DNA of 51,011 bases from a bacterium BMS3Bbin13. Its GTDB lineage: Bacteria > Pseudomonadota > Gammaproteobacteria > 21-64-14. The notes under the pieces were generated by a model. That model saw only the letters and a program-made list of their open reading frames with translations, was not told the origin of the DNA and did no database searches. Position 1 is the first letter of the stretch, and each line of letters opens with the position of its first letter. The DNA lies in the NCBI GenBank assembly GCA_002897735.1, contig BDTW01000013.1, positions 1 through 51,011 of the forward strand. The letters run 5' to 3'. Made by a program: the position numbers and the translations under genes. This document shows, one piece after another, positions 1 to 51,011 of the stretch.

Positions 1-697
1 CCCAGAGCCGGAATCGATGCATCCCCGCCTGGAGGTGAATCCCCGCATGCCGCGGCGCCCAACTGGAAGTCCGCGGGAAACGAATAAGCGTACGTCCACC
101 GATCGCGAGCGTCCCGCTCATGGCCGTGGAAACCAGTGCCATGTCCCGTCCCCCGCGGGCCGGCTTTGGATAGATATAGAAGACGTAGGTGCCGGAACGC
201 CGTGCATGATATTGCCCCCGCACAAGCAGCGCGACCGAGCGGTACTCGGACGGGTCGCGAAAATGCGAGAATATCCCGCCGCCGTTGACCCCGTAGTGCG
301 ACGGCGTGAACTTCAGGCGCGCCACTTCCTCTACGATGCCCGTTGCTCGCGGGTCGGCGCCCTGTGGAACCTGCAACTCGGTCCGCGACATGAAATAGCG
401 AATCCTCGCGCCTCGCTCCAGGTCGGGCGGGGGCGATGCCGGTCGTGGCGCGCGCGCCGGACCCGCTTTCTCCCCCGGCGCAGGGGCCACCTTCGATCCG
501 GAGCCCGGCACCCCTCCCCCTTGTCTCCCCTTGAGGATATGCAGGATCTCGTGCACCTGGGACTCCAGCCGGTCCAGTCGCCGGTTCACGCTCGTCGTCG
601 CGGCCTCCACGGCGGGGGCCGTCGCGACGGCCGCGACGACGGCGATGATCGCGCCGAGGAGCAGCACTCTCCGGCCCGTGGTTCTATTCGAGTTCAT
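1..697 (-). CDS. Secreted protein of unknown function, 3' end outside the window
   Basis: The ATG at 697-695 lies inside the last codons of the preceding response-regulator gene, a 14-base overlap that implies translational coupling. The reading frame stays open to the window edge, so the C-terminus is missing. The product begins with a signal-peptide-like segment (basic start, then an Ala/Val/Leu run ending near PAVEA), followed by a short predicted coiled coil (residues about 30-50) and a Pro/Ala/Gly-rich linker. The rest is a beta-rich domain with the pattern GQYHARRSGTYVFYIYPK, then a Gly-turn and HLQAGMHRFRL. That layout weakly resembles PA14-type sugar-binding domains, but I am not sure of the family. 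Its place at the end of the kinase/regulator/cytochrome operon suggests an extracytoplasmic job linked to that system. Confidence 0.6.
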   Translation of the reverse strand, partial: MNSNRTTGRRVLLLGAIIAVVAAVATAPAVEAATTSVNRRLDRLESQVHEILHILKGRQGGGVPGSGSKVAPAPGEKAGPARAPRPASPPPDLERGARIRYFMSRTELQVPQGADPRATGIVEEVARLKFTPSHYGVNGGGIFSHFRDPSEYRSVALLVRGQYHARRSGTYVFYIYPKPARGGRDMALVSTAMSGTLAIGGRTLIRFPRTSSWAPRHAGIHLQAGMHRFRLW

Positions 698-2063
698 AAC
701 GCTTGATCTTCCGCCAGAGGGTCGACTTGTCAATGTCCAGGATCTCCGCCGCCAAGCTCCGGTTCCCCTCCGTTTCCCGCAAGGTCTTTATAATAAAATA
801 CGCCTCGATCTCCTCGAGGCTCTTTGGTTCCATGAAATCCAGCGCGCGGACGGAGTGCGCACTCCGATGGGTGATCTCCGGCGGCAGAACACCCCGGTCG
901 TCAATCTGATCGCCGTCACTCAGTATGATCATCCGCTGCACCAGGTTTTCCAGCTCTCGAACATTTCCCGGCCAATCGTATCGCATCAACACGCTGAGGA
1001 TCTCCGTGGAGATGCCTTTGACGTCCTTTCCGATCTTTCGCGCGAGGCGAGTGATGAAATAGTTCGTCAGCAATGGAATGTCTTCGCGCCGCTCACGCAA
1101 CGGCGGAATCGATACCTCGATCACCTTCAGTCGGTAGTACAGGTCCTCACGGAACAGCTCCTTCTCCACCAACGCAGGCAAGACCCGGTTGGTCGCGGCC
1201 AGGACGCGCACGTCCACGCTACGCAGCTTCGTATCGCCGAGTCGGTAGAAGGTCCCGTCCTGCAACACCCGTAGAAGTTTCACCTGCAGGGCCAAAGAGG
1301 CATTATTGACCTCGTCCAGAAACAGCGTTCCGCCGTGGGCCTCTTCGAATAGACCGATCTTGCTTCGGTCTGCGCCCGTGAATGCCCCCTTCTGATGGCC
1401 GAACAACTCGCTCTCGATAATATTCTCCGGGATCGCGCCGCAATTCAGCGCCACGAACGCGGCATCCCGTCGCTTGCTCTGGGCATGGATTTGCCGTGCG
1501 ACCAGCTCTTTTCCGCTCCCGCTCTCCCCCGTAATCAGCACGCTGCAGTCGTACCCGGACGTCGCGTCGACGAACCGCCATACGTGCGCGATCGCGCGGG
1601 AGCGGCCGATCAACTGATTGCCGTCCTCGTAGATTCGATTCGCCTGCCGAAGCTGGATATTCTCCCGGCTCAAGCGGTAATGCTCCAGCGCCTTCTTTAC
1701 CGTATGGAAGAGTTCCGCGTTGTCGAACGGCTTGCGGATATAGTCATACGCCCCGCTCTTCAAGGCTTCGACCGCCGATTCTACGGTCGCGTAACCGGTG
1801 ACCAGGACGACCTGGGTCAGCGCGTTGGAAGCGGTTGCAAAATGCAGAACGTCCACGCCGTCGACGCCCGGCATCTTCAGGTCCGTTACGACGACGGCTA
1901 TATCCGCACTTTCCAGAATGTCCATGGCGACTTGGCCGTCCGCGGCCAGTTCAATCCTTACGTCCAGAGGCTCGAGAATGCCGGCCACCAGCTCTCGCAT
2001 GGTTGGATTGTCTTCAACGACCAAAACGGCGGGGACGCCGTGATCTGTCGGATCGGCCTTCAT
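684..2063 (-). CDS. Sigma-54-dependent NtrC-family response regulator
   Basis: This 459-residue activator has three domains in order: an N-terminal receiver (phospho-acceptor Asp about residue 61 in [10 protein letters not shown]), an AAA+ sigma-54 activation domain with Walker A GESGSGKE and the sigma-54 contact loop GAFTGA, and a C-terminal Fis-type helix-turn-helix ([19 protein letters not shown]). Such proteins hydrolyse ATP to open sigma-54 promoters after phosphorylation by a partner kinase. The partner is evidently the histidine kinase gene ending 34 bases upstream. I prefer the ATG at 2063 because GGAAGG sits about 6 bases ahead; a GTG two codons upstream is the alternative. Two good sigma-54 promoters nearby (5817-5832 and 14154-14169) are natural targets, which is inference. 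Sulfur oxidisers are known to use NtrC-type regulators for sulfur genes (for example TspR). Confidence 0.93.
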
Positions 2064-2097
2064 GCTCACCTTCCGCGGGCGTTCATCGGCCCGCTTT

Positions 2098-3582
2098 TTA
2101 GGACGCGGCGATGATGGTCGGGAGCCTCACAATGAAGCGGGCGCCATCGGTGTAGGTCTCGTCGTAGCGTACTCGGGCACCGCGCTTGGAAAGGATGGCC
2201 TGGCCGATCGAGAGCCCGAGACCGCTGCCCTCTCCAACCTCCTTCGTGGTGAAGAACGGATCGAAGATCCGACCGCGGATCCGTTCCGGAACGCCCGGCC
2301 CGTTGTCCGCCACGATGAGCACCGCCGTGCCCGTCTTGGGCTCCAACCGGGTTTGCACGACAATCTGCGGGTCCGGCACCTCTTTCAACGCATGGAGCGC
2401 ATTCAGCAACAGGTTGACCAAGACGATGTCTATGTGACCGGAGCCGATCGCGGCCACCGGCGCACGCGGGTCGAGTTCCAACAATAGCCGAATATTGCGG
2501 CGTTTCATTCTGCAGTTCAAGAAGGTATCGACGGCCTCCCGGGCGAGCGTATTGAGGTCGCAGGACTCCTCGTCACACTTGTCCTTGCGTGCGTAGCTCA
2601 GCAGCTCGTCGATTATCCGGGAGCAGTGCTTTGTTTCATCGCATATGACGCTCACGAAACGCTCCGCCTTTCCCGGATCGTGCACACCGTCGCGCAGCAG
2701 TTGCGCATAGCCGAGGATGTTGCCCAGCGGGGTGTTCAACTCATGGGCCACCCCGCCCGCGAGCTGGCCCAGCGCAACCAGCTTCTCCCGGCTGTTTACG
2801 CTCTCCTGGAGCCGCTTGTAGTCACTGATGTCCTGCAGGGTCGCAACCGCGTCCAGGTCGGCGTCCTGTTCCGAGAGGAACTCAAGGTTCAGGCTGAAAC
2901 ATCTCGTGACGCCGCCAATCGAAAGATCGATTTCCCGGTTGGAGATCCGCCGTTTGCACAGAAACGCATCGCGCAGAATCTCACGATCGACTTCCCCCAC
3001 CGAGAGGAGGTCGAACAAATTTCGCCCCCGGAGTTCCTCCTGCGACAACCCGAAATATTCCTCGGTCAGTTTGTTGATCGCATTCACGCACAGTTCGTCG
3101 TCGATCCCGAGCAATGCCCCGGGAAGACTCTGGATGATCGCATTCATCCGATTACGCTCGGCGAGGACGCGATTCTGGCATTCTTCCACTTCGGAGAACA
3201 TCGACCCCAGCGTGGAGATCATGCGATTGTAGTCGTTTAGCAGGCGATCGAGGAACGGACTCCCGGGATGAATGTCGGCAATCGGCTCCAGTGCGCCATC
3301 CTGAGCCGTGCGGATCCCCCGCCGGAGGCGGACCAGGGTCTTGCGATAAGAGTAGAGGACGAAAAGGAGAACGCCGGCCGCCGAAAGAGACGCGGCGGCC
3401 AGCCAAGCGATACCCGCTACGGTGCGGGTGGAATCGGAAAAAGGCATCAGGAAGAAGATGCCCCAGAGGGCCGGAACTCCCGCGACAATCGCCGCCGACA
3501 GCCACAAAGCGCGCCGTCCCGAGGCGGCCGGGAATTTCTCCGCCGGCATCGGAGTAACCGGCTCGCCGGGGTTCATACCCAT
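2098..3582 (-). CDS. Membrane sensor histidine kinase with PAS domain
   Basis: This 494-residue kinase has two transmembrane helices near the N-terminus (about residues 23-45 and 54-76) joined by only about ten residues. It therefore has no periplasmic sensor domain and probably senses through the membrane or its PAS domain. A HAMP-like linker, a PAS domain (about 140-260), a HisKA domain with phospho-acceptor His in [13 protein letters not shown], and a HATPase domain with DNGPGVP and GSGLGLSI follow. The ATG at 3582 is chosen because GGAGG lies 6-7 bases upstream; the frame extends further but without a ribosome site. It sits between the porin gene and the NtrC-type regulator gene, its likely phospho-target. 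All catalytic motifs are intact. The signal is unknown; reduced sulfur or redox state fits the context. Confidence 0.92.
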
Positions 3583-3662
3583 TTCGTCCCTCCGCCGGAG
3601 CGAACGCCGCCGCGCATGCGCCGACCTCGCCCGCAAGCCGGAATACGGCCCAGTATATAACA

Positions 3663-4892
3663 TCAGAAGATCATCTGTACCCCGAGCGTAGCCTGATTAT
3701 AATCTTGCAGCGCGGGCGAGGTGGGGGCTTGGTGCGGATAGGTGACGCGGGCGAACGCCGCCGAGATTTTCAGATTCTGCCCATCGATATAGTAATTTAC
3801 GCCTCCGCTGTTCCAGCGGGCATTATACAGTCCGGAACGCGAACCGGTGAGATGGTAGTTCCATTGCTCGTGACGCACGAAAAACTGCAGCCGCCCGATC
3901 CCGACTTTGGACGGCAACATATAGGCCGCCTTCACGTAGTAGCCGGAAAGCTGTGTATTGACGGGAAGCGACGGATCCGGATGCCGGTTGATCGCGTTAC
4001 CGGTATCGTAATGTATATAGGCCGTGGAAAATGTATAGGTTCCCGTGGAGAACGGGTGCTCGTAGAACAAGTCCGCGGTCCACGCCTTGTAGCTCACGGG
4101 ATCCTTTCGAGCCGGATAATCCGCATAGGCCACATCCTTCTGATAGTCGTAGGCGAGGCCGATGGTCAGCACTTTCTTGGTCCCAAGATAAGTCCCCTCA
4201 TAGCCATAGGCGTATTCCGGCTCCAGGAGACTCACATCGAATCGCGCCGTGATCCGCGGCAAGTGCTTGGGCATGACGGCCGAGTTGTTGCGGCCGTTTG
4301 CGACCATGATTCGGTATTGAAACATCGCGTTGTGGAGATTCCCCCACAAGGCGATGCCGTCGTCGCGGGACCCGCCGAAGGGGGTGTACGAGATGACCTC
4401 GGAGCGATCCATGGTCAGTGGACCGAAGCAATCCTCGAGGTTTTCCCGCGTAAAGGTCTGTTTGAATTTCCCGCCGATGAGCCGGATCGCGTCGGAGTAA
4501 TCGAACGTCAGATAGGCATCTCGATAGAAAACGCCCTTGTTCGCCACACCGAACTTACCATCGTTCGGTGCATCGATCTGTGTATAGAAGCCGAGGTAGT
4601 TGTTGAACTGCCCCGAAATATTGAACCGGTTCCGGCGCAGGAAGAACTGGGTCGTACCGCTGTCGTTGGGGACGGAACTGGTCGGCGTCGGGCCGCTATA
4701 GCTGCGGTATTGCGTCCACATCTGAGTCAGGTAGCTCAACGTAACCGACCCCTCTTTCCCGAACGTCAGGGTGGGTCCCGCTACCGCAGTCCCCGCCGAA
4801 CACCCGATGAGCAACGCCGGAACGATGGCTCGCGCGAGGAAACGGCGCCCCCCCGGCACGGAGCCGAGTGCAAATTTGCTGGATTTTTGCAT
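3663..4892 (-). CDS. Outer-membrane porin, OprP/OprO-like (Porin_O_P family)
   Basis: The 409-residue product has a long signal peptide (basic N-region, hydrophobic core, Ala-Val-Ala-Gly cleavage region) and a body of alternating aromatic and polar residues ending in Phe, as outer-membrane barrels do. FLRRNRFNISGQFNNYLGFY near residue 85 and GGKFKQTFTRENLED are typical of phosphate-selective porins O and P, which form anion-selective trimers. Start: ATG at 4892 with AAGGA about 9 bases upstream, inside the end of the triheme cytochrome gene, so the two are co-translated. Placed between a periplasm-facing cytochrome and a two-component system next to sulfur-transfer genes, it may admit an anionic sulfur compound such as thiosulfate or tetrathionate. 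The substrate is inference; the barrel family is fairly clear. Confidence 0.85.
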   Translation of the reverse strand: MQKSSKFALGSVPGGRRFLARAIVPALLIGCSAGTAVAGPTLTFGKEGSVTLSYLTQMWTQYRSYSGPTPTSSVPNDSGTTQFFLRRNRFNISGQFNNYLGFYTQIDAPNDGKFGVANKGVFYRDAYLTFDYSDAIRLIGGKFKQTFTRENLEDCFGPLTMDRSEVISYTPFGGSRDDGIALWGNLHNAMFQYRIMVANGRNNSAVMPKHLPRITARFDVSLLEPEYAYGYEGTYLGTKKVLTIGLAYDYQKDVAYADYPARKDPVSYKAWTADLFYEHPFSTGTYTFSTAYIHYDTGNAINRHPDPSLPVNTQLSGYYVKAAYMLPSKVGIGRLQFFVRHEQWNYHLTGSRSGLYNARWNSGGVNYYIDGQNLKISAAFARVTYPHQAPTSPALQDYNQATLGVQMIF

Positions 4893-4896
4893 GGCA

Positions 4897-5454
4897 CTAG
4901 TCCTTCTTTTCCGCGATCTGCTTATAGCTCGCCAAGTACTTCCCGAGCTTCGCCGGATCGGTGTGGCAGGTTGCACAGGCCTTTGCGGGGTTCGTCAGCG
5001 GATCCGACAGAAGGCCCGAGTGGGCGATGACCTTGTTCATGAGGCGCGGGTTCCCTTGATGACAACCGTTGCAGGAATAGTTGACGGGGATATGCTGAAC
5101 ATGCCAGGGCTTGTTGTCCGGCGCCGCGGCCTGGGTGCCGTTGTGGCACTTGTAACAGGAGGTCGCGCCCAGCCCGCACGCATTCGCGGGGCGGATTCCC
5201 GCCCCGGAAAGCAGGTCCGCGTGGAGAAGAGCGATCGCCTTGCTTCCCCACCCGTGATCGGTGGCGGTCGCGGTCAATTGGGCCGGGGGGCCGGAATGGG
5301 AGATGGCTTGCGCCGCGGGAGCCTCGCCGCCGAGGCGGCCCGCGATCATCAGTCCGATAATCACGGCGACCAGGGAGGTCGCGGTAACGACGACGCTCGC
5401 TACGATCCCCCGCCGTAGGTGGCGAGCCAGGCGTTTCAATGGTTGGATACTCAT
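4897..5454 (-). CDS. Membrane-anchored triheme cytochrome c
   Basis: The 185-residue protein has a basic N-terminus, one transmembrane helix (about residues 17-38) and a periplasmic domain with three CXXCH haem sites: CYKCH (100), CNGCH (128) and CATCH (160). Several extra His residues (67, 78, 118, 121, 145) could be distal ligands. It should carry electrons in the periplasm or along the inner membrane. The ATG at 5454 overlaps the stop of an upstream 109-codon frame as ATGA. GGAGG lies 11 bases ahead, a loose spacing, so an upstream in-frame start at 5538 remains possible. The next gene, a porin, starts only 4 bases after this stop. It belongs to no cytochrome family I can name with confidence. 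Confidence 0.88.
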   Translation of the reverse strand: MSIQPLKRLARHLRRGIVASVVVTATSLVAVIIGLMIAGRLGGEAPAAQAISHSGPPAQLTATATDHGWGSKAIALLHADLLSGAGIRPANACGLGATSCYKCHNGTQAAAPDNKPWHVQHIPVNYSCNGCHQGNPRLMNKVIAHSGLLSDPLTNPAKACATCHTDPAKLGKYLASYKQIAEKKD

Positions 5455-5780
5455 CTCGGCCGCGTCCTCCGTGGTTGGTTTCGGTTCTTCGACGTGGCTG
5501 ACGGGGTGCGGTTCTTCGCCTTCCCCGCATGCAGGCACGCTTCAGCCGCTTCGATCCGCTTTTCGGCAAGTCCGTGGCAGCTCATGCCGGCACTGCCGCT
5601 CCCGCCGAAGCGCATCTGAGGACCCGACTCTCCGCCCGCGCGGGCCGCTCCTGCGATACCCGGGACCCGGCCGGCGGTGCCGGCGTGGGGAAAGGGCGGT
5701 AGCGCCGGACCGGCGAGGCCTGCCGTCGATCCCGCAGCCGGCGTGAGTCCTGCAATCAGTGGCTCGGCCCGTGCGCCCAT
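5451..5780 (-). CDS. Possible small leader gene of the cytochrome-porin operon
   Basis: This 109-codon frame is not recognisable as any family and is rich in Ala, Gly, Pro and Arg, so it could be a chance open frame in GC-rich DNA. Three things argue that it is translated. A sigma-54 promoter ends about 26 bases before its likely transcript start-to-ATG interval. A G-rich ribosome site (GGAGGGGGG) precedes the ATG at 5780. Its stop overlaps the triheme cytochrome start as ATGA. The C-terminal third holds two Cys residues and a very basic tail. If it is not a gene, the stretch is the 5' leader of the operon. Confidence 0.33.
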   Translation of the reverse strand: MGARAEPLIAGLTPAAGSTAGLAGPALPPFPHAGTAGRVPGIAGAARAGGESGPQMRFGGSGSAGMSCHGLAEKRIEAAEACLHAGKAKNRTPSATSKNRNQPRRTRPR

Positions 5781-5816
5781 CGTCCCACCCCCCTCCACTT
5801 CTCGATGGTCATCCTA

Positions 5817-5832
5817 AGCAGGTTGCGTGCCA
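5817..5832 (-). promoter_or_regulatory. Sigma-54 (-24/-12) promoter of the cytochrome-porin-kinase operon
   Basis: On the minus strand the sequence reads TGGCACG, four bases, then CTGCT. This matches the consensus TGGCACG-N4-TTGCW at every key position: the -24 GG and -12 GC have the required spacing. The predicted start is near 5806, and the first ribosome site and ATG (5780) follow at once. The operon it serves encodes its own NtrC-type activator. Confidence 0.8.
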
Positions 5833-5920
5833 TCCGAAAGATGAACGTATAAACAGCAAGATGCAGATCGATATGGCCAATGGAGATATTGCAGAACGGG
5901 GACGCCCGTCGCCCCGGTGC

Positions 5921-7231
5921 TCAATTTGCAACCCGCGCAGCGGGTACGCCGAGAGGGGGTAGGGAGACGGTCGCCATATTGACTACGAAGCGCTCCGCGT
6001 GCCCCTGCGCCACGGCTTGACGAAGCAGCGGCAGTGCGGCCGGTGGCAGACGCCCGCTCTCGGCGAGATAGTGTTCATACATGTGCACGTACCACTCCTC
6101 GGGGGCGACGGCGAGCCGCAGGCGCACGCGCCAGCCGGGACCCCGCGGGGCCGGGAGATCGGCACCGAAGGTCAGTCGGCCTCCCGGCGGGATACGGGTA
6201 TCGGAGAACTGGCGGGTCAGTTCGAGGTTCACCCGACGGCCGATGGTTCGACTCGCCAGTTGGCGGACGACCTTGCCGGCGGGCGTAACAAGATCGAGGC
6301 GGGCCGTAACACGGGGCACCAGATAGGTGGGGAAGTCGTGTCCGGCCCCGGAATTCACGATCTCGGCCTCGACGTGCACCAACCGCGACCCGCGCCGGCT
6401 GACGTGCAAGGAAACAGTAATGGCCTTGCGCACCATCGCGGGATCATGGATACCACGCCACAAGTGACGGCCCGCCGGCATATGGCAGTCCTGGCAGGAG
6501 ATCCCTTCGCGCGCAAAGCGGCTTCGGCGCCACTCCTGATACGTATTTTCAAACGGAACGCCGTCCAGCGCGGGTCCGTCGGCGGGGAACTGGTGGCAAC
6601 TCGCACAAAAACGGCTGTCCCGAAACGCCGCACTGACAGTAAATCCGCCGTGCGGCAGACCCGGCGTATCGCCCGCCGGCTGGCCGGGCGACGGGGGCGG
6701 CCCATAGCGGCGCTGGGCGCGGACGTGACAGACCGCACAAACCAGCCCCTGATGGGCCAGATCGGGGGGTATATAAGAGGGGGGAGCGCCGGCGGGGACA
6801 TTCGGCCAGTGGAACTCCCGGGCGATCAGCGCCTTCTGCTCCGCGAGGGGGGCATGGCAGCGCATGCAGGAGTTCGCGCCACGCTGACCGTACAGGTAAA
6901 ACTGCCACAGCATGCCGGGTCCCATGGCCGTGTGGTGCAGACTCGAGCGCCACTCCCGATACTGCCGGGTATGGCAGCGACCGCAGGCCGACGGCGCCAA
7001 TGACGCAGTGAGCGACGAATAGTCGGCCGGGGGTTTCCCCTCCGGTTGCAGTGGATACACCCAGTAATGCGCAAGGAACGCAGCAACCGGATCGCTCGAG
7101 GCAACGCGCCGAGACTTGGCGCCGGGCGCGTCGTGCAGCGCCACTGTTAGAATCACCGCCCCCAAAATCAGCGACGGAACCCCGGCCCACAGGAGGAATC
7201 GGAGTCGGCGTCGATGTCGTGGTCTGCCCAT
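5921..7231 (-). CDS. Membrane-anchored pentaheme cytochrome c
   Basis: The 436-residue protein has an N-terminal transmembrane helix after an Arg-rich start (about residues 13-35) and five CXXCH haem sites: CGRCH (83), CMRCH (122), CAVCH (165), CASCH (209) and CQDCH (246). Many additional His residues lie between them, for example SLHHTA near 97. The spacing and ordering recall cytochrome c554-like multihaem proteins. The last 160 residues hold no haem site and look like a beta-sandwich domain (VEAEIVNSGAGHDFPT). It presumably works in the periplasm as an electron carrier or a small-molecule reductase or oxidase. The ATG at 7231 gives a normal anchor; no clear ribosome site is visible. It lies upstream of the sigma-54 promoter and so is transcribed separately from the triheme operon. 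Confidence 0.88.
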   Translation of the reverse strand: MGRPRHRRRLRFLLWAGVPSLILGAVILTVALHDAPGAKSRRVASSDPVAAFLAHYWVYPLQPEGKPPADYSSLTASLAPSACGRCHTRQYREWRSSLHHTAMGPGMLWQFYLYGQRGANSCMRCHAPLAEQKALIAREFHWPNVPAGAPPSYIPPDLAHQGLVCAVCHVRAQRRYGPPPSPGQPAGDTPGLPHGGFTVSAAFRDSRFCASCHQFPADGPALDGVPFENTYQEWRRSRFAREGISCQDCHMPAGRHLWRGIHDPAMVRKAITVSLHVSRRGSRLVHVEAEIVNSGAGHDFPTYLVPRVTARLDLVTPAGKVVRQLASRTIGRRVNLELTRQFSDTRIPPGGRLTFGADLPAPRGPGWRVRLRLAVAPEEWYVHMYEHYLAESGRLPPAALPLLRQAVAQGHAERFVVNMATVSLPPLGVPAARVAN

Positions 7232-7256
7232 AAGCGGATGCTCGCACAAACGGCGG

Positions 7257-7361
7257 CTACCGGACCGTTACCGGGCACCGCAGGTTGGAATAGGCGTCGT
7301 GCACGATCTCCGCACGACGAAGCCGGTTCGCCAAGATGTACTCTCGAAGTTCTTTAAGCAT
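7257..7361 (-). CDS. Possible 34-residue small protein before the pentaheme gene
   Basis: A short frame starts with ATG at 7361, with GGAGAG 9 bases upstream, and stops 25 bases before the pentaheme cytochrome start. The product (MLKELREYILANRLRRAEIV and 14 further residues) is charged and helix-prone and has one Cys. It matches nothing I recognise and may be a leader peptide or chance. Confidence 0.25.
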   Translation of the reverse strand: MLKELREYILANRLRRAEIVHDAYSNLRCPVTVR

Positions 7362-7458
7362 AGCCAAGGCTCTCCGAACTCTTCGCAATGCGGAATATTT
7401 CCGGCCGTGGTCGCATTGATCCGGAATGAATAACGGACCGGGTCGGTACGATACTATC

Positions 7459-7491
7459 AAAAAAGGCGGCGAACCGTTTCCGGTCCGCCGC
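7459..7491 (-). terminator. Rho-independent terminator of the lipoprotein rhodanese gene
   Basis: On the minus strand a 10-bp stem (GCGGCGGACC pairing with GGTTCGCCGC, one G-U pair) closes a 6-base loop and is followed by C and six T residues. It lies 43 bases after the rhodanese stop at 7535 and in the right orientation. It is the clearest intrinsic terminator in the window and separates the rhodanese from the pentaheme cytochrome. Confidence 0.88.
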
Positions 7492-7534
7492 GAAGACCAA
7501 ACCCAGAACACCGGCACCTCGGAGGAGAGGGAGG

Positions 7535-9031
7535 TCAACCCGCGTTCGCGCAAGGGTTTGGAGGAGGAGGCAGGGCGCCGCCGCCGCTACTGCTGCCGCC
7601 GCCGACGCCACGCTTGTATTCCTGGTCCGCGCGGACAATGGCGTCCGCCGAAATCGCATACGGATCAGTGATGACACGCGTCGTGACGGCAGCCGCGCTG
7701 TCGGCGGGACGGAAGTAGGAACGATTGGTCAAATCCGTCCGCCACGGCGAGTCGATGGGAAGAAGCGGCAAACCATTTTTCGCAACGATGTTGGACATTG
7801 TATGCCATTCATACATCGCACCGTCGTAGAAACGCGTCGGCTTGTCGAGGATGACACCGGAGACAATGCCGGTAATCATGGCTCGGAACGTGGTTTCGCA
7901 ATAAGTGTACACCGTGTCGCCGGACTGGTAGGCCCTGCCGGGGCCCACCGGCTGCAGCGTTCCATCCGTGAAACCCTTTCCGTTGGCGTCCACCCGGCCA
8001 TCGAGATAGGCCTGCAGCTCACTTTTGGGCTTATAACTATAGCCGGTGGCCGAATCCAGCATGTTGGTGAAGTTCAAATCCAGCGCCCCATTGGGATGGC
8101 CCTGCTGAGAACCGCCGTTCTGAAACTCGGTCATGTAATTTGCCGGAACGCCGCCGCTCTCATCGATGAGCCCGGCGCTGTACTGGCCTATGTTGCGTGC
8201 GTCCCAGATAAACACCCCGTCGTGGAGGTCGTTCACGTCGGTGGGCCTGACGATGTGCATCATATCCTCGAGCGTCGCTTGCAGAGCGGTATTGTCCTCC
8301 GGCAGGTTGCGCACCGAGAACGTTCCATTGTCGGGAAGGCAACTCGTGCTCACGTTCTCATCGCAGCTCGCCGTGCCTCCCATGTAGGAGGGCATGCCGT
8401 AGAAAGCGCCGCCGTCGAGCAGGGCGAGGTGCGTCTTGGGCACGCCCCAGTAGCGCATCATGTACCAGCCCCGCCCCATCCACATATTCGGGAGATAGCC
8501 GCCGGTACCCATGACCCACACCAGCATGTCCTTGGTGGGATCGATGCCATAGTCGTGGAAGAACCGATCCATCGTCGGGCCATCCGGCACCATGGCCTTG
8601 ATCTGAGCCACACCGTCGGAACGGGTCTCGATCAGACGGCTTGTATCCACAACGCTGTAGGTCACCACACCGGTCGCGGGATGGGGCGTTATGTATTCCT
8701 GCCCGGTGGGACCGTTATTGATTTGCAGGATGACCAGGCGACCGGTGATGCCCGCCGGACGATTGGCCGGCCAGTCGTCGATCCAGGACTTCAGGGTCTT
8801 CGCGGTGATCAGGCCGTTGACGTTGTTGTTGTAATCGGCGGCGGACTCCTGGGCGATCGCCGCCGGACTGTCGACCGTGATGACCGTTGCCGCCGTGCCC
8901 GCGGCATTGAGCACCAGATCGTGCGCAGCATTGTCTCGGCACGCGCCGACCAGCATCGTCGACGCGGCGAGCATGCCGATGATCAGCCCACGCATCCACT
9001 GGGTGTCGGACCAGATTCTAGTCGGTTTCAT
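7535..9031 (-). CDS. Extracytoplasmic tandem rhodanese lipoprotein
   Basis: The 498-residue protein begins with a lipoprotein signal (lipobox MLVGAC, Cys 31), so it should be anchored in a membrane facing the periplasm or cell surface. The body is a two-domain rhodanese fold. The first domain (about 80-240) has no Cys in its active loop; the second (about 265-440) has TYCETTFRA with Cys 378 where thiosulfate sulfurtransferases carry the persulfide Cys. The loop departs from the usual CxxGxR. The C-terminus is a Gly/Ser/Pro tail. Start: ATG at 9031 with AGGAG 8 bases upstream. A strong terminator follows, so it is monocistronic. Secreted rhodaneses of this kind are common in acidophilic sulfur oxidisers. 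The likely role is moving sulfane sulfur outside the cytoplasm; the substrate is unproven. Confidence 0.85.
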   Translation of the reverse strand: MKPTRIWSDTQWMRGLIIGMLAASTMLVGACRDNAAHDLVLNAAGTAATVITVDSPAAIAQESAADYNNNVNGLITAKTLKSWIDDWPANRPAGITGRLVILQINNGPTGQEYITPHPATGVVTYSVVDTSRLIETRSDGVAQIKAMVPDGPTMDRFFHDYGIDPTKDMLVWVMGTGGYLPNMWMGRGWYMMRYWGVPKTHLALLDGGAFYGMPSYMGGTASCDENVSTSCLPDNGTFSVRNLPEDNTALQATLEDMMHIVRPTDVNDLHDGVFIWDARNIGQYSAGLIDESGGVPANYMTEFQNGGSQQGHPNGALDLNFTNMLDSATGYSYKPKSELQAYLDGRVDANGKGFTDGTLQPVGPGRAYQSGDTVYTYCETTFRAMITGIVSGVILDKPTRFYDGAMYEWHTMSNIVAKNGLPLLPIDSPWRTDLTNRSYFRPADSAAAVTTRVITDPYAISADAIVRADQEYKRGVGGGSSSGGGALPPPPNPCANAG

Positions 9032-9627
9032 ATCGCATTCTCCTGCGTCTGACGGCCTACCCGGGAAATCGGAGAGCTTCCGGACTGTAATTTTTTTCCG
9101 CCAAGAAAATCGAAAAGAATACTTGACAAGATTTTTTGCGGGATTCCCCAGATCTTGGCTTTTGTGCGATCCCGCTATACAGCCGTAGCAGACGATAGAG
9201 AGCCCGCCGACGGATTGTAATCCGTGAAGTGACGGGGGTTACGGCATCCCCGTTACTGTCGGGTATTCAAATTAGCATCAACCATGCCAGACTGCCGAAA
9301 CAAGCGATTTCCCATTGGGGAAAGCCGGTTACAGCGGTTCCCGAACGATCGTCGACGGATGCGAACGGTTGCATAGATCCCGCGTTACCGGTGAGCGGTG
9401 CATTTTGCATAGTGCCGGCTCCCAAGCAGGCACCCGTTGGATTCCGAGGATAGGGGGGATAGGGGGGGCGCAGACTCCGCCAGAGGCGTTTCCACGCCGC
9501 GGGGTCCTGCCATGTTGACGACGCCGCGGCCGGAAAAACACGGCAGCCCGGAAAATGCGAGCAACGATGCCGCATCGAACGTCCTCCCCGCCGCGGAAAA
9601 GACTCTCCCGGCGACCGCTTCGCGACC
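9032..9627. other. Intergenic region without a recognised gene
   Basis: About 600 bases separate the rhodanese lipoprotein start from the end of the sulfur-relay operon. The first 130 bases are AT-rich and should hold the rhodanese promoter, but I find no convincing -35/-10 or sigma-54 site. Two dyads are visible: CGGATT-GT-AATCCG (9211-9224), and a 9-bp imperfect stem at 9229-9237/9248-9256. A G-rich run lies near 9450-9470. Open frames here are short and unlike proteins. Confidence 0.5.
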
Positions 9628-9813
9628 CTACCAGCAGATCACGCGATCCGATGCGATCAAGGCCGCGAGCAGCCGTGCGTCAAAGCCCTCATCCCGATCG
9701 CGCTCGGCGAGGCAGACCACCTCCTGTACGTGGCCCTCGTCGATCAGATCGATAAACCGTTGTACGGTCCCGGTCAGGTCTTCCGCCTCTTGTACGACAT
9801 GCAGAATCTTCAT
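9628..9813 (-). CDS. DsrH/TusB-like sulfur relay protein (short)
   Basis: The 61-residue protein starts MKILHVVQEAED and ends DRVICW. The terminal Trp and the HVV-start strand are typical of DsrH/TusB subunits, which form part of the DsrEFH (TusBCD) sulfur-carrier hexamer. It is about a third shorter than classic DsrH (about 95-100 residues). Two Cys are present (about 46 and 60); the one next to the last residue could carry sulfur. I chose the ATG at 9813. A GTG at 9849 overlapping the previous stop would add 12 residues. It is the last gene of the operon. Family assignment rests on motif and context and is moderate. Confidence 0.65.
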   Translation of the reverse strand: MKILHVVQEAEDLTGTVQRFIDLIDEGHVQEVVCLAERDRDEGFDARLLAALIASDRVICW

Positions 9814-9845
9814 CGGATTCGCTCTATCTCCGCGCCGTTCCGCGG

Positions 9846-10148
9846 TCACAGACTGATCACGGCATCGTATGCCACGATACGCTGCGAAAACGCCGGCAGG
9901 TCTATGACCGAATCTTCATTCACCGGCGGACTTTCTCCCTCTGCGAGTACTGAAATCGGAGAAATGTCCGCGAGATCCAGCGTCTCCAACTGCTCCTGCA
10001 CCTGCGGATCTTCCAGGCGCAGGCGTTGCAGCAAATAGACGTCCACGCCGTTCCCGGCCAAAGTCAGACCGGCCGCGACCCGCAACGCCTCCGCCTGCTG
10101 CCTGCGCACGAGCACGGCGATCTGCTTGGGGCGGGGTTGACTGCTCAT
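9846..10148 (-). CDS. DsrE/DsrF-like sulfur relay protein lacking Cys
   Basis: The 100-residue protein has the alternating strand/helix pattern of the DsrE/F superfamily (IAVLVRRQQAEALRVAAGL, then VDVYLLQRL). It contains no Cys at all, so like many DsrF/TusC subunits it is more likely structural than sulfur-carrying. Start: ATG at 10148 with GGAG 8 bases ahead, 19 bases after the previous stop. Its place between a Cys-bearing DsrE-like and a DsrH-like protein suggests that the three make a DsrEFH-type complex accepting sulfur from TusA. The fold assignment is by pattern only. Confidence 0.6.
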   Translation of the reverse strand: MSSQPRPKQIAVLVRRQQAEALRVAAGLTLAGNGVDVYLLQRLRLEDPQVQEQLETLDLADISPISVLAEGESPPVNEDSVIDLPAFSQRIVAYDAVISL

Positions 10149-10167
10149 ACGGCCGTCTCCATCGGAA

Positions 10168-10494
10168 TCAAAGCACCAGGACCTTGTCGGCCCACAGCAC
10201 GAATTCGGAGTTCTGATACTGGCTTGCGTAGTTCACACCCTCGATGAGGGCACCCATATGCTCGCGCCCCCAACTCAGTTCGCACACCCCGAAGCGCATG
10301 GACGACGAACGCGCTTCCCGCAGGACCTCCGCATCCGACAGGACCCTGACCCCCTCCCCCGTCAGGAAGCACGCCAGCTCGATTCCTTTGACTCTTGCCT
10401 GGGCGACCAAGCCCTTCAACACCTCGACATACCGGCTGGAGGTCACGATCAGCGCCAAGCGCAGGCATCCCGACGATCCCGAATCCGTGCTCAT
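10168..10494 (-). CDS. DsrE-family sulfur carrier protein
   Basis: The 108-residue soluble protein has the DsrE-like Rossmann pattern: first strand LRLALIVTS, then IELACFLTGEGVRVL, then the Cys in FGVCELSWG (about residue 71), which sits where DsrE proteins hold the sulfur-binding Cys. A further Cys is at about 42. DsrE proteins take persulfide sulfur from TusA in the rhd-TusA-DsrE relay. The ATG overlaps the stop of the upstream rhodanese as ATGA, so the two are translationally coupled. DsrE/F-like and DsrH-like genes follow. The partner is inferred to be the TusA encoded in the same operon. Confidence 0.8.
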   Translation of the reverse strand: MSTDSGSSGCLRLALIVTSSRYVEVLKGLVAQARVKGIELACFLTGEGVRVLSDAEVLREARSSSMRFGVCELSWGREHMGALIEGVNYASQYQNSEFVLWADKVLVL

Positions 10495-11624
10495 TGCTTG
10501 GTACGCCGCAGGACACCCGCCGCCGCGAACAACAGCGCCAGGCCGGCAAGGATATACGCGCCGTACACGAGGCCGGGACTGACGCCGGATGCGGCGGACT
10601 CGGCGTTCTTCTGGACCATTTGGCCGACCAGCGACTCCAGCGCGTCCAACCTGCCCGCCGTCGCCGCCACGGCCCCCGTAATCCGCGGGATATCCAAGTA
10701 CGTCGTGTCGGCCGTGGGCAGAGCGAGGTCGCTGCCCCAAACCTGCCAGGACTGGGGATACATGGCGACACGAGGGAATCCCATCAGCCGCAGCGTGAAA
10801 TACATCATGCTGGCCCGCACGCCGGTCTGACAATAGGTTGCGTAACGAGCGCCCGGATCCAGCCCTTTAAACAGTTTTTCCAGCTTGGCGGCGCTCTTCA
10901 GTCGTCCGGTTTGCGGATTGTTGTGTTGGTACACCCGCGTATAGTCGATGTTGACCGCCCCTGGGATGTGCCCCCCCCGCAGGGCCCTTACGTCGATGCC
11001 GTCGAATTCCGCGATCGTGCGCGCATCGAGCGGTATGACGGTCTTTTGGGACAGCGCCTGCTCCAGTTCGACGGCCGATTCGCGCACCTGCGGAACCACC
11101 CGATACGGGAGCGTGACGGGAATCGGCTCGCTCAAGCCTCGCGCGATCGCGCCGCCGTGACCGATCCAGTCCTGGATCCCGCCGAAATATACCCGCGCGT
11201 GGTCGAGACCTATGTAGTTCAGGGCCCACAACGTATACGTGACGTCGAACGATCCGGGATCACCGGATACGACAATCGGCTTCCCGGGCTGGATTCCATG
11301 CGCACCGAAGATGCGCGCATAGGCCGCCGCGCTCAACGGGCCGTTAGACGGAGTGCGCAGCTTCGAGAAGGGGATGTCGACGGCCGTTGGGATGTGGAGC
11401 AAGGCGAACTGGCCGGGCTCCCGCACGTCGACGATCTGCACGTTCCCGCTCTGCTGATGCGCCCGCAACCATGCGAAGTTCGCCAGCAGCGAGCCGTCCG
11501 GGTAGCCGGCGGCGGCCACCGCCGCCGATACGGGCAATACCATCAACGCGAAAGCAAGAACCACGCCAAGTGCACGCGCCATCCTGCCGTTGTAATCCAC
11601 GAGCCCAGCCGGCCTTTGTCTCAT
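10491..11624 (-). CDS. Secreted tandem rhodanese with C-terminal membrane anchor
   Basis: The 377-residue protein has a signal peptide (hydrophobic core about 16-38, Ala-rich cleavage region), a first rhodanese domain (about 45-165) whose active loop is SGDPGSFD and lacks Cys, a second rhodanese domain (about 185-300) with the canonical loop CQTGVRA (Cys 265), and a C-terminal transmembrane helix (about 350-370) followed by a short basic tail. That topology places both domains in the periplasm, fixed to the inner membrane. It would take sulfane sulfur from thiosulfate or a related donor. Start: ATG at 11624, AGGAG 7 bases upstream. The stop overlaps the DsrE start. The catalytic site is outside while TusA and DsrE are inside, so a transmembrane step is needed; YeeE-type permeases in the same operon could supply it. 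Confidence 0.88.
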   Translation of the reverse strand: MRQRPAGLVDYNGRMARALGVVLAFALMVLPVSAAVAAAGYPDGSLLANFAWLRAHQQSGNVQIVDVREPGQFALLHIPTAVDIPFSKLRTPSNGPLSAAAYARIFGAHGIQPGKPIVVSGDPGSFDVTYTLWALNYIGLDHARVYFGGIQDWIGHGGAIARGLSEPIPVTLPYRVVPQVRESAVELEQALSQKTVIPLDARTIAEFDGIDVRALRGGHIPGAVNIDYTRVYQHNNPQTGRLKSAAKLEKLFKGLDPGARYATYCQTGVRASMMYFTLRLMGFPRVAMYPQSWQVWGSDLALPTADTTYLDIPRITGAVAATAGRLDALESLVGQMVQKNAESAASGVSPGLVYGAYILAGLALLFAAAGVLRRTKQ

Positions 11625-11680
11625 GTCCGCTCCTAAGCTGCCGCCAGTCCGGTCGAAGGCGTATCGATCGACCGAGGTCC

Positions 11681-11722
11681 GCTCAACATCCGGTCGGGGC
11701 GCTGATTGCCTTCGCCGATGCC
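11681..11722 (-). repeat. Copy A of a 42-base direct repeat encoding a shared C-terminal tail
   Basis: These bases encode the last 12 residues and stop of the 97-residue membrane protein, ending in SAKAISAPTGC. They match 12100-12141 at 41 of 42 positions. The only difference is a synonymous GGA/GGG Gly codon. Confidence 0.95.
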
Positions 11723-11976
11723 CCGGACTGCGGGGCGCCCTGACTTTTCAGATAGTGAAACAACAATTGCTCAACCGTCATTTCCCGTGATTTTCCCCCT
11801 ACGCGCACTCGAACCTTCGGAAAATCGACGGCCGCCCTCGGAATATCCGCTTCGGCGATCTGTCTGGGATCTTGGGCCCAATAGTGAAACGGTATTGCCA
11901 GGACGCCGACCACCGCGGCCATGGTCAACAGCATGTAAAGGACTGCGATGCGAATTTCCCGGAACGAGAACATCAT
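11683..11976 (-). CDS. Small membrane protein with Cys-ending tail, copy A
   Basis: The 97-residue protein has a basic N-terminus (FREIR) followed by one transmembrane helix (about 10-30), so the C-terminal 65 residues should face the periplasm. The tail contains MTVEQLLFHYLKSQG and ends with SAKAISAPTGC, where Cys is the last residue and the only one in the protein. I do not recognise a family. A protein two genes upstream has the same tail on a different body. A C-terminal Cys on a flexible arm is how DsrC-type carriers hold sulfur, so a role in passing sulfur between periplasmic rhodanese and permease is a reasonable guess. The two adjacent ATGs at 11976 and 11973 share the ribosome site GGAGAG; the second has better spacing. 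Confidence 0.7.
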   Translation of the reverse strand: MMFSFREIRIAVLYMLLTMAAVVGVLAIPFHYWAQDPRQIAEADIPRAAVDFPKVRVRVGGKSREMTVEQLLFHYLKSQGAPQSGASAKAISAPTGC

Positions 11977-11986
11977 TCACTCTCCG

Positions 11987-12067
11987 CTAGCTCTTGAAGA
12001 GAATGGCGTAGAACAGAAGAAACGTGGTAACGAACAAGACCAGGAGCAAAATGGCCGGGGTCGTCAT
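11987..12067 (-). CDS. 26-residue single-helix membrane miniprotein
   Basis: This frame is too short for routine gene calling. It starts at ATG 12067 with GGAGG about 10 bases ahead and stops at 11989-11987, 11 bases before the next gene. The product is one hydrophobic helix (PAILLLVLFVTTFLLFYAIL) with polar MTT at one end and FKS at the other, the size and form of accessory subunits such as CydX or KdpF. It is tightly packed between the two Cys-tail membrane proteins, leaving no room for anything else. I suggest a subunit that stabilises the permease or the anchored tails. No family is recognised. Confidence 0.65.
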   Translation of the reverse strand: MTTPAILLLVLFVTTFLLFYAILFKS

Positions 12068-12099
12068 TGTCAGTGATCCTCCATTAACAGCCGCGCGAT

Positions 12100-12141
12100 G
12101 CTCAACACCCGGTCGGGGCGCTGATTGCCTTCGCCGATGCC
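12100..12141 (-). repeat. Copy B of the 42-base direct repeat encoding a shared C-terminal tail
   Basis: These bases encode the last residues and stop of the 96-residue membrane protein, again ending SAKAISAPTGC. The direct repeat lies 419 bases from copy A. Recombination between the copies would delete the miniprotein and most of one partner gene. Confidence 0.95.
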
Positions 12142-12392
12142 GGCGTCCCGCTGCCGGCGGCGCTCGCTTGGTAAGAACGAATCAGTTCATCGATCGATAT
12201 GGAGCGGGATGTCGTCGAACCGCCCGAACCGGAGGTTTCCGGGAGGAGGACCGGCGGGGTCGTGAAGCGGTCCAGGCCGTACGAGGTTCGTGCCAGCCGC
12301 GGAGGCGGGTCCACGACCAGGTAGATGAAGCTTCCCACGGTCGCCGTGGCGAGGGCGATGACCATCCCATAGATATAGATCCGCCAGATCAT
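12102..12392 (-). CDS. Small membrane protein with Cys-ending tail, copy B
   Basis: The 96-residue protein starts MIWRIYIYG and has one transmembrane helix (about 4-27), then DPPPR and a Ser/Thr/Gly-rich periplasmic arm with SISIDELIRSYQAS. It ends with SAKAISAPTGC, identical to the end of copy A. The short helix before the tail also matches copy A in pattern (S/T-I/V-D/E-E/Q-L-x-x-x-Y), so the C-terminal modules are related while the rest has diverged. The only Cys is the last residue. The ATG overlaps the tusA stop as ATGA. An extended frame upstream exists but runs through tusA. Function unknown; sulfur handling is inferred from the operon. Confidence 0.72.
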   Translation of the reverse strand: MIWRIYIYGMVIALATATVGSFIYLVVDPPPRLARTSYGLDRFTTPPVLLPETSGSGGSTTSRSISIDELIRSYQASAAGSGTPASAKAISAPTGC

Positions 12393-12712
12393 GCCACCCC
12401 CTTGCGCACGTATACGCGCCACTGCCGGGGGTCCTTGACGGTCGCAACGTGGGTGCAACGCAATTCCGCCATCATCGGAGGAATCGCCTCCACCGAACTC
12501 GGGTTGTCGACCAGGACCTCGACCACATCGCCCTCATTTACTTCACGCAATGCCTTTTTAGCAAGAAGCTGCGGCCGGGGACAACTGTCACCCAGGCAGT
12601 TGACCTGGCGCACGATCGTCAGCAGCCCCACGCCGGGCACATCCACCGTACTCGTCCGGGCGGACGGATCACCGCCCTGCCGCTTCTTTTTCCCGCTTCC
12701 GAACAAACCCAT
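12389..12712 (-). CDS. tusA: TusA-family sulfur carrier protein
   Basis: The 107-residue protein has a basic N-terminal extension (GSGKKKRQGG) of about 25 residues not found in E. coli TusA (81 residues), then the TusA domain with NCLGDSCPRPQLLAKKAL. CPxP carries the reactive Cys (about 44), and a second Cys lies five residues earlier. TusA passes persulfide sulfur from rhodaneses to DsrE-type acceptors. Start: ATG at 12712, GAGGTG about 8 bases ahead; a GTG three codons upstream is less likely. It follows two YeeE/YedE genes by 60 bases and overlaps the next gene by ATGA. YeeE-TusA pairs are widespread and thought to couple sulfur import to a cytoplasmic carrier. Confidence 0.92.
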   Translation of the reverse strand: MGLFGSGKKKRQGGDPSARTSTVDVPGVGLLTIVRQVNCLGDSCPRPQLLAKKALREVNEGDVVEVLVDNPSSVEAIPPMMAELRCTHVATVKDPRQWRVYVRKGVA

Positions 12713-12772
12713 CGTAAACACCTCGCAACGTACGCACCCTTTGGCCGTCGATCCCGCAGGCGGAGCGGGACA

Positions 12773-13405
12773 CTAATGACAACCGCCCTCTTCGCCGACC
12801 GGAGCGGAACCGCCCGTCGCCGCGGCCTTCTGGCGCGCTTCCCGCCTGAGGATTGCGCGGTAGAACAGCGCCAACACGCCGACTTGGATCAAGCCAAACA
12901 CCACTGCGGGGATCCCGGTCTCGTCCTGCAGCGTACGGGCGTTGGCGAACCCGAACTGAAGACTCCGCAGATGCACTTTATGATCCATCAAACCGTAGGC
13001 GGGCGGCCAATGGATGACGCTGTAGAGCATGGAGAAGGCGAACATCCCCACGAAGGTGAAAATCAAGGCCCAGAGCGCACCGATGTTGCCTTCCCCGACC
13101 CGAACCCACGTTCCGACCGTGCATGCGCCCGCCATGACCATCCCGATACCGAACAGGAAGAGACCGATGACCGTGTTGAGGCCGGAGTCGAACTGCACCG
13201 GATGGCCGATTCCAAATGTCTCCCCCAGGGTAAACAGGAAAGTCATGATCATCATGCCGACCAATAGCGCCTTGGTGCTGCGGTAGCTGCGAAAGAGCAT
13301 TGCGTCACGCAACGCGGCGACGTTGCAGAATCGACTCCGCTGGACCAGGATTCCCACCAGGGTCCCGAACATGAACGCTGCGATTACGTCTGCAACCGGA
13401 CTCAT
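12773..13405 (-). CDS. YeeE/YedE-family sulfur permease, half-size subunit
   Basis: This 210-residue protein has about five or six hydrophobic helices and the YeeE/YedE signatures RSRFCN (Cys about 27) and MAGACTVGTWVRVGEGN (Cys about 95). In the thiosulfate importer TsuA, conserved Cys residues along the pore relay the substrate, and these two sit in equivalent motifs. It is about half the size of full YeeE proteins and lies next to a second half-size gene, so the transporter is probably a heterodimer as in PmpA/PmpB-type pairs. Start: ATG at 13405 with a near-perfect AGGAGG. The Cys- and His-containing C-terminus (EEGGCH) is cytoplasmic or periplasmic depending on helix count. Substrate: sulfane sulfur or thiosulfate, inferred. 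Confidence 0.88.
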   Translation of the reverse strand: MSPVADVIAAFMFGTLVGILVQRSRFCNVAALRDAMLFRSYRSTKALLVGMMIMTFLFTLGETFGIGHPVQFDSGLNTVIGLFLFGIGMVMAGACTVGTWVRVGEGNIGALWALIFTFVGMFAFSMLYSVIHWPPAYGLMDHKVHLRSLQFGFANARTLQDETGIPAVVFGLIQVGVLALFYRAILRREARQKAAATGGSAPVGEEGGCH

Positions 13406-13477
13406 AACGCCTCACCTCCTCCGATTTCCCGCGATGCGGCAACTCTCGCCCTATAGCCGAAATCCAGAAGGTCGCGG

Positions 13478-14089
13478 CTACACGCCGAGCGCCTTCTTGT
13501 ATATTTGGGTGCCGACCCACGCACCCGCGAGGATGCCGCTTACAGCGAGGTAGCCGGCCAGATTCATCTCGGTGGTAACGGCGAAAAACGTGCTTATATT
13601 GCAGATAAACGCCAGCCGTATGCCGATCCCCATCAGCAGTCCGCCGATCGTGATCATCGTCCACTCACCGAGATGCCGTGGCAGGCGCAGATAAAACTCA
13701 CCCGACAGCAGCGCCCCGACGAAGGCGCCGAAGAGCATGCCGAAGCTGATATAGATCTTCCAGTACAGGGGATCCAGGGGAAATACCTTCCCCCAGTATG
13801 GGAACCGATGCAGGATCGCATTCCCGAAAATCGCCTTGCCCAAAAAGCCGGTCATCGCGGTCTCGCCGCCGCCGACCGTCCAGGCCCCCACGATGATGAA
13901 CAGGAACCCGTCGGCAACCGCGATGATCATCAGCGCGATCACCGGATTGAGGGTCTTGCTGAACAACGCCTTGATCGGCCCGATTTGCGGTACGGCGGCC
14001 GACCCGCCCCTCACGCCGGATCCTCCTCCCAGCGCCGCCTCGGAGGCGGCGGCAGAGCGCTTGGGGTATCGTCCGGAGAAACCGAGCAT
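13478..14089 (-). CDS. YeeE/YedE-family sulfur permease, second half-size subunit
   Basis: The 203-residue protein has a polar N-terminus of about 45 residues, then four or five hydrophobic helices. The YeeE signature GIRLAFICNISTFF holds its single conserved Cys (about 164). It is the first gene of the sulfur-relay operon: a sigma-54 promoter lies 65 bases upstream, and ATG 14089 is preceded by GAGGA at 7-8 bases. With the following gene it would form a complete YeeE-like channel with at least three pore Cys residues. The longer loop with YWGKVFPLDPLYWKIY may be periplasmic. Confidence 0.87.
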   Translation of the reverse strand: MLGFSGRYPKRSAAASEAALGGGSGVRGGSAAVPQIGPIKALFSKTLNPVIALMIIAVADGFLFIIVGAWTVGGGETAMTGFLGKAIFGNAILHRFPYWGKVFPLDPLYWKIYISFGMLFGAFVGALLSGEFYLRLPRHLGEWTMITIGGLLMGIGIRLAFICNISTFFAVTTEMNLAGYLAVSGILAGAWVGTQIYKKALGV

Positions 14090-14439
14090 GGCGTATCCTC
14101 ACTCCAATCTCATGGGCCTCACACTTGCGCGGTGCGGGACCCAACACCGTTGTTGCACAACCCGTGCCAATAGACAACCCACTGTATTGGAAACCTTTTC
14201 TTCGCCCCTCTCGGGGAATGGAATCTGCTTATCTGCAATGAGATTCACCGACCGGCCGCTTGCTTTGGAAATTGCAATCCGGCGGCGATCCCTGCAATTA
14301 CGCACGCGACTTCTCTGGTCTGCCGGACCTCGGACCCCGTGTAGGGAGGATACCCGGGGACCCTCCTTTAATACGTACATCGCACGGTGGGAGCGCCCGT
14401 TACCGGGCGCCGCCGGGGGGCAAGGCCCCGGACACCCGG
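14090..14439. other. Intergenic region with sigma-54 control elements
   Basis: No gene is visible. The right part, nearest the permease gene, holds the sigma-54 promoter at 14154-14169 and two TGCAA-containing motifs 65-105 bases upstream of it (14231-14240, 14271-14278). A GCGCCCG-TTAC-CGGGCGC hairpin (14393-14410) lies just after the yaiI stop but lacks a T-run. Confidence 0.6.
14154..14169 (-). promoter_or_regulatory. Sigma-54 (-24/-12) promoter of the sulfur-relay operon
   Basis: The minus strand reads TGGCACG, four bases, then GTGCA. The -24 element is a perfect match and the -12 GC has exact spacing. The predicted start near 14142 leaves a leader of about 53 bases before the permease ATG. 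With the promoter at 5817-5832, this ties the sulfur genes to the NtrC-type activator encoded at 684-2063. Confidence 0.82.
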
Positions 14440-14895
14440 TCATGTGTTCCCTGCATACTTGGTCAATAATTTATCCAGATGATCCGCAAAAAATTTCCGG
14501 TCACTTTTGCTTGGCGCCGGAGGACCGCCCGTATCGATTCCGCTGGCTCGCAGGGTATCCATAAAATCCCTCATGTTTAGACGAGCCCTGATATTGTCGA
14601 CCGAATACAGTTCGCCGCGGGGGTTGAGGGCATGACCTCCTTTTTCAATCACCTCCGCCGCCAAGGGAATATCACCGGTGATCACGAGATCACCGACGCC
14701 GAGCCTTTTAACGATCTCATTGTCGGCGACATCGAAACCGGATGGTACTTGAAGCAATTTAATGTAGCGCGACGGCGGTATACGCAGAGGCTGATTGGCT
14801 ACAAGCGTCATCTGCACCCCGGTACGCTCCGCCGCCCTGAACAAAATATCCTTGATCACCACGGGGCATGCATCTGCGTCCACCCATATTTTCAT
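14440..14895 (-). CDS. yaiI: YaiI/YqxD family protein (UPF0178)
   Basis: The 151-residue protein begins [18 protein letters not shown], the hallmark of the UPF0178 (DUF188) family, which has a PIN/NYN-like nuclease fold with acidic residues at the start. [14 protein letters not shown] and the conserved [13 protein letters not shown] region follow. The length is normal for the family (about 150). The biochemical role is unknown, though the fold suggests RNA or DNA cleavage. Start: ATG at 14895 with GGAAG upstream. It is transcribed alone between the PBP1A gene and the sulfur operon. Confidence 0.92.
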
Positions 14896-14989
14896 TTCAC
14901 GTCACTTCCGTCGGATGCATAGAGGAGGCCCTCGGGTCGGGTCCGCCGGGTCGCGGGCGGTACGGGCGCCGGGCGCGGGCGGCGCACAT

Positions 14990-17455
14990 TCAAAACAGAT
15001 GCGGTACGGGCGGCGCGGGCGGACCGCCCCGGCCCTGGACGGTGGGGGCGTAGCGCGCGCGGAAGGTGATGAACCTGGCGTTGGGGTTGTCGATCCCGGC
15101 CGGTTGGCCGGTGTGCGGGTCGATGCGCACCGTCACGAGGCCGGGCGGGCGCGGGAGGAACCGTTCCGGCACACCCTTGAGGGCCGCCTTCATGAAGGCC
15201 ATCCACATAGGCAGCGCGGCGCGGGCGCCGGTCTCGGCCTCGCCGAGCGGGCTGACGTGGTCGAAGCCGACCCAACTCACCGCGACCAGCGAGGGGTTGA
15301 AGCCGGCGAACCACGCGTCGCGTTGGCGGTTGGTGGTACCGGTCTTGCCGGCGAGGTCGGCGCGGCCGAGGGCGCGCGCCGCACGCCCGGTACCGTGCAG
15401 GATGACTTGGCGCAGCATCTGCACCATGAGGTAGTCGTTCTGGGCGCTGATGGCGCGCGGTGCCGGTCGCAGCGGCGGCGCGACATCCACACCGGAGGGG
15501 ACATCGGCCGACGCGCGCCCGAGGATCGCGAGCCCCGGATCGGACAGGGCTGTGACACCTACGCCGGCCGCCGTCGGGCGGGGCGGCCGGAGACGGGGAG
15601 GCATGGGGCAGTCGGGGCAGGCGATCCCGGGATCGGCCTGAAAGACGACATCGCCCTGCTGATCGACGATGCGACTAATGAACCAGGGCTTGATCCGGAA
15701 CCCGCCGTTGGCGAACACGCTGTAGGCGCGCGCCGATTCGAGCGGCGTGATGCTGCCGCTGCCGAGCACCAGGGTGAGGTTGTCGGGGATCCGTTTGGGA
15801 TCGAACCCGAAGCGCGCCGCGTACCCGCGCGCGTAGTCGACACCGATGTCCTGCAGCAGCCGGATAGAGACCAGGTTGAGGGACTCGACGAGGCCGGTCT
15901 GCAACAGCACGGGCCCGCGGAAGGTCTTCTCGTAGTCCTCCGGGCGCCAGTTGAGACCCTCGCCCGCGGGGAGCACGACCGGGGCGTCGTTGATCAGGGT
16001 GGCCGCGGTGAATCCCTTGGCGAGCGCCGCCGAGTAGACGAACGGCTTGAAGCTCGACCCCGGCTGGCGGTAGGCCTGGGTCACACGATTGAACTTGCTC
16101 CGCTTGAACGAGAACCCCCCGACCAACGCGCGGATCGCGCCGTCCCGCGGGGCGAGCGCCACCAGTGCACCCTGGACCTTGGGAATCTGGGTCAGGCGCC
16201 AGGAGCCGTTGGCGAGGTGCCGCACGCGCACCACGTCGCCCGGCTTGGCGATCTGCGCCGCATTCCCGGGCGCGGGCCCGGTCCGGTCGGGCGCGATGTA
16301 GGGCCGCGCCCAGGACAGACCGCGCCAGCCGACCGTGATGTATTTTCCGGAACCGAGATAGACCTGCAGATCCTTCGCACCCACGCCGGCCACCACGCCC
16401 GGCACGAGAGCGGAAATACTCGTCATCCCCTTGATGGCCTGGTCCATCGCCGCCGTGGTCAGCGTCGCGGCATCCAGATGCGCCCCGGGTCCCCGGTAGC
16501 CGTGCTCGGTACTGTAACGCAGCAGGTCCCAGCGCAGTGCGCGATTGGCATCGGCCTGCAGGTGCGTGTCGATGGTCGTGTAGACTTTGTAACCGTCGGT
16601 CAACGCCGTGGACCCGAAACGCCGGAAGACGGCATCGCGCGCCATGGCGCCGACGTAGGGCGCGTCGACCTGCGGCGCGAACGAGTGCAGTACGGCGGTG
16701 ATGGGCGCGGCCATCGCGGCACGGTACTCGGCCTCGGAGATATCACCGAGATCGCGCATGCGCCCCAACACATAGGCGCGCCGGTGCAGCGCGGCGGCCG
16801 GATTGACGATCGGGTTGATCTGCGAGGGCGCCTGAGGCAACCCCGCGAGCATGGCGATCTGCGGGAGCGTCAGTTGCGTGAGGTCCTTGCCGTAGTAGAC
16901 GCGCGCCGCGGCCTGGATCCCGTAGGCACCCTTGCCGAGATAGATCTTGTTGAGATAGAGGTCCAGGATCTGCGATTTTGTGAGCAGGTGGTTGATGCGG
17001 ATCGCGACCAGGATCTCGCGCGTCTTGCGCGCGTAGGTCTTGCGCGCGGTCAGGAAGAAGTTGCGTGCCACCTGCATCGTGATGGTACTGCCGCCCTGGT
17101 CCTTGCGCCCGGTCAGCGCAAGGTGGATCGCGGCGCGCATCAGCCCCTTCCAGGAGACGCCGGGTTCGTGGAAGAAGTTGGCGTCCTCGGCGGCCAGGAA
17201 CGCCTCGCGCACGCGCTTGGGGATCCGCTCATAGGGCACGGGGATGCGCTGCTTGGTGCCGTACTCGGCGATCAGTTCGCCGCCCGCCGCATACACCCGC
17301 AGCGGTTCCTGCATGTGCATGTCGCGGATCTCGGCGGCGGTGGGCAGGCCGGGCAGCACCACCCGGTAGATCCAGACGAATGCGACGGCCGCGGTCAGTG
17401 CCCCCCCCAGCGCCAGGGTGATCAGGGTACGAACCAACCATCTTGGAGGACGCAT
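14990..17455 (-). CDS. mrcA: Bifunctional penicillin-binding protein 1A
   Basis: The 821-residue class A PBP polymerises and cross-links peptidoglycan in the periplasm. Order: short cytoplasmic start, one transmembrane helix (about 8-30), a glycosyltransferase domain with AAEDANFFHEPG and KDQGGSTITMQVARN, an inserted OB-like region, and a transpeptidase domain with the three active-site motifs SSFK (nucleophile Ser in QPGSSFKPF), SLN and KTGTT. Length and order match E. coli PBP1A (850). The ATG at 17455 gives the usual short N-terminus, but no Shine-Dalgarno is visible and the frame is open 40 codons further. A Cys pair CPDC sits in the variable C-terminal insertion. It is not next to pilMNOPQ as in many relatives. 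Confidence 0.95.
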   Translation of the reverse strand: MRPPRWLVRTLITLALGGALTAAVAFVWIYRVVLPGLPTAAEIRDMHMQEPLRVYAAGGELIAEYGTKQRIPVPYERIPKRVREAFLAAEDANFFHEPGVSWKGLMRAAIHLALTGRKDQGGSTITMQVARNFFLTARKTYARKTREILVAIRINHLLTKSQILDLYLNKIYLGKGAYGIQAAARVYYGKDLTQLTLPQIAMLAGLPQAPSQINPIVNPAAALHRRAYVLGRMRDLGDISEAEYRAAMAAPITAVLHSFAPQVDAPYVGAMARDAVFRRFGSTALTDGYKVYTTIDTHLQADANRALRWDLLRYSTEHGYRGPGAHLDAATLTTAAMDQAIKGMTSISALVPGVVAGVGAKDLQVYLGSGKYITVGWRGLSWARPYIAPDRTGPAPGNAAQIAKPGDVVRVRHLANGSWRLTQIPKVQGALVALAPRDGAIRALVGGFSFKRSKFNRVTQAYRQPGSSFKPFVYSAALAKGFTAATLINDAPVVLPAGEGLNWRPEDYEKTFRGPVLLQTGLVESLNLVSIRLLQDIGVDYARGYAARFGFDPKRIPDNLTLVLGSGSITPLESARAYSVFANGGFRIKPWFISRIVDQQGDVVFQADPGIACPDCPMPPRLRPPRPTAAGVGVTALSDPGLAILGRASADVPSGVDVAPPLRPAPRAISAQNDYLMVQMLRQVILHGTGRAARALGRADLAGKTGTTNRQRDAWFAGFNPSLVAVSWVGFDHVSPLGEAETGARAALPMWMAFMKAALKGVPERFLPRPPGLVTVRIDPHTGQPAGIDNPNARFITFRARYAPTVQGRGGPPAPPVPHLF

Positions 17456-17922
17456 GGGGATCGAACAGACCGTTTCCGGGGATTCTGGGGACGGGCGGAC
17501 CCGGGTATGCCGGACCGCCGAGGAACCGCACACGCGGACCCTGCCGCGCGACACCCGCGCACTCGGGCGGCCCACGCGGATAGTGTACTACAGTGCCCCG
17601 CCGCCATGAACGCCCGGCGCAGACCCGGCCGGATCGCTCATGGACCCGCAGGTGCCCCCGCCCCTCCTACAGCGCTCCGCAGGGCGTACCGCGCCGGCGT
17701 GGCCCCGGCCGGCGCGGTACGCCCGATCCGCCGCCTCAGGCCCGCAACCGTCGTAGGGTCGGCCCGGCCGACCTCGTCGCAGGATCCGCCTCAAGGCCAC
17801 CCGCCGCAGCAGAACATCCCAAGTTCGACGGGCCGCCGGTGCGGTCAAATACGCCGCGCGACATTTCACGCAGGCTCCGCCGGCGACTACAATGGTTCAG
17901 CGAATCAACCGGGACTTTTCAA
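17456..17922. other. Divergent intergenic region with large hairpin
   Basis: The space between the PBP1A gene and the + strand rhodanese has no credible gene. It contains the perfect 17-bp inverted repeat at 17682-17724 and a smaller GTCGGCC-C-GGCCGAC dyad at 17758-17772. Both resemble the GC-rich REP-like dyads seen elsewhere in the window. Confidence 0.55.
17682..17724. repeat. Perfect 17-bp inverted repeat with 9-base loop
   Basis: The arms at 17682-17698 and 17708-17724 (GGGCGTACCGCGCCGGC and its complement) pair perfectly around GTGGCCCCG. No T-run follows on either strand. It is probably a REP-type element or a transcription barrier between the divergent genes. Confidence 0.9.
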
Positions 17923-18390
17923 ATGAAACGATTTACCGATCTGGTGGAAACCTGTCGCGCGGCGGTGCGTGAAATCCTGCCCTGGGACCTGTGCGAATGG
18001 CTGGACGGCGGCGGCGAACCGTTGCTGCTGGACGTGCGCGAACCCTACGAGTTCGAGCGCATGCGCATCGCCGGTTCCCTGAACGTGCCGCGCGGGATCC
18101 TGGAGGCGGCCTGCGAGTACGGCTACGAGGACACGGTGCCCGAACTGGCCGCCGCCCGGAAACGCGAGATCGTCGTGATCTGCCGCTCCGGCCTGCGTAG
18201 CGTGCTGGCCGCGCACACACTGCACCTCCTGGGCTACGAGAAGGCCTGCTCGCTGAAGACCGGCCTGCGCGGCTGGAACGACTATGAACAGCCCCTCATG
18301 GACAACAACGAGCGAGCGGTGCCCATCGATGACGCCGACGAGTATTTCGCTCCGCGCCTCATCCCCGAACAGCAGCGCAACACCGCGTGA
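17923..18390 (+). CDS. Cytoplasmic single-domain rhodanese
   Basis: The 155-residue protein has no signal peptide. A helical N-terminus (1-30) precedes a rhodanese domain with LLLDVREPYEFERMRIAGSLNVP and the active loop CRSGLRS (Cys about 87), which keeps the catalytic Cys and Arg. A C-terminal acidic tail of about 30 residues follows. Such proteins move sulfane sulfur in the cytoplasm and could feed the TusA/DsrE proteins encoded 5 kb away, though it is not in their operon. The ATG at 17923 has only a weak GGGAC upstream; the frame is open further upstream but reads through the hairpin region. Confidence 0.88.
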   Translation: MKRFTDLVETCRAAVREILPWDLCEWLDGGGEPLLLDVREPYEFERMRIAGSLNVPRGILEAACEYGYEDTVPELAAARKREIVVICRSGLRSVLAAHTLHLLGYEKACSLKTGLRGWNDYEQPLMDNNERAVPIDDADEYFAPRLIPEQQRNTA

Positions 18391-18606
18391 CGACCGCGGT
18401 GACCGCGGTGACCGCGCCCCCGGGCACGCCTCGAACATCATCCGTACCGGGACCCGAAGCGGGGATTTCGCGGCAGGTTACGGCGGTGATGCGCTCCTTG
18501 CCCTCATAGGGCACCGGGGGATCGAGCCATACGGCGTCGACTGGTATGCTGTGCCCCCCGGGACCCCCGGATCGGCGGGGATCGGCGAAACGCGAGGAGG
18601 CCGGCA

Positions 18607-19122
18607 TTGGAACGATTGCGAGAAAAAATCCGGGACATCCCGGACTTTCCGAAACCCGGTGTCGTCTACCGGGACATCACCCCCCTGGTCCGGGACCCGG
18701 CGGCGTTGCGCCTGGCGGTGCACGAGTTGGTACATCCGTTCTTCAGCGACGGCCTCACGGCCGTCGTCGGCATGGAGGCCCGCGGGTTCATCTTCGGCGC
18801 CCTGGCGGCCTGGGAACTGGGTATCGGCTTCGTGCCGTTGCGTAAGCCCGGAAAGCTTCCCTATGACGTGCACAGCATCTCCTACGATCTCGAATACGGA
18901 TCCGAAAGCCTGGAGGTACACGTCGATGCGCTCACCGCGGCGGATCGGGTCCTGGTGGTCGACGACGTGCTCGCCACCGGCGGCACCTCGCAGGCGAGCT
19001 GTGCGCTGATCGAGAAGCTCGGCGCGCAAATCGCGGCCTGCGCCTTCGTGGTGGAACTGGATTTCCTGCACGGGCGGGGGCGCCTGGAGCACCATCGGGT
19101 GCACTCGCTCCTGCACTACTGA
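18607..19122 (+). CDS. apt: Adenine phosphoribosyltransferase
   Basis: The 171-residue enzyme converts adenine and PRPP to AMP in purine salvage. It shows the family start IRDIPDFPKPGVVYRDITPL, GMEARGFIFG, and the PRPP-binding loop VLVVDDVLATGGTS. The length is standard. The start codon is TTG: GAGGAGG sits 6 bases ahead of TTG at 18607, and no ATG or GTG gives the conserved N-terminus. It is probably a single-gene unit. No terminator with a T-run is visible after it. Confidence 0.96.
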   Translation: MERLREKIRDIPDFPKPGVVYRDITPLVRDPAALRLAVHELVHPFFSDGLTAVVGMEARGFIFGALAAWELGIGFVPLRKPGKLPYDVHSISYDLEYGSESLEVHVDALTAADRVLVVDDVLATGGTSQASCALIEKLGAQIAACAFVVELDFLHGRGRLEHHRVHSLLHY

Positions 19123-19279
19123 GGGTCCATGTAGCGGAGGAGGCGCTCGGCGCGTCCCGACGAGCGTTGCTACGCCGCGCGGGTACCAGGACCGTCGAAG
19201 TCCCCGGAAGGACGCTCTCTATACTTGACCGGATGGTCGGCATAGCGCTCACCGCAACCGCCGGGAGTGACCCACGATC

Positions 19280-19663
19280 ATGACGGACGACGCCAAACCC
19301 GACCGGTCCCGCACCGGTGGCACGCAGGCCGGAGGCGACGCCGGCACATCGTGTCCGGTTCCCACCGCGCCGGACCTCTCCGGGCTCACCGTGGCCGAGT
19401 TGTACCCGCAACCGCCTTGCTCCGACTATCGCCGTGCGATGGAGTCGGCCGATGCCGAGGCGTGCGCACGGCTCGGCGAGTACATGCTGTTGTCCTGGTA
19501 TGATCGGGACCGTGACTTCGAGTCGCCGCAACACGCCAGCGAGTGCCACCAGGCCGGCGCGGTACCGGGTTACGTAGACTACGGGCTCCACCACGGCGCC
19601 ACTCTGAAGGTCGACGTCGACGGCGGACGCTTCGTGTTCTTCTACCTCCCCGTGGACCTCTGA
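19280..19663 (+). CDS. Hypothetical protein, 127 residues
   Basis: The frame starts at ATG 19280 with GGGAGTGA about 9-16 bases ahead. Residues 1-40 are polar and low in complexity. The rest looks like a real small domain (LSGLTVAELYPQPPCSDYRR, YMLLSWYDRDRDFESPQH, DVDGGRFVFFYLPVDL) with three Cys. No family is recognised and no signal peptide or membrane helix is present. It lies between apt and the convergent metA. Confidence 0.65.
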   Translation: MTDDAKPDRSRTGGTQAGGDAGTSCPVPTAPDLSGLTVAELYPQPPCSDYRRAMESADAEACARLGEYMLLSWYDRDRDFESPQHASECHQAGAVPGYVDYGLHHGATLKVDVDGGRFVFFYLPVDL

Positions 19664-19715
19664 GTCCGTGCGCGGGCTAGCGTAATATTTTCCGCCCGCT
19701 ACGCGGGAACGCCGT

Positions 19716-20783
19716 TCAATGCAGACCCAGGGGATCGGCGGGATTCACGCCGCCCTTGAACGGCAGACCGCGCTCGTGGTGGGTGATCTGGTAGACCTTC
19801 CCGATCCAGTTGTTGATGACCGCCTCGGCGGTGTCGTGCCAGGTGTTGTCCAGCCCCGGCGCGATCAGGATCTCGGGCAGCGGCGGCACCGGGCGACCCC
19901 GGTCCATGGCGGCGAGCGTCTGGTCGCGGTGCTCGTCGAGCACCGCCTGAATCCGCCGCCGGAAGTAGTTCTCGGGGAACGGAGGGTAGTCGCCGCGCTC
20001 ACCCGCGACGAAGCGGACCACCTCACGCTTGTACTCCTTGAGCAGGCTGATGGTGTCGTATTCGGGGTGGCCCTGGAAGAAGACCAGCCGGAAACGATCC
20101 TCGCTGACCGCCAGATGCACACCGGCCCGGGGGCTCTCGACGAGCACGTGCAGACCGGCCTCCCGGAACTGCTCACGGAAGATCTCGTTGAACCTCGAGT
20201 GCGGCACGTCGAATCGGGTGTTGACCCCCGCCACCAGCGGATGCCGCCGGTCCAATACGCGGTGCGCGAACACGCCCCAGCGCTTGGCCGGGAGGCGTCG
20301 GCGCTTGCATCCGTAGCGAAACTGCAGCACGGCATGGGTGGCGAGGCACGAGCACAGCGTCGATGTGACGTTCTCGTAGGCCCAGTCGATCACGCGGATC
20401 AGCGGATCCCGGAACGGCTCCTGCGCCAGATCGGGTCGGGTCACGTTGGCGCCGGTGATGATCAGCGCGTCGAGGCCCTGACGCCGGATCTGATCGAAGG
20501 TCTCGTAATAGCGTTCGATGTGCGCCGCCCCCTCCGGACCGCGCTCCAACTCATCCAAGGTAAACGGATGCAGGTAGAACTGGGCGATCTGATTGCTCTC
20601 GCCCACCAGCCGGAAGAACTGCCGTTCGGTCGCGGCGAGCGCCGCATCCGGCATCATGTTGAGCAGACCGATGTGCATCTCACGGATATCCTGATGCAGC
20701 GCGGCGTCGCGCGGAAGGACCGTCCCGCCTTCTTCGCGCAGACGATCGAACGCCGGCAGATCCGAATTCGCGACCAGGGGCAT
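19716..20783 (-). CDS. metA: Homoserine O-acyltransferase, MetA type
   Basis: The 355-residue enzyme activates homoserine for methionine synthesis by transferring an acyl group from acyl-CoA. The nucleophile Cys lies in STLCSCLATHA and the catalytic His and Glu in FFQGHPEYD, as in E. coli MetA (309 residues); the extra length is at the C-terminus. At the position that separates succinyl-CoA (Gly in E. coli) from acetyl-CoA users (Glu in Bacillus), the motif here reads TGANVTRPD, with Thr. The acyl donor cannot be called from sequence alone. Start: ATG at 20783, GGAG 9 bases ahead. It lies 34 bases after the P-loop gene and is probably co-transcribed with it. Confidence 0.93.
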   Translation of the reverse strand: MPLVANSDLPAFDRLREEGGTVLPRDAALHQDIREMHIGLLNMMPDAALAATERQFFRLVGESNQIAQFYLHPFTLDELERGPEGAAHIERYYETFDQIRRQGLDALIITGANVTRPDLAQEPFRDPLIRVIDWAYENVTSTLCSCLATHAVLQFRYGCKRRRLPAKRWGVFAHRVLDRRHPLVAGVNTRFDVPHSRFNEIFREQFREAGLHVLVESPRAGVHLAVSEDRFRLVFFQGHPEYDTISLLKEYKREVVRFVAGERGDYPPFPENYFRRRIQAVLDEHRDQTLAAMDRGRPVPPLPEILIAPGLDNTWHDTAEAVINNWIGKVYQITHHERGLPFKGGVNPADPLGLH

Positions 20784-20817
20784 TGCGATTTACTCCGAAT
20801 GACGCGCGCGACGGGCT

Positions 20818-21666
20818 TTAGGAACCCCGGCGTCCCAGGGCGGTCTCGACCAGGGACAAGAACCCCGCCTCGTCACTCACCTCTTCCAGTTCTTCCGTGG
20901 TGACGACGTATCCATAGCGATCCGCAATCGACGCGTAACGCGGAATGCGCGAATGAAACAGTCTCGGGAACATCCAGCGCACGAAATCGTCCGGGTCCAT
21001 CAGGGCGACGTAGGGTAACCCGTGCTCGTGCAGGTAGATCTCGAGTTGCTCATCCAGGAAGGATTCGCGGTAGTAGAGCGGCTTTGGATCCGCCTCCGCG
21101 CGCCGGATGAGCTCCTGTTCGTCCTGCTCCGTGGCCCGGATGTACAGAAGCAGGGTGTTCCGGTCCAGGACCGGGAGGACCTCCGAGTCGTCGAGTTCGC
21201 AGACGCTGCCGCCGGCGTCGTTCACGAAGTGCCGATAGCCGTAGATCTCCTGGGCCTTGCGGATGAACTCCGGCACGTCTTTCATGGCCGCGATCTCCGC
21301 CTGCCGGTGCAGTTCCTGGCGGCGTTTGAACTCACGCAGGCCGAGACCGCCCCGCTCCGGATCCCCGAGCTTGCCCAGGAAGCTGGAGACCGGCTGCAGG
21401 TTATCGATCGTGATGTTGTTGCGGATATAGATCGAATCCGAGTGCAGCAGATCGCGCAGGAACGGGATCTGCATGGCCTGCTGCTTGATGTGGTCGAGGA
21501 TCGGCTCGTCCAGGTAGCGGGTCCCGATCCGGTAATCCCCGGAATAGTGAAACCAGTTGCGCCGCCGCAGCAGGTTGGCGAGCCGGGTCTTGCCCACCCC
21601 GGACATACCCATGAGGGTGATCCGTTTGTTCGGCCAAGCCCTGAACGCATCGACGGTGAGCTTCAC
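20818..21666 (-). CDS. P-loop ATPase/kinase-like protein upstream of metA
   Basis: The 282-residue protein has an N-terminal P-loop, GMSGVGKT (about 20-27), in a shikimate-kinase-like setting (ITLMGMSGVGKTRLANLLRR), then a charged helical body with FVNDAGGSVCEL and LLLYIRATEQDEQELIRRAE. There is no membrane segment. The start is GTG at 21666, supported by GGAGG 6 bases ahead; no ATG competes. It precedes metA by 34 bases. I know proteins of this type only as uncharacterised ATPases; its substrate is not evident. Confidence 0.82.
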   Translation of the reverse strand: MKLTVDAFRAWPNKRITLMGMSGVGKTRLANLLRRRNWFHYSGDYRIGTRYLDEPILDHIKQQAMQIPFLRDLLHSDSIYIRNNITIDNLQPVSSFLGKLGDPERGGLGLREFKRRQELHRQAEIAAMKDVPEFIRKAQEIYGYRHFVNDAGGSVCELDDSEVLPVLDRNTLLLYIRATEQDEQELIRRAEADPKPLYYRESFLDEQLEIYLHEHGLPYVALMDPDDFVRWMFPRLFHSRIPRYASIADRYGYVVTTEELEEVSDEAGFLSLVETALGRRGS

Positions 21667-21777
21667 GGGGATCCTCCGGGGCGCACGCCGCCATCATTCA
21701 GGGAGCGACGCCGCGCCGTCGACGCGCGACGATGCTCGCGCCGGGACCGGCGGAGCGGGCGATGTGCGCCGGACCTG

Positions 21778-22104
21778 CTACTTCTTGCGCCCCGGCGACG
21801 CGGCGGTCCAACGCAGGGCGCGCGGGGAGTCGTGGCGCTCATTGAGGTCCTGTGCAAGACGCTGGGCGTGCTCGGTGACCTGGGGCAGACTGCCGCGGCG
21901 CAGGCCGGTGATGCTGTTGCGGCCGTTCTCCAGGACGTAGCGGCACCAATCCTCTCCTCCGTCGCCGCCGTTGGGCACGGGCGCCCGCTCCACGCGCCCG
22001 ACGCGGAAGCGACTCCCGGCACGCGGCGGCGTCGCACCGGCCTCGCCGGCCGGCTGCGCGGCGCGGAGGGTTGGATCACGGGCGTTCTGTTTTCTCGACG
22101 GCAT
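21778..22104 (-). CDS. Hypothetical protein, 108 residues
   Basis: The ATG at 22104 is preceded by AAGGA 9 bases ahead. The first 45 residues are basic and Pro/Arg-rich. The C-terminal half is a compact helical segment (WCRYVLENGRNSITGLRRGS, then QVTEHAQRLAQDLNER) with a single Cys, which looks conserved in character. The tail SPGRKK is basic, so nucleic-acid binding is possible. The frame is open about 90 codons further upstream, but that part has no ribosome site and reads like non-coding DNA. No family named. Confidence 0.65.
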   Translation of the reverse strand: MPSRKQNARDPTLRAAQPAGEAGATPPRAGSRFRVGRVERAPVPNGGDGGEDWCRYVLENGRNSITGLRRGSLPQVTEHAQRLAQDLNERHDSPRALRWTAASPGRKK

Positions 22105-22315
22105 CTGTGACTTCCTTCGGTCGGGGTTTCCTCCCGATCGACCACTCGGCGGGGAACCGCGGACACGGCCGCGGCGGCGCCCGGGCGATGAGGACGGCCG
22201 CAGGGGCTTCTGCACGACCCCCTGGGCGCCCAGGGCGCAACAAGAATAAGAATACTGGATAACAGGATACCACAATCCCCACCCCGGCCGCAGCCCAAGG
22301 AGTCGCGGGGGTCGC

Positions 22316-22532
22316 GGGGTCAGGCTTGACATATGGGTATTCGGGGACCTGCGTCCGACCGGGCCCGGGCCCACGGGGCGGACCTGGGAAAGAGGGTTCC
22401 TTAAATCGCGATCTTCGTTTCTATCGCCTCATAATCCGCTTGCACTCCGCCATCCCCGCTGTCGAGCAACCCGGCGGCCACCAGGGCCGGCCTCCGCGTG
22501 AACCCTGCGGTAATCGCGGTTGGGCGCCTTTG
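22316..22532. repeat. Dispersed about 217-bp repeat, copy 1
   Basis: Starting at GGGGTCAGGCTTGACATATG, this stretch matches 30426-30645 with scattered differences and a few small gaps. The opening motif resembles sequences found at the ends of REP/IS200-like transposon debris in many proteobacteria. The rest is the tail of a regulator gene. Confidence 0.85.
22401..22532 (-). pseudogene. Frameshifted C-terminal remnant of an HVO_A0114-like regulator, copy 1
   Basis: Read on the minus strand, the DNA gives NRDY, VHAE, then after a 2-base deletion relative to copy 2, LLDSGDGG and ADYEAIETKIAI with stop TAA. This is the end of the winged-helix regulator found at 30512-30673. The frameshift and the absence of any N-terminal part mark it as dead. 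Confidence 0.75.
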
Positions 22533-22943
22533 GATGCATAGGCGGTCTCTGCGCCCCGGAAATACCGATGGTCGCCTTTGGCCCCGTTCGTTATCGCACC
22601 CAACGCCCGGACGCCGGGGCGACCGTAGAACAGAGAATATTCAGGCCGTGGGCCGATGGGGGAAAAGGGGACGTTTCTGAATCGGGTCGACAGGGCGGGC
22701 CTTGGCCCGCCGGCGATGCTGCCGAATCCCGCCGGTTCGGTGCGCGCGTCAACGGTGTCGGCCGGGCGAGCCCGGCCCTACCGGGTGACCGCCGGCATTG
22801 ATAGGGGTTTGTAGGAGCGCTCCGTACCGTAGGGCCACCGCCACCATCGGCCGCGCGCAGCCGACGCCGGTCCCTGAACGCCGGGAAATCCGGCATCATG
22901 GGGATCGCACCCGAGATCCCGGGGAGTGGAGGGCACACCGGTG

Positions 22944-23183
22944 ATGTCCCGCAGCAGCACACGAGAGCAGTGCACCTCCCTGGCGCAGGCGGTCTTCCAC
23001 CCCACACACCTGCGCCGCACCCTGACCATTACCCTGGTCGTCGGGAGCTGGCTGGTCTTCTACAACCTGGGCGACGTCATCCTGAACCACGGCCTGACGG
23101 TTCGAACCGTCGTGAAAATCGCGCTGAATTACCTGACACCGTTCGTAGTATCCAATCTTGGGCTGCTCTCGCGCACGCACTGA
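22944..23183 (+). CDS. NrtS-like small membrane protein (putative nitrate/nitrite transporter)
   Basis: The 79-residue protein has two hydrophobic helices (about 28-45 and 55-72) with the NrtS-type pattern TLRRTLTITLVVGSWL, FYNLGDVIL and LNYLTPFVVSNLG. NrtS proteins are small two-helix membrane proteins annotated as nitrate/nitrite transporters, probably acting as oligomers. ATG 22944 has GGAGG 11 bases ahead. A GTG at 22926 would add six residues but has no ribosome site. It stands alone between the decayed repeat and the Sel1 gene, with no nitrate genes in the window. Confidence 0.72.
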   Translation: MSRSSTREQCTSLAQAVFHPTHLRRTLTITLVVGSWLVFYNLGDVILNHGLTVRTVVKIALNYLTPFVVSNLGLLSRTH

Positions 23184-23247
23184 GCGTTCGGAAAGGAATC
23201 GTCCCTTCCGGCAGCCTGACACCGCGAAGCAGCGAAGCGTCTTTTTC

Positions 23248-24357
23248 TCAGCGCAGGTCGCGCGGCAGCGGTGCGGAATCGATCGCCTGTACGGTCCGCG
23301 CAGCGCCCCGCCGGCGTAACGCCAAGCGGCGCGCCGCGGCGATCTTTTCCGGACTCAGTCTCCGGTCCAGGAATACGACCGCGCGCTCGGCGGCAACGTC
23401 CCCCTGCGCGGCCGCGAGTCCCGCCCACATCCGTGCCTGCACCAAGTCCTCCGGCACCCCGCGGCCGGTGTAGTAGAGCCGTCCGAGTGCGAGCCGGGCG
23501 CGGGCATCACCGGCCTCGGCGGCCTTCCGATACCAATAGGCGGCCTGCGTAGCGGCGCGCGCCACACCGTGCCCGTGCTCGTAGTCCCAGCCCAAATTGA
23601 ACTGCGCGGCGACGAAACCCCGCTCCGCGGCGCGCCGGTACCAGCGTGCGGCGGCACGCGCATCCGCGACGACGCCGTCGCCGTGCTCGTAGTGCCAGCC
23701 GAGTGTGTATTGGGCAAGTGCGGAACCGTCCCGCGCCGCCCTTCGATACCATCCCAGGGCGCGCCGCACATCGCGCGCGACGCCGAGGCCGCGGTCATAG
23801 TGCCACCCGACATTGAAGGCGCCGAGCGCGGACCCGCGCTCCGCGGCCCGGCGGTACCACGCGAGCGCCCTCGCCGGGTCCTTGGGTACGCCGCGGCCCT
23901 CGTCGCAGAGCGAGCCGAGCACGATCATCGCCTGCACGCCGCCGTGCGCGGCGGCCTTGCGATACCAACGCAACGCCATCCGCGGATCGCGCCGGACCCC
24001 GAGTCCGTGCGCATAGTGCCAGCCGAGATCGAACTCGGCGATTACGTCGCCGTCGGCCGCCGCGCGTCGGTACCAGCGCACCGCCGTCGCGGGATCCCGA
24101 CGCACTCCGCGCCCGCGATCGTACAGGACCCCCATCCACACCCGGGCACGGGGGTCGCCGTGCTCGGCGAGCGGACGCAGGACGCGCACGGCCGCCGGGA
24201 AGTCCCCGGATCGATACGCGGCGACGGCGGCCTGCAGATCGGCCGGTGCGGCGGCCACCGGCCACGCGACCAACCCACCCGCCAGCCAGATCACGACCGA
24301 GAGCCAGACACCCAGCCGGGCCGGGCACGGGACAGTGACGTTGCTCCCACTGCGCAT
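23248..24357 (-). CDS. Secreted Sel1-repeat protein
   Basis: The 369-residue protein has a signal peptide (about 1-37, ending Ala-Ala-Ala), then seven Sel1-type repeats of 36 residues from about residue 68 to 320. The regular pattern is LGWHYxxGxGVxxDxxxAxxWYRRAAxxG. The repeats form helical solenoids that scaffold protein assemblies, often in envelope or peptidoglycan-linked roles. The last 45 residues are basic and helical. Repeats 2, 4, 5 and 6 are close copies of each other, which points to internal duplication. It is divergent from the TetR gene, 127 bases away. No specific partner can be named. Confidence 0.9.
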   Translation of the reverse strand: MRSGSNVTVPCPARLGVWLSVVIWLAGGLVAWPVAAAPADLQAAVAAYRSGDFPAAVRVLRPLAEHGDPRARVWMGVLYDRGRGVRRDPATAVRWYRRAAADGDVIAEFDLGWHYAHGLGVRRDPRMALRWYRKAAAHGGVQAMIVLGSLCDEGRGVPKDPARALAWYRRAAERGSALGAFNVGWHYDRGLGVARDVRRALGWYRRAARDGSALAQYTLGWHYEHGDGVVADARAAARWYRRAAERGFVAAQFNLGWDYEHGHGVARAATQAAYWYRKAAEAGDARARLALGRLYYTGRGVPEDLVQARMWAGLAAAQGDVAAERAVVFLDRRLSPEKIAAARRLALRRRGAARTVQAIDSAPLPRDLR

Positions 24358-24483
24358 GCGCCCATCATAGCAGCCCGTCGCAGTCGAACCGTCGCCGGCG
24401 ACCGGTCGGCAGAGACAACTATCCTTTTATATTCCGCTACACTATTATGTAACTATACGATTGTTAGAGAGAGATCAACTTTT

Positions 24484-25167
24484 ATGGGAGACAATGCGTT
24501 ACCCCTCCGGGAACGGAAGCACGCGCAGACGCGCATCGCGCTGCTGCGGGCGGCCATGGACGCGCTGGAATCACGACCCTTGTCGCAGCTCACCGTACGG
24601 GAGTTGTGCGACCGCGCGCTCGTCTCGGAGGCCACCTTCTTCAACTATTTCCGCTCCAAGTCCGACCTGCTCGTCTACTATGGTCAGCTCTGGGGCGTGG
24701 AGGCGGCGTGGCGCGACCGACGAGGCGGGCGGAGCGGACTGGCGGCCATCGACGCACTATTCGACTTCGCCGCACGCGGGATGCAAGAGCGCCCGGGCCT
24801 CTGGGGCGAGGTGATCGCCCACCAAGCGCAGGCGCGCAACAAGGTCGAACCGCCGGCGTTGAGCCGCGCCGAACGGCGTGCGGCGTTTCCCGACCTCGAC
24901 GATATCGAGTCGGTCCCCGAGCAGGGTCTGCAGGCGGTGCTCATGCCACACCTCGAGGTGGCGGTACGCCGCGGCGAACTCCCGCCCAACACGATCCTGC
25001 CCGCGGCGCTGGCCCTGCTCGTGGCGATATTCTTCGGGGTCCCGCTCACCCTGCGCGCCGCCAACCTGAACGGCATCGGCCACCTCTACCGACAGGCCCT
25101 CGGCACCCTGTGGGCCGGGCTGCGCGCACGAGCCGGGCACGGCAGGTCCGCCGAACCGCCCGCCTGA
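24484..25167 (+). CDS. TetR-family transcriptional regulator
   Basis: The 227-residue repressor-type protein has the TetR helix-turn-helix in its first 60 residues (LSQLTVRELCDRALVSEATFFNYF is split across helices 2 and 3) and an all-helical ligand domain after it. FFNYFRSKSDLLVYY is typical of the family. ATG 24484 is preceded by AGAGAG at about 11 bases. The 60 bases upstream are strikingly AT-rich for this genome and hold TAAC-N9-GTTA (24450-24466 region), a candidate self-operator. The divergent Sel1 gene or itself is the likely target. The ligand is unknown. Confidence 0.9.
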   Translation: MGDNALPLRERKHAQTRIALLRAAMDALESRPLSQLTVRELCDRALVSEATFFNYFRSKSDLLVYYGQLWGVEAAWRDRRGGRSGLAAIDALFDFAARGMQERPGLWGEVIAHQAQARNKVEPPALSRAERRAAFPDLDDIESVPEQGLQAVLMPHLEVAVRRGELPPNTILPAALALLVAIFFGVPLTLRAANLNGIGHLYRQALGTLWAGLRARAGHGRSAEPPA

Positions 25168-25249
25168 CCCGGTGCGCCGCCGCGGATCAGCGGATTCCGG
25201 GGGAAATCGGGACCACGACCGGGCGAAAACTCCTTCGCCGTGCGAATCC

Positions 25250-27904
25250 TCAGGCGAGGCTCTTGGACGCGATCTCGTAGGTATCTCGTGAGAGATTGGG
25301 CGCGGCGAGCACCCGTTCGAGTTGCGCGCGCATGAGCTCGCCGAGCCGGGGCTCGTAGCGACGCCACCGGCTCAAGACCCCCACCAACCGCGCCGCGATC
25401 TGGGGATTGATCGGGTCCAGTTCCAGGATCCAATCACCGAGAAAGGCGTAGCCGGCGCCGTCGCGGGCGTGGAACCGCGCCGGGTTGCCCCGGCAGAAGG
25501 CGCCGACCAGGGCGCGTATCTTGTTGGGGTTGCGCGGATTGAAGGCCGGATGCCGGGTCAGGGCGCGTACCCGTTCGAGCGCATCCGGCAGCGGCGCACT
25601 TGCCTGGATGGCGAACCACTTATCCACGACCAGCGGGTCGTCCTTCCATCGCTCGTAGAACTCCTCCAGCGCCGGTTCGCGCTCCGGGCGCTCCGAGCGG
25701 GCGAGCGCCGAAAGCGCGGCGAGCACGTCGGTCATATTCGTCCCGGAATGGAACTGATCCAGGCACAACTGAACCGTCCGCGGGTCGTCCCCTTGCATCA
25801 GGTAGCCGAGACACAGGTTGCGCAGGCTGCGGCGTCCCACCGAATCCGGGTCGATCCGGTAGGGACCGCTCTCGCCCAGCGAACGGTAGGTCTCGAGCAG
25901 CGGCTCGTGCAGGGCCTTCGCCAGCGCGCGGCGCAGGAAGCGGTGCGCCTCGTGTACCGCGACGGGATCGATCCGATCCAGGGACTCGGCGACGTAGTCC
26001 TCGCTCGGCAATGTCAGCAACCTCGCAAGAAACGCCCGATCCGCTTCGGCACCGAGCAGCGAGCGGCGGAAGGCCTCGACCAGGACCGGGTCCGCCGCGA
26101 GGTCCGCCCCGTTCCGTTGCGCCTCCACCAGACGCAACAGCACCTTGACCGCCAACTCCTGACCCGCGTCCCAGCGGCTGAAGGAATCGGTATCGCGCGC
26201 CATGAGAAACGCGAGTTCCTCGTCGTCGCGGTCCATGTGCACCTTGACCGGGGCCGAGAAACCGCGCAACAGCGAGACGACGGGTTCCTCGGGGATCCCG
26301 GTGAATACGAACGTCTCGACCTCGCGACGCAATTCCAGAACCCGCGTACCCGCGACCGGGTGCGCCTCGCCGGCGAGGCACAGCGGCAATTCGCGCCCGT
26401 CCCGGGTCAGCAGGCCGACGGCCAGCGGGATATGAAACGGGGCCTTCTCGGGCTGACCGGGGGTGGGCGGGCAGTCCTGGCGCACGGTGAGCGTGCAGGT
26501 CCCGGCGCCGGGATCATAGCGGCGTTCGACGTGCAGTTCCGGGCTTCCGGCCTGGGAGTACCACAACCGGAACTGCGCGAGGTCCGCGCCGGCGGCATCC
26601 TCCATCGCGCACACGAAGTCGTCGGTAGTGACCGCCCGCCCGTCGTGGCGCTCGAAGTAGAGATCGGCGCCCCTGCGGAACCCCTCGGCGCCCAGCAGGT
26701 TGCGCAGCATGCGCACCACCTCGGCGCCCTTGAGGTACACGGTCGCCGTGTAGAAATTACCGATCTCCTGGTAGGACTCGGGGCGTACCGGATGGGCCAT
26801 GGGCCCCGCGTCCTCGCGGAACTGGGCGTTGCGCAGCACGTTCACGTCGCGGATGCGCTCGACCCCGCGCGAGGCCGTCTCCGCGCTGAACTCCTGGTCG
26901 CGGAAGACCGTGAAGCCCTCCTTGAGACTCAACTGGAACCAGTCCCGGCAGGTGACCCGGTTACCGGACCAGTTGTGGAAGTACTCGTGGCCGACGACCC
27001 CGAGGATGGCCTGGAAGTCGTCGTCGGTGGCGGTCCCGGGACTCGCCAGCACACAGGCCGAGTTGAAGATATTGAGTCCCTTGTTCTCCATGGCGCCCAT
27101 GTTGAAGTCGTCGACCGCAACGATCATGAACAAGTCGAGATCGTATTCGCGCCCGTAGGCCTCCTCGTCCCAGCGCATCGCCCGCTTGAGGCACTCCATC
27201 GCGTGCGCGCACTTGTCGAGGTTGTGGCGTTGCACATAGAGGCGCAGTCGCACCTTGCGTCCGGAGCGCGTGGTGAACTCGTCCTCGATCCACGCGAGGT
27301 CCCCGCCGACCAGGGCGAAGAGATAGGAAGGCTTGGGGAAGGGATCCTCCCATCGCACCCAGTGCCGGCCGTCCGCGAGTTCGCCGTGCGCCACCGGGTT
27401 GCCGTTGGAGAGCAGGACCGGGCAGCGGGCGCGATCCGCCACCAGGGTCGTCGTGTAGCGGGCCATTACGTCGGGCCGGTCGAGAAAATAGGTGATGCGG
27501 CGAAAACCCTCGGCCTCGCACTGGGTGCAGAAATTCCCTCCCGACACGTACAGACCTTCGAGGGCGGTGTTATCGGCGGGGTGGATGCGGTTCTCGGTCT
27601 CCAGCGCAAACCGGGCCGGCACGCCCGGGACCGTGAGACCCTCCTCGTCCACGCGATACTCGCCCGGCGTCAGGGTCCGCCCGTCCAGTGCCACCGAGAC
27701 CAGTTCCATGCCCTCGCCGCTCAGGACCAAGGGGTGCGAGGGGGGCGTGCGCGCATCACGCTCGATGAACAGCCGGGAGCGCACGATCGTACCGGCCTCG
27801 CGCAGATCGAAGTACAGTTCGGCGGTCTCGATCCGAAACTCCGGCGGGCGATAGTCCTTCAGGTATACGGTCTGCGCCATGCGCGGGGGTTCTACGGCGG
27901 ACAT
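25250..27904 (-). CDS. pepN: Alanyl/membrane aminopeptidase N (M1 family)
   Basis: The 884-residue zinc metallopeptidase removes N-terminal residues from peptides in the cytoplasm. The M1 signatures are intact: substrate motif GAMENKGLN, zinc site HEYFHNW (HEXXH) and the third ligand Glu in SLKEG 19 residues later. The length matches bacterial PepN (870-890) with the usual helical C-terminal domain. ATG 27904 is chosen for AGGAG 6 bases ahead. There are no operon partners: hemY stops 263 bases upstream, and the TetR gene converges on its 3' end. Confidence 0.97.
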   Translation of the reverse strand: MSAVEPPRMAQTVYLKDYRPPEFRIETAELYFDLREAGTIVRSRLFIERDARTPPSHPLVLSGEGMELVSVALDGRTLTPGEYRVDEEGLTVPGVPARFALETENRIHPADNTALEGLYVSGGNFCTQCEAEGFRRITYFLDRPDVMARYTTTLVADRARCPVLLSNGNPVAHGELADGRHWVRWEDPFPKPSYLFALVGGDLAWIEDEFTTRSGRKVRLRLYVQRHNLDKCAHAMECLKRAMRWDEEAYGREYDLDLFMIVAVDDFNMGAMENKGLNIFNSACVLASPGTATDDDFQAILGVVGHEYFHNWSGNRVTCRDWFQLSLKEGFTVFRDQEFSAETASRGVERIRDVNVLRNAQFREDAGPMAHPVRPESYQEIGNFYTATVYLKGAEVVRMLRNLLGAEGFRRGADLYFERHDGRAVTTDDFVCAMEDAAGADLAQFRLWYSQAGSPELHVERRYDPGAGTCTLTVRQDCPPTPGQPEKAPFHIPLAVGLLTRDGRELPLCLAGEAHPVAGTRVLELRREVETFVFTGIPEEPVVSLLRGFSAPVKVHMDRDDEELAFLMARDTDSFSRWDAGQELAVKVLLRLVEAQRNGADLAADPVLVEAFRRSLLGAEADRAFLARLLTLPSEDYVAESLDRIDPVAVHEAHRFLRRALAKALHEPLLETYRSLGESGPYRIDPDSVGRRSLRNLCLGYLMQGDDPRTVQLCLDQFHSGTNMTDVLAALSALARSERPEREPALEEFYERWKDDPLVVDKWFAIQASAPLPDALERVRALTRHPAFNPRNPNKIRALVGAFCRGNPARFHARDGAGYAFLGDWILELDPINPQIAARLVGVLSRWRRYEPRLGELMRAQLERVLAAPNLSRDTYEIASKSLA

Positions 27905-28167
27905 GCGGGCTCCTGGCTGGGACGGCGTTGAAACAATCCATCATCGCCGATTCTACACCCGCGGCGGTGCGGGTTCGCACGCGGGCCGCGATCATCGGCT
28001 ATCTGGTGTGACGCAGTGACACACCCGGCGGTGCCAAGGGGGAGATCCTCGAGCAACCGGCCGCCTTTTCGCACCACGTCATGCAGGGCATCGAGCGCGA
28101 GCGGCCGGTCGAGCCACCCGCCGGAGAGGCGTTCGGTATCCGCCGCGCCTCGAAGCGGCGCCCCCGC

Positions 28168-29538
28168 TCACGGCGCGCGATCCAGCACCCGCTCGGCGGT
28201 TCGCTTGGCACCGGCGAGGCAGTCCCCGAGCGCGATCCCGCCGCGGTAGTTGCTGCACACGTAGAAACCGGGGTGCGCGCCTTCGGCCTCCTCGACCGTC
28301 GCCACGGTGGCGAGATGCCCCAGGTTGTATTGCGGGATCGCCCGCCGCCAGCGCTGCACACGCGAGAACATCGGCGGTGCACCCAGCCCGATCACGGCGG
28401 CGTTCTCCTCGTGCGCCAGATGCAGGATCTCCTCCTCCGGGCGCAGCGCGTATTCGGGCTGGCGCGCCCCGCCGAGAAAGCTCGTCAGCACCACGCAACC
28501 CTCGGGGGCGCGGCCCGGAAACAGGCTGGAGTTCCAGATGGTGCCCAGAATGCGCCGCTGCTCGACCTCGGGAACGAGATAGCCGAAGCCGTCGAGTTCG
28601 CGCCGCAAGTCGGCGCGCCGGTAGCCGAGCGCCGCCACCGCCACCGGCGGGTATTTCACGTCCGCGAGGCGCCCGGCGAGCGCCGGCAGCCAGTCGCGGA
28701 TCAGGTCGGCCGCCACGTAGGCGGGCACCGACAACACCACCGCGTCGAAGCATTCCTCCCCGTGCGCCGCGGCCTCGTCGAACACGATTCGAAACCCGCC
28801 GCCCGTCGCCGCCACACCGCGCACCCGGGCACCCGCATGCACCGCGTCGCCGAGGGCGGCGACCAGCGCATTGGGCAATGTCGCCATGCCGTCGCGGAAC
28901 GAGAACAGCCGCGCGGCGGGCCGCGCCCGATCCGGGCGCTTGCGCCGCTCCCGCGCCCCCAACAGCGCGCCTTTGATGAGACTGCCGTAGCGCTGCTCCA
29001 GTTCGTAGAGCTTCGGAAAGGCCGCCTGTACACTCAGGCGGCGCGGGTTGCCTGCGTACACCCCGGCCACGAACGGGTCGATGGCGTAGTCCAGAAACTC
29101 ACGACCGAGGCGCCGGGAGACGAACTCGGCGACCGATTCCTCGTGCCGCGCACGCGGCACGAACGGCTCCAACGCCAGACGCAGCTTGCCGCGCGTGCTC
29201 CACAGCGACGTCGAAAGGAAGCCGGCGGGGCCGGTCGGCAGCGCATGGAGCCGGCCCGCGCGCAGCACGTAGCGACGTTTCGCGCCCTCGGCCGTGTACA
29301 ATCGCTGCCCGCGGATCCCCAGCGCGCCGAGCAGCTCGTCGATCACCGGGGTCGTCTCGGCCGCGCTGTTGGGGCCGCCCTCCCAGAGAAAGCCCTCCTC
29401 CCGGTAGCTGCGGATCGTCCCGCCGGCACCCGCTTCACGCTCCAACACCACCACCCGGCAGCCCGAGCGCGCCAGGAAATAGGCCGTCGCAAGCCCGGAG
29501 ATGCCGCCCCCCACGACCGCGACCTTCATGGCCGGCAT
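28168..29538 (-). CDS. hemY: Protoporphyrinogen oxidase, HemY type
   Basis: The 456-residue flavoprotein oxidises protoporphyrinogen IX (or coproporphyrinogen in related forms) in haem synthesis. It has the FAD-binding start VAVVGGGISGLATAYFLARSG, GGTIRS, GGPNSA and a C-terminal FAD motif near SNYRGGIALGDCL. This is the oxygen-dependent HemY/HemG2 fold, not the flavodoxin-like HemG of enterics. The start is either ATG 29538 or 29529; GGAG lies 12 bases ahead of neither ideally, so it is uncertain by three residues. Haem supply suits an organism with several multihaem cytochromes. Confidence 0.93.
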   Translation of the reverse strand: MPAMKVAVVGGGISGLATAYFLARSGCRVVVLEREAGAGGTIRSYREEGFLWEGGPNSAAETTPVIDELLGALGIRGQRLYTAEGAKRRYVLRAGRLHALPTGPAGFLSTSLWSTRGKLRLALEPFVPRARHEESVAEFVSRRLGREFLDYAIDPFVAGVYAGNPRRLSVQAAFPKLYELEQRYGSLIKGALLGARERRKRPDRARPAARLFSFRDGMATLPNALVAALGDAVHAGARVRGVAATGGGFRIVFDEAAAHGEECFDAVVLSVPAYVAADLIRDWLPALAGRLADVKYPPVAVAALGYRRADLRRELDGFGYLVPEVEQRRILGTIWNSSLFPGRAPEGCVVLTSFLGGARQPEYALRPEEEILHLAHEENAAVIGLGAPPMFSRVQRWRRAIPQYNLGHLATVATVEEAEGAHPGFYVCSNYRGGIALGDCLAGAKRTAERVLDRAP

Positions 29539-29698
29539 GACCGGACGGCCCCCCTCTCCCGCACCCACCTGTCGTTCGTGTCCATCGGGGTATTATCGCG
29601 GATCGGACGACCCCGGGCCATCACCGGCCCGGAATCCGACGGCCCGCAATGCCGCCGGCGGTTGATGCGGCCGCAACCCCGATTCGGCGCGCGGCGGT

Positions 29699-30325
29699 TC
29701 ACCCGCCCCGCGTGCGCCCGCCCAACCAAGCGCCGGCACCGAACACCGCCCCCCCGAGCGCCCCGTAGAGGTGCGCCTGGACCACGACGGCGCCGTGGAT
29801 GAGTTCGGTCACCCCCGGCGTGGGACCGTGAAACTGCTCCCAGGCGATCTTGGCGGCGAGGGCCGCCAGCAGTCCCACGCGTTCGAACCACCGCAGGTGC
29901 GGCTCGGTCAGCAGGGCGATCACGAACAACCCGTGCAGCACGCCGGACAAGCCGACGTACCATTGCAGGGCCGGGTCGAACGCAAACAGGCCGCCCCCCA
30001 CCGCCAGCGCGCAGATCAGAAACGCGGCGCACCAGAACCGGAAAGACCATTCGCGTGCGAGCAGCACCCAGATCAGGACCAGCCCCGCCAGGTTGAGCAG
30101 CAGGTGCGGCCAGTTCAGATGGACCAGGTTGCCGGTGATCAGGCGCCAGACCTCGCCGCCGGCGACCGCCGCGCGATCGTAGCGCAGCGCGAGTGTGGTG
30201 TGCGGCGCAAACGCCTGCAGGACCACCGTCAGGGCCAGCAGCAGCCCCGGAAACACGTAGTTCATGCGCCGATGCCGCGCGTCGTCGGCCCCGGAAACAA
30301 AGGCGGAAGGGGATTGGGGATCCAT
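29699..30325 (-). CDS. rrtA: Rhombosortase (rhomboid-family intramembrane protease)
   Basis: The 208-residue protein has about six membrane helices with the rhomboid catalytic Ser in GLSGVLHG and the His in QAHLYGALGG. LITGNLVHLNWPHLLLNLAG is the usual HxxxN region. The size and the VLHG motif fit rhombosortase (RrtA), which processes proteins carrying a C-terminal GlyGly-CTERM anchor. No protein in the window shows a GlyGly-CTERM tail, so its clients are elsewhere. ATG 30325 lacks a clear ribosome site; ATG 30265 would remove a polar N-tail. Confidence 0.88.
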   Translation of the reverse strand: MDPQSPSAFVSGADDARHRRMNYVFPGLLLALTVVLQAFAPHTTLALRYDRAAVAGGEVWRLITGNLVHLNWPHLLLNLAGLVLIWVLLAREWSFRFWCAAFLICALAVGGGLFAFDPALQWYVGLSGVLHGLFVIALLTEPHLRWFERVGLLAALAAKIAWEQFHGPTPGVTELIHGAVVVQAHLYGALGGAVFGAGAWLGGRTRGG

Positions 30326-30425
30326 TCGTCCGGAAAGGGAGCGGGTGAGATCCGCAGTATAACCGCGGTCCCGGCACGCCGGGAAGCGGCCGTCTTGTTA
30401 TGTTAGCCCGAAGCAGTAGTGACAT

Positions 30426-30645
30426 GGGGTCAGGCTTGACATATGGGCATTCGGGGCCCGCGCCCCCGACCGGGCCCGGGTCCCCGGGGCGGACCTGGGA
30501 AAGAGGGTCCCTTAAATCGCGATCTTCATTTCTATCGCCTCATAATCCGCATGCACGCCGCCATCCCCGATGTCGAGCAACCCGACGGCCACCAGGGCCG
30601 GGATCTCCGCGTGAACCTTGCCGTAATCGCGGTCGGGCGCCTTTG
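30426..30645. repeat. Dispersed about 217-bp repeat, copy 2
   Basis: This is the counterpart of 22316-22532, again opening with GGGGTCAGGCTTGACATATG and ending in the regulator remnant. The copies lie 8 kb apart in the same orientation and could recombine. Confidence 0.85.
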
Positions 30646-30673
30646 CCAGGGCACGAATACCGACGACCTCGTG
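30512..30673 (-). pseudogene. C-terminal remnant of an HVO_A0114-like winged-helix regulator, copy 2
   Basis: The minus strand keeps 53 in-frame codons: ALAKAPDRDYGKVHAEIPAL, then GLLDIGDGG and ADYEAIEMKIAI, stop TAA. The RDYxxVHxxxxxL helix and the closing AIExKIAI are characteristic of the HVO_A0114-type putative antitoxin/DNA-binding family, normally about 100-120 residues. The N-terminal half is absent, so this is a fragment. Confidence 0.75.
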
Positions 30674-30851
30674 CCCACCTGCCAATCCTCATCGATTCAG
30701 GAATCCTGGATTTTCCGGTCAAGGTCCCTTGGTGGGACCATCACACCTTGCGCATGAGCGCGTAGGACCAACCAATAACCGCTCCGCGTTAGGTGAATTC
30801 GGTCGCGTGGAAATCCAGGCCAGGGTGTAATTATGGGTGCCGAGCTGTAAG

Positions 30852-30982
30852 GTTTTCGACATAATATTCACGTTTTGAGCAAAAATCGACGCGTGCGAAT
30901 ATTTTTCGACATAGGGATCTATAGCATTCGATGAATCTGTCATATATCGACCAGTTTTCGACCTGACTGACGGGTTTTCGAT
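30852..30982. promoter_or_regulatory. Phased TTTTCGAC motifs upstream of the Fic gene
   Basis: GTTTTCGAC occurs at 30852-30860 and 30954-30962, TTTTTCGAC at 30902-30910 and GTTTTCGAT at 30974-30982. A related AAAATCGAC lies at 30882-30890. The intervals are 30, 20, 52 and 20 bases, near whole helical turns, as expected for an operator array. The last motif ends two bases before the Fic ATG. Confidence 0.55.
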
Positions 30983-30984
30983 CT

Positions 30985-32555
30985 ATGCGTCTGAAATTGA
31001 AAACACTTGCCGGCTTTCAGGACAAACTTGTCCCAAAGGGGACGCACCTTGTTGGCTGGGCAGCGCTTGTCCAGGCGCTTGGTCTTCGGGCGCCGGTCCG
31101 GCACCCCAGCTATGTCTCGGAGAAACACGCCAGGGGCAGTCAACGAGAGGGGGATGGTTTTCGCGTTTTCGACAAGCGCTACCAACCCGGCGACCGGTTT
31201 ATTGATCATCTGACCTTTGCCCTGCGCCACGAACCTATCGATCCGCTGATATTGAAGCGCATCTTTGAGACGGTACCCAAAGCCGTACTGGAAGAGTTCA
31301 TCCGTTCCACGCCGACGGGCGCACAGACGCGGCGCGCCTGGTTCTTCTATGAAACACTGACCGGGCAGACGCTCGACGTTGACGACACGCCGAATGTAAA
31401 GGCCGTGGATGCACTGGATCCAAAGGCTTACTTCACCGGGAAGGGAGAAATCTCCCGGCGCCACAAGGTGCGGGACAACCTGCTCGGCAGTGGTGACGGT
31501 GCCCCATCATACGCAGAACAGAACGGCTCGAAGCCTTCACTGCGCTGGGGCTGCCCGAGCGTGCGGCGGAAACGATAGGTCGTACCGGCCAACGCCTTGC
31601 AACCCGCGCCGCCGGTTTCCTGCTGCTGGCTGACAGCCGCGCGAGTTTCGAGATCGAAGGTGAACGTGCGCCACGCAGTCGCCTGGAACGATGGGGCAAG
31701 GCCGTACTCCAGGCCGGGAAACACTCGCTCACACTCGAAGAAATCATTCGCCTGCATGGTGTCCTGATCGAGGACACGCGGTTCGTCTTTCCGGGGCTGC
31801 GCCCGGATGGCGTCTTCCTCGGTGAACGGGATCATCTCAACGACCCCCTGCCGGAATTCATCGGCGCCCGCCCCGAAGATCTGGAAGCACTGTGTGCCGG
31901 CATGCTGGCTGCCAATGACCGCATGCGGGATGAAGCGCTCGACCCTGTCCTGCAGGCGGCAGCAACCGCCTTTGGCTTTGTCTATATCCACCCATTCCAG
32001 GATGGTAACGGTCGTGTGCACCGCTGCCTGATCCATCATGTCCTGGCCGAGCGCGAGTACACACCGCCGGGCATGGTTTTCCCGGTTTCTTCCGCCATGC
32101 CGGATCGGATCAGTGATTACCGCAGGACGTTACAGGCCCATTCCATGCCCTTGATGGATTTTATCGAATGGCGTCCGACAGCGGATCACAATGTCGAGGT
32201 GCTGAACGATACCGCCGACCTGTACCGGTACTTTGATCGCACAGAGCAGGCGGAATTTCTCTACGCTTGTGTTCAGCGCACGGTCGAACATGATTTGCCC
32301 CGAGAGATCGATTATCTACGCCGGCACGATGAAACCATGGCCAGGATCATGGAGATAATCGATATGCCGGACCGACTGGCGCAGAATCTGATCCTGTTCA
32401 TTCGCCAGAATGACGGCACGCTCTCGAAGAGGCAGCGTGAGAAGGATTTTTCTGCGCTGACAGACGACGAGGTTCATGATCTGGAGGGTATCGTTCAGGA
32501 TATATTTGACGGCTTTGATGCTGATGGCGCCCGAATTATTGAGATGGGCGAGTAA
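30985..32555 (+). pseudogene. Class II Fic (AMP-transferase) gene split by a frameshift
   Basis: Two adjacent frames together give a normal Fic-family protein of about 523 residues. The first (30985 to about 31499) carries the N-terminal domain through RRHKVRDNLLG. After loss of one base near 31500 (GGTGC where GGTTGC would restore the frame) the second runs from CPIIRRTERLEAF to the stop at 32555. The second frame holds the inhibitory motif SFEIEG (S/T-x3-E-G/N) ahead of the core, and the catalytic motif HPFQDGNGRVHR with all key residues. Fic enzymes transfer AMP to target proteins. As read, only truncated products can be made. The region is AT-richer than its neighbours and sits in a mobile island, so it was probably acquired. 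A sequencing error is the alternative. Confidence 0.85.
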
Positions 32556-32918
32556 CCATGCACAGAGGCGCAAAAGTAAGTAAAAGCCCTTTTCCCCGCC
32601 AGTCAACCTGTAATTTGTACATCACCAGGGAGCCACGCCACCCGTTCATGCCGCCTACCGAATCGAAACCGGCCGAATCGCGCCGCCATCAGCGAAAGTA
32701 TACCCACGCTATCGCCTTCACCCTCTTTTCGGAGACCGCCGGGCGGCTGATGTATCGACACAGCCGTTCCGGATTCTTGCGTTCATGGGCGCTAACCGCT
32801 ACCCCGGCGTGCAGGGAGAACCCGGCCACCTTACCCACCCCGTCATTGAACCGCTCATCGCAGACCGGCGCTGATCCGGATGACCCCCAACCGGCCTCGT
32901 GGTGGACCCGCTCGCACG
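32556..32918. other. Intergenic region with transposase scrap
   Basis: Between the Fic pseudogene and the GGDEF-EAL gene the only recognisable content is the IS91-type transposase fragment at 32689-32862. Confidence 0.6.
32689..32862 (-). pseudogene. IS91-type (Y2) transposase fragment
   Basis: The minus strand encodes VGKVAGFSLHAGVAVSAHER followed by LCRYISRPAVSEKRV, the highly conserved GFSLHA...LCRYI.RPA region of IS91-family transposases. Only about 50 residues remain; there is no start and the frame ends in a stop soon after. It is a footprint of a past insertion beside the Fic gene. Confidence 0.8.
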
Positions 32919-34928
32919 CTATTGCCCGCCGGCCGCCCGTTCCGGCGACATCGCCACCGGCCGGCCGATGTGGAACCCCTGGACGTAGTCGACTTCGTAG
33001 CGGCGCAGCAGCGCGAGGATCCGCTCGTTTTCGACGCATTCCGCCACCACCTCCTTGTGATAGGCCTTCGCGACCTTGGTGATGGCCTGGACCAGGGCCC
33101 GGTCCTCGGCGCTGGTGTCCAGATTGCGGATGAAGCTGCCGTCGATCTTGATCAGGTCCACCGGCAGTGCGCGCAGATGGATGAACGAGGTGAAACCGAT
33201 GCCGAAGTCGTCGAGCGCGAAGCGGCAGCCCAACGCCCGCAGGGAATCCATGAGAATGCGCGCCTGCTGGAGATCCTCCACGGCGGCGGTCTCGGTGATC
33301 TCGAAGATCAGCCGGGCACCGTCCACGGCCGCAGACTCCAGGCGCGTGCGGAGCCATGCGAGGAGCCGGGTGTCCCCGACGTGCACGCCGCTCAGGTTGA
33401 CCGCCAGACGGATATCCGGGCGCGCGCCGCCGAGGCGGCGCAGATAGTCGATGGCCATCTCCAGCACCTGGTAGTCGATCCGGTCGATCACGCCGAAGCG
33501 CTCGGCGATGGGTATGAACCGGGTCGGGGGGACGAGGGTGCCGTCCGGCTCGCGCATCCGGACCAGCACCTCGTAGTGATGCACGCTCCAGGTCGGGAGA
33601 TGGAGAATCGGCTGGAAGTGCAACACGAACCGGCGCTTGTCGAGGGCGGCGTGGATCCGATCCAGCCAGCGCGCCGCCAACGCATCTTCCCTCTCCTCGC
33701 TCGCGTCGTAGACGTGCACCGGACCGCCGGCGCCGCCACGAGCGCGGTGCAGGGCGTTCTCGGCCTGCGAGAGGATCTGCACGGCGTCGCCGCCGTGCGC
33801 CGGGAGACCGACGATGCCGACCCGGGCCCCGATCCGGATCCGATCCTCCCCATAGTGCACGACCACCCGGTCGAGGCCCTCCAGGGCCCGTTCGGCCAAG
33901 GCGCGCGCGCCGTCGACCCCCGTGTCGAGCAGCACCGCCAGAAAGCGGCCGCCGCCGGCACGGGCCAGGATCCCGTCAGGCACGCGGGAGATGACGTCGC
34001 TCGCACGCAACTCCTCGCGCAGATACTGCCCGACCCGGACCAGGATCTCGTCGCCCGCCTTGTGGCCGAAGGCATCATTGAGATGGCTGAAGCGGTCGAT
34101 ACCCAGGCACAGGCAACTGAGGCCTGTATTCCGGCGCCGGGCGATCTGCAGCAGATTGTCCAGGATCAGACCGACGCCGTGCTGATTGAGCAGTCCGGTC
34201 AACGGATCGTGGTTGGTGAGGTAGTGCAGCGTCGATTCCGTTTCTTTCCGGTCAGTGATGTCGGTGAGTACGCCGAAACAGCGCGACGCCCCGGCCGCCT
34301 CCAGACGGCCGTTGTCGCAAAACCAGCGCGTCGTAACGCCGTCGCGGTGCCACAAACGGTACTCGATGGTGAACGCCCCCTTGTCCTCCAACTGCTCCCG
34401 AATCTCGGCGGTGACGCGGTCCCGGTCCGCCTCGTGGAGCTGGTCGCGCCACAGGCGGGGATCGTCCATGAAGTCTTCGGGCTCGAAGCCGAGGGCGGCG
34501 GTGACGTTGGGACTGATGAACGTCACGCGGAGATCCGGCAGTTCGCGGGTATAGAGGAGGTCCGGCACCGACTCGATGACATGGCGGACACACGCCTCGG
34601 AGATCCGGGCGCGGGCGACCAGGCCGGAGAGGCGGCCCGCGTAACCGCGCACCAGCGCATACAACAGGGCCGATGTGGCGACCACGAACACCGCGCCATT
34701 CAACGCCTGGAACAACGTCACTTGATGCACCGAGCGCGCGAGATCGGTCAAAATCCAATCGGAGAAGAGTATCCACGCACCGGCCACCGCGGCGTAGATC
34801 GCGGTGATGCGAGCCGCCACGCTACGACCGGTGGGCACACCGGCGACGGCCCGCGCCTCGGGCGTACGCGGCACGGGCCCCGTGCAGGGGCCGGCAGAGG
34901 CGCTTGGCGTCAGCGGTGGCTGCGTCAT
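32919..34928 (-). CDS. Membrane PAS-GGDEF-EAL protein, degenerate GGDEF
   Basis: The 669-residue protein has two membrane helices (about 38-58 and 70-92), a PAS domain (about 110-230), a GGDEF domain (about 235-395) and an EAL domain (about 410-655). The cyclase signature reads AGGGRF instead of GGDEF, so diguanylate cyclase activity is probably lost, although the domain may still bind GTP. The EAL domain has EVLVR in place of EALLR but keeps the metal and catalytic residues visible in NLSGVHV, EITET, DDFGIGFTS, KIDGSF and ECVEN. Cyclic-di-GMP hydrolysis is therefore likely. Start: ATG 34928 with AGGAA 7 bases ahead. It is monocistronic, and its output target is not visible. Confidence 0.93.
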   Translation of the reverse strand: MTQPPLTPSASAGPCTGPVPRTPEARAVAGVPTGRSVAARITAIYAAVAGAWILFSDWILTDLARSVHQVTLFQALNGAVFVVATSALLYALVRGYAGRLSGLVARARISEACVRHVIESVPDLLYTRELPDLRVTFISPNVTAALGFEPEDFMDDPRLWRDQLHEADRDRVTAEIREQLEDKGAFTIEYRLWHRDGVTTRWFCDNGRLEAAGASRCFGVLTDITDRKETESTLHYLTNHDPLTGLLNQHGVGLILDNLLQIARRRNTGLSCLCLGIDRFSHLNDAFGHKAGDEILVRVGQYLREELRASDVISRVPDGILARAGGGRFLAVLLDTGVDGARALAERALEGLDRVVVHYGEDRIRIGARVGIVGLPAHGGDAVQILSQAENALHRARGGAGGPVHVYDASEEREDALAARWLDRIHAALDKRRFVLHFQPILHLPTWSVHHYEVLVRMREPDGTLVPPTRFIPIAERFGVIDRIDYQVLEMAIDYLRRLGGARPDIRLAVNLSGVHVGDTRLLAWLRTRLESAAVDGARLIFEITETAAVEDLQQARILMDSLRALGCRFALDDFGIGFTSFIHLRALPVDLIKIDGSFIRNLDTSAEDRALVQAITKVAKAYHKEVVAECVENERILALLRRYEVDYVQGFHIGRPVAMSPERAAGGQ

Positions 34929-35531
34929 CGACGATTCCTGTCCCGGTGCGACCCGCTCCCGCATCCGGCCGGAGCGGGTACACATTTTTTACTCTATCGG
35001 CGCAGCAACGAATTTCTCCACCGGCCGGCGCCCCACGCCCGGCCGGGCGATTTTTTGCGCGTCTCGAGGGGGATCCGGGACCGGAGGAAGCGCTGCAGAA
35101 GCGGTATGTGGAGACGGAAGGGCATCGAGATGATCGACATCCGGGGCTGTATCCCGCACGACCTGCGCTCGACCGGGCGTGAGATCGGCAATCCGTGGTT
35201 GCGGGCTGCCGACGGCCATCGCTCCCCGCTACGGCGTATCGCCACCATCCGCACGCCGGCGGGCCAGGCTCAGATCACACGCGACAATCTCAAGGGTCCC
35301 CATCCGGAAGGCGAGGCGCCGATCCTCGCGGGGATCCGTCGGCGTCGGCCCATCGCCATCGCCGGGCCGGTCCGCCCAGATGCCGTTGGTGTTGTTGGTG
35401 ATGCCGGCCCTCTATCACCTGCTCGCCAAGACCGCCCCGCGCCGTCCCCCCGCCCCCGCCTGCTAAACTGAACAATTCAGGGCAAAGCTCGGGGCGAGGC
35501 CCACGACGGAGGCGGGCGACCGCGCAGCGGA
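34929..35531. other. Intergenic region with RND pump remnant
   Basis: After about 100 bases of promoter region for the GGDEF-EAL gene, a decayed + strand RND permease sequence runs from about 35088 to 35466. The rest shows nothing definite. Confidence 0.6.
35088..35466 (+). pseudogene. Remnant of an RND efflux permease gene
   Basis: Three + strand frames carry pieces of one RND-type permease in the right order: QKRYVETEG, then MIDIRGCIPHDLRST followed by LRRIATIRTPAGQAQITRDN, then the C-terminal LVLLVMPALYHLLAK before a stop. DIR/LP.dLR and QITRDNLK are typical of the second periplasmic domain, and PALY.LL of the last helix. About 200 residues between them are missing. It is not related in position to the intact RND gene at 45 kb. 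Confidence 0.65.
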
Positions 35532-36533
35532 ATGGACACCTTTCGGGCGTTTCGAATCCACAACGACGACGGCACTGCACGCGCGGGGATCGAGCGGATC
35601 GCCCTGGCCGATCTCTCGCCGGGCGAGGTGGTGATCCGCACCGCCTGGTCCGGCGTGAACTACAAGGACGCGCTGGCAGGCACCGGCAAGGGCAAGATCC
35701 TGCGCCGCTTCCCGCTGGTGGGCGGGATCGACGTGGCCGGCACGGTGGCCTCCTCCGAGGCCCCCGGGTTCCGGGAAGGCGACCCTGTGCTGGTCACGGG
35801 CTGCGGCCTGAGCGAGGTCCATGACGGGGGATACGCGGAATACGTGCGCGTACCCGCCGACTGGGTCATGCCGCTGCCCGACGGGCTCGATCTGCGCCGG
35901 GTCATGGCGCTCGGAACGGCGGGCTTCACCGCCGGGCTCGCCGTACAACGCCTCGAAGACAATCACCAACGCCCGGAGATCGGGCCGCTGGTGGTCACCG
36001 GCGCGAGCGGCGGGGTCGGCAGTTTTGCCGTAAACATCCTCAGCGGTCTCGGCTACGAAGTGGTCGCCGTGACGGGAAAGCCCCAGGCCACCGCCTATCT
36101 CAAGGACCTCGGGGCGAGCCACGTCGTCAGCCGCCAGGACCTGGAGATGCGCGGGCATCCGCTGGAGAACGCACAATGGGGCGGGGCGCTCGACAACGTG
36201 GGCGGCGAGATGCTCGCCTGGCTCACCCGTTCGGTGCGCACATGGGGCAATATCGTGAGCATCGGGATGGCCGGTGGCACGGCCCTGCACACCACCGTGA
36301 TGCCGTTCATCCTGCGCGGCATCGGACTGCTGGGAGTGACCTCCGCCCACTGCCCCATGCCCCTGCGCCGGCGTATCTGGGAGCGCCTGGCCACCGACCT
36401 GCGTCCGCGCGCGCTCGACTCGGTGGTGCGCTCTACCATCGACCTCGACGGACTCCCCGCAGCGTTCGAGGACGTCCTCGCCGGGAAGTCCATGGGGCGG
36501 ATTCTGGTGGCGATCGGGCAAACGGTATCCTGA
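35532..36533 (+). CDS. acuI: AcuI/YhdH-type NADPH-dependent reductase (MDR family)
   Basis: The 333-residue zinc-free medium-chain reductase has VNYKDALAGTGKGKI, the conserved start of the YhdH/AcuI group, the nucleotide-binding turn VVTGASGGVGSFAV, and SVGGAL-like LDNVGGEML. AcuI reduces acryloyl-CoA to propionyl-CoA; many members are only known as putative quinone oxidoreductases. The length and motifs are complete. ATG 35532 has only AGCGGA ahead of it. It stands directly after the RND remnant and before a REP-like repeat, without operon partners. Confidence 0.9.
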   Translation: MDTFRAFRIHNDDGTARAGIERIALADLSPGEVVIRTAWSGVNYKDALAGTGKGKILRRFPLVGGIDVAGTVASSEAPGFREGDPVLVTGCGLSEVHDGGYAEYVRVPADWVMPLPDGLDLRRVMALGTAGFTAGLAVQRLEDNHQRPEIGPLVVTGASGGVGSFAVNILSGLGYEVVAVTGKPQATAYLKDLGASHVVSRQDLEMRGHPLENAQWGGALDNVGGEMLAWLTRSVRTWGNIVSIGMAGGTALHTTVMPFILRGIGLLGVTSAHCPMPLRRRIWERLATDLRPRALDSVVRSTIDLDGLPAAFEDVLAGKSMGRILVAIGQTVS

Positions 36534-36900
36534 CCACCGCCGCGCCGGAATATCATCGCATCACCGGCCGGCGGCTGGACGCCCCGGCGATCGCCATCAT
36601 CGCCATCAATGTAGCCCGGATGCAGGCCGAAGGCCGAAATCCGGGGATCCTGCCGCCAACCCAAACCGCTGTCCCGGATTTCGCTGCGCTGCATCCGGGC
36701 TACATTGATGGCGATCGCCGGGCCGGAAAAAAATCGTTGGCTTTCGCGGGCGGGCCGCCGTATGATAATCAAGACGCCGTAGTGGATCCTGTCATCGATC
36801 TGGATTTCCTTCCGCTTTCCATACTAAAAACCCCCGCTGCTGACCCCCCAGGACTGCCACTGCACGTCACTTCGTGTATCCCTGCAATGAGGTCATTACC
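36534..36900. other. Region upstream of the cold-shock gene
   Basis: It contains the 26-bp inverted repeat (36599-36715). The last 120 bases probably form the promoter and the long 5' leader usual for cspA-type mRNAs. No open frame here is protein-like. Confidence 0.55.
36599..36715. repeat. Perfect 26-bp inverted repeat, REP-like
   Basis: The arms at 36599-36624 and 36690-36715 carry the GTAGCCCGGATGCA word and its complement and enclose 65 bases containing a partial second dyad (CCGAAATCCGGGG with CCCGGATTTCG). GTAGCCCGGATG-type dyads are widespread dispersed repeats in proteobacteria. A 9-base duplication ATCGCCATC flanks the left arm. Confidence 0.9.
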
Positions 36901-37104
36901 GTGCACACTGGAACTGTAAAGTGGTTCAACGAGAGCAAAGGCTACGGCTTCATCACCCCGGATGACGGCGGCAAGGACGTCTTCGTTCATCATTCGGCGA
37001 TCAACGGAAGCGGCTTCAAAACCCTGGCCGAGGGGCAGAAGGTCTCCTTTGAAACCGAACAGACTCCGAAGGGGCTCGCTGCGGCCAACGTAACACCCAT
37101 GTGA
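36901..37104 (+). CDS. Cold-shock protein, CspA family
   Basis: The 67-residue OB-fold protein has both RNA-binding motifs, KGYGFI (RNP1) and VFVHHSAI (RNP2), after [11 protein letters not shown]. It binds single-stranded RNA and melts mRNA structure. The start is GTG at 36901 with GAGGT 7 bases ahead; it gives exactly the family length, and the upstream codons of the open frame are not conserved-looking. It is a single-gene unit. Confidence 0.95.
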
Positions 37105-37198
37105 CCCCCGCCGCGGATCGCGGCGCTCGTGACCGGACCGTGCCGAGGGGGTGCGGACCGGATCCCGCGAATACGGGGAACCGGGCGGGATGAGGGTT

Positions 37199-37238
37199 CC
37201 GTCGTCCCCGGCCGTGCGGGCGCGACCGGGGACGACGG
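37199..37238. repeat. Perfect 13-bp hairpin after the cold-shock gene
   Basis: CCGTCGTCCCCGG (37199-37211) pairs with 37226-37238 around a 14-base loop. No T-run follows, so it is either a REP-like element or a weak terminator. Confidence 0.85.
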
Positions 37239-37432
37239 ATCTTCCCGCCGGCGCCGCTGCCTCCGGCGGGTGAGGTGGTGTGCGCGGTTCAGCGCGGTCG
37301 GCTCCGGCCTCCTGCGGCCGTTTATTCGTTCGCGCGCAAGGCCCTGCCTTTGAACTGACCCCCCGTCCGAACCCGCGACATCGACGGGAGAAGACGTCGA
37401 TTACAGGCCCGCGCGCGGCGCGAACCACTCCC

Positions 37433-37457
37433 GGAGACCCTCCTCGCGCGGGTCTCC
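37433..37457 (-). terminator. Candidate terminator after ppgK
   Basis: GGAGACCC and GGGTCTCC form a perfect 8-bp stem with a 9-base loop, 16 bases beyond the ppgK stop in its direction of transcription. No U-tract follows, so intrinsic termination is uncertain. Confidence 0.5.
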
Positions 37458-37473
37458 GACGCCGGACGCCGGG

Positions 37474-38184
37474 TCAATGCTCCCAGAGCGCGATGCCGCC
37501 CGTAATCCCACGGACGTTGCGCACCAACTGAACGTCATCGGGAAGCTCGAGGCACACGTGCTTGGAATTGCCGCCGCCGAGGTACAGCGCGCGGAAATTA
37601 AAGCAGCCCCGCAAGTGACGGATGGCCTTCGCGAGCCGACGATTCCACTTCCGGTTTCCTACCCGGCGCCGTGCCGGCTCGCCGAGTTGCCCCTCATAGG
37701 CCTGTCCCTTCCGGAAACGATGGTGACCCAGCTCGAGGTTCGGCACCAGCCGACCGTCCAGAAACAGGGCCGAGCCGACGCCGGTGCCGAGGGTGATCAC
37801 GAGTTCGACCCCGCGGCCCTCGACGACGCCGTAGCCCTGGATATCGGCGTCGTTGGCGACATGAACCGCGACCCCGAACAACCGGCTCAACTCGGCGCCG
37901 AGCGGCACCCCCGACCAGTCGCCGTCCAGGTTCGGCGCATCACGCACCGTGTCCTCCACCACCACTCCGGGGAAACCCACCGACGCGCGATCGAAGGGAC
38001 GCAACGGCTCGACGAGCGGCGACAGTGCGCCGATCACCGCTTCCGGTGTAGCGGGTCGCGGGGTAAGCACGCGCACCCGTTCGCTGAGCATCCCGCCCCG
38101 CGCGTCGAGGATTGCGGCCTTCAAGCCGGTGCCGCCGATGTCGATGGCCAGGGTCCTCTCCGCGTCCCGGGCTGTGTCATCCAT
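37474..38184 (-). CDS. ppgK: Polyphosphate glucokinase (ROK family)
   Basis: The 236-residue kinase phosphorylates glucose using polyphosphate or ATP. It has the phosphate-1 motif AIDIGGTGLKAA, the glucose-site region NLDGDWSGVPL with NDADIQGYG, and the phosphate-2 motif TLGTGVGSALF. The catalytic Asp is in NDAD. The Arg/Lys-rich stretch EPARRRVGNRKWNRRLAK is expected for polyphosphate binding. The length fits PpgK (240-260). ATG 38184 has GGAGGAG 7 bases upstream. Divergent from the exbB operon. Confidence 0.9.
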   Translation of the reverse strand: MDDTARDAERTLAIDIGGTGLKAAILDARGGMLSERVRVLTPRPATPEAVIGALSPLVEPLRPFDRASVGFPGVVVEDTVRDAPNLDGDWSGVPLGAELSRLFGVAVHVANDADIQGYGVVEGRGVELVITLGTGVGSALFLDGRLVPNLELGHHRFRKGQAYEGQLGEPARRRVGNRKWNRRLAKAIRHLRGCFNFRALYLGGGNSKHVCLELPDDVQLVRNVRGITGGIALWEH

Positions 38185-38351
38185 ACTGTCTCCTCCCAGC
38201 GCTCACGCCGCCGCCGACGGTACACTCCAGCATATCGGAGAAACACCCCCGGGCGAAAGGCGCCGGCACGGATTCGCTCCGCCCGGCGCGGGTGGTTCCC
38301 GAAGAGCCGATCGGCATCGAGACCCACCCGGACTTTGCCCTCTCTACCAAC

Positions 38352-38370
38352 GAGAATGATTCTCATTGTC
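38352..38370. promoter_or_regulatory. Fur box upstream of exbB-exbD-tonB
   Basis: GAGAATGATTCTCATTGTC matches the 19-bp Fur consensus (GATAATGATAATCATTATC) at most positions and contains the overlapping dyads GAGAAT/ATTCTC and AATGA/TCATT. It lies 109 bases before the exbB ATG. A TTGCCC element 17 bases upstream of GATTCT suggests that it overlaps a core promoter, so iron should repress the operon. Confidence 0.85.
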
Positions 38371-38478
38371 CCGGCCCGGGGACCAAACCTCATCCGCGTT
38401 ATGCTGTCTCATCGTTGCGGGGGGCATGAACGCCGGCCCGCCGTCCATGACGACCCACCCGAAAACGGATACCTTCCC

Positions 38479-39132
38479 ATGCAAGACCTCTATGAATCCT
38501 GGAACGCCCTGCGCTTCGGCGGACCCATGGTCTACCCGCTGCTGGCCCTGGCGGTCATCGCCGTGGCGATCCTGCTCGACAAGGCCTACGTGTACTGGCG
38601 CTACGCGCGCGTACCGCTCCTGCTGTCGCGCCTGATCGAGCACCCGGGTACGCATTGGGGCGATCTGGATCGCCAAGTGGCCACTCTCGATCCACGCCAC
38701 TACTTCGCCCGATTCCTGCGCGTGATCCTGCACGACCGCACCCGGCCGGCCTGGTGGATCGAATCCCGGGCCGGCGACGAGGCACAGGCCGTCGAGCGCG
38801 ACCTCAGCCGTGGGCTGTGGGTACTGGAGACCATCGTCACCGCAGCCCCGCTGTTGGGGCTGCTCGGCACGATCACCGGCATGATGCGTGCCTTCCACCT
38901 GATCGGCAGCAAGGGCTTGGTCGACCCGAACGGCGTCACCGCGGGCGTGGCCGAGGCCCTGATCGCCACCGCCCTGGGACTGCTCATCGCGCTGATCGCC
39001 CTGTTCGGCTTCAACCTGCTCTCGCGCATGCAGTCGCGCACGCTCGACGAGATGGAACGCATCGGCACGCGCGTGACCGATCGCATCCGCCTCGAGGGAC
39101 AGGATCCGGAGGTGCATCATGAAGCTGCGTAG
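38479..39132 (+). CDS. exbB: MotA/TolQ/ExbB proton channel protein
   Basis: The 217-residue inner-membrane protein has three helices (about 15-35, 115-137 and 155-180), with the family core TAAPLLGLLGTITGMMRAF and VAEALIATALGLLIAL. With ExbD it forms the proton channel that energises TonB. ATG 38479 has a weak ribosome site; the conserved N-terminus starts here. It is first in a three-gene overlapping operon behind a Fur box. Confidence 0.94.
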   Translation: MQDLYESWNALRFGGPMVYPLLALAVIAVAILLDKAYVYWRYARVPLLLSRLIEHPGTHWGDLDRQVATLDPRHYFARFLRVILHDRTRPAWWIESRAGDEAQAVERDLSRGLWVLETIVTAAPLLGLLGTITGMMRAFHLIGSKGLVDPNGVTAGVAEALIATALGLLIALIALFGFNLLSRMQSRTLDEMERIGTRVTDRIRLEGQDPEVHHEAA

Positions 39133-39520
39133 ATCGCGCACCTACCGGCGCGGGCGTATCGAGATCATTCCGATGATCGACGTGATGTTCTTCCTGCTGG
39201 CCACCTTCATGCTGGCATCGCTGTCGATGCAGAACCTGCGCTCGCTGCCCGTCAACCTCCCGCGCGGTCGGGCGCAGCCGATGCAGACCGCGGCCCCGGT
39301 CACGCTCACCATCACCCGCCGGGACCGCATCTACCTGAACCACGCCGCCGTGACCCTCGGCACGCTCGCCGACCGCCTCAAGCCCCTGCTCAAGGGCGGC
39401 GACCCGGCGGTGATCGTGGCCGCCGACCGCCGGGCGCGGAACGGCACGGTCGTGGAAGCGATGCTGAAGGCGCGTCACGCCGGCGCGAGCCGTTTCCTCA
39501 TCGCGGTCGAGCGCCAATGA
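39119..39520 (+). CDS. exbD: ExbD/TolR biopolymer transport protein
   Basis: The 133-residue protein has a single helix (about 18-37) with the proton-carrying Asp in IPMIDVMFFLL, and a periplasmic ExbD domain. It overlaps exbB by 14 bases, and GGAGGT lies 6 bases before ATG 39119. It works with ExbB as a stator for TonB. Confidence 0.94.
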   Translation: MKLRRSRTYRRGRIEIIPMIDVMFFLLATFMLASLSMQNLRSLPVNLPRGRAQPMQTAAPVTLTITRRDRIYLNHAAVTLGTLADRLKPLLKGGDPAVIVAADRRARNGTVVEAMLKARHAGASRFLIAVERQ

Positions 39521-40284
39521 CCGAGGCGGTCTGGCCGCTGCCGGACACGCACGAGGTGCCGATTCGGCGCCTGCTGTGGGTACTCCCCGCGGCGATCCTG
39601 CTGGTACTGCTGGCACTGCTGATGCTGGGGCACTGGCTGCGGGGCGGGGCCGTGCCGACGCCCCGCCCCCGCCCCATAGAGGCGCGCATCTACGAGCTGC
39701 CGCCCTCGCCGGGCGCGGCGCCGTCAGCCCCGGCGCGCCCGCGGCAACCGGCCCCGCCCCGCCCGCGCCCCCAGCCGGCCGGACCCGCGGCACGCGCCGG
39801 GATCACCCCCCCGTCTGTGCGCGGAACGCTCCCGATGCCGGCCGCCAAGCCGCGCGCACCGGCCCCCGCCGCGCCACGCATCAACTGGGCCAGGCTGCGC
39901 AGCGACGTGAACGCGGCGGTGGCGACCGCCACCGGGCGCCGCTCGGCACCGCTCCAGATCCAGGACCCGAACGCGCTGACGGCGCACTTCTACATCGCGT
40001 CGGTGCTGCGCAAACTGCAGGAGGTCGGCAACCTCAACTATCCCGGACAACTCACCGGCGTATCCGTGGTACACCTGCGCATCGACGCCCACGGCCGGCT
40101 CGTCGGCCTCAAGATCCTGAAATCCCAGGGTAATCCGGCCCTCGACCGCGCGGCCGAAGGCATCGTGCGCATGTCCGCCCCATTCGCGCCGCTTCCCTCG
40201 CGGCTGCGCCGCAAGACCCCGGGCATCGAACTGACCTTGTACATGGACTTCTACGGGTACCGGCGGTTGTATACGGAATACTGA
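39517..40284 (+). CDS. tonB: TonB energy-transducing protein
   Basis: The 255-residue protein has one N-terminal membrane helix (about 19-41), a Pro/Ala/Arg-rich periplasmic spacer (about 48-120) and a C-terminal TonB domain (about 165-255; VVHLRIDAHGRLVGLKILKS). It couples the ExbBD motor to outer-membrane receptors. It overlaps exbD by ATGA. No TonB-dependent receptor is encoded in the window. The Pro-rich spacer has Arg-Pro rather than the more usual Lys-Pro/Glu-Pro repeats. Confidence 0.93.
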   Translation: MTEAVWPLPDTHEVPIRRLLWVLPAAILLVLLALLMLGHWLRGGAVPTPRPRPIEARIYELPPSPGAAPSAPARPRQPAPPRPRPQPAGPAARAGITPPSVRGTLPMPAAKPRAPAPAAPRINWARLRSDVNAAVATATGRRSAPLQIQDPNALTAHFYIASVLRKLQEVGNLNYPGQLTGVSVVHLRIDAHGRLVGLKILKSQGNPALDRAAEGIVRMSAPFAPLPSRLRRKTPGIELTLYMDFYGYRRLYTEY

Positions 40285-40300
40285 GCGGATATCGAGCGCC

Positions 40301-40655
40301 CGGCCGGCACTGCCGAATCCCTCGGTGCATCGAAACCTTTCACCGCCGTCGGCGGGGCGAGCCCCGCCCTACCTCTTTCTTTCGACGCCGAGGGGGGGGG
40401 ACCGTAGGGCCGGGCTCGCCCGGCCGGCACTGCCGAATCCCTCGGCGCATCGAAACCTTTCACCGTCGTCGGCGGGGCGAGCCCCGCCCTACCTCTTTCT
40501 TTCGACGCCGGGGGGGGGACCGTAGGGCCGGGCTCGCCCGGCCGGCACTGCCGAATCCCCTGGTGCATCGAAACCTTTCACCGCCGTCGGCGGGGCGAGC
40601 CCCGCCCTACCTCTTTCTTTCGACGCCGGGGGGAGCCGTAGGGCCGGGCTCGTCC
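40301..40655. repeat. Three tandem copies of a 118-120 bp GC-rich repeat
   Basis: Units start at 40301, 40421 and 40539, each opening with CGGCCGGCACTGCCGAATCC. Each holds CATCGAAACCTTTCACCG, the dyad GGCGGGGCGAGCCCCGCC, CTACCTCTTTCTTTCGACGC, a G-run of variable length and GTAGGGCCGGGCTCGCCCGG. The copies are almost identical except for the G-run and a few bases. The third runs into the recQ coding end. A related single dyad is seen near 22760. Confidence 0.95.
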
Positions 40656-42568
40656 CCGGCCGTGCCGGCCGCCGCGCGGTGCGCGGCAATGGTCTCCAGG
40701 AACGCGGCCCCGTAGGCGGCGAGCTTGCGCGCACCGACGCCGGAGACGGCGGCCAGTTCCTCCGTGTTCGCCGGGCGCCGCTCGACCATCTCGCGCAACG
40801 TGGCGTCGTGGAAGATCACGTAGGCGGGAACCCCCTGGGTCCGGGCCAGTTCCTGGCGCCGGTGGCGCAACGCCTCCCATAAGACACGCTCCGCGTCGCC
40901 TTCGAAGGCCGTGCTCCGCGAGACGCTCGTCGCGCGCCGCCGGGTCCGGACCCGTTCGCGCAGGGCGAGATCCTGCTCGCCGCGCAGGACCGGTCGACTC
41001 GCCTCGGTCAGGCGCAGGCCGCCGTGGCCCTCCAGATCGACCGCGAGCAGGCCGCGCGCGATCAACTGGCGGAACAGGTTGCGCCACCCGGCGCTGTCCA
41101 GCTCCGTTCCGATCCCATAGGTGCTGAGCCGGTCATGGCCCCAGCGCCCCACCCGCTCGGTGGCGTTGCCGAGCAGCACATCGACGAGATACTGGACCCC
41201 GAAACGCTGTCCGGTGCGGTGTACGCACGAGAGCGCCTTGCGCGCGGCGGTGGTGGCGTCCCAGGTCCGCGGCGGCTCCAGGCAGGTGTCGCAGTTGCCG
41301 CACGGACCGGTGAACTCGTCATCGAAGTAGCGCAACAGGGCCTCGCGACGGCACGTCGTCAGTTCACAGAAGCCGAGCATCGCATCGAGCTTGTGGCGCT
41401 CGACGCGCTTGTGGGCCTCGCCCGCCTCGGAGGCCTCCTGCATGCGCCGCAATGTGATGACGTCCTGCAGGCCGTACACCATCCAGGCGTCGGCCGGCAG
41501 GCCGTCGCGCCCGGCGCGCCCGGTCTCCTGGTAATAGGCCTCCAGGCTCCGGGGCAGGTTCAGGTGCGCCACGAAGCGCACGTCGGGCTTGTCGATTCCC
41601 ATGCCGAAGGCGATCGTCGCTACGATGATGACGCCGTCCTCGCGCAGAAACCGCTGCTGGTTGCGCGCGCGCGTCCCGGCATCCATCCCCGCGTGATAGG
41701 GCAGTGCGGTCAGGCCCTTGGCCTCGAGCCACGCCGCGATCTCCTCGACGCGCCGGCGCGACAGACAGTAGACGATACCGGCCTCCCCACCGTGCTCGTC
41801 GCGGATGAAACGCAGCAGCGCCTCGCGCGCGCTTGCGCCGCCCTCGGTGATGCGGTACCGGATGTTCGGCCGGTCGAAGCCGCTGACGAATACCCGCGCC
41901 TCGTGCAGCGTGAGCCGTTCGGCGATCTCCCGCCGCGTGGCCTTATCGGCGGTCGCGGTCAGGGCGATGCGCGGGACACCCGGGAATCGCTCGTGGAGTA
42001 CCGAGAGCCGGATGTACTCGGGGCGAAAGTCATGGCCCCACTGCGAGACGCAGTGCGCCTCGTCGATCGCGAACAGCGCGATCGGCGCACGCTCCAACAG
42101 TTCCAGGGTGCGATCGGTCAACAACCGCTCCGGGGCCACATAGAGCAGATCGATGCGGCCGTCGAGCAGCGCCTCCTCCACCGCACGCGCCTGCGCGGCG
42201 CCCAGCGTCGAGTTGAGAAAGGCGGCGCGCACCCCGTACTGGCGCAGGGCCGCGACCTGGTCCTGCATCAGGGCGATGAGCGGGGAGACGACGACACCCG
42301 CGCCGGCGCGCGCGAGCGCCGGGATCTGATAGCACAGCGACTTCCCGCCCCCGGTGGGCATCAGCACCAGGGCGTCGCCGCCCGCGATCACCTGGTCGAT
42401 GATCTCCCGTTGATAGGTGCGAAAGCGTTCGAATCCGAACACCTCGCGCAGGATCGCGAGGGCGGCGTCTTCCTGGGCTGGGAGCGGACGCTCGGGCAAG
42501 GCGGAATCCTGGAAGGGAACGGTGTCGACCGTACCCGTGGTCGATCGGACCGGCGTCCGAACGGCCAT
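40607..42568 (-). CDS. recQ: ATP-dependent DNA helicase RecQ
   Basis: The 653-residue 3'-5' helicase has all core motifs ([51 protein letters not shown]), the zinc-binding Cys cluster ([11 protein letters not shown]...CGNCDTC), an RQC winged helix and a C-terminal HRDC domain. It is slightly longer than E. coli RecQ (609). The last 16 residues ([14 protein letters not shown] end) are encoded by the tandem repeat, so the original C-terminus was altered by repeat spread. ATG 42568 begins 4 bases after the L,D-transpeptidase stop; no strong ribosome site is seen. Confidence 0.95.
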
Positions 42569-42572
42569 GCTA

Positions 42573-43664
42573 TCAGAAGCGCCCGCCCGCGCGGACCCCC
42601 CTTCCGGGGTGCCCGGAATCGACGGCGGCGACCCGGGCCGGCGGGGGGGTCGCATCGTTGGCATCGATACCGTACGGCGGATAGCGGTAGGGGCGCGCCG
42701 GCAATGCGGCCAGCAGCCGTGCGAGCGGCGGAGAGCCCTGCGAGATCGGCGTCGGGATCGGGTCTTCGCGCACGACGATCCGTTGCACCCGGCCCCAGTC
42801 CACCGTCCACCGCTGCCCGGTACGGGCCATGTAACGGGTCACCGCATCGATCGCCGCCTGCATTCCCGGCAGGTGGTGCCGGTGATAGGCGCGTAGCGGC
42901 GTGAAGCGCTCCAGGTAGAGCCGCAGGCCGCTGCGCTGTCCGATCCGATAGGGCCGGTCGATGATACGCACCGGGGTCCCGACCGCCACGGCACGGAACA
43001 GCGTCACGGCGTCTTCCGGGTAGAGGTGGAAACAGCCGTGACTGGGACGCCTGCCCACGCCCCACGGGCGACTGGTCCCATGGATATAGATCTCCGAAAA
43101 ACCGGTTTCCAGGGCCAGTTCCCCCATGGGGTTTTGCGGCCCGGGCGGCACGACCCGCGGCAGCGGATCGCCCGCCGCCGCGGCCCGGGCGCGGATATCC
43201 GCCGGCACCACCCAGCGCGGCATGCGGCGCTTGGCGACGATCCGTGTCGTACCCAGGGGGTCGGGCCAGCCGGGCTGAAAGATACCGACCGGGAAGGTGT
43301 ATACGTGCGGGATCGGATGGCGCGCGGTCACCGGCGGAAAATAGAACAACCGCCGCTCCGGCAGATCGATGACGATTCCCTTCCAGGGCCTCGCCGGCAG
43401 GATGTACTCGGTGGGCACCACCACGCGCGCGCCGACACCCGGCAACCAGGGGTCCACACCCGGATTGGCGGCGACGATCTCGTTGTAGCCGACGTCGTAG
43501 TGACGCGCGATGTCGAGCAGGGTATCGTCCGCCCGCGCCGTGACCACGCGAACCCGCCCGACGATGTTCCCGGCCCCGGCGGGATAGGGGAACACCGCCG
43601 CACGGGCCCCACCCGCCGCGAACACCGCCAACACCGCGGCCGTCAGCAGCCGAGTGCACCGCAT
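42573..43664 (-). CDS. LysM-L,D-transpeptidase (YkuD/ErfK family)
   Basis: The 363-residue protein has a signal peptide (about 1-22), a LysM domain (about 38-85; [20 protein letters not shown]), a YkuD catalytic domain with [20 protein letters not shown] (catalytic Cys at the end), and a Pro-rich C-terminus. Such enzymes make 3-3 cross-links or attach lipoprotein to peptidoglycan. The usual Cys motif SHGCIRL is SHGCFHL here, with His in place of the conserved Arg, which may affect activity. ATG 43664 gives a standard signal; ATG 43706 is an alternative. No ribosome site is clear for either. recQ follows 4 bases later. Confidence 0.88.
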
Positions 43665-43725
43665 GGCCGCACGCCGGCGCACGCCCCGCTCGAGCCGATG
43701 CTGCATACCGGAACCGACCCGGGGG

Positions 43726-44274
43726 TCAGTCCCCGTTGTCCCCGCCGGGAGGCGGCGGCGGGTAGTGCTCGTGCCGGCGCGCGGCACCGGGCGGAGGCGG
43801 CGGCGGATAGTAGCCGCGATGATGGCGCCGCGGGCCCTGGAAACGCCCGGCCACCGGGATGCGGTTACCCTTCGCGTACATGCACTGCTCGTAGGCATAG
43901 TCGTAGCGCTGCTGCACGCTGAGGCCCCGGACAGTCCCGTTCGATGAACCGACTGCGGTCCCGAGGGCCGCGCCGCTCGCCGCACCGATCGCCGCACCGC
44001 GCCCCTCACCGAGCGCCGCCCCGAGGGCGCCGCCGAGCAACGCGCCGACCCCGGCGCTCTTGAGCGTGCTCTCGTTTGCCGTCTGCGAGGCCGTCGCCCC
44101 GCCGGTCTGCATGCGCGCGAACTGCCGGCATACGGCATTGTCCGTCTGGAACTGATCGAAGGTCTTGCCGGGCCCCGGCAAGACCAGGACACTGGGTCCG
44201 GTGGGAACCGTCATGCAGCCGCCGAGCGACACCGCGGCCGTCACCAACACCACCGCCTTGAGTCTGTGGTTCAT
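43726..44274 (-). CDS. Glycine-zipper lipoprotein
   Basis: The 182-residue protein has a lipoprotein signal (lipobox SLGGC, Cys about 20), a region with two Cys (about 49 and 130) and a glycine-zipper segment GVGALLGGALGAALGEGRG followed by AAIGAASGAALGTAVG, which probably inserts in a membrane as in the YMGG/17-kDa antigen families. The tail is Pro/His-rich. ATG 44274 is preferred because AGGA lies 6 bases ahead; ATG 44280 is two codons upstream. It lies between a Tyr/Pro-rich secreted protein and the L,D-transpeptidase, so all three may act in the envelope. Confidence 0.83.
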   Translation of the reverse strand: MNHRLKAVVLVTAAVSLGGCMTVPTGPSVLVLPGPGKTFDQFQTDNAVCRQFARMQTGGATASQTANESTLKSAGVGALLGGALGAALGEGRGAAIGAASGAALGTAVGSSNGTVRGLSVQQRYDYAYEQCMYAKGNRIPVAGRFQGPRRHHRGYYPPPPPPGAARRHEHYPPPPPGGDNGD

Positions 44275-44355
44275 ATCCATTCCTTTACCCTGCCAGAGGG
44301 ATCATAAGCCGATCCACGTCGTCGTGTCGCGGCGGCGCGCGGGCGGGAAACCCCT

Positions 44356-44790
44356 TCATCGCGCACCCCGCGGCGGATGCGGTACGACCTTTATCCAACC
44401 GCCCGGACACTTCTTCACGTACGGGTAGTACGTCTTGCTGGATTCGCAATAGTACCAATAGTACGGGCGCGGGCGCTCCGGTGCGATGTAGGTGATCTGC
44501 GGCGGCGGCGTGACGATCACCGGCGGCGGTGAATAGTACACGGGCGGCGGGGTCCACCACGGCCCCCAGCCCCACGCCGGGCCCATCCCAAAGTAGAAGC
44601 CGCCGCCATCCCCACGCCAACCACCGTCATAGACCCGTCGGAACCGGTAGTCGACACGAACCGCGGCCGGATGTGCCACCGCCGGGATGAACGCGGGCGC
44701 CGGCCCGCCGCCGTACGGAGCGGCCCCCGCGGACTGCGCGAACACCGACACGACCCCTACCACGACCCCTACCACCCATCGCCGCTTCAT
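44356..44790 (-). CDS. Secreted Tyr/Pro/Gly-rich small protein
   Basis: The 144-residue protein has a clear signal peptide (1-23, ending AGA), a Gly-rich middle, a Pro/Val/Tyr region (PPPVYYSPPPVIVTPPP) and a short C-terminal motif YWYYCESSKTYYPYVKKCPG with two Cys followed by GWIKVVP. This YYC.s..YYPYV..C..GW motif recurs in small exported proteins of many proteobacteria whose role is unknown. ATG 44790 has GAGGGG about 8 bases ahead. It starts the group that continues with the lipoprotein and L,D-transpeptidase. Confidence 0.82.
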   Translation of the reverse strand: MKRRWVVGVVVGVVSVFAQSAGAAPYGGGPAPAFIPAVAHPAAVRVDYRFRRVYDGGWRGDGGGFYFGMGPAWGWGPWWTPPPVYYSPPPVIVTPPPQITYIAPERPRPYYWYYCESSKTYYPYVKKCPGGWIKVVPHPPRGAR

Positions 44791-45046
44791 CGGGATCCCC
44801 TCTACATGTTTTGCGGTGCACCGAGTAAAAAATTCGACCCCGCGTCCAATCTGTAGTTCCGGGAAGGATAGACGGCCTCCGGGGGCGGGTCGATCCCCCG
44901 GGCCGCCAAAACTCCGACATTCCCGAGCGCACCCCTTCCGGATCGGTGCGTGCACAACGGAGCGAGCGGTGCGGAAGGGCCGGCTTGCCCCGACACAGAC
45001 CGCGGGCGCGGCCGCCTCGGGTCGGGCGTATTGCGCCCGCGCGGCC

Positions 45047-48000
45047 TCACGTCGCACGCGGCGCACGATGCCAGTGCAGATAGAGCGCCGGGATGAGGTT
45101 GGTGCTGAGCACCGAACTCCACACCACCCCGCCCAGGATCACCAGCGCGAGCCCCTGTTCCGGCGCGGCGCCGAGACCCCAGCCGAGCGCGGTCGGCAGC
45201 ATGCCGAGCACGGCGGTCAGCGTGGTCAGCAGGATCGGGCGAAAGCGCACGCGCACCGCCTCGCGGATGGCGGTCTCGGGATCCATGCCCTCGCTCTCGT
45301 TGTTGCGCGCACGGTGCAACAGCACGATGCCGTGGTTCAGGCTGATCCCCACGAGCGTGAGGATGCCCACCAGGCCGATGGCGTTGAGTCCCTTACCGCT
45401 GACCGCCAGGGTCAGCGCCGCGCCGGTGAACGCGAGCGGCATCTGCAGCAGCAGGATCGCCGGCAGGCGCAGGCCGCCGAACTGCAGCACGAGGATGCCC
45501 ACCATCAGTGCGAAGGCGCCGAGCCCGGCGATGCCGAGATCCACGGCGGCCTTTTCCAGGCGAGCGAACAACCCGGCGAACTCGACCCGGTAACCGGGCG
45601 GCATCTTCAGGCCCTTGAGGGCCTTGCGTGCGGCCGCCACGGTACGGCCCAGCGGCCCGGTCGGCGTGGCGAGGATGTCGAGGGCGCGGGCACCGTTGAG
45701 GTGGCGGATCTGGTTGGGTCCGGCCTCCAGCTTCAGTCGTGCGAGCCGCCCCAGCGGCGTCCAGCCCTTCTCGGTCCGGATCAGCAGCGACGAGAGCCCC
45801 CCCAGGCCCAGGCGCGGCGCATCGGCGAGGCGCAGGTAGAGGTCGAGGTGATAATTGCCTTGCGGCATACGCGCCACCACCTCGCCGCCGATCGCCGGTC
45901 GCAACTGGGCGTAGAGCGCCGCCGGCGTGATGCCGTAGAGTGCCATCGCCGCGGGCCGCGGGAGGATCCGCAACTGCGTCACGGGATAGGCGTCGTTGTT
46001 GAACAGGTCCGTCAGCGCCGGCACGTGGCGCAGGCGCCGCACCACCTCCTCGGACAGGCGGCGCAGCTCCGGGAGGCGGGCGCCGAACACGCGCACCACG
46101 AACGGCTGCGGCAGACCCGACAGGCTCTCGCCGACGCGCTCGATGGTCGGCGTGTCGACGTTGCGCTGCACCGCCGTGACCCGCGTCTCGCGCAGCATGC
46201 GCGCGGCGATCGCGTCCAGACTCTGTACCGCGACCTCGGGCTTGAGCACGACCTGGATCTCGCCGGCGAAGTCGCGCTCGGTATAGCGGGTCGAGCCCGC
46301 CGAACCGATGCGGGCGAAGACGTCGCGCACGTCCGGATCGGCGCGCAGCCGGGCGGTCATTTCGCCGACGGCGGCGCGCGTCTCACGCAGCGAGGAACCG
46401 GGCGGCAGCGTGAAGCTCTCGAGCAGCACGCCCTCATTGGGCAACGGCAGGAAATGCACCGGCACCACCGCCAGCACCGCCAGGCTCACGCCGAACAGCG
46501 CCACCGCGCCGGCGAGGCTCGCGCGCGGGTGGTGCAGCGTCCACCGGAGCGCGCGCTGGTTGCGCTCCGCCAGCCACTCGACCCAGGCGGCGCCGAGCGC
46601 CCGGCGGTGCCGGCGGTAGCCGATCGCCCCGAGCAGCAGCGGCACCAGGGTCAGCGAGATCGCGAGCGAGGCGAGCAGCGACAGGCCCATCGCCAGCGCG
46701 AATGGGATAAAGAAGATGCCGGCGAGTCCGCCGACGAACAGCAGCGGCAGGTACACCGAAACGGTGGTGAGCGTGCCGGTCACGTCCGGCCCGGCGATAT
46801 CGCGCAGCCCGCGCCACACCCCGGCGAGGCCGGCCTCACCCTGTTCCCAGCGGTGGTAGATGCTCTCCAGCACGATGATGGCGTCGTCGGCGAACAGTCC
46901 CACCCCCACGGTCAACGCGCCGAGCGTGAGCAGATTCAGGCTCTGCCCCGTGACGTACAGGCCCGCGATCCCCATCAGCAGCGCCATGGGGATGCTCAGC
47001 GCCAGCACCCAGACGCCGCCGTGGGTGCCAAGCAGGAAGAACAGCGCCGCCACCGCCAGGAGGCCGCCGATGATCAGGTTGCGGGCGAGGTCGTGATAGA
47101 TCAGGCCGACCAGATGCCCCTGATCGTAGATGCGCACCCAGCGCGCACCGCCCGGGAGCTGGTCGCGCATCCTCTCGAGCGTACCCTGCACCGCCTGCGT
47201 GACGGGGATCGTCGAGGCGCCCGGCTGTTTGAACACGACCATGGCGATACTCGGGCGCCCGTTGAGTTCCGCGGCGTAGCGGATCGGCACCGGCGCGCGC
47301 ACCACGCGCGCCAGATCGCCCAGCGGGATCGGACCGGCGGGTGCCGGCACCGGCAGCATGCGCAGTTCCGCGGCCCGCTCCGGCAGGTGGCGCACCTCGA
47401 TCAGTACCGTCTGGTGGCCGAGCGAGAGGTGGCCGGACGGCCCGAGCAGCACTTGGCGGCGCAACGCATCGGCGAGCGCCGCCATGCCGACCCCGTAGTG
47501 GCGCAACGCCGTCAAATCGGGCTGCACCCACAGCGCCTCGTCGCCGCTGCCGAACACCTCGACGCGGCGCACGCCGGGCAGCGCCCGCAACGCCGGCACG
47601 ATGCGCGTCTGAATGGCGCGCTGCACCCGCATCGGCGCCACGCCGTCCGGGATCCGCACGGCATAATCGGCCACCTCGTCGATGGCCGCACCCATGATCT
47701 CGGCGTAGGGGCGCGCCCCGGCGGGCAGGTGCGAGCGGGCCCGGTCCACGGCGCTGTAGACCGCCTGCAGATCCTGCTGCGGATCGGTCCCGTTGCGAAA
47801 GCGTACGTCGGTCTGCACCGCGCCCCCGCCCATGACCGAACGCACGGCGACCAGATTGGGCAGCGCCAGCAGCTCGCTCTCCAGCGGGCGGGTCACCGTG
47901 TTCTCCAACTCCCCGGCGGTGGCCCCGGGATAGTGGGTGACGATGCTGATGACCGGATAGTCGAACTTCGGCAGGATCTCGATCGGAATGTGCCGGAAGG

Positions 48001-48091
48001 CGTAGACGCCGAACACCAGCAGCGCGCCGTAGAGCAGTACCCACAGGACGGGGCGCCGCAGGGACGCGCGCAGCGGCTCGGGAAGCGCCAT
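45047..48091 (-). CDS. RND-family efflux permease
   Basis: The 1014-residue inner-membrane proton antiporter has twelve predicted helices and the two large periplasmic loops of RND pumps. Helix 4 has TVGVGLFADDAIIVLES with the paired Asp of the proton relay; the start is RRPVLWVLLYGALLVFGVY. It lacks the long N-terminal features of CzcA-type metal pumps, so a hydrophobic or organic substrate is as likely as a metal. It is the last gene of an OMF-MFP-RND operon. ATG 48091 lies 8 bases after the membrane-fusion stop; a TTG overlapping that stop would add four residues. Substrate unknown. Confidence 0.92.
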   Translation of the reverse strand: MALPEPLRASLRRPVLWVLLYGALLVFGVYAFRHIPIEILPKFDYPVISIVTHYPGATAGELENTVTRPLESELLALPNLVAVRSVMGGGAVQTDVRFRNGTDPQQDLQAVYSAVDRARSHLPAGARPYAEIMGAAIDEVADYAVRIPDGVAPMRVQRAIQTRIVPALRALPGVRRVEVFGSGDEALWVQPDLTALRHYGVGMAALADALRRQVLLGPSGHLSLGHQTVLIEVRHLPERAAELRMLPVPAPAGPIPLGDLARVVRAPVPIRYAAELNGRPSIAMVVFKQPGASTIPVTQAVQGTLERMRDQLPGGARWVRIYDQGHLVGLIYHDLARNLIIGGLLAVAALFFLLGTHGGVWVLALSIPMALLMGIAGLYVTGQSLNLLTLGALTVGVGLFADDAIIVLESIYHRWEQGEAGLAGVWRGLRDIAGPDVTGTLTTVSVYLPLLFVGGLAGIFFIPFALAMGLSLLASLAISLTLVPLLLGAIGYRRHRRALGAAWVEWLAERNQRALRWTLHHPRASLAGAVALFGVSLAVLAVVPVHFLPLPNEGVLLESFTLPPGSSLRETRAAVGEMTARLRADPDVRDVFARIGSAGSTRYTERDFAGEIQVVLKPEVAVQSLDAIAARMLRETRVTAVQRNVDTPTIERVGESLSGLPQPFVVRVFGARLPELRRLSEEVVRRLRHVPALTDLFNNDAYPVTQLRILPRPAAMALYGITPAALYAQLRPAIGGEVVARMPQGNYHLDLYLRLADAPRLGLGGLSSLLIRTEKGWTPLGRLARLKLEAGPNQIRHLNGARALDILATPTGPLGRTVAAARKALKGLKMPPGYRVEFAGLFARLEKAAVDLGIAGLGAFALMVGILVLQFGGLRLPAILLLQMPLAFTGAALTLAVSGKGLNAIGLVGILTLVGISLNHGIVLLHRARNNESEGMDPETAIREAVRVRFRPILLTTLTAVLGMLPTALGWGLGAAPEQGLALVILGGVVWSSVLSTNLIPALYLHWHRAPRAT

Positions 48092-48099
48092 GCGCCGGC

Positions 48100-49113
48100 T
48101 CAACTCGGGTTCTGAAAGTAGCGGCTGAAGTCGCGGTGGAAGCGCCGGTAGGCGTCCTTCACCACCACCTCGTCACCGGCCTCGAGCGGTCCGCGCACCG
48201 CGGTCCACGCCCCCTCCCGCGGCCCGGGAGTGACCGCAACGCGGTGTGTCCCGCCGCCGCCCCGCCGCGCCAGCACCCACCAGCGCCCGGCATCCATGAT
48301 GAGGGCCCGCGTGGGCACCAGGCGCCAAGTCCGCGCCGCCCCCTCCAACACCAGGATCCCCGCCGCGCCGTTGACCCACGCGGGCGGCCGGCCGTCGGGC
48401 ACGCAGCCCACCGCACGCCCGCCGTCCGGGCGCAGCGGATCGAGAACGCTGCGCACCGTCACCGCGAACGGCGCGCCGCCGTCGGCGGGCTCGAAGCGCC
48501 CGCGCATGCCGGGGTGCAGGGTGCGCGAGCCGGGTCCGTAGAACACGCCCTTGACCCACAACCCGCCGCGAGCCTGCAACCGCAGCAGCGGCGCGCCCTG
48601 CGCGACCTGCTCACCGTTCATCGCAAAGGTCTCGAGCACGACCCCGGCGCGCGGCGCACGGACCTCGGCACCCGATTCCAGGAACTTCAGGCGCGCCTCA
48701 GCGGCCGCGAGCCGCGCGCGCGCATCGGTCACCCGGGCCCGGGCGGCGTCCAACTCATTGCGGCTGCTGAGCGCCGGGTAGGTGTGCCGCACGGAGGCCA
48801 GACGCCTGCGCTCCAGGGTCCGCTCGGCCCGCGCGCGCGTCACCGCCGTGCGCGCCTGCACGAAACCGGGGCCGGTCATGCGCGCGAGAAGCTGCCCGGC
48901 GCGCACCGCCTCGCCGGGCACCAACCGGAAGTCCTTCAGGGTCCCCTCGAGCAGCGCGCGCACGGTCAGCGTACCGATCGGCGTGATCTGCGCGTAGCCG
49001 CGATACCGGGTCGCAAGCGCGCGTTCGCGTACCTTTGCGAGTCCCGTATCGGCCGCCGAGGCATGCGCGGCGAACAAAGCCAGAGCCAGTGCCAGTGCCG
49101 ACATCACCCGCAT
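48100..49113 (-). CDS. RND efflux membrane-fusion protein
   Basis: The 337-residue periplasmic adaptor has a signal peptide (about 1-21), a lipoyl/barrel-sandwich hybrid domain (GTLKDFRLVPGEAVRAGQLL and RAPRAGVVLETFAMNGEQV), a helical hairpin of only about 70 residues (ARAERTLERRRLASVRHTYP onward) and a beta-barrel. The hairpin is short compared with AcrA. ATG 49113 has GGAGGAGG 6 bases ahead and overlaps the outer-membrane gene stop by one base (TGATG). It links the outer-membrane channel to the pump. Confidence 0.9.
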   Translation of the reverse strand: MRVMSALALALALFAAHASAADTGLAKVRERALATRYRGYAQITPIGTLTVRALLEGTLKDFRLVPGEAVRAGQLLARMTGPGFVQARTAVTRARAERTLERRRLASVRHTYPALSSRNELDAARARVTDARARLAAAEARLKFLESGAEVRAPRAGVVLETFAMNGEQVAQGAPLLRLQARGGLWVKGVFYGPGSRTLHPGMRGRFEPADGGAPFAVTVRSVLDPLRPDGGRAVGCVPDGRPPAWVNGAAGILVLEGAARTWRLVPTRALIMDAGRWWVLARRGGGGTHRVAVTPGPREGAWTAVRGPLEAGDEVVVKDAYRRFHRDFSRYFQNPS

Positions 49114-50489
49114 CACGATCCTCCTCCGGGCAGGCGGCCCGCCAACAGATCGATACGCGCCAACGCCATGCGCAACCGCGCCCCCGCGCGCAACCGCCGC
49201 AAACGGGTGTCGAGCCAATTCTGCTGCGCCAGGAACAATGCCAGGCCGCCCATGCGTCCGGCCCGGTAGCCCGCCTCGCTGTCGTGCCAGATCGCCTCCT
49301 CGGTGCGGCTCAACGCACTCGCGGAGCGGTAGGCGGCGAGCGCCGCACGCGCATTCGACCACGCCGTCGCCACCGCCTCACGCACCCGTAACCGGGCCTG
49401 CCGGTAGCGCTCGCTCGCGGCCCGTTGCCCGGCGCGCGCCGCGTCCTCTCGCGCGCGCAACGTACCGCCGGCGAACAGCGGCATGGACAACTCCAGTCCG
49501 GCACTCCAACCGAGATTGCCGCCCCGCGGCCGCTGCAGGGTATCCCACCCATAAGCGGCCCGCACGCCGACTCGCGGCAGCCGCGCCCCGCGCGCCTGGC
49601 GCACCAGGGCGGCCTGCCGGCGCTCGCGGCTCTCGGCCATGCGCAACGCCGGCTGCCCCCGGAGCGCGGCGGCCTCCACCCGTGCCCGCGCGGGCAGTGT
49701 CAGGGCGGCGGGAGAGAGGTCCGTGGCGGCCAACGGCGGCAGCGGCGCGAGACCGGTCATCAGGCCCAACAGGCGCCGCGCGCCGTTCACCCGCGCCTGC
49801 GTCTGCTCCAGCGCCCCCACCGCGCTACGCAGCGCCGCCCGGGCGCGCAGCAGGTCGATCCGCGCGCGGCCGCCGGCCGTCACCGCACGCCGCGTCGCGT
49901 CGACCACCGTGCGATTGATGCGCACCGCGCGAGACCAGACCCGTTGCGCGGCCTGCGCCACCTGCAGATCGTAGTAGGCGCGGGTAACCGCGGCGGCGAC
50001 ATCGAGACGGTTGCGCAGCAGCCGGTAGCGCACGAACGCCGCCTCGGCGCGGGCCGCGTCGACCGCCGCCGTGGCGGCCGGGTCGAACAGGCGCTGACGC
50101 AGCACCACCAGCGAGGTGAACTCGCGCCGACCGTTGGCCGCCGCGAACCACGGCGTGCCGTTGTCGGTGCCGGCATAGACATCGCCGGCCTGCACGCTCA
50201 GTTGCGGGAACAACACCCCGCGCCGCGCCCGCACGCCGAACCCGCCGGCGCGCGCCAGGCTCGCGTCGGCCCGCAGGCCGGGCTGGTAGGCGAGCGCCAG
50301 GTGGAGGGCGCGTGCGAGATTGAGTGGATGCGACACGGGCGCGGGCGGATGCGGGGCGGGTGCCGCACCCGACACACCCGAGCCGACACTGCACAGCAAC
50401 GCGAGACACAGCACCGCCCCGACCCGGGACCGCCGCAACCCGCGCGCCCCGCGGAGGGCCCGTCCGGGCGCCGCACTCACCGTTCGCAT
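49113..50489 (-). CDS. TolC-type outer-membrane efflux protein
   Basis: The 458-residue protein has a signal peptide (hydrophobic core about 22-42), then two repeats of the OEP fold, rich in Ala/Arg helices (ALHLALAYQPGLRADASLAR; VVLRQRLFDPAATAAVDAAR; GLELSMPLFAGGTLRAREDA). It forms the outer-membrane and periplasmic exit duct. ATG 50489 lacks a strong ribosome site. First gene of the efflux operon. Confidence 0.9.
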   Translation of the reverse strand: MRTVSAAPGRALRGARGLRRSRVGAVLCLALLCSVGSGVSGAAPAPHPPAPVSHPLNLARALHLALAYQPGLRADASLARAGGFGVRARRGVLFPQLSVQAGDVYAGTDNGTPWFAAANGRREFTSLVVLRQRLFDPAATAAVDAARAEAAFVRYRLLRNRLDVAAAVTRAYYDLQVAQAAQRVWSRAVRINRTVVDATRRAVTAGGRARIDLLRARAALRSAVGALEQTQARVNGARRLLGLMTGLAPLPPLAATDLSPAALTLPARARVEAAALRGQPALRMAESRERRQAALVRQARGARLPRVGVRAAYGWDTLQRPRGGNLGWSAGLELSMPLFAGGTLRAREDAARAGQRAASERYRQARLRVREAVATAWSNARAALAAYRSASALSRTEEAIWHDSEAGYRAGRMGGLALFLAQQNWLDTRLRRLRAGARLRMALARIDLLAGRLPGGGS

Positions 50490-50634
50490 CTCAATTACTC
50501 GCCCCGATCCGGGAACCCGATCCCCGCCGCGTGCCCGCCCATCGGGCCGCAACCCGCATCATACGTTCACCCGCCGCGTCGCAACACCCGGCCACGCAAG
50601 CCCCACCCCGATCCCGACGCCATCGGCGCACAGG

Positions 50635-50663
50635 GTAGGGGCGGGTCTGAGACCCGCCCCTAC
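50635..50663. repeat. Perfect 14-bp dyad, REP-like
   Basis: GTAGGGGCGGGTCT pairs with AGACCCGCCCCTAC around a single G. GTAGGGGCGGGTCT dyads are common dispersed repeats in proteobacteria and may act as transcription barriers. Confidence 0.9.
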
Positions 50664-50719
50664 GGAATCACGGAAAACCCATGTGCCAACAACGGCGCGG
50701 CCTGTTCGATGCCGGATTC

Positions 50720-51011
50720 TTGACATCCTCCCCGGCCTGAAGGCCGGAGATTCCTACGGCGCTCAGGGGCGGCATCGAGCCGCCCCTGAGTCGCTTCGGC
50801 GGGTTCCTGCTGCTGGCGGCATTACCGCACCGCTCACTTCACAGGCGAACCGGGCGTGTCCCGCCCTTAGAACACTCACCATAACGGAAAACTCCGCGAA
50901 TTCGAAGGCTTGGAGTCGTTGCATAACCCAATTCTACCCTTTCCGGTTCTATGCGCGATAACCAAGGACGGCTACGCCGTCCGCGCTATCCTTCCCCGCC
51001 CTCAACGGCGG
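50720..51011 (-). mobile_element. IS200/IS605-family right end (TnpB 3' region/omega-RNA-like)
   Basis: TTGACATCCTCCCCGGCC starts at 50720, followed by the hairpin CCGGCCT-GA-AGGCCGG (50732-50747), GATTCCTACGG, a 12-bp perfect stem (50762-50773/50779-50790), GGCGGGTTCCTGCTG and a GGCGGCATTACCGC block. This succession is typical of the tnpB 3' end and its guide-RNA region in IS605/IS1341-type elements, read on the minus strand. The tnpB body is not in the window; it is either beyond the edge or lost. Confidence 0.6.

Follow-up and report, generated by a model that had tools for sequence, protein, structure and literature searches.

In the 51,011-nucleotide stretch of bacterial DNA analysed here (hereafter, the window), we found a small single-pass membrane protein, P1, that belongs to a family ending in an invariant Gly-Cys and encoded within a sulfur-relay operon, and whose last codons were copied recently into the nearby gene of a second small membrane protein, P2. 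We regard it as an even proposition that P1 is a membrane-anchored thiol arm which would present sulfane sulfur to a YeeE-type importer within a module of the YeeE-TusA-DsrEFH type.

P1 (11683..11976, reverse strand) is a protein of 97 aa with a small domain and a flexible tail leading to Cys97, as judged from its open reading frame, an alignment of 22 members and an AlphaFold model. In this model (mean pLDDT 75), a membrane helix (residues 5-33) is followed by a hairpin and a helix (55-78) which make up the small domain, and then by the last 19 residues (79-97), a disordered stretch that runs to the Cys, whereas the rest of the protein is ordered. The first set of relatives came from loci reached via the neighbouring YeeE gene, with no selection for Cys, and their ORFs were then chosen by ending; every locus reached in this way with sufficient downstream sequence held a P1 ORF ending in GC. 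Six extra members retrieved by profile searches imposing no Cys also end in GC. In total, 28/28 members, drawn from Gamma-, Beta- and Alphaproteobacteria, carry the terminal Gly-Cys, as do all 26 members that are non-redundant at 90% identity, and because of this constancy the Cys of P1 is very likely functional. Y75, G96 and C97 are the only invariant positions of the 22-member alignment, the proteins being 13-36% identical to the window protein elsewhere, and the spacing from the Tyr to the Cys ranges from 20 to 26 across the family (22 in the window). Family endings are mostly FGGC, together with FQGC, FEGC, FAGC, IGGC and NHGC; the ending APTGC, which the initial annotation had recommended as a search term, is private to this genome and would miss the FGGC family. 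Weak profile matches from elsewhere in the phylum sample (L050-L054) were rejected as unrelated, those inspected being long or of another kind. For P1, Pfam, NCBIfam and PHROG yield nothing convincing, no solved relative is found in the PDB by sequence or in a fold search of solved structures (best E 0.24), and plasmids carry no copy. Among open-licence papers we found neither a membrane-anchored terminal-Cys sulfur carrier nor an operon containing P1, and no description of the family turned up in these papers or in the libraries searched.

P1 was found solely in one operon and nowhere else. The order of its genes, read from a congeneric sister species (locus L006 of G001) and from the loci reached via the neighbouring YeeE gene, is conserved as YeeE C-terminal half, YeeE N-terminal half, TusA, P2, a membrane peptide of 26-30 aa, P1, a rhodanese-like protein, and DsrE-, DsrF- and DsrH-like proteins, which agrees with the sulfur setting proposed at the outset. 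At more distant YeeE loci no such operon was recognised, and P1 is thus no obligatory companion of YeeE in general. In the window, where all of these genes lie on the reverse strand, the split YeeE/TsuA transporter consists of a C-terminal half (13478..14089; PF04143 positions 165-310) with Cys163 in ..FICNIS.. and an N-terminal half (12773..13405; PF04143 positions 1-160 and TsuA models) that keeps Cys27 and Cys95, and the transport cysteines are thus retained, as expected from the relation to TsuA and PmpAB given in passages of PMC11582611. The halves measure 203 and 210 aa, and the N-terminal half 199-233 aa in relatives. It ends in the window in ..GEEGGCH, with a near-terminal Cys that is absent in most relatives, a few of which have other late cysteines (L014 ends in MGICH). 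Next comes the TusA-family sulfurtransferase with its CPRPQ motif (12389..12721; PF01206, E 5.8e-19), followed by P2, the 26-aa membrane peptide MTTPAILLLVLFVTTFLLFYAILFKS (11987..12067), which is the counterpart of the ORF of 26-30 aa lying between P2 and P1 in relatives, P1 itself and the rhodanese (10491..11624). The three cytoplasmic proteins are DsrE-like (10168..10497), DsrF-like (9846..10148) and DsrH-like (9628..9849); the first two were assigned by position and by homology to their counterparts in relatives, and the third, which has no direct match, by the same position and size as in relatives.

P2 (12102..12392, reverse strand) is a single-pass membrane protein of 96 aa, recognised by alignment, by its position after TusA in all relatives and by a structure model. 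As the initial annotation had pointed out, P1 and P2 share a nearly identical end: the 42-nt copies at 11681..11722 in P1 and 12100..12141 in P2, both on the reverse strand, agree at 41/42 bases, the sole mismatch being a synonymous GGA/GGG in a Gly codon, and in each protein the terminal residue (Cys97 and Cys96, respectively) is the only Cys. Each copy covers the last 12 codons, the TGA stop and 2 nt past it, and encodes the 12-residue peptide ASAKAISAPTGC-stop. The remainder of the two genes aligns at 58.3% identity versus a shuffled mean of 57.5%, and a profile comparison by hhalign (probability 15%) finds the protein bodies weakly alike at best, so a clear paralogy of P1 and P2 is not borne out. 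With 12/13 codons identical (P ~2e-4 for at least 12/13 when a shared peptide and local codon usage are assumed), recent copying stands, whereas the ongoing gene conversion that had been invoked to keep the copies the same is not needed, as one recent copy suffices. A search with the 25-base core allowing up to 2 mismatches returned exactly two sites in the whole 2.69-Mb genome, hence no third copy, and none was found in viral contigs, which rules out a mobile or dispersed repeat; derivation of the tail from DsrC is likewise ruled out by differing codons.

The two genes are not equal owners of this tail. The body of P2 is orthologous to proteins of 62-78 aa ending in ..IRHYKGE, to which the window protein adds a 22-aa extension. 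Homologues without the terminal Cys, which the initial annotation had named as evidence against its reading, are thus the rule for P2 (terminal Cys in 0/24, of which 20 were aligned and four, L008, L047, L049 and L104, read by eye) and do not occur among the 28 members of the P1 family. All but one of the 24 end at or just past ..IRHYKGE; the remaining one, in the sister species (G001, L006 1321-1704, reverse strand), is fused in frame to the small TM peptide and makes a two-helix hairpin. Because the P1 family ends in Cys and the P2 homologues do not, the tail passed from P1, the donor, to P2, the recipient, through recent local copying of DNA in the window lineage. It is thus not ancestral to both, only P1 having its Cys by descent, and the earlier view of P1 and P2 as a matched pair is abandoned.

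Whether P2 gained anything from this copy is a separate question. The 42-bp piece provides P2 with an arm of equal length, as the spacing from its conserved Tyr to the Cys is 22 residues, the same as in window P1, and P2 with the copied tail would probably serve the same complex as a further arm. For P2 alone, there is a serious though lesser chance that a local template switch left a neutral tail without function: it is seen in one genome only, and the tract has gathered almost no substitutions, hence is young. That the copy is in frame and ends exactly at the stop, and that it reproduces the spacing of P1, speaks against such an accident.

For P1, the reading we propose at the even confidence given above is the following. 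A single helix would anchor the protein in the inner membrane in an N-in/C-out orientation, and the small domain with its flexible arm of ~20 residues would hold the invariant Gly-Cys in the periplasm. There the Cys would bind sulfane sulfur in persulfide form, candidate periplasmic donors being SoxYZ-bound sulfur, polysulfide sulfur or the rhodanese-like protein of the operon, and would offer it where the split YeeE/TsuA transporter opens to the periplasm, after which the imported sulfur would be picked up in the cytoplasm by TusA and the DsrEFH-like proteins.

The rhodanese-like neighbour bears on two other possible roles for the Cys. In the window it is an exported protein of two domains with a C-terminal membrane helix (PF00581, E 5.2e-30, and alignment), with an active-site Cys265 (CQTGVR) in domain 2 and without a CX9C pair. 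Its orthologues are the opposite: all 15 that were aligned (one of them, L049, truncated in domain 2) have no catalytic Cys left in either domain, whereas a CX9C pair in domain 1 is invariant among them, and four more loci (L101-L104) have this type too. Loci with the Cys-less CX9C type include L008-L022, L006 and L101-L104. The genome of the window also encodes such a protein away from the operon (L116/L107; G000 contig C14, 267-1223), on a contig of 3.3 kb where it adjoins a c-type cytochrome-like ORF and a UspA-like ORF. Two further rhodaneses were observed in passing. In the window, a lipoprotein-like rhodanese adjoins an MtrC/MtrF-like outer-membrane cytochrome (7535-9031 and 5921-7249, reverse strand), with a porin-like ORF (3663-4976) and a two-component pair nearby, and is related to ExtH of the selenite/tellurite reduction operon (model NF040901), below the model cut-off. 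On a Spirochaetales contig, a rhodanese lies between YeeE and TusA genes (L030 2519-3635) and is 29% identical to that of the window over 309 aa.

Since CX9C is invariant in 15/15 of the aligned Cys-less orthologues, a periplasmic thiol/disulfide partner exists, and the terminal Cys of P1 could be a redox tether, forming a disulfide with the rhodanese-like CX9C or with a YeeE Cys and so assembling or gating the importer. We consider this unlikely, although worth keeping in mind, as the window operon has the catalytic type of rhodanese with its CX9C protein encoded elsewhere in the genome, in one operon (L023) P1 is present although dsrE is not preceded by any rhodanese gene, and a flexible arm of 20 residues exceeds what a tether needs. 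More doubtful is the idea that the Cys of P1 docks in the Cys-less rhodanese pockets and replaces their missing sulfur-binding Cys in trans; every aligned orthologue is indeed free of Cys at both catalytic positions while standing beside an obligatory flexible terminal Cys, but the window rhodanese owns Cys265, and the L023 operon again has P1 without such a neighbour. Because the type differs in the window and the gene is absent at L023, the Cys of P1 does not depend on the rhodanese neighbour, and in most hosts the two proteins may have a joint role.

The proposed arm also requires the tail to be on the periplasmic side, as the initial annotation had assumed. The N-terminal side is more positive than the C-terminal side in 13/22 P1 proteins, and the charge rule alone does not settle the topology; P1 is probably N-in/C-out nonetheless because of its short N-termini with basic residues and because of the fusion in the sister species, whose strongly basic N-terminus points to a hairpin that begins and ends on the inner side, which would fit an N-in/C-out P2. 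A cytoplasmic tail giving sulfur directly to TusA or DsrEFH would suit the cytoplasmic partners encoded in the same operon and the weak charge bias, but the short, often basic stretches before the helix and the P2-TM peptide fusion both fit N-in/C-out, leaving this option improbable. That the tail match is an artefact of assembly or of chance is scarcely credible even with a single assembly of 62 contigs, since the copies differ at one base, both ORFs are intact in their expected operon slots, the P1 orthologues carry Cys at the matching position, and none of 100 shuffles of the sequence yielded a match.

The hosts look like sulfur oxidisers because SoxY is encoded in 16/18 of their genomes and a DsrC-family protein in 17/18. 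SoxY is therefore absent in two hosts and DsrC in one, and neither can be an obligatory partner of P1; the genome without DsrC (G263, with loci L045 and L092) has the full operon with a P1 ending in FGGC. According to passages of PMC11582611, a YeeE-family protein, SoxT, imports sulfur for oxidation, and the handover of sulfane sulfur from periplasmic carriers to YeeE-type importers is poorly understood. P1, a conserved, unnamed membrane protein with an invariant terminal Cys, is a concrete candidate for this step; its gene stands amid those for the transporter, TusA and DsrEFH, also in cultured species including Sedimenticola selenatireducens and Sulfuriferula multivorans. Only tentatively would we go further and suggest a new class of membrane-anchored periplasmic carrier, a single-pass protein that loads a YeeE-type importer through its terminal Gly-Cys arm and works together with a Cys-less rhodanese-like partner, the donor Cys and the binding pocket being on separate proteins. 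The pairing of P1 with the Cys-less rhodanese is a second unexplained feature, and the tail copy illustrates clearly, if on a small scale, how a functional peptide can pass from one gene to a neighbouring one.

Among known systems, the operon is closest to the yeeE-tusA-dsrEFH clusters known as the YTD cluster, for a related example of which transfer from TusA to type II DsrEFH and on to DsrC was demonstrated in vitro (passages of PMC13293266). As in the YTD cluster, a YeeE-family sulfur transporter gene stands beside tusA (PF04143 over two genes, PF01206), together with three small genes for DsrE/F/H-like cytoplasmic proteins after tusA, in the same order as in relatives and with the first two homologous. 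The published cluster, as presented in those passages, has five genes without the split YeeE, P2, TM peptide, P1 and exported rhodanese-like protein, and the passages of the YTD and YeeE papers (PMC13293266, PMC11582611) make no mention of P1 or P2. Transporter halves in separate genes are shared with PmpA/PmpB, which in the passages of PMC11582611 have ~130 aa and four helices each; the halves in the window are larger and, unlike these, are accompanied by three single-pass proteins.

P1 has the hallmarks of a flexible terminal-Cys arm, namely the disordered tail 79-97 and the invariant GC, and would work much like known carriers of this kind while belonging to neither the DsrC nor the SoxY family. 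The initial annotation had drawn an analogy with DsrC, which likewise carries a Cys at or near the tip of a flexible C-terminal arm and in this genome ends in PKPTGCV against SAPTGC in P1. This likeness in PTGC is confined to this genome, as relatives of P1 end in FGGC, and the tail DNA differs. DsrC is moreover cytoplasmic and soluble with two arm cysteines, whereas P1 has one, no second arm Cys being found in the family and no PF04358 (DsrC) match in its 22 members. In SoxYZ, the GGC arm of SoxY is a periplasmic sulfur carrier, and SoxY tails read KVTIGGCGG in other hosts and KITIGGCGG in the genome of the window. Unlike P1, SoxY is soluble, paired with SoxZ, has its own folded domain (PF13501, with no match in P1) and carries two residues after the Cys, where P1 ends in GGC or PTGC without the following GG. 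SoxY, whose Cys sits on a flexible GGC(GG) arm at the C-terminus in the periplasm, is nevertheless closer than DsrC to P1 in motif and probable compartment, and the better analogy.
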